DNA of 64,000 nt, taken from contig NZ_CAJGYV010000001.1 of NCBI RefSeq assembly GCF_904846055.1, positions 992,001 through 1,056,000 on the forward strand. The letters are read 5' to 3'. Below, piece after piece: positions 1-64,000 of this stretch. The notes beneath the pieces were generated by a model that had not been told where the DNA came from, ran no database searches, and worked only from the letters and a program-made list of their open reading frames with translations. Made by a program: the position numbers and the translations under genes. Position 1 is the first letter of the stretch; the number at the start of each line of letters is the position of its first letter. Origin of the DNA: Psychrobacter ciconiae. GTDB lineage: Bacteria; Pseudomonadota; Gammaproteobacteria; Pseudomonadales; Moraxellaceae.

Positions 1-903
1 TTCTTGATCGTTTAACAACGTGACCGACTCTCCTGATAACGCCTGTCGAACTTGAATGTCACCTTTAATCGCATCGGCGTCAAACGCATGCAGCGGCTGA
101 CCAAGCTCCATCAATACATAGTTGGTCACATCAACCAAAAAGTTATGGTTGCGAAGACCGGATTGCAGCAAAGCATCCACCAGCCATTTTGGTGAATCCA
201 CGCTGCGATCGATATTACTCAAAGGTTGCAGCAGATAACGTGGGCACGCCTCAACCGCACTGACCTTAACTTGCGGCGCTATCAATTGCTCATCGGTAAC
301 TAACCCTGCACTACCGACCAACGGTGGGGTCATAGGCAACTGATTAATTACGGCAATCTCACGGGCAACACCACGAACGCTAAAGCAATCGCCGCGATTT
401 GGAGTGATTGAGATGTCAAAAATCTCATTATCCAAACCCAAATAATCGCGAATATCAGCACCAATAGGCGCATCACTTGGCAATTCAAGCAAACCATCAA
501 TGCTATCGATTAAATCAATTTCTGAAGCGCCGCAAAGCATACCGTTTGACGCCACGCCCCGAAGCTTGCTTTTTTTAATTTTAAAGCCTTTACCATCATC
601 GCTTGGCAGCACCGCCCCAACCATTGCCACCGGCGCTTTCATGCCAACGCTGACATTAGGAGCGCCGCAAACGATTTGTAATAGCTCATCACCACCGACA
701 TTGACCTGAGTCACCCGCAGCTTATCGGCGTCCGGATGCGGGGCGACGTCCATCACCTCACCGACCACCACGCCGCTAAAATCGCGAGCAACCTTATAGC
801 GATCATCAATCTCAAGCCCTGCCATGGTCAGCTGATCCGCCAATTGCTCACTGCTATTGTTCGGGTTGACCCACTGCCGAAGCCATTGTTCGCTGATTTT
901 CAT
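1..903 (-). CDS. pheT: Phenylalanyl-tRNA synthetase beta subunit, N-terminal part (cut by window edge)
   Basis: Beta chain of the (alpha-beta)2 enzyme that charges tRNA-Phe. About 301 N-terminal codons are visible; the C-terminal part (full length near 800 residues) lies left of the window. The protein starts MKISEQWLRQWV, then shows the N-terminal OB-fold tRNA-binding domain (residues about 40-150, with the VCGAPNV segment) and the start of the B3/B4 editing region (ITPNRGDC, NYVLMELGQPLHAFD). It starts 65 bases downstream of the pheS stop and is the last visible gene of rpmI-rplT-pheS-pheT. Confidence 0.97.
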   Translation of the reverse strand, partial: MKISEQWLRQWVNPNNSSEQLADQLTMAGLEIDDRYKVARDFSGVVVGEVMDVAPHPDADKLRVTQVNVGGDELLQIVCGAPNVSVGMKAPVAMVGAVLPSDDGKGFKIKKSKLRGVASNGMLCGASEIDLIDSIDGLLELPSDAPIGADIRDYLGLDNEIFDISITPNRGDCFSVRGVAREIAVINQLPMTPPLVGSAGLVTDEQLIAPQVKVSAVEACPRYLLQPLSNIDRSVDSPKWLVDALLQSGLRNHNFLVDVTNYVLMELGQPLHAFDADAIKGDIQVRQALSGESVTLLNDQE

Positions 904-968
904 AAATATCTCGAATCATTATTAAAAAGCAAATCTTACTTGCTAAAGATAGGGTTTAATTAAGCCGT

Positions 969-2042
<1,074 letters not shown>

Positions 2043-2150
2043 TTAATCAGAGTGTTTATTGTAAAGATTTGAATTAATTTTGCAAACAATTCAAAGACAT
2101 CAGCGTAAACTTAATCCAAAATTAACCGCATTAACAAATTAAAAATATAA

Positions 2151-2179
2151 AAAAAGCTGCCAACTTAGGGCAGCTTTTT
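2151..2179 (-). terminator. Intrinsic terminator-like hairpin between rplT and pheS
   Basis: An 11-bp perfect stem (AAAAAGCTGCC / GGCAGCTTTTT) with a 7-base loop and A/T runs on both sides. On the minus strand it lies downstream of rplT and upstream of pheS, so it would cut or attenuate transcription into pheST and raise the ratio of ribosomal protein to synthetase. E. coli pheST has a pheM attenuator in a comparable place; no Phe-rich leader peptide was seen here. Confidence 0.75.
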
Positions 2180-2292
2180 ATAAACAAGATTATCATCAAT
2201 CAAAGCTTATGATCTGAACTAATAATAATCCCATCTTTGCCTACTTTACTTAAATTAAAGCATTTAAATTAAAGCGAGCAGTGACTTGACGA

Positions 2293-2652
2293 TTAAGCCG
2301 CCAATTGTGCTTTTGATTTTTCAACCAACGCTTCAAAAGCTTTAGCATCATGCATGGCAATGTCAGCCAATACACGGCGGTCGATAGCGATGTTCGCTTT
2401 TTTAAGACCGTTGATAAAGCGGCTGTAGCTCAAGCCGTTGATACGCGCGCCAGCATTGATACGTGCAATCCAAAGACGACGGAAGGTACGTTTTTTGTTA
2501 CGGCGGTCGCGGTAGGCATACTGACCAGCTTTAGTTACCGCTTGAACAGCAACACGGAAGACGCGTGAGCGCGCACCGTAGTAGCCTTTAGCGCGTTTAA
2601 GGATTTTTTTGTGACGGCGGTTTGCCTGAACACCACGTTTTACACGGGCCAT
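2293..2652 (-). CDS. rplT: 50S ribosomal protein L20
   Basis: 119 residues, the standard length. It binds 23S rRNA early in large-subunit assembly and in many bacteria represses its own operon. The N-terminus is the typical basic extension ([21 protein letters not shown]), followed by [20 protein letters not shown] and [12 protein letters not shown], which are L20 signatures. It sits 90 bases downstream of rpmI in the same orientation. Confidence 0.99.
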
Positions 2653-2742
2653 AATTTACTCCAAAAATGAGGGTGACCAAGATTAAAATATCAGTTGGTC
2701 AAATAGCAATAAAATCGTAACTAATTAATTGACAATTATTAA

Positions 2743-2940
2743 TTAGATGTAAGGGCACATACGACGAACCGCAGCTTCGTCAGACTTATTTACCATTACC
2801 AATCCGCGTAATTGACGGATACGTTTTGCTGATTTTTTGGTCAAAATGTGGCTTTTAAACGCTTGCTTACGCTTGAATCCGTTTGCTGTTTTTTTAAAAC
2901 GCTTAGCAGCACCGCGTTTGGTTTTCATCTTCACTTTCAT
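2743..2940 (-). CDS. rpmI: 50S ribosomal protein L35
   Basis: 65 residues, very basic, with the L35 signature [13 protein letters not shown] near the start and [16 protein letters not shown] in the middle. It is the first gene of the rpmI-rplT-pheS-pheT unit. infC, which usually precedes rpmI in gamma-proteobacteria, is absent: the upstream 400 bases hold only a promoter and the next gene points away. Confidence 0.98.
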
Positions 2941-3027
2941 GAATGATTGCCTCTTGGTCTTGGTTAAGAACCTCTTTGGTCAGTCAGTGCTCTAAAGCCA
3001 CTAAGCTGCCTTGAGGTGGGAGGCGCT

Positions 3028-3057
3028 ATTTTAGCAAAAATCTGTAAGCTTTGCCAA
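3028..3057 (-). promoter_or_regulatory. Promoter of rpmI-rplT-pheST
   Basis: On the minus strand, TTGGCA (3052-3057) and TAAAAT (3028-3033) are separated by 18 bases, a good sigma-70 match. This predicts a transcript start near 3021 and a leader of about 80 bases before rpmI. I saw nothing else convincing in the 402-base region 2941-3342. The leader is where L20 autoregulation could act, since there is no infC message upstream. Confidence 0.6.
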
Positions 3058-3342
3058 GCTTTGTTTTGCCTTGGTGACGACCATTGATTTTTTATGCAAA
3101 TTTATCAAAAGCGCTGCCAAGTTAAGCTATAATTGTTGAGTGAGTCACTAAGTTTTTTAATCGCAGCGTTAAGTGGCAGTATTTTGAAATCAAAGGCGCA
3201 AAACCTGTGAGCTAAAAAATATTGAAATCCTGCGATTGCTGTGATTAAGTAGCCGATGACGATGGGCGGCGCCAAAAAATGACGACACGACGCGCAATTT
3301 GATGACGATATAAGCAATGGTTCAATCATAAAGGAGGAAGCA

Positions 3343-3786
3343 TTGACAAATCAGACGTTCGATTTTGATGATGGGGTGTTTGTCTTTGAGACAGTAATGC
3401 GCGTTCGCAATACTGAGATTGATGCCAGTCAATATTTGACTTTTGAGGCGCTCACCGCTCAGCTTGCGGAGGCTCGAGCGCGCTTTTTATTTTCAAAAGG
3501 CATTAAAGAGGTAAATTCAGATTTTCAAGGCTTAATGGTCAACAAGCTGACCCTTGAGATGGTAAATCGGGCGCGAGCGCGAGAGGAGCTTTTGTTTGAA
3601 GTTGGGGTCGAAACCCTTACCGAAGATGGCGGCACTTTGGCTATTAAAGTGACCCGCATGAATGACGCTTCGCTTGTGGCGGCGGCGCGGCAGCATTTTA
3701 TTAATTTTGACTATCGCTTAAATCAGCCAGCACCGCTGAATGCAAGTATTGCCGACGCCCTTAATCCGCAGCCATTTGAGCTTTAA
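3343..3786 (+). CDS. Thioesterase-family protein (hot-dog fold, 4HBT-like)
   Basis: 147 residues resembling acyl-CoA thioesterases of the single hot-dog type: an N-terminal strand ([21 protein letters not shown]), a long helix ([15 protein letters not shown]) and a beta-rich second half ([22 protein letters not shown]). The substrate cannot be told. The start is TTG at 3343, chosen because a strong AAAGGAGG lies at 3330-3337 with ideal spacing and no ATG is near. It precedes hisIE on the same strand with an 86-base gap to the preferred hisIE start. Confidence 0.8.
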
Positions 3787-3872
3787 AACTTAAAAAATTT
3801 TGGTTGGACGCCAAAGCAAGGCGTCGATTTAAAACTGTGATAACTAAAACTGTGAGAATAATGGAACATCTT

Positions 3873-4715
3873 ATGAGCAATGCTTGGCTTGATAGCGTAA
3901 ATTTTAATAAAGATGGGCTAATTCCAGCCATTGCCCAAGATGCTGATTCAGGTCGCGTTTTGATGGTGGCTTGGATGAACCGCGAGGCGCTACAACTGAC
4001 CGCCGATACCAAAACGGCGGTTTATTTTTCGCGCTCGCGGCAACAGCTTTGGCATAAAGGCGAAACCTCGGGACACACCCAAATTGTCCATGAAATTCGT
4101 CTTGATTGTGACGCGGATGTGATTGTCTTGCAAATCACCCAAATCGGCGGCATTGCTTGCCATACGGGTCGTGAGTCCTGCTTTTATCAGCGTTTAGAAT
4201 TAAGCGGTGACGCCCCGACTTGGCAAGCGGTCGATGAGGTATTAAAAGACCCCAAAGAAATTTATAGCCATTCTGATGAGCAAAACACAGCCCATATTAA
4301 GACACAAAAAACATCAAATCTGTCGCAAGAAAGCGCCCTAAAAAATAGTATTTTGCAGCAGTTGGATGCGGTGTTGTCTGAGCGCAAACACGCGGCTGCG
4401 GACAGCTCATATGTGGCAAGCTTATACGCTCGCGGCTTAAATAAAATCCTTGAAAAAGTGGGTGAAGAAGCGGTTGAAGCGATTATTGCCGCAAAAGATT
4501 TAGCCGTTTGCCAAAATAAAGATAACAACAAAAATGACCATGGCAATGATTTTGCAGAGGCGCGTCATGAATTAATTTATGAAGTGGCGGACGTTTGGTT
4601 TCATACGCTTGTTGGCTTGGCTTGGTTTGATATCTCCTCTGATGAGGTTACCCATGAGCTTGGTCGCCGCTTTGGGCTGTCAGGGCTTGAGGAAAAAGCC
4701 AATCGAACGTCTTAA
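3873..4715 (+). CDS. hisIE: Bifunctional phosphoribosyl-AMP cyclohydrolase / phosphoribosyl-ATP pyrophosphatase
   Basis: Catalyses steps 2 and 3 of histidine synthesis. The N-terminal HisI domain (about residues 1-120) shows [28 protein letters not shown] and the zinc-site region [13 protein letters not shown]. The C-terminal HisE domain shows [20 protein letters not shown] and [15 protein letters not shown]. Between them is a polar linker of about 50 residues. The frame is open from 3804; I prefer the ATG at 3873 (MSNAWLDSV) because GGAA stands 6 bases before it and the family begins there. No other his gene is in the window. Confidence 0.93.
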
Positions 4716-4751
4716 GTTTGATATTGCTGCTTGATAAGACAATGATTGAAA

Positions 4752-4780
4752 TTACTTTTTGCCCTAAAGCACGTTATAAT
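4752..4780 (+). promoter_or_regulatory. Probable tatABC promoter
   Basis: A perfect -10 box TATAAT at 4775-4780 with a weak -35 (TTACTT, 4752-4757) at 17 bases, about 65 bases before tatA. It is the only good candidate between hisIE and tatA. Confidence 0.5.
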
Positions 4781-4844
4781 AATCCCACGGCTATTTTGAT
4801 AAGTAAAACCTAGTTTTGCTTATATTATTAACAAGGATAAAAAT

Positions 4845-5099
4845 ATGGGCGGCTTTTCGATTACCCATTGGCTGATTTTGCTGGTGGTGGTGGTGGTGGT
4901 ATTTGGCACTTCCAAGCTTAAAAATGCCGGAAAAGACTTGGGCGGCGCGGTCAAAGGCTTTAAAGATGCGGTCCGCGATGAAGAAAGCGATCACCAAAAG
5001 CGCCGTGTTCTTGACCATGACCGCGAGGCGCTAACGCCAAAAGAAGGCACGCGGGTTGATGATATTAAGGTAACCACGTCTGATGACGACAAGCTTTAA
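4845..5099 (+). CDS. tatA: Sec-independent translocase subunit TatA
   Basis: 84 residues. Forms the oligomeric pore of the twin-arginine export system in the inner membrane. The N-terminus [19 protein letters not shown] is the single membrane helix, followed by the [24 protein letters not shown] amphipathic helix typical of TatA, then a charged tail. The membrane helix is encoded by consecutive GTG codons at about 4881-4900. First gene of tatABC; 28 bases separate it from tatB. Confidence 0.96.
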
Positions 5100-5127
5100 G
5101 CCATCATTATTATGACGTGGTTGAGCT

Positions 5128-5751
5128 ATGTTTGATATTGGATTTTCTGAGCTGCTGATTTTTGGCATTGTGGCTTTGGTGGTTTTGGGACCGGAAAAGC
5201 TGCCAAAAGCGGCGCGAACTGCAGGTCAATGGTATGGCAAATTGCGCCGAACGGTGAGCACTTTGCAATCTGAGATTGAAGCGGAGCTTGATTTGGCGGA
5301 GACTCGGCAACAATTAAAAGACGAGCTTGCCAAAATCCGGCAAACTGAAGCCGAAATGCGTTCTGAGATGGCAAGAATGCGCGGCAGTATTCACGAGATG
5401 GAAGCCGCCAGCCGTCAACATCAAAGCCAAAACCAAACTACCGCACCGCAATTTGCTGATAATAACAAAGGCGGCGGCAAGCACGCCGCGCCAACGGCTG
5501 ATTATTCCTATCACCAAGGCTCACAGCCAACATCGAGCGCCCCTGATAATGACCATCAATCCAATCTTAAAGCGGACATCGCCGAAGCAGACGATTGGCT
5601 TGCCACCAAACCTTGGGAAAATATGTGGTTTAAGCTTGGCGATTATGACAAAGCAAGACGACTGCCACCGGCGCCAAGGTTGCCCAATTATCAAGCAGAT
5701 ATGTTGCTGAGCGCTCAACGATTAACTCAATCATCATCGGGGGATAAATGA
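5128..5751 (+). CDS. tatB: Sec-independent translocase subunit TatB
   Basis: 207 residues. Partner of TatC in the twin-arginine signal receptor complex. It starts MFDIGFSELLIFGIVALVVLGPEKLP, the TatB membrane helix plus the GPEKLP hinge, followed by a long amphipathic/coiled-coil helix (residues about 30-105) and a low-complexity Gln/His/Ala-rich tail of about 100 residues. The length is above the E. coli protein (171). Its end overlaps the tatC start by 4 bases (ATGA), so the two are translationally coupled. Confidence 0.95.
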   Translation: MFDIGFSELLIFGIVALVVLGPEKLPKAARTAGQWYGKLRRTVSTLQSEIEAELDLAETRQQLKDELAKIRQTEAEMRSEMARMRGSIHEMEAASRQHQSQNQTTAPQFADNNKGGGKHAAPTADYSYHQGSQPTSSAPDNDHQSNLKADIAEADDWLATKPWENMWFKLGDYDKARRLPPAPRLPNYQADMLLSAQRLTQSSSGDK

Positions 5752-6530
5752 CCCTGATAAAACGTCCCAAACCAAAAAAATCGCCGCCCAAAGAAGATAT
5801 TTTAGAGGGCGATATGCCCATCACTGAGCATTTGATCGAGCTGCGGCGCCATTTGATTAAGATTTGCGTGGCGATTTTGGTAATATTTTTGGCGTTGGTG
5901 GGGTTTTCACGCGACCTTTACGATATGTTATCAACGCCTTTGGTCGCGCAATTGCCCGTTGGCGCTACGATGATTGCCACCGACATTACCGCCAACTTTA
6001 TGGCGCCGATTCGCTTGACCATTTTTGTGGCGGCGTTTATCGCCATGCCGTATGTGCTTCTGCAAATTTGGTCGTTTGTCGCGCCCGGGCTTTATCAAAA
6101 AGAAAAAAAGGTCGCCATTCCGGTGCTGCTGTCTTCGATCGTGCTGTTTTATTCGGGGGTGGCGTTTGCTTACTTTGTGGTACTCAAAGGCGTTTTGCGC
6201 TTTTTTATCACTTTTGCGCCCAAAAATGTGCTGCCGATGACCGACATTGACAGCTATTTAAGCTTTGCCCTCAAACTGTTTATGGTATTTGGGCTGACCT
6301 TTGAGATTCCGGTAATTACCTTGCTCTTGATATTGGCAAATATCGTCACCATTGAGAGCCTTGAGGACAAGCGGCGCTATATTATCGTCGGCTGCTTTGG
6401 GGTGGCAGCGATTGCTACGCCGCCTGATGGGGTGTCCATGCTGATGCTTGCCATTCCGATGTGGCTGTTATTTGAGCTTGGACTGCTGTTAGCAAAAATT
6501 TTGATTAAAGATAAGTCAGCGGTAAGCTAA
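5748..6530 (+). CDS. tatC: Sec-independent translocase subunit TatC
   Basis: 260 residues, six predicted membrane helices. Recognises twin-arginine signal peptides. Family marks: MPITEHLIELRRHLIK near residue 25, the segment SFVAPGLYQKEKK around residue 110, GLTFEIPVITLLL (the conserved Phe-Glu of helix 4) and the end region AIATPPDGVSMLMLAIP. A short Lys/Pro-rich N-terminal extension precedes the first helix. Last gene of tatABC, followed by the terminator at 6612. Confidence 0.97.
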   Translation: MTLIKRPKPKKSPPKEDILEGDMPITEHLIELRRHLIKICVAILVIFLALVGFSRDLYDMLSTPLVAQLPVGATMIATDITANFMAPIRLTIFVAAFIAMPYVLLQIWSFVAPGLYQKEKKVAIPVLLSSIVLFYSGVAFAYFVVLKGVLRFFITFAPKNVLPMTDIDSYLSFALKLFMVFGLTFEIPVITLLLILANIVTIESLEDKRRYIIVGCFGVAAIATPPDGVSMLMLAIPMWLLFELGLLLAKILIKDKSAVS

Positions 6531-6611
6531 TTTTTGATTTAGCTTATTTAGCCATTCCATTATTTAATTAAGCCCCTTTTTAATTTTCCTTTTAATTTTT
6601 TATTGCCAATG

Positions 6612-6638
6612 AGCCATTGATTCATCAGTGGCTTTTTT
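6612..6638 (+). terminator. Intrinsic terminator after tatABC
   Basis: Stem AGCCATT / AGTGGCT (6612-6618 with 6627-6633, one G-T pair), 8-base loop, then a T run. It lies 80 bases after tatC and before the helicase gene. Confidence 0.65.
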
Positions 6639-6676
6639 GCTTGATTGCAGCGTTGGCAGATGCTAGGTGAAAGCTG

Positions 6677-8176
6677 ATGATGACCGCTTCGATGCCCGCG
6701 TATATGACCGACCCAACCGAGGAGCAGTTGGCGGCGCTCAACATGGCGATGGATAGGCAGTCGTTTAAGATTGTGGCGTATGCTGGCGCCGGCAAAACCA
6801 CGACGCTCAAACTTATCGGCGAGCGGCTTCGCGGTCGTGGGCTGTATTTGGCATTTAACAAAGCCATTGCCAGTGAAGCTCAGCAAAAATTCCCGCCGCA
6901 TGTGGATTGCCGAACGTTTCACTCGCTGGCTTACCGTCACGTATCGCGCGATATCACCGCCAAGCTTGCCCTGCCACGATTTTCGCCAAAGCGCTTGGGC
7001 GATGATTTGCGATTGCAGCCCGTTCAAATCCGCCGAAACATGGATGGGGTGAATAAATTTGTCACCTTAACGCCTGCCAAACTTGCGCGAATGGTGAGCG
7101 ATTCAGTCAGTCACTTTTGCAGCACCCACGCCAGCTACCCCGCCCCGCGCCATATTGAGCTGCCCAAATGGATTGACCAAAATGACGCCGACCAACTTCG
7201 CGAGATGCTGTTTCCGGCGGTTGAAAAACGTTGGCTGCAATCAATTGACGCTCGTCATCCGGCAGGAATTGGTCATGATATTTATTTAAAACTTTGGGCG
7301 CTGTCCAAACCTAATATCCCTGCCGATTTTATTTTATTTGATGAAGCTCAAGATGCTGACCCTCTAATGATGGGGATTTTAACCCAGCAGCCACGGCAAG
7401 TAATTTATGTCGGCGATGCCCATCAGCAAATTTATGAATGGCGCGGCGCAGTAAACGCGATGAAAAAATTGCCACTTCCGCAAACATTATTGACCCAGTC
7501 GTTTCGCTTTGGTGAGCCAATTGCTGACGTTGCCAATACCTTGCTTAAAGCCTTGCAAGAAGACGTTCCATTAAAAGGCAATCCCAACCGCGATTCAAGT
7601 ACCGAATCAGGACTGGTGAATGCTAAAAAAGACGCGATACTTTGCCGAACCAATGCCGCCGCGATGAATCAATTGTTGATTGGGCTAAAGCTTGGTCACC
7701 GCGTCGCACTACAAGCGGACACCGACCGAATGCTGAAGTTTTGCCAAGCGGCGGAAAACTTAAAAAACGGCAAATCGGCTTATGGCGTCCCTGAGCTGGC
7801 TTATTTTTACAACTGGTCGGACGTTCAAGAATATTCTGAAACGAGCGAAGGCAGCGATTTAAAAACACTGGTAAAACTGGTCGATGACCACGGCACCAAT
7901 GTGCTAGCCCAAGCGGTCAATAGCTTAACGCAGATTGAAAACGCCGATTACGTGATTTCAACGGCGCATAAAGCCAAAGGTCTTGAATGGTCGCGGGTCA
8001 AGCTTGATGACGATTTTTATTACGACACCACCGCCAATAGCGTAAAAATCACCCCTGAAGAGCTTCGGCTGCTTTATGTGGCTTGCACGCGGGCGCAAAG
8101 CAATTTGGACTTTCAAAACATTCAAGATTTGATTGTCGGGCTGCAATCCGGCAAAAAAGTCATTTATGGCAATTAA
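6677..8176 (+). CDS. UvrD/Rep-family ATP-dependent DNA helicase (short, superfamily 1)
   Basis: 499 residues with the SF1A motif set: Q-like start (DPTEEQLAAL), motif I AYAGAGKTTTL near residue 35, motif Ia (LYLAFNKAIA, TFHSLAYR), motif II FILFDEAQDADPL, motif III YVGDAHQQIYEWRG, motif IV TQSFRFG, motif V STAHKAKGLEW and motif VI LLYVACTRAQ. It is much shorter than UvrD (about 720) because the 1B/2B insertions are reduced, as in the F-box-helicase-like group of bacterial UvrD proteins. An AGGTGA site 6 bases before the ATG at 6677 supports the start. The role is probably DNA repair or recombination; the exact pathway is unknown. Confidence 0.88.
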   Translation: MMTASMPAYMTDPTEEQLAALNMAMDRQSFKIVAYAGAGKTTTLKLIGERLRGRGLYLAFNKAIASEAQQKFPPHVDCRTFHSLAYRHVSRDITAKLALPRFSPKRLGDDLRLQPVQIRRNMDGVNKFVTLTPAKLARMVSDSVSHFCSTHASYPAPRHIELPKWIDQNDADQLREMLFPAVEKRWLQSIDARHPAGIGHDIYLKLWALSKPNIPADFILFDEAQDADPLMMGILTQQPRQVIYVGDAHQQIYEWRGAVNAMKKLPLPQTLLTQSFRFGEPIADVANTLLKALQEDVPLKGNPNRDSSTESGLVNAKKDAILCRTNAAAMNQLLIGLKLGHRVALQADTDRMLKFCQAAENLKNGKSAYGVPELAYFYNWSDVQEYSETSEGSDLKTLVKLVDDHGTNVLAQAVNSLTQIENADYVISTAHKAKGLEWSRVKLDDDFYYDTTANSVKITPEELRLLYVACTRAQSNLDFQNIQDLIVGLQSGKKVIYGN

Positions 8177-8233
8177 TCTTTGGCAAAATCATTATCAGTA
8201 TAGATTTTTAAAAAATAAGCAGGCGTGAATGTT

Positions 8234-9232
8234 ATGAGTACCCAAGAGTTTATAGCTAGCGCCTTTGCCGCTCCCGTTCGCCTGCTTGCACCGATGGAAG
8301 GCTTAACCGACCCGCTAATGCGCCAAATTTTGACTCAAATTGCAGCAGATTTGGGACGACCTTATGATTGGTCAGTGAGCGAATTTATCCGCGTGACCCA
8401 AACTGTTTTACCCTCGCATGTGTTTTATAAATACGTTCCTGAATTACATTTTGGCGCAAAAACAAGCGCCGGAACACCGCTTCATGTTCAATTGCTAGGA
8501 AGTGACCCCGTACTCATGGCAGAAAATGCCGCCTTTGCCTGCTCGCTTGGTGCTCCTGCCATTGATATTAATTTTGGCTGCCCTGCAAAAACGGTGAATA
8601 ACCATCGCGGCGGCTCAGTATTGCTTGATGAGCCAGTGGTCATGAAGCAAATCATCAGCGCCGTTCGCCAAGCCGTTCCCAAGCAAATTCCCGTTTCTGC
8701 AAAAATCCGCTTGGGCTATTCGGACACCTCAAACATGATGGCCATTCGTGATGCCATTGGCGACAGCGGCGCGGATTGGCTGACCATTCACGCGCGAACC
8801 AAATCGCAAGGCTATAAGCCGCCAGCCTACTGGGAAAATATCGCCGCGTTTAACGACCTTGATATTCCCATCATTGCTAATGGTGAAATTTGGTCAGCGG
8901 TACAAGCGTTGGACTGCACTAAAAAAGCCGAAACACCGCATTTGATGCTTGGTCGCGGCGCGGTCACTCGACCGGATTTGGTCGCGCAAATTGATAAGGA
9001 AAATTTGCCAAACCCTGATCTACTAACTTGGCAAGAGTTATTACCGCATCAATTGACCTTTTTAAATGGCGCGGCTAAAAATGATACGGTCATTGTCGGG
9101 CGCTATAAACAATGGCTTGGCATGCTCACTCGCGGCTATGTTGAGGCGCAGCCGCTTTGGGAGACGGTTAAACGCGAAAAAAACAAAACCGTTATCATCG
9201 ATGTTATTAACAGGCAACTTCATCATGATTGA
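8234..9232 (+). CDS. dusC: tRNA-dihydrouridine synthase, DusC type
   Basis: FMN enzyme reducing a specific uridine in tRNA (U16 for the DusC group). Visible marks: APMEGLTDPLMRQIL at the N-terminus, DWSVSEFIRVT, the catalytic-Cys loop INFGCPAKTVNNHRGGSVL, the KIRLGY strand, WLTIHARTK and the phosphate-binding PIIANGEIW. SEFIRVT and NNHRGGS fit DusC better than DusA or DusB. The frame extends up to a GTG at 8225; the ATG at 8234 with AGG upstream is more likely. About 332 residues. Confidence 0.9.
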   Translation: MSTQEFIASAFAAPVRLLAPMEGLTDPLMRQILTQIAADLGRPYDWSVSEFIRVTQTVLPSHVFYKYVPELHFGAKTSAGTPLHVQLLGSDPVLMAENAAFACSLGAPAIDINFGCPAKTVNNHRGGSVLLDEPVVMKQIISAVRQAVPKQIPVSAKIRLGYSDTSNMMAIRDAIGDSGADWLTIHARTKSQGYKPPAYWENIAAFNDLDIPIIANGEIWSAVQALDCTKKAETPHLMLGRGAVTRPDLVAQIDKENLPNPDLLTWQELLPHQLTFLNGAAKNDTVIVGRYKQWLGMLTRGYVEAQPLWETVKREKNKTVIIDVINRQLHHD

Positions 9233-9242
9233 CGGTTAATGA

Positions 9243-9668
9243 TTAACCACTCATCCGAATCGCCAAGTAAAACAGCATAATCGCGCAAACCAATGACAGC
9301 ACCCATAAAATCGAGCGAAACATCGCCAAATTGGTCAAATAAGCAAAGCAGTAACCAATGCGAATCAACACATAAAGCCAAGCCAGCGTGTTGACGATAA
9401 TTTGCGGCACAAAAAACAGCATCGCGGTCACGACCGCCGCCAAAAATACCGGCAAGGTTTCAAAGCTGTTTTTTTGTGCAGCATTAGCTCGCGCTGCCAT
9501 TCCGGTGGTTCGCTCTAAAAACTCGCGCGGCTGCTGATTGTCCGCTAAGCCAAAGCCGCCTGCCAATTTGGCGACCATTGCCATGACCACTGGCAACAAA
9601 CTTGCCACCACCATCGCCCAAATCGCACCGGCAACGGTATCGGGAATGATTCCAAATAGGGAATTCAT
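9243..9668 (-). CDS. MAPEG-family integral membrane protein
   Basis: 141 residues with four hydrophobic segments (about 12-35, 68-88, 90-110, 117-138). The segment ARANAAQKNSFETLPVFLAA matches the glutathione-binding signature of the MAPEG family (membrane-associated proteins in eicosanoid and glutathione metabolism). Bacterial members are thought to have glutathione transferase or peroxidase activity; none can be assigned here. Its start lies 5 bases after the OsmC-family stop, so the two are co-transcribed, perhaps in peroxide or electrophile stress. Convergent with dusC, with an 10-base gap. Confidence 0.88.
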   Translation of the reverse strand: MNSLFGIIPDTVAGAIWAMVVASLLPVVMAMVAKLAGGFGLADNQQPREFLERTTGMAARANAAQKNSFETLPVFLAAVVTAMLFFVPQIIVNTLAWLYVLIRIGYCFAYLTNLAMFRSILWVLSLVCAIMLFYLAIRMSG

Positions 9669-9673
9669 ACCCT

Positions 9674-10087
9674 CTACCCCTCAATAATTTCAAAATCGTG
9701 AGTGACATTGACGCCGCCTTGCGACAACATCCGGCTGGCTGAGCAGTATTTTTCTGCCGAAAGCTTGATGGCTTTTTCGACTTGCGCCGGTTTCACGCTT
9801 GTTCCGGTGACCACAAAATGTAGGTGAATGTCAGTAAATACTGCCGGAATGGTTTCGGCGCGCTGAGCGGTCATTTCACAAACCACGTCGGTGATTTCTT
9901 GACGCGACTTTTGTAAAATTGCCACCACATCATAACTTGCACAGCCGCCAAGCCCTAGCAGGATTAGCTCCATTGGGCTTGCGCCTTTTTGTTTGTCAGC
10001 GTCGATTTGAACGTCATGACCGGATGGCGACATCCCCAAAAATGCTTTTTCTTCTTGCCAAGTGACTGATGCTTTTAATTCTGCCAT
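9674..10087 (-). CDS. OsmC/Ohr-family protein
   Basis: 137 residues. OsmC proteins are thiol peroxidases of hydroperoxides. The two family cysteines are present: Cys49 in LLGLGGCASYDV and Cys115 in SAEKYCSASRML, as is the conserved GASPMELILLGLGGC loop. It resembles the YhfA-like branch more than Ohr, so the substrate is uncertain. Upstream of and probably co-transcribed with the MAPEG gene. Confidence 0.9.
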   Translation of the reverse strand: MAELKASVTWQEEKAFLGMSPSGHDVQIDADKQKGASPMELILLGLGGCASYDVVAILQKSRQEITDVVCEMTAQRAETIPAVFTDIHLHFVVTGTSVKPAQVEKAIKLSAEKYCSASRMLSQGGVNVTHDFEIIEG

Positions 10088-10365
10088 AGCAGTTGTCCTT
10101 TTTATAATTGCCGAATTGCGGCTTTTAATGATTGAAATTTGACCTTATATCAAAGGTAAGAATAAAGCAAAATTTGGTGAAACATTTTATAGCAAAATAC
10201 TGTTACACATTTCGCCCAAATCTTGCTTTAATAGCGGCAACAAACCTTATTTTGAAGCGGCGTTATTGTTATCTCATAATAATCAGTTTGGGATTGGCAC
10301 TCAATAATAATTATGATAACGCTGTGCGCAAAATAAGCTCAATCACTATTGAAAAAGGTTGAATC

Positions 10366-10887
10366 ATGATAGATGCAGACGGCTTTCGCGCCAATGTCGG
10401 CATCATCTTGGCAAATACACAAGGACAAGTTCTGTGGGCAAAACGTCTTGGTCACAACGCTTGGCAGTTTCCGCAAGGTGGCATCGACCACGGGGAGACG
10501 CCGATGGATGCGATGTATCGCGAGCTTTGGGAAGAGGTGGGACTATATCCGCGTCACGTGGAGCTTTTGGCGGTCACTCAAGACTGGCTGCGCTATCGCC
10601 TTCCCAAACGCTACGTTCGCCACGGGCAATATCCTTTGTGTATTGGGCAAAAACAAAAATGGTTTTTGCTGCGCCTTGATGAGCCAAACGCTCAGCACAT
10701 CCGCTTTGATGCGGCAAAGCCTGAGTTTGACCACTGGCAATGGGTCAGTTATTGGTACCCACTGGGTCAAGTTATTCATTTTAAACGTGGGGTGTACCGT
10801 AGGGCTTTGCAAGAACTTGCCCGCGAGCTCCCCTTAAAAAAGGAGCTGATACTGCCAAAGCAAGACAACCATTTATTGATGGGCTAA
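10366..10887 (+). CDS. rppH: RNA 5'-pyrophosphohydrolase (Nudix)
   Basis: 173 residues. Removes pyrophosphate from the 5' end of triphosphorylated mRNA and so starts RNase E dependent decay. The N-terminus [17 protein letters not shown] and the segment [14 protein letters not shown] are RppH marks. The Nudix box is complete: [21 protein letters not shown] (G-x5-E-x7-RELxEEVG). An AAAGG site at 10353 supports the ATG. The 278-base gap before it (10088-10365) must hold the two divergent promoters; the small open frame in it (10132-10362) has no coding signs. Confidence 0.96.
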
Positions 10888-10956
10888 CTTATTCATTGGT
10901 TTCAAGTTAATGGTTTCAAGCTTGGTGATATCGCTTTTAATTTAACATTCCAATAA

Positions 10957-10997
10957 ATGCTTGATAAAAGGGGCACTTTTTATCAAGCATTTTTTAT
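10957..10997 (+). terminator. Intrinsic terminator after rppH
   Basis: A 13-bp perfect stem (ATGCTTGATAAAA / TTTTATCAAGCAT, 10957-10969 with 10978-10990), 8-base loop, followed by TTTTTTATT. It stands 70 bases after rppH. Confidence 0.85.
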
Positions 10998-11034
10998 TGT
11001 CCGTTTTTAATGATTTATTACTTATTATTATTCA

Positions 11035-11841
11035 TTAATTAAGCTCTTTACTGATTAATTCTGCTTTTGGCTGACCGTTTTTAAGCTCAAGCGTTAAGAG
11101 GCTTTGCGACCGCGTGCCATAGCTCAGCAGTTTATTGTCAAAATTAAATGTCGTTGGCTCAATAAAAACAGACGACAGCGCCGCCTCCATAGTTTTATCA
11201 ATTCCGGTATCAGACAGCTTATTAGCAGGCGCGGTCGTAGCATCGCTTAAAAGGTTAAAGGCAATATCTTGCCAAGTATTTTTTGGGTTGTTTGTTATTG
11301 CCATTTCGCTAAAGCTTTCGGCAATCACCGGCAGCAATTCTTGACGGATTCGACCACGAAGGCGCTCGGTTTTAAACCAAGCGTCATCGATTTGACCGTT
11401 AGAGATGACATGAAGCCCTGAATGCAGCGGCGTCGGCGGATAACCGCGATTGTTGACCATCACCGCTTGTCTGCTATCGCCGATAATTAAGTTAAATCCT
11501 GCAAAATCGGTCAAATTAATGCCTCGCGCAAACGCCATCGGACTTAACTCACTTTGCAAAAAATCGCTGACCAAATCGCCGCGCGAGCGCTGAAACTTAT
11601 TTGCTTGCACGCCATCGCGAAAGTTAAGCACGGCAGCCCAGCGACCGTTTTGAGTGCCATTTTTGTCTTGATGAATGCCAAGCCAAGTGCCGCCGCTTTT
11701 GTCATCGCGACCGGCAACAATGGGCTTGTCAAACCACGCGTGCAGTGGCGTGGTGGGTCGCTCAAAAAACTCGTCGCGGTTGGACAATAGCACCAGTGGC
11801 AACTCGTCAAATAACTGCCAAGCAATGGCGGCAATACACAT
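11035..11841 (-). CDS. NRDE-family protein (TANGO2-like)
   Basis: 268 residues. The name-giving motif NRDEFFERPT stands at residues 21-30, after the MCIAAIAW start that exposes Cys2. AGRDDKSGGTWLGI, GRWAAVLNFRD and GLHVISNG are further family marks. The eukaryotic relatives (TANGO2) influence lipid and haem handling; no bacterial reaction is established. Single gene, divergent from lgt with a 123-base gap. Confidence 0.9.
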   Translation of the reverse strand: MCIAAIAWQLFDELPLVLLSNRDEFFERPTTPLHAWFDKPIVAGRDDKSGGTWLGIHQDKNGTQNGRWAAVLNFRDGVQANKFQRSRGDLVSDFLQSELSPMAFARGINLTDFAGFNLIIGDSRQAVMVNNRGYPPTPLHSGLHVISNGQIDDAWFKTERLRGRIRQELLPVIAESFSEMAITNNPKNTWQDIAFNLLSDATTAPANKLSDTGIDKTMEAALSSVFIEPTTFNFDNKLLSYGTRSQSLLTLELKNGQPKAELISKELN

Positions 11842-11964
11842 AACACAGCCTTTTTAAGTTAAGGATAAAATCATCATTCATAAAAGCATCCTAGCATCTT
11901 CACTTATTATTTACCCTAAATTTTGCTATGATAGTCGGCATTTTATACTGCCGAAACCGACGCT

Positions 11965-12849
11965 ATGATGATTCATCCCAACTATAACCCTGTTGCCTTA
12001 AAACTGGGGTCAATTGAAGTCCACTGGTATGGGCTGATGTATTTGCTTGCCTTTGCTGCCGCTTATGGCTTGGCGTGGTATCGCAGTTCGCGCCGTGACG
12101 GCTGGTCGAGTGAGATGGTTTCCGACTTGGTATTTTATGGCGCGCTTGGGGTCATTTTGGGCGGTCGAATTGGCTATGTGCTGTTTTATCAGCTCGGCGA
12201 GCTGCTACAAAATCCGGCGTATTTGCTCAAGGTTTGGGAAGGCGGGATGTCCTTTCACGGCGGCTTTATCGGCGTGATGCTTGCCATGGTATTTTTTGCG
12301 CGAAAATACAAAAAAGCGCCGTTTCAGGTGTTTGATTTTATCGTGCCTTGTGTGCCAACCGGACTGCTTTTTGGGCGCATTGGCAACTATATCAACGGTG
12401 AGCTTTGGGGTCGGGTGTCAGACGGCGGTTACAACTGGCTGACTTATTTTCCGCAAGCGGTAAACTTTGATTATCAATTGCTTGAAGCCAACCCAAGCTT
12501 GCAAAGCTTAATGTTAGATGTCAACGGCAACTATTTATTGCCGCGCCATCCCTCACAGCTTTATGAAGCCTTTGCCGAAGGGCTGTTGTTATTTTTGGTG
12601 CTTTGGTGGTTTTCATCAAAGCCGCAACCTAGAATGGCGGTGTCGGCGCTGTTTTTACTGGGCTATGGCTTGTCACGATTTATCATCGAGTTTTTCCGGC
12701 AGCCGGACGCCGACCAAGGCTTTATTTTATTTGGCTGGATGACCAAAGGTCAGATTTTGACCGCGCCGATGATTGTGATTGGTATTTTGATGCTGATTTA
12801 TGCTTATAAGCGCGGCATTTATGATTGGGGCAAGCAAGCGGCTTATTAA
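11965..12849 (+). CDS. lgt: Phosphatidylglycerol--prolipoprotein diacylglyceryl transferase
   Basis: 294 residues, seven membrane segments. Transfers diacylglycerol to the lipobox cysteine of prolipoproteins at the inner membrane. Marks: HPNYNPVALKLGSIEVHWYGLMY at the N-terminus, GGMSFHGGFIG, and the Lgt signature GRIGNYINGELWGR, then RHPSQLYEAFAEG. Two ATGs stand in a row at 11965 and 11968 without a clear ribosome site. It heads lgt-thyA-folA, all on the plus strand. Confidence 0.98.
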   Translation: MMIHPNYNPVALKLGSIEVHWYGLMYLLAFAAAYGLAWYRSSRRDGWSSEMVSDLVFYGALGVILGGRIGYVLFYQLGELLQNPAYLLKVWEGGMSFHGGFIGVMLAMVFFARKYKKAPFQVFDFIVPCVPTGLLFGRIGNYINGELWGRVSDGGYNWLTYFPQAVNFDYQLLEANPSLQSLMLDVNGNYLLPRHPSQLYEAFAEGLLLFLVLWWFSSKPQPRMAVSALFLLGYGLSRFIIEFFRQPDADQGFILFGWMTKGQILTAPMIVIGILMLIYAYKRGIYDWGKQAAY

Positions 12850-12903
12850 TTCGTTTGAAAAATTTTGAACCCTTAATGTTTTAAACAATTGACAGTTAAT
12901 TTT

Positions 12904-13764
12904 ATGATTACAACGACCAACGAAGCGGCATATTTAGAGCTATTGCAACTGGTATTAAGCCAAGGTCACCAAAAAGGCGACCGAACCGGAACGGGAACGC
13001 TGAGCCATTTTGGGGCGCAATTGCGCTTTGATTTGGCAACAGGCTTTCCTTTAATTACCACCAAAAAGGTGCATTTTAAATCGGTTGTTCACGAGCTGCT
13101 TTGGTTTTTAAGCGGCAATACCGATGTCAAATATTTGCAAGAGCGCGGCGTTCGCATTTGGAATGAGTGGGCAACGGCGGCGCAAACGGCAAAATTTAAC
13201 CGCCGCGAGGGCGATTTAGGACCCATTTACGGTCACCAATGGCGCAATTATGGGGCAACCAAAAACGCTAGTGGCGATTATAATCCTGATGGCATCGACC
13301 AAATCAAAGCTGTGGTTGAGCAAATCAAAACCAACCCAAACTCGCGCCGCTTGATTGTCACCGGTTGGAACCCTTGCGAGGCGGATTTGGTCGCGTTGCC
13401 GCCGTGTCATACGCTATTTCAGTTTTTTGTTGCCGACGGCAAATTGTCTTGCCAGCTGTATCAGCGCTCGGCAGATTTGTTTTTAGGCGTGCCGTTTAAC
13501 ATTGCAAGTTATGCGCTACTTACGCAAATGGTGGCGCAAGTTTGTGATTTAGACGTTGGCGAATTTATTTGGACAGGCGGCGATTGCCACATTTATCAAA
13601 ACCATATTGAGCAGGTCAAATTACAGCTGTCGCGCGCTATTTTGCCGCCGCCAACGCTTGAATTAAATCCTGAAATTAAGGATATTTTTGCGTTTAGCTT
13701 TGATGATATTGCTTTACAAGATTATGAGTCGCATCCGGCAATCAAAGCAGACGTTGCCATTTAA
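12904..13764 (+). CDS. thyA: Thymidylate synthase
   Basis: Methylates dUMP to dTMP with methylene-THF, giving dihydrofolate that the next gene product recycles. 286 residues from the ATG at 12904; the frame extends 15 bases up to a poor start. Marks: [22 protein letters not shown], the catalytic cysteine (Cys168) in [29 protein letters not shown] and GDCHIYQNH. It lies 54 bases after lgt and 45 before folA. Confidence 0.98.
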
Positions 13765-13809
13765 CGCAAAATTTTAGCAAGCTTGGAAAAACAATTTGGA
13801 AAAACAATT

Positions 13810-14385
13810 ATGAGCTTTCAAGATATCGAAGTGGCGCAAATTGCAGCGGTCAGTGAAAATCACTGCATCGGTAAAAATAACGACTTGCCGTGGCATATTA
13901 AAGCGGATTTGCAGCATTTTAAAAAAATGACGGCGGACAGCGAAAAAACCGGTCAAGACATTCAAGGCATCGTTATCATGGGTCGCAAAACCTTTGAGTC
14001 GATGGCATCAAAGCCCCTACCAAAACGCATGAACGTCATTGTCACCACCCAGACAGACTTTGCTGAGGCAAATAATTTAAGCGATTGTCAAAACATTATC
14101 GTGGCACAAAGCCTCAATGACGCACTAACAAAGGCAACCGATTTGGCTAAAAAGCTGGACTTGCCGACCGTTTGGGTGATCGGCGGTGAGCGCTTATTTA
14201 CCGAAGCTTTGGCAGTGACCGACCGTATTGAGCTGACCCACGTGGCGACCACAATTGACAACGGCGATGCGTTTTATCCAACGTTGCCTAATGACTTTAG
14301 CGAAAGCCAAAAATCAGCCACCATGCTTGATGACAACAGCGGTCTTCGTTTTCAATCTGTCACCTATCAGCGCCGCTCAAAATAA
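13810..14385 (+). CDS. folA: Dihydrofolate reductase
   Basis: Reduces dihydrofolate to tetrahydrofolate. 191 residues from the ATG at 13810 (the frame opens at a TTG at 13783). Marks: IAAVSENHCIGKNNDLPWHIKADLQHFKK, where the Asp of KADL takes the place of the catalytic acid, IVIMGRKTFESM, and WVIGGERLFTEAL. It is longer than the E. coli enzyme (159) through insertions around residues 55 and 95-115. Coupled to thyA in function and position. Confidence 0.97.
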   Translation: MSFQDIEVAQIAAVSENHCIGKNNDLPWHIKADLQHFKKMTADSEKTGQDIQGIVIMGRKTFESMASKPLPKRMNVIVTTQTDFAEANNLSDCQNIIVAQSLNDALTKATDLAKKLDLPTVWVIGGERLFTEALAVTDRIELTHVATTIDNGDAFYPTLPNDFSESQKSATMLDDNSGLRFQSVTYQRRSK

Positions 14386-14388
14386 ACC

Positions 14389-14423
14389 TTTATAAAGTGC
14401 TTATTCATGAAGCACTTTATAAA
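14389..14423. terminator. Bidirectional terminator between folA and uvrC
   Basis: A 14-bp perfect stem (14389-14402 with 14410-14423) around a 7-base loop. It lies just after folA and overlaps the last codons and stop of uvrC, so the last uvrC codons are part of the hairpin. T-rich sequence on either side fits use by both genes. Confidence 0.7.
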
Positions 14424-16254
14424 TGGTTTTGGCAAGCACAGGACCAATACCATTAACGCCGCAAAGCTCTTGTTCAGACGCGCCAAGCAGCTGCTGAATG
14501 CCACCAAAATGGTTGAGCAAGTCGCGGCGGCGCTTTTCACCAAGCCCTGGGATGACCTCAAGCACCGATGATGAGCGGCGCTTGTCGCGTTTTTTGCGGT
14601 GCGCGGTGATGGCAAAGCGGTGCGCCTCATCGCGAATGTTCATGATTAAATGCAGCGCTTTACTGTCCATCGGCAGATCAAGCGGCGGATGGTCGATAAA
14701 ATGCAGCACCTCAAGACCGGCTTTGCGACCCTCACCTTTAGCTACCCCAATCAGCAAGGTATCGTTTAAAATCCCAAAGGACTCCAGCACTTCTTTTGCC
14801 ATGTTTAGCTGACCTTTACCGCCGTCAATCAGTAGTAAATCCGGCAGTGGCTGCTTTTTATAACGCCGCTCAAGCACCTGCTTCATCGCCGCATAATCAT
14901 CACCGCCTTGGATACCGTGAATGGCGTATTGGCGATAATCGCGCTTGCGAGCGCCACCTTGGTCAAACACCACGCAGCTGCCAATCGTCGCCTCGCCCAT
15001 GGTGTGCGAGATATCAAAGCACTCGATGCGGTCAATGGTACGGTCGGTCACGCCTGAGAGCACGTCTTTTAACGCATTAAAGCGCGCGTTCAATTCTAAG
15101 TAGTCACCCAATTTGGTTTTTAAGGCGTTATTGGCGTTTAATTGTGCCAAATCGAGCCAGTCAGCGCGCTGCTCGCGGACGCTGGTTTTTATCACTACTT
15201 TACTGTCAAAATGCGCGGCTAACGCTTCACTGATTGCCGTTTGGTCAGGCAATTCGTGACTTAAAATAATCTCACTTGGTAAATCATCGGTCACTTGAAA
15301 ATAAAACGAGCTGATAAATTCCGACAAGTTTTCTGATAGTGGTAAGGTGCTATCGACATCTGGAAAGTAGTTTTTACCGCCCAACACACGACCGCCGCGA
15401 ACGGTCAACACGTTCACGCAAGTGATTCCGGCTTGACTGGTAATGGCAATGACGTCCGCCTCCCCTTGAACGGTATAAACCGCTTGCCGAGCTTGAACCT
15501 CGCGCAGCATGGAAAGTTGGTCGCGATAAAACACCGCCTTTTCAAAATCAAGCGCTTCAGCAGCCGCTTCCATTTTTTCAATCAGCGCGTTATGAATGTC
15601 GCTTGAGTCGCCTTTTAAAAAGCGAATGGTGTTGTTTACGTCCTCGTTATATTCTTCGGGGCTGACAAAGCCCACGCAAGGCGCGCGGCAGCGTTTGATT
15701 TGGTACTCAAGGCAAGGTCGCTTGCGGGCACGGAAAAAAGTGTTACTGCATTGGCGCATTTGAAACATTTTTTGCATCAAAACAAGCGTCTCTTTTGCTG
15801 CATGCGCCGAGGGGAACGGTCCAAAAAAGCGCCCTTTTTGATGATTGCCCTTGCCGCGACCAAACGCAAGCCTTGGATAGGGCTTGTCCGCGGAAATAAA
15901 TACGTAAAGATAGGACTTGTCATCTCGAAGCAAGACGTTATATGGCGGTCTGTGCTCTTTAATCAGATTTTGTTCAAGCAGCAGCGCCTCGGTTTCGCTT
16001 CGAGTGATGATGGTTTCGATGTCATGAATCCGCGCCACCAGTGCCCGCGTTTTTGGGTGGTCGATGGTTTTGGCAAAATAGCTGTTGACGCGGCTTTTTA
16101 GCGATTTGGCTTTACCAACGTACAAAATATCGCCGTTTTTACCGAGCATTTTATAAACACCGGGCAAATTAGGCAGCCGCTTGATTAAATGCTTCAGCCG
16201 TTTTTGAGTGTCATTGTCTAAGATGTCATCGACCATAATTATTGCGCTCGCCAT
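14401..16254 (-). CDS. uvrC: UvrABC excinuclease subunit C
   Basis: 617 residues. Makes both incisions in nucleotide excision repair. Domains in order: GIY-YIG nuclease (LPGVYKM ... [18 protein letters not shown], residues about 28-105), Cys-rich region ([16 protein letters not shown]), UVR UvrB-binding motif ([17 protein letters not shown]), RNase-H-like 5' nuclease ([19 protein letters not shown]) and C-terminal helix-hairpin-helix pair ([24 protein letters not shown]). An alternative start is Met7 at 16236. Convergent with folA. Confidence 0.97.
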
Positions 16255-16352
16255 TGCTTGAGCTTTATTAATAAGGCTTATCAGAGCAAATTACAAGCTT
16301 GTTGTAGCGGCATGGGTTTGCTAAATGAGGGTAATGATTTGCCATTTGACAT

Positions 16353-16380
16353 AAAAAAGCCAGCATGATGCTGGCTTTAA
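16353..16380 (-). terminator. Intrinsic terminator after the DUF3360-like gene
   Basis: Stem AAAGCCAGCA / TGCTGGCTTT with a short loop, followed on the minus strand by a T run (plus-strand ATAAAAAAG). It lies 14 bases beyond the stop of the membrane protein gene at 16394. Confidence 0.75.
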
Positions 16381-16393
16381 TAATACATTTCAA

Positions 16394-17953
16394 TCAGTGG
16401 CGAAACTCTGCCATCAATGCCGGAATGCCAGGCAACATGCCAACCATTGCCATCACGGCGGTGAGAACTACAAACATCACCCCAGGAATGACCCAGCGGC
16501 TCATTTTACTGAGCGCTGCGCTGCGCTCTTTTGAGCCAATCAGCCCCAGATTATCCAGAAGCATGGTCAGCGACCAACCGAAAGCGGGGTTTACCAGTGC
16601 TGACGCAAACACCACAATCGCGGCTGACTGCGTGGTTTTGCCTTCACGAGTCATCTCCATTCCTGCCTCTAGCAGCGGAATAAATACCCCAACCACCAGC
16701 GCCACACACATCACCGGCTCCCAGATTGCCAAATCCATCGGGTAGCCCCAAACACCGGCAATAATACAAAACAGCGCCGTCAAAATCGCACCTGCCGGAA
16801 TCGGACGCTTAGCAATCGCTGCCGGAACAATATAAGTGCCCCATGAAGAGCTGAAGTTTGCGCCGCCTAACACGGACCCTGCAACCTGCCGAAACGAGGC
16901 GCTGACCATCGTGTCATCAATGTTCATCAGCACTTTTTCGCTACGTTTTGGGTAGCTTATTTTTTGAAACACTTGGTGACCTAAAAAATCAGGCGACCAC
17001 ATGGCAACCGCAAGAACCGCAAAGGGCAGCACCACGATAAAGCTTTCAAGCGTTGGCAGCCCAAGCATCCAGCCAGAATTTTCACCCCACCAATACATCG
17101 GACTCATGTGCGGCAGCCCCGGCGCGGTTTTAAACTCAAACGGCGCGCCCATCAAAAACGCCACCCCGCCACCAAGCAGGCAACTAAGCGGCACGGCAAG
17201 CCAGCGCTTTTGAAAGTTCTCTAGCACCGCGTACAAAATAATGGTCATTAAAATCACCACAAAAGCAATGTGGCTCATGCCAATACCCTCTGCCCAAGCA
17301 AACAAGCTTTTCACCTGTGAGGTTGTACCAATAAAACCAAGGTAAAGCAGCAAGCCGCCACAAACACCCTTACTGGTCAACTCAGCAAGCAAGCTTCCTC
17401 CTTTACTGATAGCAAGCAGCAGCCCAAACGCCCCAATCAACAGTCCAAATGCCATCGGATGACCGCCTGCCACCACCACAATCGGAATCAATGGAATCAG
17501 TGGACCATGCGTTCCGGCAAGGTTGGCTGTCGGCAGTAAAAACCCTGAAAATAAAACCACAAAAAATGAAACGATAAGCAGCTCGTAGCGCACGTTTTCT
17601 AAGACAAACGCTTCGCCAAGTCCTAAGGGCGCGGCGAAAGTCGCGGCTATCGCCCCAACCATCACCACCTTACCGATGGTTGCCGCCATCGCCGGAATCG
17701 TATCTTCATATTCAAAGCGATAATCACGAAACGGCAAGTTCATACGCCAACGTTTAGGCTGCATGATTTGCAACTCATGGTTTAAATAGTCATCGCGGCT
17801 GTCAAAGCTTGAACTTGGTTGGTGTAGCTCTTGATAACTCTTGCCTTTATCAGGCTCATTTGGGGAACTATTTTTGCTGGCGATATCATCAAGGATATCT
17901 TGGCGGGCAGGGTCTTTTGAGATAAAAGCCGTCTTGGCGCTTGAGCTCATCAC
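16394..17953 (-). CDS. SulP/NCS2-like membrane protein, probably DUF3360 family
   Basis: 519 residues. The first 90 are soluble and polar, then 11-13 hydrophobic segments follow (from about residue 92 to 515). Marks I associate with DUF3360: the RMNLPFRDYRFEYEDTIPAMAATIGK entry before the first helix, LAGTHGPLIPLIPIVVVAGGHP, and SFRQVAGSVLGGANFSSSWGTYIVP. The general layout is that of the SulP/NCS2 (APC) fold, so it is likely a transporter of an anion or nucleobase; the substrate is unknown. It lacks a STAS domain. Single gene with its own terminator. Confidence 0.75.
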   Translation of the reverse strand: MMSSSAKTAFISKDPARQDILDDIASKNSSPNEPDKGKSYQELHQPSSSFDSRDDYLNHELQIMQPKRWRMNLPFRDYRFEYEDTIPAMAATIGKVVMVGAIAATFAAPLGLGEAFVLENVRYELLIVSFFVVLFSGFLLPTANLAGTHGPLIPLIPIVVVAGGHPMAFGLLIGAFGLLLAISKGGSLLAELTSKGVCGGLLLYLGFIGTTSQVKSLFAWAEGIGMSHIAFVVILMTIILYAVLENFQKRWLAVPLSCLLGGGVAFLMGAPFEFKTAPGLPHMSPMYWWGENSGWMLGLPTLESFIVVLPFAVLAVAMWSPDFLGHQVFQKISYPKRSEKVLMNIDDTMVSASFRQVAGSVLGGANFSSSWGTYIVPAAIAKRPIPAGAILTALFCIIAGVWGYPMDLAIWEPVMCVALVVGVFIPLLEAGMEMTREGKTTQSAAIVVFASALVNPAFGWSLTMLLDNLGLIGSKERSAALSKMSRWVIPGVMFVVLTAVMAMVGMLPGIPALMAEFRH

Positions 17954-18091
17954 ATCTCCTTATGCAGAGTTAAAGGGCAAGCACTTTTGGCTTTTAGCGA
18001 CAAAAAATGCTGCACGTCATAAACTTGCAGCTATTGTAAACTATCGTTTTGTAAATTGCGATTTTAAATCACTAAAAAGATATGGTTTGTA

Positions 18092-18442
18092 TCAATACTT
18101 GACCCTTATTTTCAGTCCTACGGGTCGTTTTTTCACCCAAGCAATAAATTTTTGCATGTCACTATGCTCACGAATCCGCTCAATAGTATGATAATAGTCA
18201 GCAAGCTCGTAATTAGAAAAGACGCGGTGAATTTGACTGTGGCACGGCCGGCAAAGCATGGCAATGTCGGATTTCATTTCATCGCGGCTAAACTTGCGGC
18301 GCGACCGTGATTTATTGTGCCGCGATTGCGGAATTAGATGATGCCGCGTCAAACTCATGGCACGCTCACAAAGCTCACACTGCCCGATTTTATCTTTCTG
18401 CGGTCTTAACAATGCGGGCGCAAACGGCTGCTGATTACCCAT
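18092..18442 (-). CDS. HNH endonuclease-family protein
   Basis: 116 residues. A ββα-metal layout is visible: zinc pair Cys22-x2-Cys25 (CELC), the His-His of TRHHLIPQS (34-35), and the second pair in LCRPCHSQIH (Cys64, Cys67) with the HNH-type end HSQIH. It is a free-standing chromosomal gene without phage neighbours. The target is unknown; such proteins are common in Moraxellaceae and other gamma-proteobacteria and may be structural relatives rather than restriction enzymes. Confidence 0.85.
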   Translation of the reverse strand: MGNQQPFAPALLRPQKDKIGQCELCERAMSLTRHHLIPQSRHNKSRSRRKFSRDEMKSDIAMLCRPCHSQIHRVFSNYELADYYHTIERIREHSDMQKFIAWVKKRPVGLKIRVKY

Positions 18443-18648
18443 AACTTTTTTCCTAACTTTAATTTATAATTAAAAGGTAAAAAACAAATCGCTACCAATC
18501 AAGAGCATAATAACCCTAAGCTTGTAACGTTTGATGTCAGGCAATTGGTTACGCTTTACGACTGGCAGACCGCGACAACTTTAATTATGATAGTCCCTTT
18601 TATTTCTTATATTACGCTTGTCCAACCACGTTGGCATCAGGATAGGTT

Positions 18649-19209
18649 ATGAGTTTGCTACCCAAAAATTTTGATAACTTCAAGCGCAAAGCCAAAAAAA
18701 ACATCATGCCGCTACTCACGCCGCATCTATTTAAGCTTCGGGTAAACACCTACCCGCCGTATGTCGGCGCAGGGATTAAAGTAGATCACATTGACCTTGA
18801 CCAAGGACTTTGTGTGTCGAGCCTAAATTTGACCGCGCTTAATAAAAACGCCGTTGGCACTCAATTTGGTGGCAGTTTATACGCCATGGTCGACCCGTTT
18901 TACATGCTTATTTTGATGCACCAACTGGGCAGCAGTTACGTGGTTTGGGACAAAAGCGCCCAAATTGATTTTATTAAACCGGCAAAAAGTCGCGTCACCG
19001 CTAAAATGAAAATACCAAGCTCGGAGCTGACCCTCATTCAAGAGCTGGCTAAAAATGGTGACCCTGTATTTCGTGAATACCAAACCGACATTGTGGACGA
19101 CAAACAAAAGGTGATTGCGAGCGTCACTAAGACCGTTTACATTCGCCTGCGAAAGTTTAGCAATTCAAAAGACCAATCAAGCGCCGTTTATCCAAAGCAA
19201 ACTGACTGA
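18649..19209 (+). CDS. DUF4442 hot-dog-fold protein (thioesterase-like)
   Basis: 186 residues. A hot-dog fold of the PaaI/DUF4442 group is suggested by LNKNAVGTQFGGSLYAMVDPFYMLILMHQLG (central helix with the FGGSL turn) and VWDKSAQIDFIKPAKSRVTAKM. Related proteins act on acyl-CoA or acyl-carrier thioesters. The start has TAGG 10 bases upstream. Followed by a strong terminator shared with rplS on the other strand. Confidence 0.82.
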   Translation: MSLLPKNFDNFKRKAKKNIMPLLTPHLFKLRVNTYPPYVGAGIKVDHIDLDQGLCVSSLNLTALNKNAVGTQFGGSLYAMVDPFYMLILMHQLGSSYVVWDKSAQIDFIKPAKSRVTAKMKIPSSELTLIQELAKNGDPVFREYQTDIVDDKQKVIASVTKTVYIRLRKFSNSKDQSSAVYPKQTD

Positions 19210-19264
19210 TGACTGGTCAGCGCTATTTAGTTTAAACAAATTTAGCTTAACCATTGAACCAACA

Positions 19265-19308
19265 AAAACCCCAATTAAGCCATGCCTAATTGGGGTTTTG
19301 TCTTTTTT
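19265..19308. terminator. Terminator between the DUF4442 gene and rplS
   Basis: A 13-bp perfect stem (19265-19277 with 19287-19299; AAAACCCCAATTA / TAATTGGGGTTTT) and a T run at 19303-19308 for the plus strand. A-rich sequence on its left side would serve rplS on the minus strand as well. Confidence 0.85.
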
Positions 19309-19356
19309 GGTACAGCTACTTATTATTAAATAATAAAAATAAGCTTAAATTAGCAA

Positions 19357-19764
19357 TTAAGCTTCAGCAGCCGTATCGGCAACCGCAACTTTTTGCTGAG
19401 CTGAGCGACCCGCGCCAAGCTTTTCGCGAATACGCGCAGACTTACCAGAGCGCTCACGAAGGTAGTAAAGTTTGGCACGGCGAACAGCACCACGGCGTTT
19501 GACTTCAATGCTGTCAATCAATGGTGAATGCAACTGAAACGCACGCTCAACGCCAACACCGCTTGAGATTTTACGAACGGTAAAGGCTGAGTTTAATCCG
19601 CGGTTGCGCTTAGCAATAACCACGCCTTCAAACGCCTGTAGACGCTCACGCTCGCCTTCACGAACTTTCACTTGAACGACGATGGTGTCACCAGGGGCAA
19701 AGCTTGGGTGCTCGCGCAATTGGGCATTTTCAATCACTTGAACCAATGGATGCTTGTTGCTCAT
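19357..19764 (-). CDS. rplS: 50S ribosomal protein L19
   Basis: 135 residues. Sits at the interface of the ribosomal subunits. Marks: [35 protein letters not shown] and [17 protein letters not shown] sequence (here [17 protein letters not shown]), then [20 protein letters not shown]. The Ala-rich tail is longer than in E. coli (115 residues). Last gene of rpsP-rimM-trmD-rplS, 153 bases after trmD. Confidence 0.98.
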
Positions 19765-19917
19765 GAGAGTATCTCCTCACATTAGATGATAGAGGCTTGT
19801 CGCGTATCACCTGTTTGTAATAAGTCATCATATTTTGGGATAAAATACGACATAAAAAGGGCTTAAACGCTTATCATTGAATAAGTCATTTAATTTAAAT
19901 TACTAACTTTCATTGTC

Positions 19918-20664
19918 TTACATTTTTTTAAGCCAAGCCGCTTGTTCAGGCGTTGGGGAAAACTTTTCCCACAAATCAGGACGACGGTCTTTGGTTCTTG
20001 CAACTTGTTGATAAAAACGCCATTTGGCAATATTACCATGATGACCTGACAACAGCACCTCAGGAACCGTGTCGCCTTCAAAGTCAATGGGTTTGGTATA
20101 ATGCGGACAATCCAGCAAACCTTCGACAAACGAGTCTTGTTCTGCTGATTTATCATCGCCCATCACGTTAGGAAGCCTTCGAATCACGCTGTCCATCAGC
20201 ACCATTGCCGCAAGCTCACCACCGCTTAGCACATAGTCGCCAAGAGAGATTTCGATATCAACGCTGCGCTGTAATAAACGCTCATCAATGCCCTCATAAC
20301 GACCACAAAGCAAAATCATGCCATCAAGGGTTGAAAAATCAACTACCTTAGCTTCTGATAACGTCTCACCTTGCGGCGATAAATACACCACAGGGCAACT
20401 GGATTTACCCAGCTGACAGCCGAATGCTTGCGCGCGCTGTTTTGCTTCAGTGATGGCTTTTACCAATGGCTCTGCCATCATCACCATGCCAGGACCGCCC
20501 CCAAAAGGGCGCTCATCAACGCGGCGATAATTGTCTGTGGTAAAGTCGCGCGGATTAATCGCGTCAATCACGACCTGCTGATTGGTAATAGCCCGTCCGG
20601 TAATGCCAAACTCACGAATGGTGGCAAACATCTCAGGAAAAATGCTAATTACCGCAAAATACAT
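19918..20664 (-). CDS. trmD: tRNA (guanine-N1)-methyltransferase
   Basis: Methylates G37 of tRNAs with SAM, preventing frameshifts. 248 residues from the ATG at 20664, which gives the family start [13 protein letters not shown]; the frame runs on to 20739 inside rimM. SPOUT-fold trefoil-knot marks: [33 protein letters not shown] and [17 protein letters not shown]. Lies 25 bases after rimM, in the standard order. Confidence 0.98.
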
Positions 20665-20689
20665 CAGCTGCAACCTTTGCCCAACATCA

Positions 20690-21217
20690 TCAATAATCGC
20701 TTGGCCAGTCGACGGTGACGGTTTTATTCGCCAAATCAACCTTAATGACGGTTTGCTGATGCCAAGGAATCAAGCGCTCTTCAGCATCTAAACTGTCTTT
20801 TGTTGCTGACACTTGCATGACATCATGAGCGCCAGTTTCAAACATTTCGGTGATGTCACCTAACGTTTCGCCTTGCTCATTCACCACGTGAAGTCCCACC
20901 AAATCGGACCAGTAATACTCGTCTTCATCAGGCTTAGGCAAGCTGTCTTTTGCTGCCCAAATGGTCACCCCATTCATGGTTTCAGCGATATTGCGGTCGG
21001 GAATTTCTTTAAACTGTGCCACCAGACCTGAGCCTTGATGTCGCCAGCTTGTGACCGTAAGCGGTTTTAATCCCACCGCAGTTTTCATCCACCAAGGACT
21101 CATAGCAAAAATATCACTGCGATTGTCCGTATTGCTAAATACCCAAAGCCAACCTTTAATGCCATAAGGCTTTTTTAGCTGACCGATATTAATCATCTGT
21201 TGAATATCAGGGGTCAT
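20690..21217 (-). CDS. rimM: 16S rRNA processing protein RimM
   Basis: 175 residues. Assists maturation of the 30S head and binds S19. N-terminal RimM domain with [21 protein letters not shown] and the C-terminal PRC-barrel ([37 protein letters not shown]). AGGTG stands 5 bases before the ATG. Between rpsP and trmD as usual. Confidence 0.97.
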
Positions 21218-21273
21218 CGCTGCACCTATATTTCCTACTGACTTGGCTTTATCAAAAGGCGACGCCTTATTGA

Positions 21274-21534
21274 TTAAGCAGTTGCTTCTTGAGCAGTCTT
21301 ATAAGACTTGGCTAAAGCGGCAACGCGGTCTGACGGCTGAGCGCCTTTGGCAACCCAAGCATTGTAAGCTTCCATATTTAAGCGAACCGCTTCTTCTGAA
21401 GGCTTAGCAAGTGGGTTAAAAAAGCCGATGTTTTCAATGTAACGGCCGTCGCGTGAGTTGCGCTGATCTGCAACCACAACTTGATAAAATGGGCGTTTTT
21501 TGGCACCGCCCCGTGCTAAACGAATAACTACCAT
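21274..21534 (-). CDS. rpsP: 30S ribosomal protein S16
   Basis: 86 residues, usual length. The S16 signature is complete: [25 protein letters not shown], then [16 protein letters not shown]. Heads the rpsP-rimM-trmD-rplS operon. A GAGAG site precedes the ATG. Upstream (21535-21763) a TATGAT at 21574-21579 on the minus strand could be its -10, without a clear -35. Confidence 0.98.
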
Positions 21535-21763
21535 GTGATTTCTCTCTTTCGTAGGTATACCAAAAAGGGCATAATCATAGCACAGTTTTTAATTATTGAA
21601 CATCATCAAATTGTTTATTTTTAACGTCATAACAAGGGCTTAATCTGTTTTTTGAACGTCCTAACCGCGCTGCCCAATTTCTAGAAAGACGCTGAAGATT
21701 GCTCTATACTTTAAGCCTAACGCTTGGCTTTTTTAAGCCCTTGCTAACCTTACGAGTGTCAAT

Positions 21764-23245
21764 ATGACCCCACCTATTACATCATCACCATCACGCAAGC
21801 GGCTTTTTTTTTCTAATAAAAGCTGGTCAAACAGCTGGCTGACCACGCTCATGGTGGCTTTTATTGTGCTCATCAGCGTTGGGCTTTCACTTTGGCTATT
21901 TTGGCGCAGCCTTTATTTGCCTGAGCTTAAAACCCACGCGCGCTATCTAACCAGTGAGCTTAACCTCATCAGCAATGTCAAAAAAGACTGGTCTAATGAC
22001 CCCAAAATGCGCCTTTGGGTATATAAAAACTCACACGTCAAAGTGGTTGAAAACCCAAGTGAGTTTCCAGAGGTTGAGGACAAAGTATTTGTGGGGATGT
22101 TCACCGATGTCCTGCAAGATGAAATTAGCAATCAGCTTGGTCGGCCGGTTGAGGTGTATTTTAAATTTAAGCCCACCCCGCAGCTTTGGGTTCAAGACAG
22201 CCGTGATGATAGCTTTTGGATTCGTGAGCCGGTGGTGTATTACTCACAATATAGCCCTTCACTGTTGGCATTGTTTTTATTAGGGCTACCTATTTTGACC
22301 CTGCTCACCATCATTTTATTGGTTCAGCAGTTAAACCGACCGCTGCGCCACCTTCAGCGGGCGGCGACCAATTATATTCGCTTAGGTCATGCCACCACGC
22401 TGCCAACTCATGAAGGTCCAACCGAGATTAGACAGGTAAACACGGCATTTAATCGCCTTTTTACCACGCTCAATCAAGCGCAAAAAGAGCGCACCATTAT
22501 GCTAGCGGGCATCTCGCACGATTTGCGAACGCCATTGACGCGGATGCGCTTGACCGCAGAAATGCTTCCTGACGAGTTTTTCCGAGAAGGACTGATTTAT
22601 GATATTGAAGACATGGACGCCATTTTAGAGCAGTTTATTTCATTTATGAAAGATGGCTCAGATGAACCGGTGCGCTTGACCAATTTAGACACCATTTTTA
22701 ATGAGGTGATGATTCAATTTGCGCCGATGAAGTTTGTTTATCAATCAGATTGCCAAAAGTCAGTTCCGGTGCGACCGTTATCCATCAAGCGCTTGATTAT
22801 CAATCTTGTCAACAATGCCAATCGCTACGGTAAACCGCCCATTTATTTGTCTGCAACCATCATTCCCACCTTTGTAGAGTCAAGCAGCACCCATCTTGAA
22901 GATGCGGTGGTCAGTGAAAACGAGGTGACAAAAGAGGCGCAAGAGGAGCTGCTGATTTGTGTCCGCGACTGCGGTACGGGCGTTGCTGAAGACCAATTGG
23001 AGCGTATCATGCAGCCGTTTGAGCGCGGCGAGACGGCGCGGACGACCCAAGGCAGCGGATTAGGGCTTGCCATTGTGAACCGAATTGCCAGATTACATCA
23101 TGGTACGGTCGAGGCGATCAATCATCCGCATGGCGGCTTGCAAGTTTGCGTTCGTATTCCGCTAATCTCAAAAGTTACGGGAGATGACAGTCCTCAATAT
23201 ACCAACCCGCTGCCACCGCCGACCAATGTGATTCAAGGGGAGTGA
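21764..23245 (+). CDS. envZ: EnvZ-like sensor histidine kinase
   Basis: 493 residues. Two membrane helices (about 24-50 and 164-188) enclose a periplasmic domain of about 110 residues. A HAMP linker follows (189-240), then the H-box LAGISHDLRTPLTRMRLTAEML with the phospho-acceptor His252, which is the EnvZ sequence type, the N-box NLVNNANRYG, the G1 box DCGTGVAEDQLERIMQPFERGE and G2 box GSGLGLAIV. No ompR-type regulator adjoins it: upstream is the divergent rpsP operon and downstream the bfmS region. Its partner may be encoded elsewhere, or it may act on BfmR. The symbol is given by similarity only. Confidence 0.82.
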   Translation: MTPPITSSPSRKRLFFSNKSWSNSWLTTLMVAFIVLISVGLSLWLFWRSLYLPELKTHARYLTSELNLISNVKKDWSNDPKMRLWVYKNSHVKVVENPSEFPEVEDKVFVGMFTDVLQDEISNQLGRPVEVYFKFKPTPQLWVQDSRDDSFWIREPVVYYSQYSPSLLALFLLGLPILTLLTIILLVQQLNRPLRHLQRAATNYIRLGHATTLPTHEGPTEIRQVNTAFNRLFTTLNQAQKERTIMLAGISHDLRTPLTRMRLTAEMLPDEFFREGLIYDIEDMDAILEQFISFMKDGSDEPVRLTNLDTIFNEVMIQFAPMKFVYQSDCQKSVPVRPLSIKRLIINLVNNANRYGKPPIYLSATIIPTFVESSSTHLEDAVVSENEVTKEAQEELLICVRDCGTGVAEDQLERIMQPFERGETARTTQGSGLGLAIVNRIARLHHGTVEAINHPHGGLQVCVRIPLISKVTGDDSPQYTNPLPPPTNVIQGE

Positions 23246-23253
23246 TTATTTGA

Positions 23254-23433
23254 CTATTTCTTAGTGCCAATAGGCGGCGGAATATACGCCGCGCTGTTGC
23301 TAAATTCAATCGGCTGAGTGAGCGCTGCATGAGCTTGTTGAACGCTTTTGCTGCGCTCAGGCGGTTTTAAAAATAAATAATAGCTGAGCACGATTGCATT
23401 TAACACCACCAAACCACCAAACAAATAAGGCAT
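23254..23433 (-). CDS. Small single-pass membrane protein downstream of bfmS
   Basis: 59 residues, not recognised. It starts MPYLFGGLVVLNAIVLSYYLF, one hydrophobic segment (residues about 4-22), followed by a polar tail ending in the Pro-rich YIPPPIGTKK. Coding is supported by AGGAG 6 bases before the ATG (plus-strand 23438-23443) and its place 35 bases behind the bfmS stop on the same strand without a terminator between. It could be a small regulator or accessory subunit of the BfmS kinase, by position only. Its end nearly touches the convergent EnvZ-like gene. Confidence 0.7.
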   Translation of the reverse strand: MPYLFGGLVVLNAIVLSYYLFLKPPERSKSVQQAHAALTQPIEFSNSAAYIPPPIGTKK

Positions 23434-23468
23434 AGTTACTCCTAAGTTGTTTTATCTAAGCTGAATTA

Positions 23469-25157
23469 TTAGTCATCATTAAATGAACGCTCACTTTGCT
23501 CTTGGGTCAGCTCATCAGCAGCGATGGTTTGAGTTAGCGGCTTGGCAGGCCAAGTCATGATGAAGCGCGCGCCGCCAAGTGTTGGGCTTTCATCTACTTT
23601 CATGCTGCCACTAAACCAAAAGGCAATCCTTGAAACAATGGACAGTCCCAAACCATAACCCCCTGAGGCGCGCGTTCGGCTATCATCAAGGCGTGAAAAC
23701 GGAATAAACACCCGCTCACGATCCGCCTCTGGAATGCCCTGACCGTCATCTTCAACGCTCACAAACGCTTTGCCCTTTTTTACGTCCGCACTGATGATGA
23801 TGGTGCTATCAGCATAGCGCAGCGCATTTCCTGCCAAGTTTTGAATCACCCGATGCAGGTAGCGCTTATCAGCAACTGCGGTGACTTTTGCCGCAGGAAG
23901 TCTGGCAACAATCTTAATAGGCTTGCCAAGGGCATTTGTTTCACGCTCAATTTGTTCGAGCAATTCGCGCAGATTAACCGCTTCCCAATCAAGCTTTGGC
24001 GAGCCTTCTTCAAGCTTAGCATAGGTTAAAATCTCATCAATCAAGCCATTTAAAGACTCAATATCCTCATCAATATAATCGCGCTGCATAAACCGCGACT
24101 CTTCATCATCGGTATCCGCCAGCATGTCTACAGCAAAGCGAATTCGCGCCACCGGTGTTCGCAATTCATGGGACACCGCTCGAGTCAGCTCACGCTGCGA
24201 CTCAATCAAGCGTTTGATATGCGCGGTCATGGCATTAAAGGTCGCCGCAAGCCTTGCAATTTCATCTTGACCAATCACCTGAACTTTCGTATCAAGGTGA
24301 CCTTTACTCACCTCATTTACCCCAAGCTGAATCAGCTGTAATTTGCGCTCAAGTGGGAAAATCAGCGCATAAACCCCAAGGCTGATTAAAAACATGCTAA
24401 TCAATACCATGCTGATAATTAAATTAAGCGGAAAAGGGTTAAAAAGCGGAATCGGTCCCATCAAAATTGCCATATCATTGATTTCGGAAGGCACAATAAT
24501 GCTAATAGAGGAATCACCCTGACTGTTATTGGTATCTTGAAACATAATCACCACCTCATCGCGGCGAATTCGCGACAACTGGTCACTGTCAAGATTTAAC
24601 GCATTCACTGGCTTGATCTCTAAAGGAAATGAAAACTTTTCTTCAAGTGCAGCCAAGCGATTGCGCTTTGCCGAAAGCGTTGGATAGTATGACAAATCAT
24701 CCAATAAAAATACCGCCATGGCGCGGACTTGCTGCTCGGTCACCTGCAAAACGCGAACACTGATGACCACGTCATCATCAGCAAGCTTGTGATAAATGTC
24801 GGCATAGCTCAGTTTGGATTTATAGCGAACGACCGTATCGCCGCGCTCAAGCCGGCGCAGCTCACTTGAGGTAAAATCAACCTCTTTAATCGGTACCATG
24901 CGAAATGTCGAGCCAAACAAGCTACTGGCATCAGACAGCCAATACTCACGCTGAGTCTTGGTATCTTGATGCGCAATACCTTCACTGACCAAATAAAACG
25001 CCCCCGTCGCCATGCGCTCGCGGTAGGACTGGATACGCTCTTTATTGATGGTATCAAGAAGTAATTGCGCAAACAGGGCGACGCACAAACAAACGATAAG
25101 TAGCCCGCCATAAATGCGAACAAAAATACTATGTTTTAAAGAAGATGTTAAAGACAT
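23469..25157 (-). CDS. bfmS: Sensor histidine kinase BfmS (RstB-like)
   Basis: 562 residues. In Acinetobacter BfmS controls the state of BfmR, governing envelope, capsule, biofilm and antibiotic tolerance; the same role is inferred here. Layout: membrane helix 10-34, periplasmic domain of about 205 residues, second helix 243-266, HAMP 267-318, H-box RAVSHELRTPVARIRFAVDML with His330, N-box NLAGNALRYA, G1 DDGQGIPEADRERVFIPFSRL and G2 GGYGLGLSIVSRI. It follows bfmR after 251 bases that contain a terminator-like hairpin, so its level may be set separately. Confidence 0.88.
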   Translation of the reverse strand: MSLTSSLKHSIFVRIYGGLLIVCLCVALFAQLLLDTINKERIQSYRERMATGAFYLVSEGIAHQDTKTQREYWLSDASSLFGSTFRMVPIKEVDFTSSELRRLERGDTVVRYKSKLSYADIYHKLADDDVVISVRVLQVTEQQVRAMAVFLLDDLSYYPTLSAKRNRLAALEEKFSFPLEIKPVNALNLDSDQLSRIRRDEVVIMFQDTNNSQGDSSISIIVPSEINDMAILMGPIPLFNPFPLNLIISMVLISMFLISLGVYALIFPLERKLQLIQLGVNEVSKGHLDTKVQVIGQDEIARLAATFNAMTAHIKRLIESQRELTRAVSHELRTPVARIRFAVDMLADTDDEESRFMQRDYIDEDIESLNGLIDEILTYAKLEEGSPKLDWEAVNLRELLEQIERETNALGKPIKIVARLPAAKVTAVADKRYLHRVIQNLAGNALRYADSTIIISADVKKGKAFVSVEDDGQGIPEADRERVFIPFSRLDDSRTRASGGYGLGLSIVSRIAFWFSGSMKVDESPTLGGARFIMTWPAKPLTQTIAADELTQEQSERSFNDD

Positions 25158-25295
25158 ACGCTGCTAAAACCAATACCAAAATCAATCAAGGGTTTTATAT
25201 AAAAGCTTAAATAAACAAAATGCTCGCTGATATCAGCGCTCATTAAAGCATATAAAAACAAACCTCGGTCAAAATCTTACCAATTTGCCAATAAA

Positions 25296-25316
25296 AAACC
25301 AGCTTTAAGCTGGTTT
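25296..25316 (-). terminator. Terminator-like hairpin between bfmR and bfmS
   Basis: Stem AAACCAGCT / AGCTGGTTT (25296-25304 with 25308-25316), 3-base loop. On the minus strand it is followed by TTTTTTATTGG. It lies 90 bases downstream of bfmR and 140 upstream of bfmS, so it would end or attenuate the bfmR transcript. Confidence 0.75.
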
Positions 25317-25408
25317 CTTATAACAACTGCTATTATTTTGCTGACTTGCGATGACCTTACCAACTAACGTAAAGATGATAAATGGTAAAGGACGCCTTAT
25401 CAGTTAAA

Positions 25409-26125
25409 TCAGTTGCCTTCTTTGACAAACAAATAGCCTTTGCTGCGAACGGTTTTAATACGTTTTGGATTTTCAGGATCATCACCGATTTTTGGACGGA
25501 TTCGTGAAATACGAACATCAATAGAGCGATCTTGACCGTCGTATTCGATACCGCGAAGGCGCTCAAAAATGTCCTCACGCGATAAAATACGACCCGCGTT
25601 TGACGCAAGTAGCCACAATAAATCATATTCAGCGCTGGTAAAATCAACCATTTCTTCACCAAGCATCACCGAACGACCACCATTATCGATGACCAAATCA
25701 CCAAACTCTAAGCGCTGTGGCACATCTTCTGATGGCGCGTTTTCTGATCGGCGCAGCAACGCACGAATTCGAGCAAGCAGAACGCGCGGCTGAGCAGGCT
25801 TTGCCACATAATCGTCAGCACCCATCTCAAGCCCCAACACCTGATCCATATCTTCGGTTCGGGCAGTGAGCATCAAAATAGGGTTTTGAAAATGTGGTCG
25901 CACTTCACGGCAAACAGTCAAACCATCGCTGCCGGGCAGCATGACATCAAGAACCACCAAATCTGGCTGCTCATTGACAATGCGGCGAATAGCGCGGTTG
26001 CCATCAGTTTCGATAGCAACTTCAAGACCGTTTTTTACCAAGTAATCTTGGGTCAGCATGGCTAAGCGCTCATCGTCCTCAACGATTAAAATTCGGGGGG
26101 TGGTATCTTCTTCATTCATTGTCAT
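25409..26125 (-). CDS. bfmR: Response regulator BfmR (OmpR family)
   Basis: 238 residues. Receiver domain (residues 10-125): acidic pair in LIVEDDERLA, phospho-acceptor Asp60 in DLVVLDVMLPGSDG, Thr in MLTARTEDMDQV, Lys in DDYVAKPAQPR. The C-terminal winged helix (about 140-235) has DFTSAEYDLLWLLASNAGRILSRE and YDGQDRSIDVRISRIRPKIGD. From memory these stretches are nearly identical to Acinetobacter BfmR, the master regulator of envelope stress and biofilm. AGAGGA stands 7 bases before the ATG. It follows the atp operon terminator. Confidence 0.93.
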   Translation of the reverse strand: MTMNEEDTTPRILIVEDDERLAMLTQDYLVKNGLEVAIETDGNRAIRRIVNEQPDLVVLDVMLPGSDGLTVCREVRPHFQNPILMLTARTEDMDQVLGLEMGADDYVAKPAQPRVLLARIRALLRRSENAPSEDVPQRLEFGDLVIDNGGRSVMLGEEMVDFTSAEYDLLWLLASNAGRILSREDIFERLRGIEYDGQDRSIDVRISRIRPKIGDDPENPKRIKTVRSKGYLFVKEGN

Positions 26126-26434
26126 TGTTATGTCCTCTAATGAGTTGGGTCAAAAAAAAAGCGGTGCAAAAGCTGGTCATTGCTTTTAGTCTGCCTACAC
26201 GGTTCTCACCTAAAATGGCACAATTCGCAGGTTGCGTTACGTAGGGTTATCTTGGTCACACAGTATACTATCAAACCTAGCCATTCTTATACTATAGCTT
26301 ATTTGTGTTAACAAAACCTATAAACAATATTGGCAAAAGCTTTAGTTTTCGTCCAAAAGCTAATTGATGAAGACCCATAAATTTCGACCATAAAAAAACA
26401 GCCCTAATTGGACTGTTCTTCTACTAAAAAACCA
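26126..26434. other. Intergenic region between atpC and bfmR
   Basis: 309 bases holding the atp operon terminator at its right end and the bfmR promoter. On the minus strand a TATACT (26262-26267) is a possible -10, without a convincing -35, so the box is uncertain. I see no further structure. Confidence 0.4.
26393..26419 (-). terminator. Terminator of the atp operon
   Basis: Stem AACAGCCC / GGACTGTT with one mismatch and a 5-base loop. On the minus strand it is followed by TTTTTTTATGG. It stands just beyond the atpC stop. Confidence 0.75.
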
Positions 26435-26851
26435 TTAGGCGCGGTTTTTAAACTTACGCAAGGTTTGTAGCTGCGCTACCGACTCGGCAAGCGAAGCTAA
26501 AGCTGCGTTGGTCTGCAGCGTGTCTGATTGGTTGACCAGCATCTGCTCAGCTTTTTTACGCGCCTCAATGATTTTACTTTCATCAAGGTTATGAGCACGA
26601 ACGGCAGTGTCTGCAAGAACGGTCACCATTTTTGGTTGAACCTCTAGCACGCCACCGGACACATAAATCACTTCTTCATCACCATTGGCAGTTTGAACGC
26701 GCATCGCACCAGGCTTTAATAAGGTAATAAGCGGGGTATGACCTGCAAGCACCCCAACCTCGCCTTCGCTTCCGGTGGCAATCAGCATGGTGACCTCGCC
26801 TGAAAACAGCTCTTCACGAGCGCTCACGACGCGGCATTGGAAGGTAGCCAT
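26435..26851 (-). CDS. atpC: F1Fo ATP synthase epsilon subunit
   Basis: 138 residues. Part of the central stalk and inhibitor of ATP hydrolysis. N-terminal beta-sandwich (FQCRVVSAREELFSGEVTMLIATGSEGEVGVLAGHTPLITLLKPGAM, VSGGVLEVQPKMVTVLADTAVRAHNLD) and a C-terminal two-helix hairpin. Last gene of the operon, followed by a terminator. Confidence 0.98.
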   Translation of the reverse strand: MATFQCRVVSAREELFSGEVTMLIATGSEGEVGVLAGHTPLITLLKPGAMRVQTANGDEEVIYVSGGVLEVQPKMVTVLADTAVRAHNLDESKIIEARKKAEQMLVNQSDTLQTNAALASLAESVAQLQTLRKFKNRA

Positions 26852-26917
26852 ACTTAACTCCTGAGCTTAAAACGGTAAATGATCAGTTGCGCCAACTAAG
26901 TATTGGCGCAAGTTTTA

Positions 26918-28369
<1,452 letters not shown>

Positions 28370-28387
28370 CTAAAATTAGGTAGTCAG

Positions 28388-29269
28388 TTAAGAAACGGCT
28401 GCCGCACCGCCAACGATTTCCGAAATTTCTCGGGTAATCGCCGCCTGACGCAGCTTGTTATAAACCAACTGTAAATCGTTAATCAGCTCACCGGCGTTAT
28501 CAGTTGCCGCTTTCATGGCGACCATTCGCGAGGACTGCTCGGAGGCAATGTTTTCCATTACCGCTTGATAAACAATCGACTCAATATAGCGACCAAGCAA
28601 ACCATCAATTAAAGTTTTAATATCAGGCTCGTAAATATAGTCCCAGCTCAGCTCGGTCTGGATGGCGCTTTCTTCGCTGCCAAACGCATTTTCTGGCAAC
28701 GGTACAAGCTGAGTGACCGTCGGCTTTTGCGTCATGGCATTCACAAACTGGTTATAAACCACGTAAATGCGATCAAGTTTGCCAGTAGCATAGTCATCAA
28801 GCATGGCTTGAACGGGCGCATTTAATTGCTCAAAAGTCGGGTTGTCACCATAATCGGTCACCGCTGAGGTCACGCGACCGCCAAAGTTTTTAAAAAAACT
28901 GACGCCTTTTGAGCCAATCACAGCAAACTCTGCTTGAACCGACTGACCTTCATAGCTTTGAATATTTTGGGTAAGCGCTTTAAATAAGTTAATATTTAAG
29001 CCACCCGCCAAGCCGCGGTCTGAGGTAATCACGATATAACCGACTTTATTGACCGCTCGCGACACCATATACGGGTGTTTATAATCAGATGACGCATTCA
29101 CCAAATGCGAGATAACCCGGCGCATACTGTCTGCATACGGGCGCCCCAATTCCATGCGATCCTGAGCTCGGCGCATCTTACTTGCCGCAACCATTTGCAT
29201 GGCGCGGGTGATTTTTTGGGTGCTTTTAATACTGGTGACTTTGGCACGAATTTCTTTTAAGCTTGCCAT
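28388..29269 (-). CDS. atpG: F1Fo ATP synthase gamma subunit
   Basis: 293 residues. Rotating shaft of F1. N-terminal helix [36 protein letters not shown] and the C-terminal helix with [21 protein letters not shown] and [24 protein letters not shown] are the family ends. It is separated from atpA by 151 bases that contain a stem-loop. Confidence 0.98.
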
Positions 29270-29347
29270 AATGATTCCAATATAAGAGGATTAAAAAGCA
29301 TTGGCGAGGCGCTGGCACTTCGCAATCCGGGTTGAGCTCTTAATCAT

Positions 29348-29371
29348 CGTAGCACAAGTTGTTGCGCTACG
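29348..29371. other. Stem-loop in the atpA-atpG gap
   Basis: A 10-bp hairpin (minus strand CGTAGCGCAA / TTGTGCTACG, one G-T pair, 4-base loop) in the middle of the unusually long atpA-atpG gap. No T run follows on either strand, so it is not a classical terminator; mRNA stability or translation control is possible. Confidence 0.55.
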
Positions 29372-29420
29372 ACTTATCAATAAAAGCAACCGGTTATCTT
29401 ACTGTCTTAACAACTGTATT

Positions 29421-30965
29421 TTAATAACTGTGGTTTTGTTTAAAGGTTTCAATAGAGTGCTTTAAACGACCAGCAATATCATCATTATAATTTGCCGTGT
29501 CATTAATTTCAGTCATCAAGTCGTTTTGCTCATCGAACATATAACGCAGATAAGCGGTTTCAAACGCACCGATTTTTTCGACCGGAATGTCTGCCAAGTA
29601 ACCTTCGTTTGAGGCAAAAATAACCGCCGCTTGCTCAGCAATTGACATCGGCTGATATTGTTTTTGCTTCATAAGTTCGGTCACGCGCTCACCATGGTCA
29701 AGCTGGGCACGGGTTGCATCATCAAGGTCAGAGGCAAACTGAGCAAACGCAGCAAGTTCACGGTACTGAGCCAGTGCTGTACGAATACCGCCGGACAGCT
29801 TTTTGATGATCTTAGTTTGTGCTGAACCACCAACGCGCGATACCGAAATACCGGCGTTAACCGCAGGACGAATACCGGCGCTAAATAAGCTTGATTCCAA
29901 GAAAATCTGACCGTCAGTAATCGAAATCACGTTGGTTGGAACGAATGCTGAAACGTCGCCTGCTTGGGTTTCAATGATCGGTAATGCGGTCAATGAACCA
30001 GTTTTGCCTATCACTTCACCATTGGTGAATTTTTCAACGTACTCTGCGTTGACACGAGAGGCACGCTCAAGAAGGCGTGAGTGCAAGTAAAATACGTCCC
30101 CAGGATAAGCTTCACGACCCGGCGGACGGCGCAATAGTAGTGAAATTTGGCGATAAGCTACCGCTTGTTTTGATAAGTCATCAAAGACAATCAAGGCATC
30201 TTCGCCGCGATCACGGAAGTATTCGCCCATAGTACAGCCAGAGTATGGTGCGATATATTGAAGTGCAGCAGGCTCAGACGCTGATGCGACCACAACGGTG
30301 GTGTAGTCAAGTGCGCCAGTTTCTTCAAGCTTACGAACCACGTTAGCAATCGTTGAGCGCTTTTGACCAACGGCAACATAAACGCACTTAATGCCAGAGG
30401 CTTTTTGAGCGATGATGGCGTCAATTGCCATCGCCGTTTTACCAGTTTGACGGTCGCCAATGATAAGCTCGCGCTGACCACGACCAATAGGAATCATGGT
30501 ATCAACAGATTTATAACCCGTCATTACTGGCTGATCAACTGATTGACGGTCAATAACGCCCGGTGCAATTTTTTCAACTTTGTCAGTCAATTTGGCATTG
30601 ATTGGACCTTTGCCATCAATCGGGTTTCCTAGCGCATCAACAACGCGACCAAGGAGTTCAGGACCTACCGGAACTTCTAAAATACGACCGGTACAATAGG
30701 CTTTTTGACCTTCCTGCAATGGCAAATAGTCACCAAGAACAACCGCACCTACCGAGTCACGCTCTAAGTTTAGAGCCATGCCGTAGATGTCGCCTTCAAA
30801 CTCAATCATTTCGCCGTACATGGCATCTTCAAGACCATGAATTTGCACGATACCGTCCGATACTTTGACAATCGTGCCTTCATTTTTTGCAGTTGCACCC
30901 GCATCAAGGTCTTGAATTCGCTGCTTAATCAGATTACTGATTTCCGCTGGATTCAATTGTTGCAT
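29421..30965 (-). CDS. atpA: F1Fo ATP synthase alpha subunit
   Basis: 514 residues from the ATG at 30965 ([17 protein letters not shown]); the frame runs on to 31025 without a ribosome site. Regulatory nucleotide-binding subunit of F1. P-loop [15 protein letters not shown] near residue 170, Walker [16 protein letters not shown], and signature [22 protein letters not shown]. Confidence 0.99.
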
Positions 30966-31041
30966 TGCCTTGTTTCCTTTAATAATGATAACCCGACCGT
31001 TGACATAACGGCTTTTGAGACACAATCTGTACTCAAATGCC

Positions 31042-31665
31042 TTAGGCCATCAGCTGTGTTTTTAACTGTTGTAACTTGCCACGAACCGAATCATCGATGA
31101 CTTTATCACCGATTTTGATGGTTGCTCCTGCCAAAAGACTTGGGTCTACGGCTTCATGAATCACCACACTTGCGTTCATTGAAGCGGCAAGTCTTGACTG
31201 AAACATCTCACGCTGAGCGTCGGTCAAGGGATACGCAGAAGTCACATAAGCATCAAGCTGCTTTAAGTTTGAGGCTTTATGGCGGCGAAAATGTTCATAA
31301 ACTTCAGGTAAAAGTGCCAAACGCTCATTTTCAGCAAGCTGCTGAATAAAGTTTTCAAGCGCTTTTGATACCTGATTGTAGCTGGTAGCACTGCTGTCTT
31401 TGTGGCTTTGGGTAGCATCAAGCAACTGCTTGAGCGCTGAATCATTGCCGCTTGCCACGTTTGAGTTATAAAGATCGACCAGTGCGGCTGACTTATGCTC
31501 AGCAGAAACCGCTGGATTGTCAAGCCACGATGAAAACGCATTATCGTTTACAATCGTGCTGGCGATGAACAAGAAGTCTTCCCATTCATTGACCACACCA
31601 TGGTCACAAGCATAATCAAACGCCGCTTTTGCGTAGGGTCTTGCCAAGGTTGATAAGTCAGCCAT
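31042..31665 (-). CDS. atpH: F1Fo ATP synthase delta subunit
   Basis: 207 residues, longer than E. coli (177). Connects the peripheral stalk to the top of F1. N-terminal helical domain begins [18 protein letters not shown]; the C-terminal part has the family signature [32 protein letters not shown] spacer of Asn/Ser/Asp-rich sequence around residues 65-95 explains the extra length. 13 bases after atpF. Confidence 0.97.
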
Positions 31666-31678
31666 TATATCCTCACTA

Positions 31679-32149
31679 TTACAGCTTTGCCGCTAGTTGG
31701 TCTAACATATTGGCGTGTTTTTGCGCATCGACCTGGTCTTGCAAAATCTTTTCTGCGCCAAGAACTGACAGTTCAGCCACCTGAGCGCGAAGCGCCTCAC
31801 GAGCCTGATTGATTTCTTGGTCAATCGCTGCTTGAGCTTGCTGGCGGATTCGCTCGCCTTCGGCTTGGGCTTGAATTTTTGCATCTTCAACCAGCTGGTT
31901 GGCGCTTTTGTTGGCTTGTTCAATCAAAGCTGCTGCTTTTGATTTTGCCAAGTTAAGCTCTTGTTCAACATCCTGCTCGGCACTTGCCAAATCTGCTTTT
32001 GCTTTTTCAGCCGCACTTAAGCCATCAGCAATTTTACGCTGACGCTCATTGATGGCGTTAATTAGGGGTGGCCACACGAATTTCATGCAAAACACCACAA
32101 ATATTGCAAAAGCAATGGCCTGACCGATGAGGGTAGAATTGATATTCAC
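31679..32149 (-). CDS. atpF: F1Fo ATP synthase subunit b
   Basis: 156 residues, the standard length. One N-terminal membrane helix ([35 protein letters not shown]) and a long charged coiled coil, which dimerises to form the peripheral stalk. Between atpE and atpH. Confidence 0.98.
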
Positions 32150-32248
32150 GTGATCACCTCTTTGTTAATGAAACTTTAGTGTTTTTGACCATATTTGAGA
32201 GTCAAAATCAGTCTTGACCCTCAAACACTTTCAACCAAAGCCTTCAAA

Positions 32249-32515
<267 letters not shown>

Positions 32516-32530
32516 CTATTGAAAGTCTAA

Positions 32531-33850
<1,320 letters not shown>

Positions 33851-34264
33851 CTATTTGGCTGAAGGCGGTTTGCCAAATGCCAATAACACCCCATGAGCCA
33901 ACTGCAATATCATAAATCCAATGATCAGCGCCGGCGCAGATAGCGGTTTGACGATATTAAAAATTAGCGCAAATCCCAAGGCTATGATGAGCCATTTCAT
34001 CATTTGACCGCGGTACAGTTGGCTGACGATTTGTCGCCGAGCTCGATATCCTGAGTGCCAAAATACAAAGCGCGTAAACACTGACTGCGCCACAAAGCTT
34101 AACAGCGCGCCAAGAGCGGTGCTTTTGGCAACCGTTCCTGAGCTTTTCAGCCACAGAGCATCAATTGCCCAAGCGCTCAAGATGACTATCAATAGTAGCC
34201 AAGCTTGCTGCTTGCTATAAGCTTGTAAATTTAATGTTGGCTCGCGCCGTGCAGGCGTTGTCAT
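33851..34264 (-). CDS. atpI: ATP synthase subunit I (AtpI)
   Basis: 137 residues with four hydrophobic segments (about 21-38, 47-68, 86-106, 109-130). The pattern QAWLLLIVILSAWAIDALW, ALGALLSFVAQSVFTRFVFWHSG and the QLYRGQMMKWLIIALGFALIF helix are typical of AtpI, a helper in c-ring assembly. It lies 453 bases before atpB, more than usual. Confidence 0.85.
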   Translation of the reverse strand: MTTPARREPTLNLQAYSKQQAWLLLIVILSAWAIDALWLKSSGTVAKSTALGALLSFVAQSVFTRFVFWHSGYRARRQIVSQLYRGQMMKWLIIALGFALIFNIVKPLSAPALIIGFMILQLAHGVLLAFGKPPSAK

Positions 34265-34328
34265 AAGCAGTCCTATGACTTAATAAAATCATGCAAGCGC
34301 AGAAATTTTAGCTTTACCCAAAATAAAA

Positions 34329-34349
34329 CGCCCCCATTATAAGGAGGCG
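34329..34349 (-). terminator. Terminator of znuA
   Basis: On the minus strand CGCCTCC / GGGGGCG (with a T-G pair) around a 7-base loop is followed by TTTTATTTT. It lies 170 bases beyond the znuA stop and before atpI. Confidence 0.65.
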
Positions 34350-34515
34350 ACCGCGCTTAAGCAAGTAAAATATGACGTTTGTCAACTAATGATTCAGGTT
34401 GCTGATAAGGCTGTGAAATCATTAATATTCTCAACAGTTTAATCCCAGCGGCCTTAATCAAACCTTGAATTTAACTTGCCTTTTAGAGGACTATTGCGGC
34501 AGTAAATAACCAATA

Positions 34516-35391
34516 TTACGAGGCACAATGTGATATTTGCGCCGCCATGGTTGACCAACCGCTGATAAAGTCCGTTGCCCCACTTAAGTCTTCTTGTTGA
34601 GCCGTGGTGGTTACCGGTTGTAGCTTTGCGACCAAGCCTTTTTTGGGCGTGCCTTCACTAATCAGGCACATCCGCTTTTGGGGTCTGTGGTCATTGAGCC
34701 ATTTGATTTGGGTGGCGGTCGGCTCTAAATGATGATCCGTACTCAGACTTCCTGCAAAATTAAGCTTTAAGGTGGGCTCTAAATAATGATAAGCGTCATG
34801 ATACGCCCAGTAAGATTTTGCTTGTTGGTTTTGCTGGATATCTTTGACCGCTTTGTCCATATTTTTTGCAAATTTTTGAGCATTGGCGTGATAAAGCGCT
34901 TTGTTTTTGGGGTCAGCATGGCTATGGATTACCGCAAGAGCAGCAGCAAGCGCTTTTGCATTTTGCGGGTCAAGCCAGATATGCGGGTCTAAGGTATTTT
35001 TAATCGGCACGCCTTGAACATCACGAAGCGGAAAGCGATTAAAGGCGCGAAATTTAAATAAAGAGATGCTATTTGGGGCTTTGGCTAAGGTCGGGGCAAG
35101 ATTGGTTTCGAGTGACTCGCCAAACCAAACCACAAACTTGCTTTCTTGGATGGTTTTTATGTCGCTTGGACTGAGCGCGCCATGATGACCTGCCTCGCCG
35201 ACCTGCAGTATTTGTTTGGCAGGGGTCCCGCCTTTGGTAACCGCTTTACTTAAGAGCCATAAAGGATAGTTGCTGACGCTGACGCTGACGGTTGAGCTTG
35301 GCGCGGCATTTGCTGTGACAGCGCCCATCATCATTCCTACCACTACCGCTGATTGGACAGCTTTATATTTCAATAGTTGCTTGATTGTCAT
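34516..35391 (-). CDS. znuA: Zinc ABC transporter, periplasmic binding protein
   Basis: 291 residues from the ATG at 35391; the frame goes on to 35439 but MTIKQLLKYKAVQSAVVVG ... ANAAPSS is a proper signal peptide. Cluster A-I solute-binding protein for Zn(II). Likely ligands: His in GEAGHHGALSPSD, DPHIWLDPQNA, and YHDAYHYLEPT. The His/Asp-rich loop present in E. coli ZnuA is missing, giving a short protein. Divergent from zur with a perfect Zur-type palindrome between them. Confidence 0.92.
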   Translation of the reverse strand: MTIKQLLKYKAVQSAVVVGMMMGAVTANAAPSSTVSVSVSNYPLWLLSKAVTKGGTPAKQILQVGEAGHHGALSPSDIKTIQESKFVVWFGESLETNLAPTLAKAPNSISLFKFRAFNRFPLRDVQGVPIKNTLDPHIWLDPQNAKALAAALAVIHSHADPKNKALYHANAQKFAKNMDKAVKDIQQNQQAKSYWAYHDAYHYLEPTLKLNFAGSLSTDHHLEPTATQIKWLNDHRPQKRMCLISEGTPKKGLVAKLQPVTTTAQQEDLSGATDFISGWSTMAAQISHCAS

Positions 35392-35490
35392 ACGGGTTCC
35401 AAAAGTACAAAAAAGAAAATGATGCGGTCTGAGCATCACTAATATGATCGTGGTTAAGTGAGCTTAAGTTAGCCAAGCTATTTAGAAGTA

Positions 35491-35505
35491 TGTTATACTA
35501 TAACA
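35491..35505. promoter_or_regulatory. Zur box
   Basis: TGTTATACTATAACA is a perfect 7-1-7 palindrome and matches the gamma-proteobacterial Zur operator (TGTTATAnTATAACA). It lies 100 bases before znuA and 166 before zur, placed to overlap promoter -10 elements. Zinc-bound Zur would repress znuA and probably zur-znuC-znuB. Confidence 0.85.
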
Positions 35506-35670
35506 ATTAAAATTGGTATGATTAATTTGCTTAAAAAAGATGGTAAAGCGCTTAAGGCTTGTTACAATAGCGGTTTTTAAGCACTTGACTATTTTTTAAG
35601 CATTTGATTCTACAGTGTCGTTGCTGATTTTGTGATTGACCACAAAACGCGAAGATTAAAGGAGCGCTTG

Positions 35671-36183
35671 ATGACAAGCCAGCCATGTTGTGACCAGATT
35701 CATGATGTCCAGCACTTTAGTCCAACTGAGGTGGCGGCGCGGATTTCGGCGGCAAAAGTAGATTGCACTCGTCGCGGCGTTCGCTTTACGCCGCTGCGGC
35801 AACAGATTTATCAGCTGATTTTGGAGTCAACCGCCCCGATTGGCGCTTATGACTTAATTACCCAGTTGCAGCAGCTACGATGTTCAACCGGCGCGACCAA
35901 TCAAACCAAAAATGTGGCGCCGCCGACGGTTTATCGCAGTTTGGAGTTTTTATTGGCAGAAAACTTAATCCATCAATTAACGTCGCTGAATGCTTACGTG
36001 CCCTGCTGCCATCCGCGCGATAAACATACGGCGGCATTTTTAATTTGTGAGTCCTGCCAGCGGGTTCAGGAGTGTAGTAGCTTGCCGGTTCAAGAGATGA
36101 TGAGCTTTGCCAAAGACGATGCCGGATTTTTAGTGGCACGAAGCGTGATTGAGCTTGCTGGTCGCTGTAAAGATTGTCAGTAA
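35671..36183 (+). CDS. zur: Zinc uptake regulator Zur (Fur family)
   Basis: 170 residues from the ATG at 35671, which has AAAGGA 7 bases ahead; the frame begins at 35632. N-terminal winged helix (CTRRGVRFTPLRQQIYQLIL, PPTVYRSLEFLLAENLIHQL) and a C-terminal dimer domain with Cys pairs for the structural zinc (ICESCQRVQEC, and GRCKDCQ at the end). The metal region reads PCCHPRDKHTAAFLICESC. Zinc rather than iron is inferred from its neighbours znuA and znuCB and from the operator. Confidence 0.92.
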   Translation: MTSQPCCDQIHDVQHFSPTEVAARISAAKVDCTRRGVRFTPLRQQIYQLILESTAPIGAYDLITQLQQLRCSTGATNQTKNVAPPTVYRSLEFLLAENLIHQLTSLNAYVPCCHPRDKHTAAFLICESCQRVQECSSLPVQEMMSFAKDDAGFLVARSVIELAGRCKDCQ

Positions 36184-36246
36184 GCCTAAGTTGATGAGGT
36201 TAAGCTTTATTCACCCAGTTTTAGATTATTTTTAAGCCAATTTTTT

Positions 36247-37053
36247 ATGCCCAATCTTTCAAAGCGTAACTTTAGTGGTCAATCGGATGCCTCAGATGCC
36301 TTTATCTCAGATATCAGGGCAGCGTCTTTGCTGTTAAGCCTTGATAATGTCAGCTATCGCATCGATAATCAGCAGCTGCTCAGCCATATCAGCTTGGACA
36401 TTGCTCAAAATGAAACCATTAGCATTATTGGTCCAAATGGCGCGGGAAAATCAACGCTGATTAAATTGATTTTAGGGCTGATTGCGCCAACCTCTGGGCA
36501 ACTCCATGCTCACCAGCCGTTACAATTGGGCTATGTGCCTCAGCGCTTTAGCGTGCCGCCGATTTTGCCGCTTCGGGTTCAAGATTTATTAAATCAAGCC
36601 AAAAAGGGCTGGTTAACTGATGAGCAAAGGCAGTTCGTTTTGACCCACCTTGATATTTTGCCGCTGTTTAAAAAGCAGCTGCGGCATTTGTCAGGTGGCG
36701 AGACTCAGCGGGTACTTTTGGCAAGGGCGCTGTTTGAAAAGCCCAACTTGCTGATTTTAGATGAGCCGATGCAAGGTCTTGATCCTGAGTCGGAAGTTTG
36801 GTTGTATCAGTTTATCGATGAGCTGCCGGAGTTTTTGCGCTGCGCTATGGTGGTGGTGTCGCATGATTTGCACTGGGTGATGAAAGGTTCGCGCCGTGTG
36901 ATTTGCTTAAATAAGCACATCTGCTGCGAGGGTCAGCCAAGCGAGCTTGCCATTGCTCCTGAGTTTCAAAAGCTGTTTGGTCATCATTATGAGCAGCCCT
37001 ACGTTCATAAAGCCCACCACTGCGAGCACCATGCGCCGCAAGAGACCCTCTGA
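36247..37053 (+). CDS. znuC: Zinc ABC transporter, ATP-binding protein
   Basis: 268 residues. Walker A IIGPNGAGKSTLIK, ABC signature HLSGGETQRVLLARALFE, Walker B LLILDEPMQGLDPE and the switch His in VVVSHDLHWV. About 30 extra residues at the N-terminus suggest that the true start may be further in, at Leu/Met-rich positions without a better ribosome site. The C-terminal HHYEQPYVHKAHHCEHH is His-rich, often seen in ZnuC. 37 bases before znuB. Confidence 0.95.
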   Translation: MPNLSKRNFSGQSDASDAFISDIRAASLLLSLDNVSYRIDNQQLLSHISLDIAQNETISIIGPNGAGKSTLIKLILGLIAPTSGQLHAHQPLQLGYVPQRFSVPPILPLRVQDLLNQAKKGWLTDEQRQFVLTHLDILPLFKKQLRHLSGGETQRVLLARALFEKPNLLILDEPMQGLDPESEVWLYQFIDELPEFLRCAMVVVSHDLHWVMKGSRRVICLNKHICCEGQPSELAIAPEFQKLFGHHYEQPYVHKAHHCEHHAPQETL

Positions 37054-37090
37054 AATCTTATAGTCCTCATCTATCATTGGAACATCACTT

Positions 37091-37897
37091 ATGAGCTGGC
37101 TTTCAATCATCGCTCCGGCTTGGATTGCAGGAAGTATTTTGGCATTGTTGTCCGCGCCGCTTGGCTGTTTGGTGCTTTGGCGGCGGATGGCATTTTTTGC
37201 CGATGCTCTAGCTCATGGGACGCTATTTGGCGTTGGCATTGCCATTTTTTTTCAGCTGCCGCTTGGGCTTGGGATAGGGTTGGTCAGCGTTTTGGTGGTG
37301 GCGGGGTTGGTGTTTTTAGATGATGATCGGCTGCCAAGCGATGCGGTATTGTCGGTGGTGGCGGTGACCTTGCTTTGTTTGGGGCTTTTGACTTTGACTC
37401 AATTGACCAATCAGCAGGCCAACGTATTGGGGTTTTTATTTGGTAGCTTATTGGAAGTTGATTGGTCAGATTTAATCGTGATTGGCGGGGCTTGTTTCGT
37501 CGGCATTGCCATATTAGTTGGTATTTGGGACTCACAAATCAAGCTTGCCACTTATGAGCCGCTCGCTAAAATCCAAGGCATTGATCCTTTAAAACAGCGG
37601 CTATTTTTTATGGGACTGCTGGCAGGGTTTTGCGCTATTGCCTTACAAGCGGTCGGCAGTTTGCTGATCAGTGGCTTACTTGTACTCCCTGCGCTGACCG
37701 CAAGGCTTTTCGCTGCCGCCCCAAAACAAATGGTAATTTTTGCGATAATTGCCGCTCAAGTTGGGGTCACCTTTGGCGTTTGGGGCAGTGTTTGGCTTGA
37801 CATTCAAACCGGTCTGGCTATTGTGTTGATTTTAGCGCTGATGTTTCTAACGGCTTTTATAGTATCAAAAATAATTCTAAAAAAATCAGCAGCTTAA
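37091..37897 (+). CDS. znuB: Zinc ABC transporter, permease
   Basis: 268 residues with about eight membrane helices. Membrane channel of the ZnuABC importer. Family marks: GCLVLWRRMAFFADALAHGTLFGVGIA near residue 30 and AVGSLLISGLLVLPALTARLFA near residue 195. Last gene of zur-znuC-znuB. Confidence 0.96.
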   Translation: MSWLSIIAPAWIAGSILALLSAPLGCLVLWRRMAFFADALAHGTLFGVGIAIFFQLPLGLGIGLVSVLVVAGLVFLDDDRLPSDAVLSVVAVTLLCLGLLTLTQLTNQQANVLGFLFGSLLEVDWSDLIVIGGACFVGIAILVGIWDSQIKLATYEPLAKIQGIDPLKQRLFFMGLLAGFCAIALQAVGSLLISGLLVLPALTARLFAAAPKQMVIFAIIAAQVGVTFGVWGSVWLDIQTGLAIVLILALMFLTAFIVSKIILKKSAA

Positions 37898-38065
37898 TTA
37901 TTGCAATTTTGGTAAATTATGCTATAAAGCGACAATATATTCTTTATCGCTTGCAAAAATAGCATGGCGTTTGGTGCTGAATTATATGGATAGTTTTCTA
38001 TCGCGCTTTGATCGAAGCTTGAATGGTTTTGTGGTGATTCCGGCTTTTAATTTAGGATTTAGCTT

Positions 38066-38911
38066 ATGTCATTACTAACCTATCCTGTCAATTTTATTGC
38101 AACGCCAGACGGTCAGCTCAATGTGCTGCAATTGTCAGATTTACACATTGACGAGCTGTCACAGGCTGCCAAACCGACTGCCGATTGGAGCAGCTTAAAC
38201 TGCTGTCAAAGCTTTGAGAAGCTGCTTGAGCAAGCATTAAATGAACCCATTCGCTGTGATTTAATCATAGTGACCGGTGATTTGGTCAGTAAGATTTGCC
38301 CTGATATTTATAATTATATCTTTGAGGTGCTAAAAAAAACCAAGCTGCCTTTTGCTTGTATCGCAGGCAATCATGACGTCACTGCCGAAGAAGGCTGCCA
38401 CCTGCCGTTTCACCAGCGCACCTTTTTGCCCAAACCTGCCGACGAGCGCCTATTAAGCCGCCATGTGATTGAAAGCGAGCACTGGCAGCTGTTATTGATC
38501 GATTCAGCCGTTCCAGGAAAAGTCGCGGGTAAAGTCACTAGCAGTGATATTGATTGGCTCAGCCATCAGTTAACCACTTGCAACAAGCCGGCACTCATTG
38601 CCCTTCATCATCACGTCACCCCAATGAACTCAGACTGGATTGATGAGCACATCGCGGACAACGCCGACAAATTTTGGCAAAAATTGCACCAATTTGACAA
38701 CCTTCGGGTGATAGTCAGCGGTCATACCCACCAAGAGCACGTCAAGCATCAAAACGGCGTGACCGTCTATACCACGCCCTCAACGTGCTATCAGTTCAAG
38801 CCGCTTGAAGATGATTTCACCTTTGATGACAACGCCCGCCCCGGCTACCGGTGGTTGCAATTAGGCAACAATGGACAGGTTGCAAGCTGGGTCAAAAGAA
38901 TGGATACTTAA
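38066..38911 (+). CDS. cpdA: 3',5'-cyclic-AMP phosphodiesterase (CpdA-like metallophosphoesterase)
   Basis: 281 residues. The two-metal calcineurin-type motifs are complete: LQLSDLHIDEL, IIVTGDLVSK, FACIAGNHDVT, IALHHHVTP and IVSGHTHQEHV. The arrangement and length fit CpdA, which hydrolyses cAMP, but other phosphodiesterase substrates are possible. Single gene between znuB and dksA. Confidence 0.87.
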   Translation: MSLLTYPVNFIATPDGQLNVLQLSDLHIDELSQAAKPTADWSSLNCCQSFEKLLEQALNEPIRCDLIIVTGDLVSKICPDIYNYIFEVLKKTKLPFACIAGNHDVTAEEGCHLPFHQRTFLPKPADERLLSRHVIESEHWQLLLIDSAVPGKVAGKVTSSDIDWLSHQLTTCNKPALIALHHHVTPMNSDWIDEHIADNADKFWQKLHQFDNLRVIVSGHTHQEHVKHQNGVTVYTTPSTCYQFKPLEDDFTFDDNARPGYRWLQLGNNGQVASWVKRMDT

Positions 38912-39117
38912 GCGTATTAGGACAGCAGCGCTTAGCTCATAATATAAAAAAATAACCGCTTAAAAAATAGAATGCTGCCGCCTAAAAAAGCAAGGAATAA
39001 TTAAAACCAAGCCGTAAACCAAAGCTGTAATCATGCATTATTTTAAAATTTGATTCTGAGGAGTGCTGCTGCTGCAGTGCGTTTTATTGCCATTATTTGA
39101 AAAAGTAGGATACCAAT

Positions 39118-39558
39118 ATGAGCACCCTGACCACCAACCCAAACGAGGTTAAATTTGCGCCCTACGCCCCTGCAGACAACGAAGAGTATATGTCTGAGGC
39201 GCAGCTTGAGCATTTTCGTGCCATTTTACTTGACTGGAAGGAACAATTGATTGGCGAGGCGGATCGCACCAAGTCTTATATTCAAGACGAGTCCAGCGCC
39301 ATGCCAGACATCAACGACCGTGCCACTCAAGAAGAAGAGTTTGCCCTTGCCCTGCGTACCCGCGACCGTGAGCGCAAACTGATCCGTAAGATCGATAAGT
39401 CCATCGCCGAAATCGACAATGAAGAGTACGGCTACTGCGAAACTTGTGGCGTTGAGATTGGACTGCGCCGCTTAGAAGCGCGCCCAACCGCAACCCAGTG
39501 CATCGATTGCAAAACCTTATCAGAAATTAAAGAGCGTCAAAACCAAGGTCACACCTAG
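39118..39558 (+). CDS. dksA: RNA polymerase-binding transcription factor DksA
   Basis: 146 residues. Binds in the RNA polymerase secondary channel and acts with ppGpp on rRNA promoters. The coiled-coil tip acids are in PDINDRATQEEE (Asp64, Asp67), and the zinc finger is Cys-x2-Cys-x17-Cys-x2-Cys (CETCGVEIG ... CIDCKTL). Linked to gluQ as in many proteobacteria. AGGA stands before the ATG. Confidence 0.98.
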   Translation: MSTLTTNPNEVKFAPYAPADNEEYMSEAQLEHFRAILLDWKEQLIGEADRTKSYIQDESSAMPDINDRATQEEEFALALRTRDRERKLIRKIDKSIAEIDNEEYGYCETCGVEIGLRRLEARPTATQCIDCKTLSEIKERQNQGHT

Positions 39559-39582
39559 AGTTTTGCTTGCAAGCTGATTTTT

Positions 39583-39616
39583 ATAAGCGACCTTAAATTA
39601 GGTCGCTTATTTTTTT
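39583..39616 (+). terminator. Intrinsic terminator after dksA
   Basis: A 10-bp perfect stem (ATAAGCGACC / GGTCGCTTAT), 8-base loop and seven T. It separates dksA from gluQ although they are neighbours. Confidence 0.88.
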
Positions 39617-39661
39617 GCGCAAATATCTGTTAAACTTTTTATTGATATTTCAATTTTAACA

Positions 39662-40705
39662 ATGACTGCCATGCCAACCACTGACCAAAAAACAACAAGC
39701 CATTTTAAGGAGTCTTCAGTGAAGCCTACGCTGCCCATTGGTCGCTTTGCCCCCTCCCCGACCGGTGAGCTGCACTTAGGGTCACTGACCACCGCGCTTG
39801 CCAGCTACTGCCAAATTAAAGCGATTGGCGGACTTTGGCGACTGCGCATCGAGGATACGGACTTTACGCGCTGTGATTCGCAGTTTAGCGAGCAGATTTT
39901 GATCGATTTAGAGGCACTGGGGCTGTTTTGGGATGGCGATGTGATTTACCAGTCCGAGCGCACCGATATTTATAATGAGTTTTTAAATGATCAGCTTTCG
40001 CCATTGATATACGCCTGCTCGTGCTCAAGAAAAGATTTAATCAATTTTTGGCAGCAACCAAAAAACCTTAAGACCCTACCAAAAAGCGACCAAGCCCAAG
40101 CATTGCTTTATGATAATGACCCCAAAAGCGTTCAAGACGCGCTCGTTCGCAATCAGCGCTACCCAAGGCTTTGTTTAACTAAAAAACGCCCCAAAAGCCA
40201 GCACAAGCTTCGTATTCAGCTTCCGGATTTTACGATGGGATTTTTAGATGGTATTCAAGGGCTTCAGTGGCAAAACCCGCAACAAACGCTTGGCGATATG
40301 GTGGTCAAACGCGCTGATGGGATGATTAATTACATTTTGGCAGCCAGTATTGATGACGGGCTACAACATATCACGCATATCATGCGCGGCTTGGATATTT
40401 TGCCGATGACGGGCGCGCAAATCGCGATTTTGAGCGCCGCAAACTTGCCAAGCGTTGATTATTGGTATCATTTGCCGCTGATTTGTCATGCCAACGGTCA
40501 AAAGCTGTCGAAGCAAAATCTTGCCACCCCGATTGATACGCGTAACCCAAGCGCGCTGCTGCAAAGCGCACTTAAGTTATTGAAACAGCCAAGCGTTGAT
40601 AGCGATACCCCAGAGCGCATGGTGGCTCAAGCGGTCGCGCAATGGGATAATAAACCTTTGCATCAACTGCACGTGTTAAACGCGCCGTCAAGCGTTGATT
40701 GTTAA
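39662..40705 (+). CDS. gluQ: Glutamyl-Q tRNA(Asp) synthetase
   Basis: 347 residues. Attaches glutamate to queuosine 34 of tRNA-Asp. Looks like a GluRS catalytic domain without the anticodon-binding part: [19 protein letters not shown] (HIGH box), [13 protein letters not shown], and the KMSKS-like QKLSKQN. The zinc-binding CSCSRKDL segment is present. The first 24 residues are not part of the fold, and a start at Val21 (GTG 39721, with AAGGAG at 39708-39713) is possible. Its end nearly meets ftsW on the other strand. Confidence 0.94.
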
Positions 40706-40714
40706 AAAAACAGG

Positions 40715-41914
40715 CTAGTAATAGCGGCATTGACTGGCATCAATTTTGGGAATTTCTTTCCAAATCTTAAGTAGCACCGCCGCCATGATTAAGCTGATGA
40801 CCATCGATGAGCCACCATAACTAAAAAACGGCATGGTTAAGCCTTTGGTCGGCATCGCGCCCATATTCATCGCCGCGTTAATCGTCGTTTGCGCAATAAA
40901 AATAATCGCAATACCAAAAGCGGTATAGCTCATGCGCATTTGCTTGTGTTTCAGGGCGCTATAGCTGATTCGCAAAGCGCAGGCAATAATCACAGCCTCC
41001 AATAACAACACTGTTAAGACCCCCACAAAGCCGAGCTCTTCACCGGTAATTGCCAATAAAAAGTCGGTATGCGCCTCAGGTAAATGCGACAGCTTTTGAA
41101 CGCTTTCACCGTAGCCCACGCCTGTAAACTCACCGCGACCAAAAGCAATCAAGCTTCGCGCTAGCTGATAATCGGTATCTTGAATGTCATCAAACGGGTC
41201 AATAAATGACAGCACCCGAGCTAGCCGGTATTGGGCAAATAAAATCGCCGCCGCCGCCAGTGAGCTTAAAATCGCCCCCAACGCAAAAAACAGCTTGTAA
41301 GGCGTCCCTGCAATATAAAAAATGGTAAATACCGTTCCTAAAATGACCACCAGCGAGCCAAAATCTGGCTGAGCAAGCAGCAACACGGTTAAAATGCCCA
41401 TCACCACCGAGATTCGTAAAAAACCGTCCCAACCGTTTCGAACCTCAAACGACCGGCGAACCACAAAATCGGCAACAAATAAAATCACCACCAATTTGGC
41501 AAGTTCAGCCACCTGAAAGTTAAGAACTCCTAAATCAAGCCAACGCTTTGCGCCATTAATCGGCGTTCCAAAAATAAGCACCGCCAATAATAAAAGCCCC
41601 GTTACCCCTAATAAGAAAAACTGGGCTCCGGTCTGGTACAACCAGCGCAGCGGCACCAAAAAATAAACCAAGGCGGCAAAAAAAAGTCCTGCAAAGACAT
41701 AAATCAGCTGCCGATTAAAAAAATACAGCTCAGGCAAATCGCGGGTCAACGCAAACGGAATCGACGCTGAAGCGACCATCAATAAGCTTAGCACTAAAAT
41801 GCAGCCCAAACTTGCCAGCAAAACAGCTTGGGCGGTTGGCCAAGATTGCCAAGGATCACCAACAGCATCGTCGGTGGTTTTTTGAAGCAAACGCGATAAA
41901 AAGGAAGTTGCCAT
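40715..41914 (-). CDS. ftsW: Peptidoglycan glycosyltransferase FtsW
   Basis: 399 residues from the ATG at 41914 (MATSFLSRLLQ). SEDS-family polymerase of septal peptidoglycan, ten membrane helices. Marks: GAKRWLDLGVLNFQVAELAKL, GRGEFTGVGYGESVQKLSHLPEAHTDFLLAI and the C-terminal TKGLTMPFFSYGGSSMVISL. FtsW rather than RodA is chosen for the KLSHLPEAHTDF loop and for murD just upstream. Confidence 0.95.
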   Translation of the reverse strand: MATSFLSRLLQKTTDDAVGDPWQSWPTAQAVLLASLGCILVLSLLMVASASIPFALTRDLPELYFFNRQLIYVFAGLFFAALVYFLVPLRWLYQTGAQFFLLGVTGLLLLAVLIFGTPINGAKRWLDLGVLNFQVAELAKLVVILFVADFVVRRSFEVRNGWDGFLRISVVMGILTVLLLAQPDFGSLVVILGTVFTIFYIAGTPYKLFFALGAILSSLAAAAILFAQYRLARVLSFIDPFDDIQDTDYQLARSLIAFGRGEFTGVGYGESVQKLSHLPEAHTDFLLAITGEELGFVGVLTVLLLEAVIIACALRISYSALKHKQMRMSYTAFGIAIIFIAQTTINAAMNMGAMPTKGLTMPFFSYGGSSMVISLIMAAVLLKIWKEIPKIDASQCRYY

Positions 41915-42080
41915 AATATTGATTACACTAAAAACAAAAGGCTTGCGGATTAAGCAGCATACAAGAAAGCCGATATTATGACTGACAACGACCATCAAAC
42001 TCAATCAAAACAAAGCATTAAGACCAGTTTTTTAACCCCAATAACACCAAAAGAGCCGCGGGGCTACGAACGTTTCAAGC

Positions 42081-43472
42081 TTACGCCGTCATGTTTTGAA
42101 CGAATTGCACAAAACAGTCGCCGCGCTCAGCAAAGCTGTTAAACTGGTCAAGGCTCGCGCAAGCCGGCGACAACAGTACCGCTTGCACCTGCGATAAGCT
42201 GCTTTGAACAATCGGCTCGATGGCTTGCATGGCATTTTCAAGGGTTTGGCAAGACTGTAAGCTGATTTCGGGGGCAAGCGAAGTTAAGTCGGCGGCGATT
42301 TTTTTGGCATCTTCGCCAATCAATAATACATGGCTTACGTATTGGTTGATCAGTGGGGCAAGCTCGCTGAAGTTTTGACCCTTACCTTGACCGCCCAAAA
42401 TCAGTAGCAGCTTACCATCTTTTGGCGCATAAACTGCCCCAAGACCTTCAATTGCCGCCATGGTTGAGCCAATATTGGTGCCTTTTGAGTCGTTAAAATA
42501 ATCCACCCATTGATGACGGGCAATAAATTGACAACGATGCTCAAGCCCTGAAAAGTTTCTGAGGCTAGTCATCATGCTCTCAAGCGGCAATCCGGCAAGC
42601 GTGCCAAGTGCCAGTGCGGCTTGGGCGTTTAATAAATTGTGACGACCTTTGATAATCAGCTCATCCGCAGAAAGCAGTTTTTTATGACCTTTTGCCAAAA
42701 AGGTTTGACCATTTTCAACTATCAGTCCAAAGTCATCACCCGTTGGCGCATCAATGCCAAAGCTTAAGCAGGGCAAGTCTTTTGCCAAAAGCGGCTTGGT
42801 CATTGGGTCATTGCGATTGATGACAGCGGACTTTGCGCCTTGAAAAATGCGCTGCTTTGCCTGATGATACCCCAGCATATCATGGTGACGGTCTAAATGG
42901 TCGGGCGACATATTGAGAACGGTTGCCACTTGCGCGTTTAAATCGGTCACGGTTTCTAATTGAAAGCTGGACAACTCAAGAACGGCAAGCTCCATATCTT
43001 CATTCTCAAGTAAATTGAGCGCCGGAATACCGATATTGCCGCCAACGCCGACGTTGATTCCGGCGTCCTTTGCCATTTGTCCGACCAAGGTGGTGACCGT
43101 ACTTTTGGCATTGGAGCCGGTAATGGCAACGATGGGCACTTGGTTGGCGTCACAAAACAGCTGAATGTCGCTGACCACCGGAATGTTTTTTGCCTTTGCC
43201 GCTTGAATTGCTGGATACTCAAGCGAAATACCAGGGCTGATGATGATTCGGCTTGCTGTTAATAATAGCGCTTGGTCAATGCCGCCAAATTTGCGTGTCA
43301 CAATACTACTTGCTAATTGTGAAGCAAGGCTTGGGGCAGCACTTTGGTCCGTGACTGCCACTTGATAGCCTCGATTTGCTAAATAATTGGCAGCAGAGAG
43401 TCCGGATTGACCAAGACCTATGACCACTTGCAGGTTTTGAGCGTTATTTGGAGCGAGGTTGACATCAGTCAT
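42081..43472 (-). CDS. murD: UDP-N-acetylmuramoyl-L-alanine--D-glutamate ligase
   Basis: 463 residues from the ATG at 43472 (AAGGA ahead). Adds D-glutamate to the peptidoglycan precursor. N-terminal Rossmann domain (VVIGLGQSGLSAANYL), P-loop VAITGSNAKSTVTTLVG, NMSPDHLDRHHDML, and the C-terminal domain with YFNDSKGTNIGSTMAAIEGL and LLILGGQGKGQNF. Precedes ftsW; the other dcw genes (mraY, murF, murG) are not near. Confidence 0.96.
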   Translation of the reverse strand: MTDVNLAPNNAQNLQVVIGLGQSGLSAANYLANRGYQVAVTDQSAAPSLASQLASSIVTRKFGGIDQALLLTASRIIISPGISLEYPAIQAAKAKNIPVVSDIQLFCDANQVPIVAITGSNAKSTVTTLVGQMAKDAGINVGVGGNIGIPALNLLENEDMELAVLELSSFQLETVTDLNAQVATVLNMSPDHLDRHHDMLGYHQAKQRIFQGAKSAVINRNDPMTKPLLAKDLPCLSFGIDAPTGDDFGLIVENGQTFLAKGHKKLLSADELIIKGRHNLLNAQAALALGTLAGLPLESMMTSLRNFSGLEHRCQFIARHQWVDYFNDSKGTNIGSTMAAIEGLGAVYAPKDGKLLLILGGQGKGQNFSELAPLINQYVSHVLLIGEDAKKIAADLTSLAPEISLQSCQTLENAMQAIEPIVQSSLSQVQAVLLSPACASLDQFNSFAERGDCFVQFVQNMTA

Positions 43473-43711
43473 AGGGCAAATCCTTATTTTGGACGAAGTT
43501 GTTAGCAAGTATTTTGGCAAAAGCAGCAATAGGCTTGATGGGTGCGATGCTTGGGCACTGGGATTAACATCATAACGGCAGCGTTCAATTTTCGGTACTT
43601 GTTTTTAGGCGCTTTATGCTATGATGCGCCTAAATTTTGTGATAAAGCAGCTTAGCAAGGCTTATTATAGGGTAAGTTTTGCCAATTTGCTTTTGATTCG
43701 ATAAGCTGAGT

Positions 43712-45211
43712 ATGACCTCTTTTTTTGATACCATTCGCGATGAGTGGTTTTCCAATGTTCGCGGCGATGTGCTGTCGGGTCTTGTGGTGGCGCTTGCGCT
43801 GATTCCTGAAGCGATTGCCTTTTCTATCATTGCAGGGGTCGACCCAAAAGTTGGGCTTTATGCGTCATTTTGTATTGCGGTGGTCATCAGCTTTGTGGGC
43901 GGCAGACCGGCAATGATTTCGGCGGCAACGGGCGCTATGGCACTCGTTATGGTCGATTTGGTCGCGGAGCATGGCTTGCAATATTTGCTTGCGGCAACGC
44001 TGCTTTGCGGGGTCATTCAGGTAGTTATGGGCGCGCTTCGGCTTGGCAATCTGATGCGCTTTGTGTCACGCTCAGTGGTGGTTGGCTTTGTCAACGCGCT
44101 TGCCATTTTGATATTTGTGGCGCAATTGCCGGAATTAAACCCGCAAACCGCAGGCGTTGGTCTTAACGTTTATCTGATGACGGCAGCAGGGCTGGTCACT
44201 ATTTATCTGTTTCCAAAAATTCCCAAAATTGGCAAAATTATCCCCTCGCCGCTCGTTTGTATTGTGGGGCTGACTGCCGTTGCTATGATGCTCAACTTGG
44301 ACATCCGAAATGTGGGCGACATGGGCGATTTGCCCGACTCGCTACCGGTGTTTTTATTGCCAGATATCCCGCTTAATTTGCAAACGCTGATGATCATTGC
44401 GCCATATTCTTTCGCCCTTGCCGTGGTGGGGCTTTTGGAATCGATGATGACTGCCACCATTGTTGATGAGCTGACCGACACCCCAAGTCATAAAAATCGC
44501 GAGTGCCGTGGTCAAGGCATTGCCAATATCGTGAGCAGTTTTTTTGGTGGCATGGCAGGCTGCGCGATGATTGGTCAGTCGATGATTAATGTCAAATCTG
44601 GCGGCAGAACGCGGCTCTCCACATTGATTGCCGGCGTGGTGCTGCTGATTTTGGTGGTCTTTTTAAGCGACTGGGTGCGCCAAATTCCAATGGCAGCTTT
44701 GGTTGCGGTGATGATTATGGTGTCGATTGGGACCTTTAATTGGCAATCGCTTCGCGAATTTAAAACCCATCCAACCTCATTTAATATTGTCATGCTGTCA
44801 ACGGTCATCACCACCATTGTTACCCATAACTTAGCTTATGGCGTTTTGGTTGGGGTGCTGCTCTCGGCGCTGTTTTTTGCCAATAAAATCGGTCAGTTTT
44901 TAACGGTGATGAGCGAATATAGCGAGGACGGCAACACGCGTTATTATTACGTTCAAGGTCAGGTCTTTTTTGCGTCAACATCGCAGTTTTTGGCAAGCTT
45001 TGATACCAAAGAAGCGCTTGACCGCGTTGAAATTGACGTAAGCCTTGCCCATTTTTGGGACGTCAGCGCCGTAGATACGCTAGATAAATTGGTCATTCGC
45101 TTGCAGCGCGAGGGCATTGAGGTCAAAGTGGTGGGGCTAAACTACGCCAGCCGAACGCTGATTGATAAATTTTCCATCCATGATAAGCGTGATATTGGTC
45201 TTCTTGATTAA
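43712..45211 (+). CDS. SulP-family anion transporter with STAS domain
   Basis: 499 residues. Membrane part (residues about 15-395) with the SulP signature [46 protein letters not shown], and [34 protein letters not shown]. The C-terminal STAS domain (about 405-495) contains [22 protein letters not shown]. Such proteins carry bicarbonate, sulfate or dicarboxylates; the resemblance to BicA-like bicarbonate carriers is an impression only. The stop codon touches the open frame of the universal stress protein that follows, so they are translated together. Confidence 0.88.
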
Positions 45212-45235
45212 TTGAAGGTTAAAAAAGGTGCTTTG

Positions 45236-46108
45236 GTGAGTCAATTAAAACCTGATAGCGTGATTGCCTGTTTAGACTGTCCCGACCACGTGCAAGCGGT
45301 TCTTGATGCCAGCCTTTGGGCGGCCGCACGGATGCAAGCGCCAATTGCACTCTTGCACGCCGTCCCAAGCCTTCAGCAAAAAGCGGCGGTTGACTATTCA
45401 GGGTGCTTAAATATCAATGATGAAAGCCACCTTTTAGACGCGTTTACCAATCACGAGCAGCTAAGTAACGCTCAGTTAAAGCTCAAAGCCAAAGCGCTTT
45501 TGAACCAAGCCGAAGCTTATTGCGAAGAGCAGCAGCACAAGCGCAAAGTTTATGCCCTGCACCGCCATGACAGCTTGGTTGATAGCCTCGATTATGTGGA
45601 TAACTACTCAAAGCTTGCGGTCATCGGTCATAAGTTGACTTGTAAAACCTCGCTTGCGCAATTGATCCGGATGAGTCATTGTCCGATTTTGGTGACGCAC
45701 AAACCATTTGTTGCCCCAACCCAAGCGCTATTTGCTTTTGACAATCGCGCCACCGCGCGGCGGATGCTGGCTTGGCTTTGCAAAACGCCTTTAATTCGCG
45801 CCTTAACCGTCCATATTGTGATGGTTGGCAAAGACACCCCTGAAAATAATGATGCCCTTCGCGAAGCTTATGCCAAATTAAAGCAGTCCGGAATCGCCTG
45901 CAAAAAAGCCTTAATAGATGGTCGCGACGTCACTCAGACCTTGCAGCGCTATCAAATCGACCACAACATCGGGCTACTCATGACCGGCGCATTTGGGCAA
46001 TCAAGGCTGCTTGAGCTGATTCAAGGCAGCAACACCAAAAAAATGCTTGAAGCGACCTTGATTCCTTATTTATTATTTCCAAAAGTCTCTCTCGATGAGC
46101 CGCTTTAA
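45236..46108 (+). CDS. Tandem universal stress protein
   Basis: About 290 residues with two Usp domains (about 5-150 and 160-290). The second has the ATP-binding pattern MTGAFGQSRLLELIQGSNTKKML (G-x2-G-x9-G-S). The first lacks a complete one. The frame opens directly after the SulP stop (TTG at 45212); I prefer GTG at 45236 because AAAGG stands 7 bases before it. Tight coupling suggests that it senses state for, or regulates, the SulP transporter. Confidence 0.87.
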   Translation: MSQLKPDSVIACLDCPDHVQAVLDASLWAAARMQAPIALLHAVPSLQQKAAVDYSGCLNINDESHLLDAFTNHEQLSNAQLKLKAKALLNQAEAYCEEQQHKRKVYALHRHDSLVDSLDYVDNYSKLAVIGHKLTCKTSLAQLIRMSHCPILVTHKPFVAPTQALFAFDNRATARRMLAWLCKTPLIRALTVHIVMVGKDTPENNDALREAYAKLKQSGIACKKALIDGRDVTQTLQRYQIDHNIGLLMTGAFGQSRLLELIQGSNTKKMLEATLIPYLLFPKVSLDEPL

Positions 46109-46179
46109 ACCTTGTGGCGGTGATAATAATTCTTAAAAAAAAGTGCCCGCCTTGTTCATGGCAAAGTTGGTTATAATAA

Positions 46180-46593
<414 letters not shown>

Positions 46594-46636
46594 ATTGCCA
46601 AAACCTTTTTTAGATTATAAAAATTTTAGATTATAA

Positions 46637-46673
46637 AAAATCCTGAATCACGCAGGGTCATTCAGGATTTTAT
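46637..46673. terminator. Terminator between glnK and the DUF2147 gene
   Basis: Stem AAAATCCTGAAT / ATTCAGGATTTT around a loop of 11 bases, with A/T runs at both sides, fits bidirectional use by the two convergent genes. Confidence 0.75.
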
Positions 46674-46694
46674 CGATCGTTTTAACTTATCAGC

Positions 46695-47078
46695 TTACTT
46701 TTTTTGCCACGTTTGGCTTCTTGAAAATGGTCCTAAGTGACCTTTTAGATTCAGAGTTGAGCCATTTAAGCTTGCGGTTAAGCGGTAGGTTTTATTTTTG
46801 ACAGGGTCAGTAATCGTGCCGCCGCTATATTTGCCATTGCCATCAGCTTTTAAGCCGCTAATGACGGTTTGACCGACGTACTGTTTGGCTTTGGTCGTTG
46901 ACCCTGCAATGATTTTTCCGGTAAAGACGCCGCCGCTTTCGGTGATTTTTACCACGGCTTTTGGCTGACCATCCTCGTAAGTTTGCCACGTGGTGTTGGC
47001 AAGCGGATCAGCGGCAAAGGTCACGCTTGCAAGCCCCATTCCTACAACAGCTAACGCACTTTTGGTAACGAATTTCAT
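46695..47078 (-). CDS. DUF2147 family secreted protein
   Basis: 127 residues from the ATG at 47078. A signal peptide MKFVTKSALAVVGMGLASVTFA is followed by a small beta-barrel-like domain: NTTWQTYEDGQPKAVVKI, GGVFTGKIIAG, YSGGTITDPVKNKTYRLTASL, LKGHLGPFSRSQTW. This is the DUF2147 pattern; relatives are periplasmic and of unknown function. Confidence 0.87.
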   Translation of the reverse strand: MKFVTKSALAVVGMGLASVTFAADPLANTTWQTYEDGQPKAVVKITESGGVFTGKIIAGSTTKAKQYVGQTVISGLKADGNGKYSGGTITDPVKNKTYRLTASLNGSTLNLKGHLGPFSRSQTWQKK

Positions 47079-47237
47079 AATTTGACTCCTGTCATCACAT
47101 GACATCAATAATGCCGGCTAAAATTGGCAAATCATGCACAATTTTTTGGCTTAACTCCATTATAAGCAATTTTTAAACTTTACCTAGTAATTTTTTATAG
47201 AAAAATTTTACTATAAAATCAATACTCTAGCCCAAAT

Positions 47238-47501
47238 TTATAAAAAAGGGTTTTTAATTTCATGGTCTGGTAAGTCATCATTAGTTTTTGACTTAAAACT
47301 ATTACTTAGGTAGCGCTGATCATTTTCAAACGCTTTGATGATAGTACTGGTCAGTTCATGCAACTGTTTTGCCGCCTCAAATCCTGCCACATCAAAAGTG
47401 ACGTCAATATCGCCATAAATGATGACTTTGTCGGTTTGGTTTTCGATAACCAAATCGCCGATTTGCATACTCTGTGAGTCGTTGGCAAAAGGGTCAATCA
47501 T
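47238..47501 (-). CDS. Small conserved hypothetical protein
   Basis: 87 residues, acidic, no signal or membrane segment. The start MIDPFANDSQSMQIGDLVIENQTDKVIIYGDIDVTFD reminds me of small Moraxellaceae hypothetical proteins, but no function is known. GAGG stands before the ATG. It lies 79 bases after the nuclease gene on the complementary order, with separate spacing and no terminator seen. Confidence 0.65.
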   Translation of the reverse strand: MIDPFANDSQSMQIGDLVIENQTDKVIIYGDIDVTFDVAGFEAAKQLHELTSTIIKAFENDQRYLSNSFKSKTNDDLPDHEIKNPFL

Positions 47502-47531
47502 AAAAACTCCTCATTGTAAAACTTATCACAT

Positions 47532-48422
47532 TTAAGCATTCAGCTGCGCTAAAATCCAATCCACCACCGCTGCTAAAAATACCAACCAAGTGGGCGACTC
47601 ATTTTTGGTGGGCGCAGGGTTTGACAGCTGATTACCATCAAGCGGTAACTCAAGGGCGGAAGCTTTCACTGAAATTTCAAGAATGGGCAGCACATCGACG
47701 CCGGTTTTTTTCGCCAAGCTGTCAACGCTAATCACCTCAATGCGCTCGGACTCGTCATTGGGCGCAAAATAAACGCCAGCTTGGTTGAGGGACGGGATAT
47801 AAACGGCTTTGTAAAAATGGCTTGGGATAAGAACGCGACCTTTGAGCGTTTTGACATTTTGGTCTAAAAACGCCACGCCGGTCACCGTGTAAACCTCGCC
47901 GTATTGTAGCGCCAACTGCCGCGTTGCCGTTTCGATATTGCGCCAAATGTAGCGGTTGTTTCGCGGCGACTGCGGGGCAATGTTGGCAAGGCTAAAGCTG
48001 TCGTACTGCTGAGCGCGGTTTGCCATGTTGCCGTTTGGCGCTAAATGACCGCGGTCAAATCCTGATTTTGAGTAATCACTTAAGGTTGCGCGCATGGCTT
48101 TAGGCAAGCGGCTTTCTTCGTGAAAGTTGTCCTCGCGGCTGATCTTTCTGGCATCATTGATGCGCTTTTTGGTCAAGTGCTCCGCTGACCAAAGCGGCGT
48201 TTTGGTAACGCCAGAATACATCACCGCAAAACCGTTAAAGCATAAGGGTTTGGTGTCGCGAGTCAGCTTTTTATTGGTAATGTTTGGGTAAATACCTTGA
48301 TAAAACGACGCGCTACACTTGGCTAAATCTTCAGCCAAAGCGGCATTGCTGCTGGCAAGCAGAAGCGACGTTATGAAAACCGTCGTGAAAAAGTGAAAAA
48401 ACCGTTGATAAAATATCTTCAT
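47532..48422 (-). CDS. DNA/RNA non-specific endonuclease (NucA/Nuc1 family), secreted
   Basis: 296 residues from the ATG at 48422. An N-terminal signal peptide (FFHFFTTVFITSLLLASSNAALA) precedes the ββα-metal nuclease domain, with the catalytic DRGHLAPNGNMAN (His of DRGH), LANIAPQSPRNNRYIW (metal Asn) and YTVTGVAFLD. The C-terminus ends in a hydrophobic segment (TWLVFLAAVVDWILAQL) that may anchor it. Likely role: periplasmic or extracellular nucleic-acid scavenging. Confidence 0.9.
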   Translation of the reverse strand: MKIFYQRFFHFFTTVFITSLLLASSNAALAEDLAKCSASFYQGIYPNITNKKLTRDTKPLCFNGFAVMYSGVTKTPLWSAEHLTKKRINDARKISREDNFHEESRLPKAMRATLSDYSKSGFDRGHLAPNGNMANRAQQYDSFSLANIAPQSPRNNRYIWRNIETATRQLALQYGEVYTVTGVAFLDQNVKTLKGRVLIPSHFYKAVYIPSLNQAGVYFAPNDESERIEVISVDSLAKKTGVDVLPILEISVKASALELPLDGNQLSNPAPTKNESPTWLVFLAAVVDWILAQLNA

Positions 48423-48534
48423 AGCCGCGCTTGTTAACTCATTAACTGTCAATAACTAACGGTTATCCTAGCAGCCAACGCGCCTGCTGCAAAGCGCTGA
48501 TTTGATAAAATTGTAGGATTAAGCTTGGCTTTAC

Positions 48535-48563
48535 GTGACAATGCTTGAAGATTTCGCTATACT
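48535..48563 (+). promoter_or_regulatory. Promoter of tRNA-Ser(GGA)
   Basis: GTGACA (48535-48540) and TATACT (48558-48563) at 17 bases, followed by a GC-rich discriminator (AGGCGC) typical of stringently controlled stable RNA genes. The predicted start lies about 28 bases before the mature tRNA. Confidence 0.7.
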
Positions 48564-48597
48564 AGGCGCTCAAAAAAGCCGACCGGTCTTTTGATTT

Positions 48598-48688
48598 GGT
48601 GAAGTGGGTGAGTGGCTGAAACCGCACGCCTGGAAAGTGTGTATACGTTCATAGCGTATCGAGGGTTCGAATCCCTCCTTCACCGCCA
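48598..48688 (+). tRNA. tRNA-Ser (anticodon GGA)
   Basis: 91 bases including an encoded CCA end. Acceptor arms GGTGAAG and CTTCACC pair over seven positions, discriminator G. The anticodon stem-loop CACGC-CTGGAAA-GTGTG gives anticodon GGA. A long variable arm (TATACGTTCATAGCGTAT-like) and the T arm GAGGG-TTCGAAT-CCCTC are typical of class II tRNA-Ser. The integrase gene stands 283 bases downstream, and the 3' half of this tRNA is the probable island attachment site. Confidence 0.97.
48661..48688. other. Probable attachment site (left island end)
   Basis: P4-type integrases use the T-arm to 3' end of tRNA genes as attB, and the segment from GAGGGTTCGAATCC to CCA is the likely crossover region. 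The tRNA is intact, so the island carries the restoring copy. The matching direct repeat at the other end was not found in the window and should lie to the right of 64,000. Confidence 0.6.
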
Positions 48689-48834
48689 ATCTTATGAAAT
48701 CCTAGTTTTCCGAAACATTCCTACCCCATCCCAAACATCCCTTAATCCCTTGCAATATATAGCTTTCAGGCTGTATAACTGCGTTTCTGTTTTCCGAATT
48801 TGTCCTAAAGAACCCTACCTATCCCTGCTCTTGT

Positions 48835-48971
48835 GTTGGTCTAACTGATGGTCTAATATTAAAACTTAGCAAAAATAGACCAACTTACTGCTATTTTTTT
48901 ATGTCTTTAGATCATCATTTACTATAAAAGCCTTGGTAGATAAAGGCTGACAGCTTAGGGATAAGACCAAC
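48835..48971. repeat. Four GTTGGTCT 10-mers upstream of the integrase
   Basis: GTTGGTCTAA at 48835-48844, GATGGTCTAA at 48847-48856 (same direction, 12 bases apart), and inverted copies at 48875-48884 (GTTGGTCTAT) and 48962-48971 (GTTGGTCTTA). The last one ends right at the integrase ATG. The layout of direct and inverted short repeats beside the att region fits integrase arm-type or excisionase sites; binding there could also switch off int. The rest of the 283-base region shows nothing else. Confidence 0.65.
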
Positions 48972-50333
48972 ATGTTAAGCGACGCCAAGATTCGTAAGCT
49001 TAAACCGACTGAAAAATGCACGCCATCGCGCCCTGATAAATATTCTGACCAAAATGGTTTGCAGCTTTTGGTTCGCCACTCAGGCACAAAAACATGGGTC
49101 AGCGCGTACCGCTTTGCTAATAAACAAAACCGAGTCACGCTTGGCACTTATCCTTTGATGTCACTTGCTGAAGCTCGAAAAGCTAATACTGATATAAAAG
49201 CGCTGCTTGCTGAAGGGATCAATCCTAAGCTTAAAAAACGTCAAGACAGGCTCGATAATGAGCAAGCTCAGCTGTTTAATGATTATGCGCTAGCGTGGCT
49301 TGAAGAGCGTAAAAGAAACGTCAAACCGCGAACCTACCAGCAAGATTACAACCGAATGCAAAAAGACGTCCTCCCCTGCTTTGAAAATATCGCTTTAAAG
49401 GATGTAAGCTTTGAAGACTGTAAAGTGATGGCTGATCGCATTGAGAAACGCGTAAACGCAAATGGTGAGCCGCCACGTGAGGTTACCAGACGAACCATTG
49501 ACTTAGTTGCCAACATTTTAAAAAGTGCCAAACGGGAGCGCTTAATCGAGCAAAATCCGATAGAGGATTTAAAAGAAATTTATCCTAAAGCAAAAACTCA
49601 GCACATGAAGCATGTCGAATTAAAAGAGTTGCCAAAGCTGCTTCAGGATATTGAAAACTATCATGGTCATGATCAGACGCGCCTTGGCATGAAATTTCTT
49701 GCTTACTCATTTTGCCGAACGATTGAGCTTCGTATGATGAAGTGGGAGCATATTGACTTTCCAAATAAGCTTTGGCGCGTTGATATTGACAACCTAAAAT
49801 CAGGACGTAAGCACGTCGTTCCTTTATCAAACCAGATGCTTGCCGTGTTGGAAGAGATGAAACCCATCACAGGGCATTATGACTACGTGTTCTTTAACAC
49901 TGGAACACGTCAGCCTTACAGTGAAGAGTTTATTAATAACGCGCTGGATATCTTAGGCTATGCAGGCAAGCAAACAGGTCACGGCTTTCGCCACATTGCC
50001 TCAACTAATTTAAACGAGCTTGGCTATATGGGCGATGCCATTGAAAAGCAAATGGCTCACGATAAAAAAAGCAGCATCCGAGCGGTCTATAATCACGCTC
50101 AGCATTTAGAGGAGCGCCGAAAGATTATGCAGGTTTGGGCAGATTTTTTAGATTTGCTCAGAGATAAGGGTGAGGTCGTCGATTTTCAGACAGCGCGTCA
50201 GCAGATTGAAGCGTCGCTACAAAGCCAATCCTCACCTAACTTGCAAAACGCTGACAAGCATGAGCTTATCAGCGCTTTGATGGAAAAGGGGATCACTATA
50301 GATGAAATCAAAGGTTTTTTTAAAAAGAAATAG
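48972..50333 (+). CDS. Tyrosine-type site-specific integrase, P4/CP4-57 group
   Basis: 453 residues. The N-terminal arm-binding domain (DUF4102; residues 1-90, KYSDQNGLQLLVRHSGTKTWVSAYRF) is followed by the core-binding domain (about 100-205) and the catalytic domain. Catalytic residues: Arg249 (FCRTIELRMMKW), His337 and Arg340 (HGFRHIAS), His363 (MAHDKK) and nucleophile Tyr373 (VYNHAQHLEERR), all present. A further C-terminal tail of about 60 residues ends in KK. Directs insertion into the tRNA-Ser gene and excision with AlpA. Confidence 0.95.
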   Translation: MLSDAKIRKLKPTEKCTPSRPDKYSDQNGLQLLVRHSGTKTWVSAYRFANKQNRVTLGTYPLMSLAEARKANTDIKALLAEGINPKLKKRQDRLDNEQAQLFNDYALAWLEERKRNVKPRTYQQDYNRMQKDVLPCFENIALKDVSFEDCKVMADRIEKRVNANGEPPREVTRRTIDLVANILKSAKRERLIEQNPIEDLKEIYPKAKTQHMKHVELKELPKLLQDIENYHGHDQTRLGMKFLAYSFCRTIELRMMKWEHIDFPNKLWRVDIDNLKSGRKHVVPLSNQMLAVLEEMKPITGHYDYVFFNTGTRQPYSEEFINNALDILGYAGKQTGHGFRHIASTNLNELGYMGDAIEKQMAHDKKSSIRAVYNHAQHLEERRKIMQVWADFLDLLRDKGEVVDFQTARQQIEASLQSQSSPNLQNADKHELISALMEKGITIDEIKGFFKKK

Positions 50334-50343
50334 TTTTATCTTT

Positions 50344-51297
50344 TTAGAGCTGATCAGCTTCATTGTCAATTAAATCCTTTAAATATTTCACTGGATCAAC
50401 ATTGTATGTTTTAGCCAATTTATTTAGCTTATTCTTATATTCAGATGTCAGTAATAGTTCCTGTGCGGACTCAATATCTTTTTTATCTCTAAACTTTTTT
50501 TGGCTCCAAGCTTTACGCATTTTTGATATTATTAGTTGTTTATGAGCAGTAGGAGAATACACCTGATCAAGAGACCATATAGCATTTGAGTCTATAGCAT
50601 CTAAGCTAGCACAAATATGATTATATAAATCGCCATTTGTATATGCTATAAAATTATTTATTATTAACAAATTATTGTTTTTAAGATAGTCAACTGCCCA
50701 ATAAAGCTGTTCTTCATTTTCCTTATCGATCCAGTTCGTATTCTTTCGATCAGTTTTTATTATATTAAATATATTTCTTGCAAAGTTTAGATAATAGCTT
50801 TTCTTTTCTAGAGCAAAGTTCCTCATTGGATTTTGAATAAAATTTTGAGTGAAGATATTATTTTGCATTCCTTGATTGAAAGGCATATATGGCGCTGGAT
50901 TCGCGAGTATAGGTAGTGGAGATGATTGCTCTGCTACAAAAGATGAATCAATATTAAACATTAAATTTTCAAGCAATGTCGGCAAAGCTTGTATATTATT
51001 CTTTGGTACGTCATAAAATTGAGATTTACAGAAGTAAAATGAACACATCCATAGTAACGCTCTAACGTCCTCTTTCATCCAATCGAATAAGCTTTCATCA
51101 ATCATTTTGGACCTATAGAAATTTTTTATATCTTCTATTTTATTTGATTCTCTAGTATTCATATCTTTAATATTATTAAGTATAAGCTCTCTATTCGCTG
51201 GAAGTATTAGTGGATATCCATAAAATTTTAGAATATAAGCTATAAAATTTAGTTCTCTATTGCTAATTTTGTTAAGCCAGCTCTCTATATCCGCCAT
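50344..51297 (-). CDS. AT-rich island gene of unknown function
   Basis: 317 residues from the ATG at 51297 (MADIESWLNKI), convergent to the integrase with 10 bases between the stops. Not recognised. It is soluble and rich in Asn, Lys and Ile, with a Pro/Asn-rich linker in the middle (LPILANPAPYMPFNQG), a helical N-terminal half and a helical C-terminal half. Base composition is clearly more AT-rich than the neighbours, as for cargo genes brought in recently. By position next to the integrase it could be a defence or toxin gene, but there is no direct evidence. Confidence 0.7.
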   Translation of the reverse strand: MADIESWLNKISNRELNFIAYILKFYGYPLILPANRELILNNIKDMNTRESNKIEDIKNFYRSKMIDESLFDWMKEDVRALLWMCSFYFCKSQFYDVPKNNIQALPTLLENLMFNIDSSFVAEQSSPLPILANPAPYMPFNQGMQNNIFTQNFIQNPMRNFALEKKSYYLNFARNIFNIIKTDRKNTNWIDKENEEQLYWAVDYLKNNNLLIINNFIAYTNGDLYNHICASLDAIDSNAIWSLDQVYSPTAHKQLIISKMRKAWSQKKFRDKKDIESAQELLLTSEYKNKLNKLAKTYNVDPVKYLKDLIDNEADQL

Positions 51298-51713
51298 ATA
51301 ATATTCTCCAATATAAATATTCAATAAATTTTTTGATAATAATTGGCTTACATTATCATCTTTTTTTAGTACCTTTTAAAGACTATTTAAGTAGTATTTC
51401 TAGTGATAATTTAGTAATAGCAAACTCCTGAAGGCTATTAATATATAGATATAAAGTGTGATTTAGCATAGCATCTGATAAAGGAATATATAAGACCTTA
51501 ACTCTATTTTAAAATCTTACCACAGCTGCTGAGATTTTATATGTCGAAATCCTATCCCTAATAAGTTAGCTCAAGCGTTGCCTTAACAGGTTATTTATAT
51601 TATTACTTAACCTATCTTTCACTTGAGAGCAACCGCTCTCATTGCCCATCTCCTCAAATTTAAAAAATACAGATGGCACTACTCCTATGAACCACAACTC
51701 AAAGGAGCAAGTC
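51298..51713. other. AT-rich intergenic region with hairpins before the rep-like gene
   Basis: 416 bases without a gene. It contains two inverted repeats just before the rep-like gene: AGGTTA / TAACCT (51588-51613, 14-base loop) and GAGAGC-AACC-GCTCTC (51625-51640, a tight hairpin with a 7-bp stem if the flanking T-A pair is counted). Together with a Rep-type protein downstream these could be an origin or operator. Confidence 0.5.
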
Positions 51714-52628
51714 ATGACCGTATCAACCCTCAATATCAACCAACTGCTTTGCCAAGCCGACTGCTTGGTCAAAGACATTATTCATCAGCGCATTAATATC
51801 AGCCAAGTGAGCATTCAGCTCAAGACGTTGTATTTACCCATTGTTTATAACATCGATTTTGAGCTTTGCTATTCACAATCGATTAAGGCATTTATTGGCT
51901 CAGGATATGTGGCTGCAGGAGACTGCCTTCCTGAAGAGCTGGTTTGGGATCACTTAAGAACGTCCTACTTTATAAAATTAATTCAAGACAGTTATAAACT
52001 GCCAATTATTAGCTCTGAGTTGCAATTTCAGCAGCAAGAGCAAAACAATCGATTGTCGTTACAAGAATACTTAAGCTGCCTATTTAATCACTACGCTAAG
52101 CTATTGGTCGTTCGAGTGGATTTAGGCTATGCAAAAGAAACAATGAATCAGGTCAGTATTTATGATTTCGAAGCTCACTTAAAAACTTTAAGAGAACTAA
52201 TTAGCAACAAGAATACTTGTTTTGAGCATTTAGAAGGTTTTGCTTGGGCAATCGAGCAAGGCTTTGATCGTGGCTTTCACTGTCATTTATTATTAATTTA
52301 TCAAGGCAACGATCGACAAAAGGATACCTATTTAGGACAAATGGTGGGTGAAAAATGGCAAGCGATCACCAATGGTTTTGGGTCTTATTTTAATTGCAAT
52401 GATCCTGCTTATAAAAGACAATTTGCTCATCGCAATCAATTAGGGCTTGGCATGGTTCATCGAGACTCTCCTGTAAACAATGTGACCGCTGAAAATGCGA
52501 TCAATATGGCACTGTATCTGGCTGAACCAAATAAGACGGATCAAGCAATGAAAGTTACGATTCAAGGCATGAGAAGCTTTGGTCATGGTCAGTACCGAAC
52601 TTCTAAAAGGCGGGGTTTATCGTCATAG
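51714..52628 (+). CDS. Rep-like protein (YagK/YfjJ C-terminal, inovirus Gp2 type)
   Basis: 304 residues from the ATG at 51714, with AAAGGAG 7 bases upstream; the frame opens at 51642. The C-terminal half carries the HUH-like signature GFDRGFHCHLLLIYQG (His189, His191), followed by YLGQMVGEKWQ and the NAINMALYLAEPNKTD segment, as in YagK/YfjJ and inovirus Gp2 proteins. These resemble rolling-circle initiators. It may start replication of the excised island or be a remnant of a satellite phage. No clear catalytic Tyr motif was located. Confidence 0.75.
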   Translation: MTVSTLNINQLLCQADCLVKDIIHQRINISQVSIQLKTLYLPIVYNIDFELCYSQSIKAFIGSGYVAAGDCLPEELVWDHLRTSYFIKLIQDSYKLPIISSELQFQQQEQNNRLSLQEYLSCLFNHYAKLLVVRVDLGYAKETMNQVSIYDFEAHLKTLRELISNKNTCFEHLEGFAWAIEQGFDRGFHCHLLLIYQGNDRQKDTYLGQMVGEKWQAITNGFGSYFNCNDPAYKRQFAHRNQLGLGMVHRDSPVNNVTAENAINMALYLAEPNKTDQAMKVTIQGMRSFGHGQYRTSKRRGLSS

Positions 52629-52709
52629 TAAAACAAAGTCAAATATATAGTATTGCTATGAGATGCTACCAAGCTTATGGCAAACGCACTTATTCATTCA
52701 CACGTTACA

Positions 52710-52735
52710 AGGGACTGCCGAGCAGTCCCTTTTTT
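52710..52735 (+). terminator. Intrinsic terminator after the rep-like gene
   Basis: A 9-bp stem (AGGGACTGC / GCAGTCCCT) with a short loop and a T run at 52730-52735. 80 bases after the stop. Confidence 0.85.
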
Positions 52736-52759
52736 ATGCGCCATCTAAAAGGAGAGGTT

Positions 52760-53047
52760 ATGAAACCCATTTGTCCAAACTGTCATTCAGCAAACGTAAG
52801 CTGCAGTGAGTCTTTAATTAGTCCTAGCAAAATCGCTGAGCAGCTTTGCTCGCAGGCGGCGCTATCAAGCCTTGGGATCAGCATTTGCAAATACTATAAG
52901 GTCAATCCGGCGGTAGGTGCAATTGCAGGAACGGCATTAGCGTCAGCAATAAACGTTGTTATTAATAAAGTTCAGCTGCCGCTATTAAGTCATGTCCCAG
53001 CACAGGCTTATCTTTGTCACACGTGTTTTAAGCCGTTTATGTTGTGA
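52760..53047 (+). CDS. Zinc-ribbon island protein
   Basis: 95 residues from the ATG at 52760 (GGAGAGG ahead). N-terminal Cys pair CPNCHSANVSC and C-terminal pair LCHTCFKPFML suggest one zinc site made from both ends. Between them is a Gly/Ala-rich hydrophobic stretch (NPAVGAIAGTALASAINVVI), perhaps a membrane helix. Function unknown; the hydrophobic middle is odd for a DNA-binding ribbon. Confidence 0.7.
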   Translation: MKPICPNCHSANVSCSESLISPSKIAEQLCSQAALSSLGISICKYYKVNPAVGAIAGTALASAINVVINKVQLPLLSHVPAQAYLCHTCFKPFML

Positions 53048-53142
53048 CGCGCTTTTATTCATTCATTTATCACGCTGCCAAGTAGCAGCGAGTATTTAAT
53101 TCTAATTTTAATTACTAAGTTTATTATCAAAGGAGCATTACT

Positions 53143-54135
53143 ATGGCACATTTAGTTGAAAACATGGCGTATGTTGGCGACACCCCTTGGCATGGTTTAG
53201 GAAATGAGTTGTCCCCAAACCAGCCGCTTGAGGTTTGGGCGCGTGAAGCAGGGCTTGATTGGCGGATTGAATCGTCCGATGTGAGCTTCATGGCGCCAAA
53301 CGATCAAGGTCACAACTTAATCTTGCCGTTTGCTGAGCAAAAGGTGTTATACCGATCAGACACGCTTGATCCGTTATCGGTCGTCAGCCAGCGTTATCAA
53401 GAAGTTCAGCCTGAAGAGATCTTGGAGTTTTATCGTGATTTGACGCAGAACTCACACTTTGAGCTTGAAACGGCAGGAGTGCTAAAAGGCGGTCGAAAGC
53501 TTTGGGCATTGGCTCGAACGGGTCAATCAGCGCGGCTCAAAGGCGGTGACGTCAGTCACGGCTATTTGCTGTTAGCTACCGCTTGTGATGGCACGCTTGC
53601 CACCACCGCTCAATTTACCAATATCCGAGTGGTTTGTAATAATACCTTAGCGGTAAGCCTTGCTGATGGTAGTGGCGGCGTGGTCAAAGTCCCGCATTCC
53701 ACCCAATTTGATGCTGAAAAGGTCAAGCAGCAATTGGGCGTGTCGGTCAATCAGTGGGATCAGCACATCTATGAGATGAAGCAGTTGTCCGAGCGACGCG
53801 TGACCCAAGCGGAGGCGGCTAATTACTTAAGCCGTGTATTCAATGATCAAGACAATGACATTATCTTATTCAACAGCGCTAAGAAGGAGAAGGAGGCTAT
53901 TCCTAATGCTAAAGCGATGAACAAGGTGATGCAGATGTTTAACGGTCAAGGTCGCGGCGCAGATTTAGATGCCGCTCGTGATACCGCTTATGGGCTTTTA
54001 TGCAGCATTACCGAGTTTGTCGATCATGAGCGCCGAGCGATGAATACCGATAACCGGCTCAATTCTGCTTGGTTTGGTGCAGGAGCTAAGCTTAAGCAAA
54101 AGGGACTTGAGGAATCACTTCGGATGCTTGCTTGA
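53143..54135 (+). CDS. DUF932 phage/plasmid-type protein
   Basis: 330 residues. The start MAHLVENMAYVGDTPWHGLG, the middle VLYRSDTLDPLSVVSQRYQEVQPEEILEFYRDL and TTAQFTNIRVVCNNTLAVSL are the DUF932 (TIGR03299) pattern. Such proteins appear on plasmids, phages and integrative elements, usually near recombination genes; their role is not established. AAAGGAG stands before the ATG. It ends with its own terminator. Confidence 0.88.
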   Translation: MAHLVENMAYVGDTPWHGLGNELSPNQPLEVWAREAGLDWRIESSDVSFMAPNDQGHNLILPFAEQKVLYRSDTLDPLSVVSQRYQEVQPEEILEFYRDLTQNSHFELETAGVLKGGRKLWALARTGQSARLKGGDVSHGYLLLATACDGTLATTAQFTNIRVVCNNTLAVSLADGSGGVVKVPHSTQFDAEKVKQQLGVSVNQWDQHIYEMKQLSERRVTQAEAANYLSRVFNDQDNDIILFNSAKKEKEAIPNAKAMNKVMQMFNGQGRGADLDAARDTAYGLLCSITEFVDHERRAMNTDNRLNSAWFGAGAKLKQKGLEESLRMLA

Positions 54136-54200
54136 TTCTATAAAGCTACTGTATGCCCACCTTCATGGGGTCTCAAACCTATCGTTATCACAACAACCAA

Positions 54201-54227
54201 AACCACGCCTTTAAGCGTGGTTTTTTT
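54201..54227 (+). terminator. Intrinsic terminator after the DUF932 gene
   Basis: Stem AACCACGC / GCGTGGTT, 6-base loop, followed by TTTTTTT. Confidence 0.85.
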
Positions 54228-54307
54228 ATGCCGTTTATTTAGCGGCTTAGTTATTAGTTTTTAAATACCTATTTTAAACACTCACTTTTTTAATAAGGAA
54301 AATCGTC

Positions 54308-55369
54308 ATGGAAACGATCGCATTAAAACACAGCAACCCTAATACCAATCCAACCAAACGTCTAAGCATTAAGCCGTCTTTACCTTTAACTCAGGATAAA
54401 ACAAGCACAGCCAAACGTCTGGTGAACACTAAAAACTTAACTCATGATCAATGGCTCGAAGTCCGCAAGCAAGGGATTGGTAGCTCTGATGCCGCCGCTG
54501 CTTGTGGTATCCATCCGTATTTATCCATGCTTGAGCTTTGGATGATCAAAACCGGACGGCTGAAATCTGATATTGATGAGAAAAGTGATAGCTACGCGCC
54601 TTTGTATTGGGGCAAGATGCTAGAACCCTTGGTTGCCAAATCTTATCAAGAGCAAACCGGAAACAAAGTCCGCCGAGTCAACGCCGTGCTTCAGCATCCG
54701 GATAAGCCGTTTATGCTGGCAAACCTTGATTATCAAGTGGTGGGATCAGAGGAGGTACAAATCTTGGAGTGTAAAACGACAGGAGAGCATGGATCAAAGC
54801 TTTGGAAAAATGGCGTGCCGTTATATGTCACTTGCCAAGTTCAGCATCAGCTTGCGGTGACAGGCAAAAAGGCGGCTCATATTTGCGTGTTGTTAGCAGG
54901 TCATGAAACCAAGATCTTTAAGGTTGATCGCGATGAAAAGCTTATTGAATCCATCATAGAGTATGAGTCGCGATTTTGGCAGTTTGTGACTGCCGATACT
55001 CCGCCGCCGCCGGATCATTCAGAGTCAGCCGCCAAAGCACTCAAGCTGCTTTATCCAAACCCAAAGCCTGAAAGTAAGCTTGATTGCACCCATGACGATC
55101 AAGCCAATGCGCTCTTTGATGAGCTGCTTAGCTACCGCGATTACATGGAAGAGTTGCAGCAGCGTCATGATAAGGTGAAGCACCAACTGCAGCGTTTGAT
55201 TACGGATCACGAAATCGCCGTATTTGCTCGCGGCGCTATTTCATGGAAGAAAAGCAAGGACAGCGTCAGCCTTGATAGCAAAGCGCTGCTAAAAGCCCAT
55301 CCGGAGCTGATCGAGAAGTTTGGTAAAACAAGATCAGGAAGCCGCCGCTTTGTGGTGCTGGATAAGTAG
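54308..55369 (+). CDS. YqaJ-type viral recombinase exonuclease
   Basis: 353 residues. A lambda-exonuclease-like (PD-(D/E)XK) fold: GIGSSDAAAACGIHPYLSMLELW, Glu106 in GKMLEPLVAKSYQE, and the catalytic Asp141 (ANLDYQVVG) with Glu154-x-Lys156 (ILECKTTG). It would resect double-strand ends to feed single-strand annealing. Residues 1-40 are a Lys/Thr-rich extension; about 90 C-terminal residues form a coiled coil and an extra domain. No RecT/Bet annealase is recognised beside it; one of the neighbours may take that part. Confidence 0.9.
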   Translation: METIALKHSNPNTNPTKRLSIKPSLPLTQDKTSTAKRLVNTKNLTHDQWLEVRKQGIGSSDAAAACGIHPYLSMLELWMIKTGRLKSDIDEKSDSYAPLYWGKMLEPLVAKSYQEQTGNKVRRVNAVLQHPDKPFMLANLDYQVVGSEEVQILECKTTGEHGSKLWKNGVPLYVTCQVQHQLAVTGKKAAHICVLLAGHETKIFKVDRDEKLIESIIEYESRFWQFVTADTPPPPDHSESAAKALKLLYPNPKPESKLDCTHDDQANALFDELLSYRDYMEELQQRHDKVKHQLQRLITDHEIAVFARGAISWKKSKDSVSLDSKALLKAHPELIEKFGKTRSGSRRFVVLDK

Positions 55370-55420
55370 CCGTAGTATTTTCAGAACAGTTTGTTAAAGC
55401 AATTCAATACTAATTTTAAA

Positions 55421-55448
55421 AAGCCCATCTTAACGGTGGGCTTTTTTT
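55421..55448 (+). terminator. Intrinsic terminator after the YqaJ gene
   Basis: Stem AAGCCCATC / GGTGGGCTT (one T-G pair), 4-base loop TTAA region, then a T run. Confidence 0.8.
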
Positions 55449-55509
55449 ATTCTTTTATTTCGTGTTGGACGATTATTTTTACCCTAAATTTAGTATAAGG
55501 AAAATTACC

Positions 55510-56433
55510 ATGATTAAAGGTCTCACCATCACCCCGCCTATATTAGGGCGGATCAGCATTGGTCGCGTCATCAACAAGGACGGCAAGCGCCTTCCTGCCA
55601 AAGACGATCAATTCACCATCACAAGCCAAGTTAAAAATAAGGACGGTTGGGTCTTGCACCCTTTAGATAGCAAATTGCGACGTGGAGGCGATAAGCTTCG
55701 ATCCATCCCTGTTCGGATGCTGTTTAATGATCCGGATCTTAATCTTAAAGCCAATTACACGTTGTTTGATCGGCAAACTGGTCGCCCCGTTTGCGTGGGT
55801 GATGGCGTTCGCTGTCAGCGTAGAACCAATAACGGAACGGAGTCTTTGCCTTGTCCATCGCCTGATCGCTGCTCGCTTGCGCAAAATGGCGGCTGTAAAC
55901 CTTATGGCAGGCTTTACGTCAATCTAAGCGAGGACGATGAGCTTGGAACGTTTGTGTTTCGAACCACGGGATTTAATAGTATTCGAACGCTTGCAGCAAG
56001 GCTTTCCTACTTTGCGGCAGTGTCAGGAAACAAACTGTCTTGCTTACCGCTTCAGCTGACCATTCGCGGTAAGAGTACGACGCAAAGCTATCGAACGCCG
56101 ATTTACTTTGTGGATCTAACCCTTCGAGATGGGGTGACTTTAAAAGATGCGGTGATTGAAGCAAACGCAATTGACACAGAACTATTTGATCATGGCTTTG
56201 ATCAAGCGGCGCTTGAGCTTGCTGCTAAAGCAGGCTATGACAATTCAGACCTTGGCATTGATCAGGAGGAAGGTCTTGAGGTGATGGCAGAGTTTTATCC
56301 GGATCAAGAAGCAAGTGGTCAGATTGACAGCCAAACTCACCAGCCATCCATGCTAAACCAAGCAAGTCATCAAACCGAATCGCTGCAATCAATCGCTCAA
56401 GGGCTTCGGCAAAGCGTCACTACCATAAGCTAA
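55510..56433 (+). CDS. Conserved Cys-containing phage/plasmid protein (annotated in relatives as hydrolase or metal-binding)
   Basis: 307 residues from the ATG at 55510 (AAGGAAAA ahead). The start MIKGLTITPPILGRISIGRV, FRTTGFNSIRTLAARLSYF and KSTTQSYRTPIYFVDLTLR are strongly conserved in a family that travels with YqaJ and DUF932 genes. Five cysteines (95, 102, 115, 121, 129) around VCVGDGVRCQ ... PCPSPDRCS ... GGCKPYG suggest metal binding. Biochemical function is unknown; an annealase or recombination helper is a guess from the neighbourhood. Confidence 0.78.
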   Translation: MIKGLTITPPILGRISIGRVINKDGKRLPAKDDQFTITSQVKNKDGWVLHPLDSKLRRGGDKLRSIPVRMLFNDPDLNLKANYTLFDRQTGRPVCVGDGVRCQRRTNNGTESLPCPSPDRCSLAQNGGCKPYGRLYVNLSEDDELGTFVFRTTGFNSIRTLAARLSYFAAVSGNKLSCLPLQLTIRGKSTTQSYRTPIYFVDLTLRDGVTLKDAVIEANAIDTELFDHGFDQAALELAAKAGYDNSDLGIDQEEGLEVMAEFYPDQEASGQIDSQTHQPSMLNQASHQTESLQSIAQGLRQSVTTIS

Positions 56434-56451
56434 CTAAAACAAAGCGCGCAT

Positions 56452-56482
56452 AAAAGAGGCTGATCATTCAGCCTCTTTTTTT
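56452..56482 (+). terminator. Intrinsic terminator after the Cys-containing phage/plasmid gene
   Basis: A 12-bp stem (AAAAGAGGCTGA / TCAGCCTCTTTT) around 4 bases, continuing into TTTTTTT. Confidence 0.88.
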
Positions 56483-56575
56483 ATGGGACAGGACGGCTTG
56501 GGGCGCCGTAAAAAAATATGGGACTTCCTAACTGTATGAGAAGAGAGGTTCTCATTCACTGCTAAGGAGATGGTC

Positions 56576-56836
56576 ATGGAAAATTTGAACGTAACTACAA
56601 ATAATACGTTAGCTCAACCGGCTGCTATACAGCTGCCACGAATGCTCCCGCTTAAAGACGTCGTTTATTATACTGGGCTTAGCAGCACCACCATTTACGA
56701 CATGCTCGATAAAAAATCCAATCGCTACGATCCTACCTTTCCTATTCAGGTAAAGCTTTCAAAAGGTCGTGTGGCTTGGGTTGAAAGTGAGATCGCTGAA
56801 TGGCTACAAGCTCGGATAGCGGCTCGATACCATTAA
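56576..56836 (+). CDS. alpA: AlpA-family regulator / excisionase-like protein
   Basis: 86 residues from the ATG at 56576 (AAGGAG 6 bases ahead). MerR-like winged helix: RMLPLKDVVYYTGLSSTTIYDML, FPIQVKLSKGRVAWVESEIAEWLQARI, the AlpA pattern. In CP4-57 AlpA raises integrase expression and drives excision; the same partnership with the P4-type integrase at the island start is likely. Confidence 0.88.
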   Translation: MENLNVTTNNTLAQPAAIQLPRMLPLKDVVYYTGLSSTTIYDMLDKKSNRYDPTFPIQVKLSKGRVAWVESEIAEWLQARIAARYH

Positions 56837-56983
56837 CTCATCAAAGAGTAAGCCAAGTAGATTGGCTTACTCTCATTTATTGACTCGAATTTTGTATTGA
56901 ATTAAAATTTGACAAGAAATTATAGTTTGCTTTTTTCCTTTCTGCTATAAATCCCATTGCCTTTGATTAGTGAGCCGTTTTCT

Positions 56984-57541
56984 ATGAAAAAACCCTCTAT
57001 TGTAACCTTTATTTTTTTTAGTGCTTTATATTCTGCGCAAGCGTCTGCAGCGCAATTTGAATCTATTATCAAAGCCTTTGCTACTCCAGCGAAGGCAGAT
57101 TATAACGTGATGATGTGGGAAGATACTCAAAAAATAAAAGGTATCAAATGGAGCTGGCCTTATTATGAGTCTGGTGCTCATGATCATACAATGATTGGCA
57201 AGACCAAAGTAGGCAAAGATAAAAATCCAAATATTGGAGATACCGAAGTTAGGATTGAAGGCTCAAGAATGAATCTAAATTCCATATTTATTGATATAAA
57301 CATGGAAGGCGAAAATCCATCAAAAAAGCAAATTAACGATCTTTTTGGTGCCGGAAAAGTCACAAAAGTTCCAACGCCTTGCGACGAAGATGAATTTTAT
57401 TCCTATTCAGTAGCGACCTACAAGTTCCAAAAGTCTGGATATAATCCAGTTTATATTAGATCCTCAGCAAGCTGGGGGGCTTCAGGAGCAGGAGGTACAG
57501 GTCATGAAATTTACTATGATTTGCCAGAATCTTGTAATTAA
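56984..57541 (+). CDS. Secreted protein of unknown function
   Basis: 185 residues from the ATG at 56984. A clear signal peptide (MKKPSIVTFIFFSALYSAQASA, cleavage before AQFES) and a mature part of about 160 residues with many Trp/Tyr/Gly positions (IKWSWPYYESGAHDHTMIG, SSASWGASGAGGTGHEIYY) and two cysteines (TPCDED and ESCN) that may form a disulfide. Not recognised. AT-rich, at the junction of the mobility and defence halves of the island. No good ribosome site is seen. Confidence 0.65.
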   Translation: MKKPSIVTFIFFSALYSAQASAAQFESIIKAFATPAKADYNVMMWEDTQKIKGIKWSWPYYESGAHDHTMIGKTKVGKDKNPNIGDTEVRIEGSRMNLNSIFIDINMEGENPSKKQINDLFGAGKVTKVPTPCDEDEFYSYSVATYKFQKSGYNPVYIRSSASWGASGAGGTGHEIYYDLPESCN

Positions 57542-57557
57542 TAAAATATAAAAAAGA

Positions 57558-57597
57558 AGTTCGTCTAAGTTCGTCTAAGTTCGTCTAAGTTCATCTA
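57558..57597. repeat. 10-bp tandem repeat, four units
   Basis: AGTTCGTCTA occurs three times perfectly and once with one change (AGTTCATCTA), directly joined. The following AGTTTAGACGAGC continues the unit and folds back on it (GTCTAAGTTTAGAC). It fills the space between the stops of the secreted protein and the AlbA_2 gene. The unit equals about one helix turn. Confidence 0.9.
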
Positions 57598-57600
57598 AGT

Positions 57601-59247
57601 TTAGACGAGCTTCCAGACCTTGTTTTCAAAGTATATGATATTTTTCTTTTTCATTTTCTGCAGTAGATTCTTTACTTTATGAAATTTCTGCTCATCAGTC
57701 ATGATATCTGGCAGCTTATTAAATAAAAGTTTTTCAAAGTCTGAACGACTAGCCTGACCAAACTGCTTCAATAGTTCAATTACAGCTGCTTCATAATACT
57801 CCTCATTTAAACCTTTTAGCAGCATATACTCTGCTTGCTGATCGGTATGCTTAGCAATATCAGCCGCAATCATATAGCTATTTTTTCGCCCTTCGATAAG
57901 CGACTTTTTTCGCAACGCGTCAGCTTCGTCTTCAGTGATCGCCTGCCCTTTTTGAACTTTATCCAGCGCTATGATGTCATGCAATGTGAGATTGTCAACG
58001 GTAGCTAATTTTTTTGCATACTCTTGATCTAGCACTTTACCCGTGATTTTTACACGTACCCTTTCATGAGTTAAGTCATAATCTGGCAAAGGAAAAAAGC
58101 GCTTACGTTGAATCTGATACATTTTTTTGATGCCACTACCGATGGTGTCCATCATATTTAGATTAACCATAGCATTGACCAAAAACGGATTACGGTAGCT
58201 TGTTTCGGGCGCATCCTGCAATAGGACATTTTCAATCGTCTTAGGGATAAACTCGCCGCTGTTTTGAAACAATAGCGTTGAGTCCTCTTTTTCGACGACG
58301 GTGATACGACCACCAAGGCGATAGTCTTGATGACCAATAGCATTGCTTAACGCTTCACGAATGATGTAAGGATCGTATTGTTTCACCTCTTCAGGAAATA
58401 AAGATCCAGACGCCATGTAGCGATAATTGAGGTTACGGATTTTTTTATACACGTCGTCTAGGGCTAATAAAAATGGTGATGAAAAATGCTCATAGTCTTT
58501 TTCAATCCCATCGACACCCTTTAAAATCCAAGTGATATGCGCTTGAGCTGGGCTTAGAAAATACGTGGACTCTGGAAGACCTAGTAAAATAATTGCGGTG
58601 TTGGTTATCTGACCACGAATGGTGATTTTAGCTTTATTCAAGAAAGTGATGTCGTCCCAATCTTGAATGTCTTCAGCCAGACGCTTATTTTTATCCGCAA
58701 AGACTTGTCTGGCAACCGCAATGGCATGAGGATCAAGATCTTCAAGCGCTGCCTCGTAGCAAATCTCGGCACTCCAGTCATCGGCTTGGTTTTGCCACAG
58801 CTTACGGCTTTGATCAGGATAGTGTTTGAGCAGTTTTGTGACGCTACCAATACGAATATAAGGCTCATGCAAAAAGCTGACAGGCGTATCAGTAGCTGCG
58901 GGGATTTCAAATAGCACTACGGCTTTACCATCGATCTGTAGCTCGTGAATGGTAAAATGAATTTTAGGGCTTAAACGCTCAATCAACCAATGCTCTAAGT
59001 CCTCATTGCCTTTTGCTTTTTTTGTCTTCGGGTTAAAGCTTGTGCCAACAATATCGTGCGTTTCATCTTCTACGCCAAAAACTAAGTAGCCAAATTTTTT
59101 ACCCGTTAAACAAGCGCCATTAGCAAGGGCAGATATCCGTTTGCCAATTTCTTCTGGGCTATGAAAATTGTGCTTAAATTCGAGCCATTCTTGTTCGGTT
59201 GGCTGCTGGATTAAACTTAGGATAAGGCTTTGGTAGTGATTGGACAT
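57601..59247 (-). CDS. AlbA_2 (Schlafen-type) ATP-binding protein
   Basis: 548 residues. The N-terminal AlbA_2/SLFN AAA_4 domain (residues about 15-130) has EWLEFKHNFHSPEEIGKRISALAN, GYLVFGVEDETHDIVGT and PYIRIGSVTKLL. A GHKL-type ATP-binding region follows (about 310-400: IREALSNAIGHQDYRLGGRITV, GSGIKKMYQIQRKRFFP), then a C-terminal winged helix (ELLKQFGQASRSDFEKLL). Such proteins are often wrongly called RecG-like helicases. They commonly accompany restriction systems. Third gene after hsdR on the minus strand. Confidence 0.87.
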   Translation of the reverse strand: MSNHYQSLILSLIQQPTEQEWLEFKHNFHSPEEIGKRISALANGACLTGKKFGYLVFGVEDETHDIVGTSFNPKTKKAKGNEDLEHWLIERLSPKIHFTIHELQIDGKAVVLFEIPAATDTPVSFLHEPYIRIGSVTKLLKHYPDQSRKLWQNQADDWSAEICYEAALEDLDPHAIAVARQVFADKNKRLAEDIQDWDDITFLNKAKITIRGQITNTAIILLGLPESTYFLSPAQAHITWILKGVDGIEKDYEHFSSPFLLALDDVYKKIRNLNYRYMASGSLFPEEVKQYDPYIIREALSNAIGHQDYRLGGRITVVEKEDSTLLFQNSGEFIPKTIENVLLQDAPETSYRNPFLVNAMVNLNMMDTIGSGIKKMYQIQRKRFFPLPDYDLTHERVRVKITGKVLDQEYAKKLATVDNLTLHDIIALDKVQKGQAITEDEADALRKKSLIEGRKNSYMIAADIAKHTDQQAEYMLLKGLNEEYYEAAVIELLKQFGQASRSDFEKLLFNKLPDIMTDEQKFHKVKNLLQKMKKKNIIYFENKVWKLV

Positions 59248-59356
59248 AGTTAGAAATATAATCAGTTAATAAAAGTGACAATCAATATACCATTAAGCTC
59301 TAACGGTCTATATTGATATATTTAATTTTTTAGCAAATTAAACTCTACTGATTATC

Positions 59357-60634
59357 TTATTTTGATGGTGGATTAGGGTTTGATAGTAACTGCTCTAATG
59401 GTGTGATTATTTCCCAGTTGTAAAAATAATCCAAGCAGTTCACAATCACAAAAATAATCAGAACAAGTACTAAGAACAAATATCCAGCATGTGTGATTAT
59501 TTTGACTTTAACAGGGGTAATCTCGGACTTCCATTTATCAAGCAGTGCATCAGGTATCTTATTATCTGCTACAAATCCATTAATTTGGCATCTCAGATGC
59601 CATAAATTATAGCCCTGCTGAAGTGTAGCGTATAGCACCATAACGCTATATATGAGAATTGAACCAATTACAAGACTGTTAACTTCAGCACTAAATTTTG
59701 CTATCGAAATAAGTGCAATAGTGATAGGTATAGCTAAAATTTGTGTTTGTAGGTTTGAGATTATCTCATTAGCTTTTTCGAGAAACTTCTCAGAATGCTC
59801 GGCAATCTTGTCATTAAATTTCGAAAATTTAAAATCATCTAGATAAAGGGCATATTTGGAAAGCACTGATTGGTACATACTTTCTATGTTTTGGAGTAAT
59901 GAAAATAACCTATCCTCTTTATCTAAACTAACTAGACTATCAATCATTATACTTGCAACAATAGTGTTTCTTTCAGTTTCGTGAACTAGAAGAGATTTTT
60001 TGACTTCATCATCATCGTTGTTGATATCTGCGTTTAACCAGCTAGTAAATTTTTCAATGATAGTACACAGATTGCCAGATTCTAAGCTGCTAGGTTTAGA
60101 AGCGTTTACCGAGTTTAGGTAAAGCTTAGCAATATCTAAGTAACGCTTAGTTTCTCTAGACATTGTTGGAATTTCACAGTGAGTCTGAGCAAAAATAACA
60201 ATCTGTTTGTTTTTAAAATAATACTGCTCTTTCAAGCAGTTAATAAATCTAAAAATTAACTCTAAGGCAGGTAGTAAAGTATTATCGCTACTGTTTTTAA
60301 AGTCATATTCATCTTGATAGACAATAACCTCATCAAAGCTAATATCATAACTATCGTTTTCAATAGCATTTTCAATATAGCTTTCGTATGAAGCATACTG
60401 ATCGCCAGTATCGACAATAGTTAAACTATAACTTATATTTTTATCTATCTCATAACGATCATCTTTAGTAGTAAACTTTGCAATATTCACAAAGTGCCCA
60501 GCTTCAAATGTTTGAATGAGCGTGATATCTTCCTGTTTTTCGAAAGTAAAACAACCAGTAATACGTTTACCAGAGAATTTAACACTCTGACTTCGTTTCA
60601 CTAAAGTTAAGACTTCATTACGTAGTTGGTTCAT
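59357..60634 (-). CDS. Membrane protein paired with the NdpA-like gene, unknown function
   Basis: 425 residues, not recognised. Residues 1-150 appear beta-rich and cytosolic, 160-295 helical with a coiled-coil stretch (SEKFLEKANEIISNLQ), and about three membrane segments follow near the C-terminus (about 298-314, 320-340, 379-402). The gene begins 8 bases after the stop of the NdpA-like gene, and its GAGG ribosome site lies next to that stop, so translation is coupled. A large soluble sensor part with a C-terminal membrane bundle is a frequent effector layout in abortive-infection systems. AT-rich. Confidence 0.75.
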   Translation of the reverse strand: MNQLRNEVLTLVKRSQSVKFSGKRITGCFTFEKQEDITLIQTFEAGHFVNIAKFTTKDDRYEIDKNISYSLTIVDTGDQYASYESYIENAIENDSYDISFDEVIVYQDEYDFKNSSDNTLLPALELIFRFINCLKEQYYFKNKQIVIFAQTHCEIPTMSRETKRYLDIAKLYLNSVNASKPSSLESGNLCTIIEKFTSWLNADINNDDDEVKKSLLVHETERNTIVASIMIDSLVSLDKEDRLFSLLQNIESMYQSVLSKYALYLDDFKFSKFNDKIAEHSEKFLEKANEIISNLQTQILAIPITIALISIAKFSAEVNSLVIGSILIYSVMVLYATLQQGYNLWHLRCQINGFVADNKIPDALLDKWKSEITPVKVKIITHAGYLFLVLVLIIFVIVNCLDYFYNWEIITPLEQLLSNPNPPSK

Positions 60635-60642
60635 TTGAACCT

Positions 60643-61896
60643 CTATTTAAATAGTTTTCTAACTGCTGGAAGATTCTCTAGGTTAACCTTTATTTCGATA
60701 AACGCCTCATCATTATCACCTTCTTTTAGCTTAACTTCTTCACCGAGTAAACTACGGCTACCACTAATTCTGAGAGTTTCATCGTCACCAATTTCACCAA
60801 GATCAAGAGAAAACATTTCATAATTTTGAAGTGGTTTTGTTGCAGGAGCAAAAATATTACTATTGTTTTCATCAGTTGCTGCATAACCGTTATTCTCTCT
60901 AAAGGCTTTAAAACTATCTTCAACCGCTATAGTTAGATTAGATAAGGTACTTTTAGTTGCTATTATTGGATCTATTTCATCAACAATATTGACACTTTCT
61001 TTGTTTTTAGCTTTATAACCAAGTAATGTAAGTACCTCACTTTGAATCTCTTTTTTTGACTTCTCATCAAATGGACTTTCATCAAGATAATTAATTAAAC
61101 TTTTCATTAGTTTAGTCGTTGCTACAGTATCATCAAGTCTAACCCTTATTGGTAAAAAGTCCTGAATATATTCAGGAATTTTACTGCTAGTTCCTTTTTG
61201 AATCCATTGTATATAGTTCTCAGACTTATAAGCGCTATCTGAGTTTTTGTAATTGTGATCTTTCAGTTTTGAAATATTGATCCGACAAGCAATCTTCAAG
61301 TTGGAAGCATCAATATGATTAGTATCTATTATTTCTCCTGTTTCTTCGTTTATAGTAATTGCGTCTTTCAGACTTAGTAAAGCAATATCAAGATATTCAA
61401 TACCATCTATTGTATAAAAAATCATTGGTAGATGATCACCAGTAGTCATATGTTCTTCATAAACATGATAATGCAAGGCCTTAGTAAGATGGTTAGTGAT
61501 GCGTCTATACCTTGTTTGTGCTGACGATTCCCGCCTTAACACTGATCTGTCTTCATCAGGTTCAGAGGGCACAGACACTAATAACTCCCAAGCAAATATG
61601 TTAGAAAAAGCGGCATTAGTAGGTTTTTTAAAATTTAAAAGCTTCAGATCTACTATACATAAGTAGTTAGATAGCACCTTTCCTAAAGTATCAGGACTAT
61701 CAAAAGCCTCAATATGTGAATGGGCTAAGCCATTTTTCTCTAATTGTTCATCAAGAAATTCAATTAATTTGCACACTTGTACACTATCGGCATGAAGATT
61801 TTTCCGAATCAATGGAGGCGTTACAGATTTCTGATGGGCTTCTTTGATAATCTGATGGATTATACTTGCTTGGACTACAGCTTTAGGTTGACTCAT
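60643..61896 (-). CDS. NdpA/YejK-like nucleoid-associated protein
   Basis: 417 residues. It resembles YejK/NdpA through the N-terminal helix set (IIHQIIKEAHQ ... LIRKNLHADSVQVCKLIEFLDEQL, residues 12-52), the core HLPMIFYTIDGIEYLDIALLSL ... TNHIDASNLKIACRINISKL (155-211), YIQWIQKGTSSKIPEYIQDFL (228-248) and the end LLGEEVKLKEGDNDEAFIEIKV. It is longer than YejK (about 335) by insertions near 85-130. Binding of nucleoid DNA is inferred. GGAG stands 5 bases before the ATG. It lies 128 bases behind hsdR and 8 before the membrane-protein gene. Confidence 0.72.
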   Translation of the reverse strand: MSQPKAVVQASIIHQIIKEAHQKSVTPPLIRKNLHADSVQVCKLIEFLDEQLEKNGLAHSHIEAFDSPDTLGKVLSNYLCIVDLKLLNFKKPTNAAFSNIFAWELLVSVPSEPDEDRSVLRRESSAQTRYRRITNHLTKALHYHVYEEHMTTGDHLPMIFYTIDGIEYLDIALLSLKDAITINEETGEIIDTNHIDASNLKIACRINISKLKDHNYKNSDSAYKSENYIQWIQKGTSSKIPEYIQDFLPIRVRLDDTVATTKLMKSLINYLDESPFDEKSKKEIQSEVLTLLGYKAKNKESVNIVDEIDPIIATKSTLSNLTIAVEDSFKAFRENNGYAATDENNSNIFAPATKPLQNYEMFSLDLGEIGDDETLRISGSRSLLGEEVKLKEGDNDEAFIEIKVNLENLPAVRKLFK

Positions 61897-62024
61897 TTAT
61901 ACTCCGATTAGTCAATATGTACGGATTAAAAACAACTACAGCTCATAGCCTCCTCAAACTATAAGGTAGACTGAAGTTGAAATAATTTTCGTAGTCATAT
62001 ACTTATAAAAACAGTAAAATCGAT

Positions 62025-64000
62025 CTAAGCTCTCATCTCATAAACACTATCGTTACCGCCTCTATAACTAGCAAAGATATGCTGATAGACTTCTGTTGCT
62101 TTAGTATCGACATCTTCATCACTATATGACTCTTGGGGTAGCCAAAGCAGGTTGTCATGGATAACTATCTTAATCTGAGCAATAACCTCACGGCTTTCTC
62201 GCCAGCGCTCAATATTTAGCTTTTCAGCTTTTAGTACGTCTAGTGTTTTCTTAGCCACTTTCTTCACTTCTTTGATGTCTTTCTTGCTCAGCTCCTTACC
62301 TTCAGTCAGTAAATCAAAAATCGCCAATACTTCCTGATCACCTAAGTTTTCTTTTACAGCTCTCTGCTCTTCAGCAGATAAGTCTTTAACAAAATCGTTT
62401 AGGTCATCAAAAACCTTAACCGTATTTTCTAGAGATTTACCTGCATTATAATCGTCTATTATTTCTTTATAACGCTCATAGAACTCAACCCTCGAAGGAT
62501 TTTCTTTCAGCATTTGCTTCAGCTTATTTTCAATAACTTGTTGCAGGGTGTAGGTGATCGTATTTTTTTGATCAGACTTAGCAAATGCGTCTCTTAATTT
62601 ATCAAAATCTAAATTGCTTAGGTCAATATAGATACCGTCTACATTATCACTTTGTTTGACACTGATACTATCACTCACCAAAACTTGTAGCTTTTGCATG
62701 ACTTCAGTGATATCAGCAGACTTGACGCTTTTATTGAGACGCTTATAAATAGCATCAATTGCGTTATGGTCTTTAGTATGAGCCTTGGCTTGCGGTTCAG
62801 GAAAAAGAGCTTTGTATTTTCTAAAAACATTTCTCGCCATAACTTCAAAGGTAGCGCGAGTGTTCTCGTTTAAACACACGCAGTTTTCAGCTTCTTGTAT
62901 TTTGCTTATCCTCATCATTGGGTTAGCACTCTTGAGAGATTCGAGATCAAAGCCTAGTGAGTGAAGATGCTTTGTCGTCTCTTCAATAGCGGCTCTAAGC
63001 TCTTCTTCTAGTTCAGATAGATCTGCTATTGGGCTATCAGTGCCCTCTCCCTTGCCTCCGCCACCAGTATTGCCACCTTCACCATATACAGAATAGGCTT
63101 TTTCTAGCTGCTCGTAGACATTACCATAATCAACAATTAATCCATTTTCTTTTTCATCATCATAGACACGGTTTGCCCTTGCTATGGTCTGCATCAAAGT
63201 ATGACCTTTGATTGGCTTGTCTAGATATACGGTAGAGACAGACTGAGCATCAAAACCTGTGATCCACATGGCACAGACAATCGCGAGACGGAACGGATTA
63301 TCAGGATCTTTAAATTCTTTTTCTAGGTCACGCTCTACTATTTTTTTACGATGAGTCGCGATGTCTAGTCCCAGTTTTTTAAACTTATCAACTTCATTTT
63401 GCTCACTACTGACTACAACACAAACCTCAGTTTCAGCAACTCTTTTGTATTTGCGGCGCAGCTCTTGAGCTTCTTGCAGATCCTCAGCGTCATCGATACG
63501 CTTTTGCAACTCGACCAGATATTCAGCCCAATAGCTTTTGATTAGATCATACATACGCACCGCAGTCGGCTTATCAAGAGCAACTAGCATGCCTTTACCC
63601 TGATAGCCACGCTCATTAAAGTGCCATACCAAATCTTTAGCAATGGTCTCTAATCGGGACTGTGCGGTTAATATGGGATAATTTTTACTGAATTTATAAA
63701 TGAGCTTTTGTCTTTGCTCCTCGTCTAAGTTCTCATCTTCTAGCGCTTCAGCCATCTTTTCATCGAGTTCTGGGTTATCGATCTCGAGTAGCTCGCCCTT
63801 ATTTAGATAATGCAGCGGTAACGTCGCCCCATCTTCGACCGCCCGTTTAAAATCATAAATGGAAACGTAGTCACCAAATATATTCTTGGTCAGCTCTTCT
63901 TCATCTTTGATAATCGGCGTACCCGTAAAGCCTAGGTATGAGGCATTGGGTAAACCATAAAAACGCATGTTACGCGCGTAGATTCCACCTTGTGTACGGT
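62025..64000 (-). CDS. hsdR: Type I restriction enzyme R subunit (HsdR), C-terminal part, cut by window edge
   Basis: About 657 residues are visible; the nuclease domain and the first helicase motifs lie right of the window. The visible part begins just after the DEAH box (RTQGGIYARNMRFYGLPNASYLGFTGTP, motif III), continues with motif V/VI AMWITGFDAQSVSTVYLDKP and LMQTIARANRVYDD, then a Gly-rich linker (GGNTGGGGKGEG) and the helical C-terminal domain that docks on HsdM. ATP-driven DNA translocation and cleavage. hsdM and hsdS are expected upstream, beyond 64,000. Confidence 0.94.
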   Translation of the reverse strand, partial: RTQGGIYARNMRFYGLPNASYLGFTGTPIIKDEEELTKNIFGDYVSIYDFKRAVEDGATLPLHYLNKGELLEIDNPELDEKMAEALEDENLDEEQRQKLIYKFSKNYPILTAQSRLETIAKDLVWHFNERGYQGKGMLVALDKPTAVRMYDLIKSYWAEYLVELQKRIDDAEDLQEAQELRRKYKRVAETEVCVVVSSEQNEVDKFKKLGLDIATHRKKIVERDLEKEFKDPDNPFRLAIVCAMWITGFDAQSVSTVYLDKPIKGHTLMQTIARANRVYDDEKENGLIVDYGNVYEQLEKAYSVYGEGGNTGGGGKGEGTDSPIADLSELEEELRAAIEETTKHLHSLGFDLESLKSANPMMRISKIQEAENCVCLNENTRATFEVMARNVFRKYKALFPEPQAKAHTKDHNAIDAIYKRLNKSVKSADITEVMQKLQVLVSDSISVKQSDNVDGIYIDLSNLDFDKLRDAFAKSDQKNTITYTLQQVIENKLKQMLKENPSRVEFYERYKEIIDDYNAGKSLENTVKVFDDLNDFVKDLSAEEQRAVKENLGDQEVLAIFDLLTEGKELSKKDIKEVKKVAKKTLDVLKAEKLNIERWRESREVIAQIKIVIHDNLLWLPQESYSDEDVDTKATEVYQHIFASYRGGNDSVYEMRA

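Follow-up and report, generated by a model that had tools for sequence, protein, structure and literature searches.

Gene content of the island

The DNA analysed here, which we call the window, is a stretch of 64,000 nucleotides from Psychrobacter ciconiae. It carries a pair of genes, designated A and B, on an island inserted at a serine tRNA gene (Table 1). Exactly as the preliminary description had placed them, the two open reading frames lie on the minus strand with a spacing of 8 nt, and both start codons are preceded by purine-rich stretches that, by eye, resemble ribosome-binding sites. The AT-rich composition ascribed to the pair was also found, with a GC content of 32.9%, the window as a whole having 44.6%. 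B is separated from the downstream AlbA_2 gene by an AT-rich gap (59248-59356) with an inverted repeat (atcaatata/tatattgat) that was noticed by eye and perhaps marks the end of the transcript; this repeat was not listed by the terminator scan.

Table 1. Features of the gene pair and of the island that carries it (positions in the window).
Feature	Position	Strand	Basis or remarks
tRNA-Ser(GGA), island insertion site	48598..48688	+	ARAGORN
30-bp direct repeat, left copy (3' end of the tRNA)	48664..48693	+	exact; right copy at 70893-70922 in extended coordinates
Tyrosine integrase of the island	48972..50333	+	Pfam Arm-DNA-bind_3, Phage_integrase
Schlafen AlbA_2 + HATPase_c_4 protein, downstream neighbour, outside the pair	57601..59247	-	Pfam
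Gene B, 425-aa membrane protein, second of the pair	59357..60634	-	ATG start; NCBIfam DS1_2, hydropathy, predicted model
Gene A, NA37/YejK-family nucleoid-associated-type protein, 417 aa, first of the pair	60643..61896	-	ATG start
HsdR, upstream neighbour, outside the pair	62025..64000 (whole gene 62025-65231, 1068 aa)	-	PADLOC REase_I, E 1.3e-78

The element measures about 22.2 kb between the exact 30-bp repeats, and its right end lies beyond the window (position 64000). Its core comprises genes for the integrase and for YagK/YfjJ-, DUF932-, YqaJ-, recombination-directionality-factor- (Gp3-like) and AlpA-like proteins, and its type I restriction-modification (RM) set is complete, with hsdR, hsdS, hsdM and a gene for an N6_Mtase + Methylase_S protein. 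The latter protein, of 600 aa, is encoded beside the separate hsdM and hsdS genes (68137-69939 in extended coordinates; L013:4137-5939). With the tRNA-Ser gene, the integrase, the 30-bp repeat and the full RM operon all in place, the earlier view of a tRNA-borne island behind a type I hsdR held.

Three related Psychrobacter islands encode A proteins that are 89, 79 and 74% identical and B proteins that are 85, 80 and 75% identical to those of the window. At L038 and L039 the hsdR that precedes the pair is about 96-98% identical to the window's, and at L041 the pair (74-75% identical) stands beside a type I system that is only 23-25% identical. Since the pair is kept at L041 next to a different type I RM system, it is a mobile module of its own and not tied to the hsd operon, and dependence on this operon was rejected on the same ground.

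The same island core was seen in related Psychrobacter strains with different defence cargo. Of the AlbA_2 neighbour, L039 has a whole copy and L038 a truncated one, and none was found in L041; the first 130 residues of the window's protein show a weak similarity to the PADLOC model PDC-S50 (E 2.9e-9). Beside the integrase, a 326-aa protein (50344-51324) has no Pfam match over the cut-off, and its positional counterparts in L039 and L041 are only weakly similar to it (40% over 70 aa and 26% over 166 aa, respectively). Positions 50344-51324 may thus be a second variable cargo slot.

Protein A belongs to the NA37/YejK family and has a predicted YejK fold

A had been described as a protein of the NdpA/YejK type, and both profile and predicted structure bear this out. 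It passes the Pfam NA37 model (PF04245) with E 3.6e-17 and 63.2 bits, against a gathering cut-off of 24.6, and its predicted fold is that of YejK. NCBIfam models for YejK (E 6.9e-23) and DS1_1_antiphage (E 1.1e-9) were matched as well, and all 37 of the A relatives compared match NA37. In the host genome, no NA37 gene other than A was found. According to work cited in PMC10561277, YejK binds double-stranded DNA and influences topoisomerase IV. A itself is acidic, with a pI of 5.35 (4.8-6.5 across 37 family members), unlike many DNA-binding proteins, which calls for caution in reading it as a DNA sensor; from this pI, DNA binding is neither shown nor excluded.

The long helix and TM1-TM2 hairpin are the most conserved part of protein B

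A cytosolic body with about three C-terminal membrane segments had been proposed for B, in agreement with what we observed in both hydropathy and the predicted model. Hydropathy peaks occur at residues 298-316, 320-338 and 383-401, near the C-terminus. The predicted model (pLDDT 78.6) has an N-terminal alpha/beta and helical cytosolic part, followed by a 50-residue helix (250-299) that runs into a TM1-TM2 hairpin (about 298-340), with TM3 at about 383-404. Across 39 B proteins, a crude hydropathy count gave two to six hydrophobic segments, with three in 17 of them. Measured as relative entropy, conservation amounted to 1.98 bits in the long helix and 1.84 bits in the TM1-TM2 hairpin, against 1.21 bits in residues 1-118. 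The long helix and the hairpin are therefore the most conserved part of B, a pattern that is as expected for a working membrane part combined with a variable input domain. Conserved single positions include H218, F268, P303 and Q340 in B, and H14 and Y243 in A. Structure comparison found no clear structural relative of the predicted B model, so that a pore cannot be argued from the fold.

A and B are kept together on mobile elements

Relatives were gathered from plasmids, phage records, genomes, IMG/VR and E. coli genomes. This yielded 94 full-length pairs, the window's among them, which form 47 clusters when B is grouped at 90% identity. A always precedes B on the same strand, and the gap between the two ranges from -50 to +27 nt; start sites were taken mechanically as those of the longest open reading frames, so overlaps between A and B are perhaps overstated. 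The 94 pairs remained from 98 paired A proteins after dropping pairs with an A of up to 250 aa or a B of up to 330 aa. Left out of the count were L134 as well as L001-L006, L009-L014, L019 and L020, these last being copies of the window, shorter copies of other loci, stretches of host chromosome, and L006. Homologous pairs elsewhere, which the preliminary description had proposed to look for, thus number 46 besides the window's own when redundancy is removed, which is more than chance would give.

The divergence of A was closely correlated with that of B (Mantel r 0.948, a value reached by 0 of 2000 permutations), which indicates that the two genes travel together. B occurred without A only at L009/L016 and L073 (contig ends) and at L029 (a 208-aa B remnant, 4526-5152). 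Broken copies were also seen: at L072 B is split over two open reading frames (5992-7201), and L126 carries a fragment of A (5558-6022). Among 52 NA37 loci on IMG/VR, 38 have B as the next gene, A being broken in one of them, and the other 14 lack B. The B-less group on these viral contigs consists of L113-L125 and L127. Three near-identical members, L120-L122, have an open reading frame just downstream that was recognised by eye as ribbon-helix-helix (RHH)-like, an arrangement that recalls NdpA2-TprA of PAPI-1. In a tree with 19 unpaired NA37 proteins (14 from IMG/VR and five genome loci), the paired A proteins all fall on one side of a branch; the paired or unpaired state requires one change on this tree versus a mean of 16.9 after shuffling, and the SH-aLRT support of the branch itself is only 60.

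The pair is rare among the genomes searched. Seven NA37 places were detected in 6 of 143 gammaproteobacterial genomes, with B present at two of them (the window's own and the second of G077). Relatives of B were found in 2 of 274, 4 of 390 and 3 of 369 genomes, in overlapping sets that include the window's own, and a species-representative collection gave five loci in one pattern-limited scan. A Klebsiella-phage pair was matched in 35 of 5,426 E. coli genomes, in 14 of these over at least 80%. The carriers include lambdoid and Mu-like E. coli prophages, plasmids, phage genomes and islands, and the 94 pairs in 47 clusters establish a conserved two-gene unit on mobile elements.

At six other loci, 8 of 10 neighbouring proteins matched PADLOC defence models at E up to 1e-5, namely GajA, GajB, QatA, PDC-S06, a DndC-like protein, two type I R subunits and a type I M subunit; these ten proteins were picked by hand and serve as an illustration, not as a rate. 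Together with the retention of the pair at L041 and its presence in E. coli prophages, these neighbours point to a cargo-like position.

The pair is a divergent relative of DS-1

The pair had not been recognised as a named system. Neither A nor B matches a PADLOC model at E up to 1, by which identity with a PADLOC system was rejected. For B, Pfam gave nothing at E up to 0.01, and a single NCBIfam family was matched, NF053869 (DS1_2_antiphage; E 1.9e-10, 40.5 bits). A matches the companion model NF053868 (DS1_1_antiphage) with 37.8 bits. Thus, both proteins are homologous to the DS1_1/DS1_2 models and are encoded together, and the nearest named relative is found there, but the scores reach only about an eighth of the equivalog cut-offs (37.8 against 330 and 40.5 against 315), by which identity with DS-1 was ruled out. 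Judged by these profile scores, the Psychrobacter pair is a divergent relative of DS-1 and not a DS-1 equivalog; the possibility that it would turn out to be an already named system was in this way half borne out.

The same holds more widely. At E up to 0.001, DS1_2 is the sole NCBIfam family hit by 46 of the 47 non-redundant B proteins (best E 3.3e-26), and DS1_1 is matched by 32 of 37 A proteins at the same threshold. The DS1_2 model had no match in any of 14 control genomes. Because DS1_1 also matches, below its cut-off, in an E. coli control genome, a match by A is not specific in itself, and in terms of sequence profiles it is B that provides the specific evidence for kinship with DS-1. 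E. coli prophage pairs scored 54-76 bits overall against the two models (A about 56-66, B 70-76), below the cut-offs, and are likewise not DS-1 equivalogs; the E. coli locus of DS-1 itself, the reference for gene order, was not found. All scored members of the collected set are below the cut-offs, and it contains no DS-1 equivalog.

DefensePredictor (Science 2026; PMC13092281) reported validated units named DS-n, and the YejK nucleoid-associated domain is listed among the domains newly validated in defence. Its main text does not contain the exact term DS-1, and no mechanism for the YejK-domain system was found there. On the basis of the names and the domain, the DS1_1/DS1_2 models of NCBIfam presumably represent system DS-1 of DefensePredictor.

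Possible modes of action

Homology to these models suggests a role in defence, and the anatomy of the proteins, together with analogy to known systems, suggests how the pair may work. We consider it slightly better than an even chance that A and B form an independent mobile anti-phage module of the DS-1 type, in which A senses DNA and B is a membrane effector, much as in Rex. A would be a soluble DNA-binding sensor, and a three-segment C-terminus would anchor B in the inner membrane, leaving the large N-terminal part of B in the cytosol. On encountering phage DNA or a replication intermediate, A would contact B and thereby alter the long B helix that runs into the TM1-TM2 hairpin. B would then disturb the membrane, and the infected cell would stop before phage are made. 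In Rex, the DNA-binding RexA activates the membrane protein RexB, and in RexABpp of P. putida a DNA-binding protein triggers membrane damage by its membrane partner (PMC12894663). We prefer this order because conservation in B centres on the membrane hairpin and its adjoining helix, and because many copies of the pair are prophage-borne, as Rex is. Direct evidence favours neither this order nor the reverse one, in which the membrane protein senses and the DNA-binding protein acts.

That reverse order corresponds to Kiwa, in which KwaA is a membrane sensor and KwaB binds DNA without cleaving it (PMC12904381). B would here be the membrane-embedded sensor or anchor, and A would coat incoming phage DNA at the injection site, preventing this DNA from being replicated and transcribed while the cell survives. 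The parts are of the same kind, a membrane protein and a DNA-associated protein in which no nuclease domain is recognised, the DNA binding of YejK fits such a task, and the variable cytosolic domain of B could dock A. Against this, hhalign comparison gave a probability of 0.6 for the A profile with one KwaB and of 0.2 for the B profile with one KwaA candidate (the gene upstream of a KwaB match), compared to 100 for a control NA37 protein, although these comparisons involved single sequences and have low power. Foldseek listed KwaB chains for A only at non-significant E values of 1.4 and 3.4, and a Pfam search with A at E up to 1 did not return the KwaB domain PF16162; the absence of KwaB from the 50 rows of the VIA list for A excludes nothing. 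Kinship with Kiwa was rejected, as homology of either protein to the one Kiwa pair compared was not detected. The lack of homology argues against a common origin and not against similar working, and we regard a Kiwa-like action as rather unlikely, though it is the nearest rival.

Improbable, in our estimation, is a third reading, in which A regulates a mobile element or modulates its topology with B as its membrane partner, and defence is secondary or absent. It draws on NdpA2, a YejK-family protein that acts with TprA in controlling PAPI-1 transfer (PMC8565334), and on the B-less fraction of the IMG/VR loci, including those with the RHH-like gene. The B-less NA37 proteins, however, fall outside the paired group in the tree, no RHH partner was found encoded with A, whose partner is the 425-aa B with its three hydrophobic segments, and NCBIfam labels the nearest models anti-phage. 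Moreover, the paired kind occurs in lambdoid and Mu-like prophages, plasmids and islands, elements so different that one regulatory job is unlikely. That the pair is an accessory of the adjoining type I RM operon seems hardly credible. In the window the pair does share a strand with hsdR and lies 128 nt downstream of it; it adjoins hsdR at L038 and L039 too, and has type I genes nearby in L015; yet its neighbour at L041 is the distantly related type I system described above, and no relative of the island's hsd genes was present in the stretches of L040, L042 and L007 that were compared.

Implications

Beyond this locus, NA37-membrane pairs might constitute a large and mostly unnamed class of membrane-linked anti-phage modules, an independent origin of the Rex/Kiwa layout in which a nucleoid protein of housekeeping type came to serve as a sensor or silencer of DNA, a proposal to which we give somewhat less than even chances. 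If true, there would be a new family of membrane effectors built on the conserved helix and TM1-TM2 hairpin, and DS-1 would be one small branch of it, with the Psychrobacter island pair among the most divergent. The name DS-1 dates only from 2026, in a text that appears to leave the mechanism of the system open (PMC13092281); its parts may now be suggested to belong to a wide, strictly paired family in several proteobacterial groups. In annotated records most family members are labelled as a hypothetical protein and a nucleoid-associated protein. The second protein of the pair is now defined, with a conserved core, the 47 pairs offer a naturally varied set, and the island with its exact ends shows that the pair can move apart from the RM genes. 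This makes a question testable: does a nucleoid-type protein trigger a membrane protein, as in the Rex order, or is a silencer brought to phage DNA, as in the Kiwa order?

Comparison with known systems

With YejK/NdpA (PF04245; PDB 9be2), A shares the fold described above, and it differs by a low-confidence insert near residues 82-107 and in being encoded together with B. With NdpA2-TprA of the integrative and conjugative element PAPI-1, the pair has in common a YejK-family protein on a mobile element, but TprA is an Arc-like RHH protein whereas the partner of A is a membrane protein. Kiwa (KwaA-KwaB; PF16162) shares the combination of a membrane protein with a non-nuclease DNA binder, and differs in that homology to A or B was not detectable in the one pair compared. 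The likeliest working analogy is with RexAB/RexABpp, which has the same layout of a prophage-type two-gene module for a DNA-binding and a membrane protein; PP_5644 of RexABpp is a four-helix membrane protein, while B combines a large cytosolic part with about three segments. The matches listed for the A model did not include RexA, and kinship is thereby neither shown nor excluded; by analogy, the pair would reach the logic of Rex with unrelated-looking parts. DS-1 is the system to which both genes are homologous, one partner being of the YejK/NA37 kind and the other without a further known family. The DS1_2 model has 337 positions compared to 425 residues in B, of which only 217-334 are aligned, and the host group, element and phage range of DS-1 may differ from those of the Psychrobacter pair.
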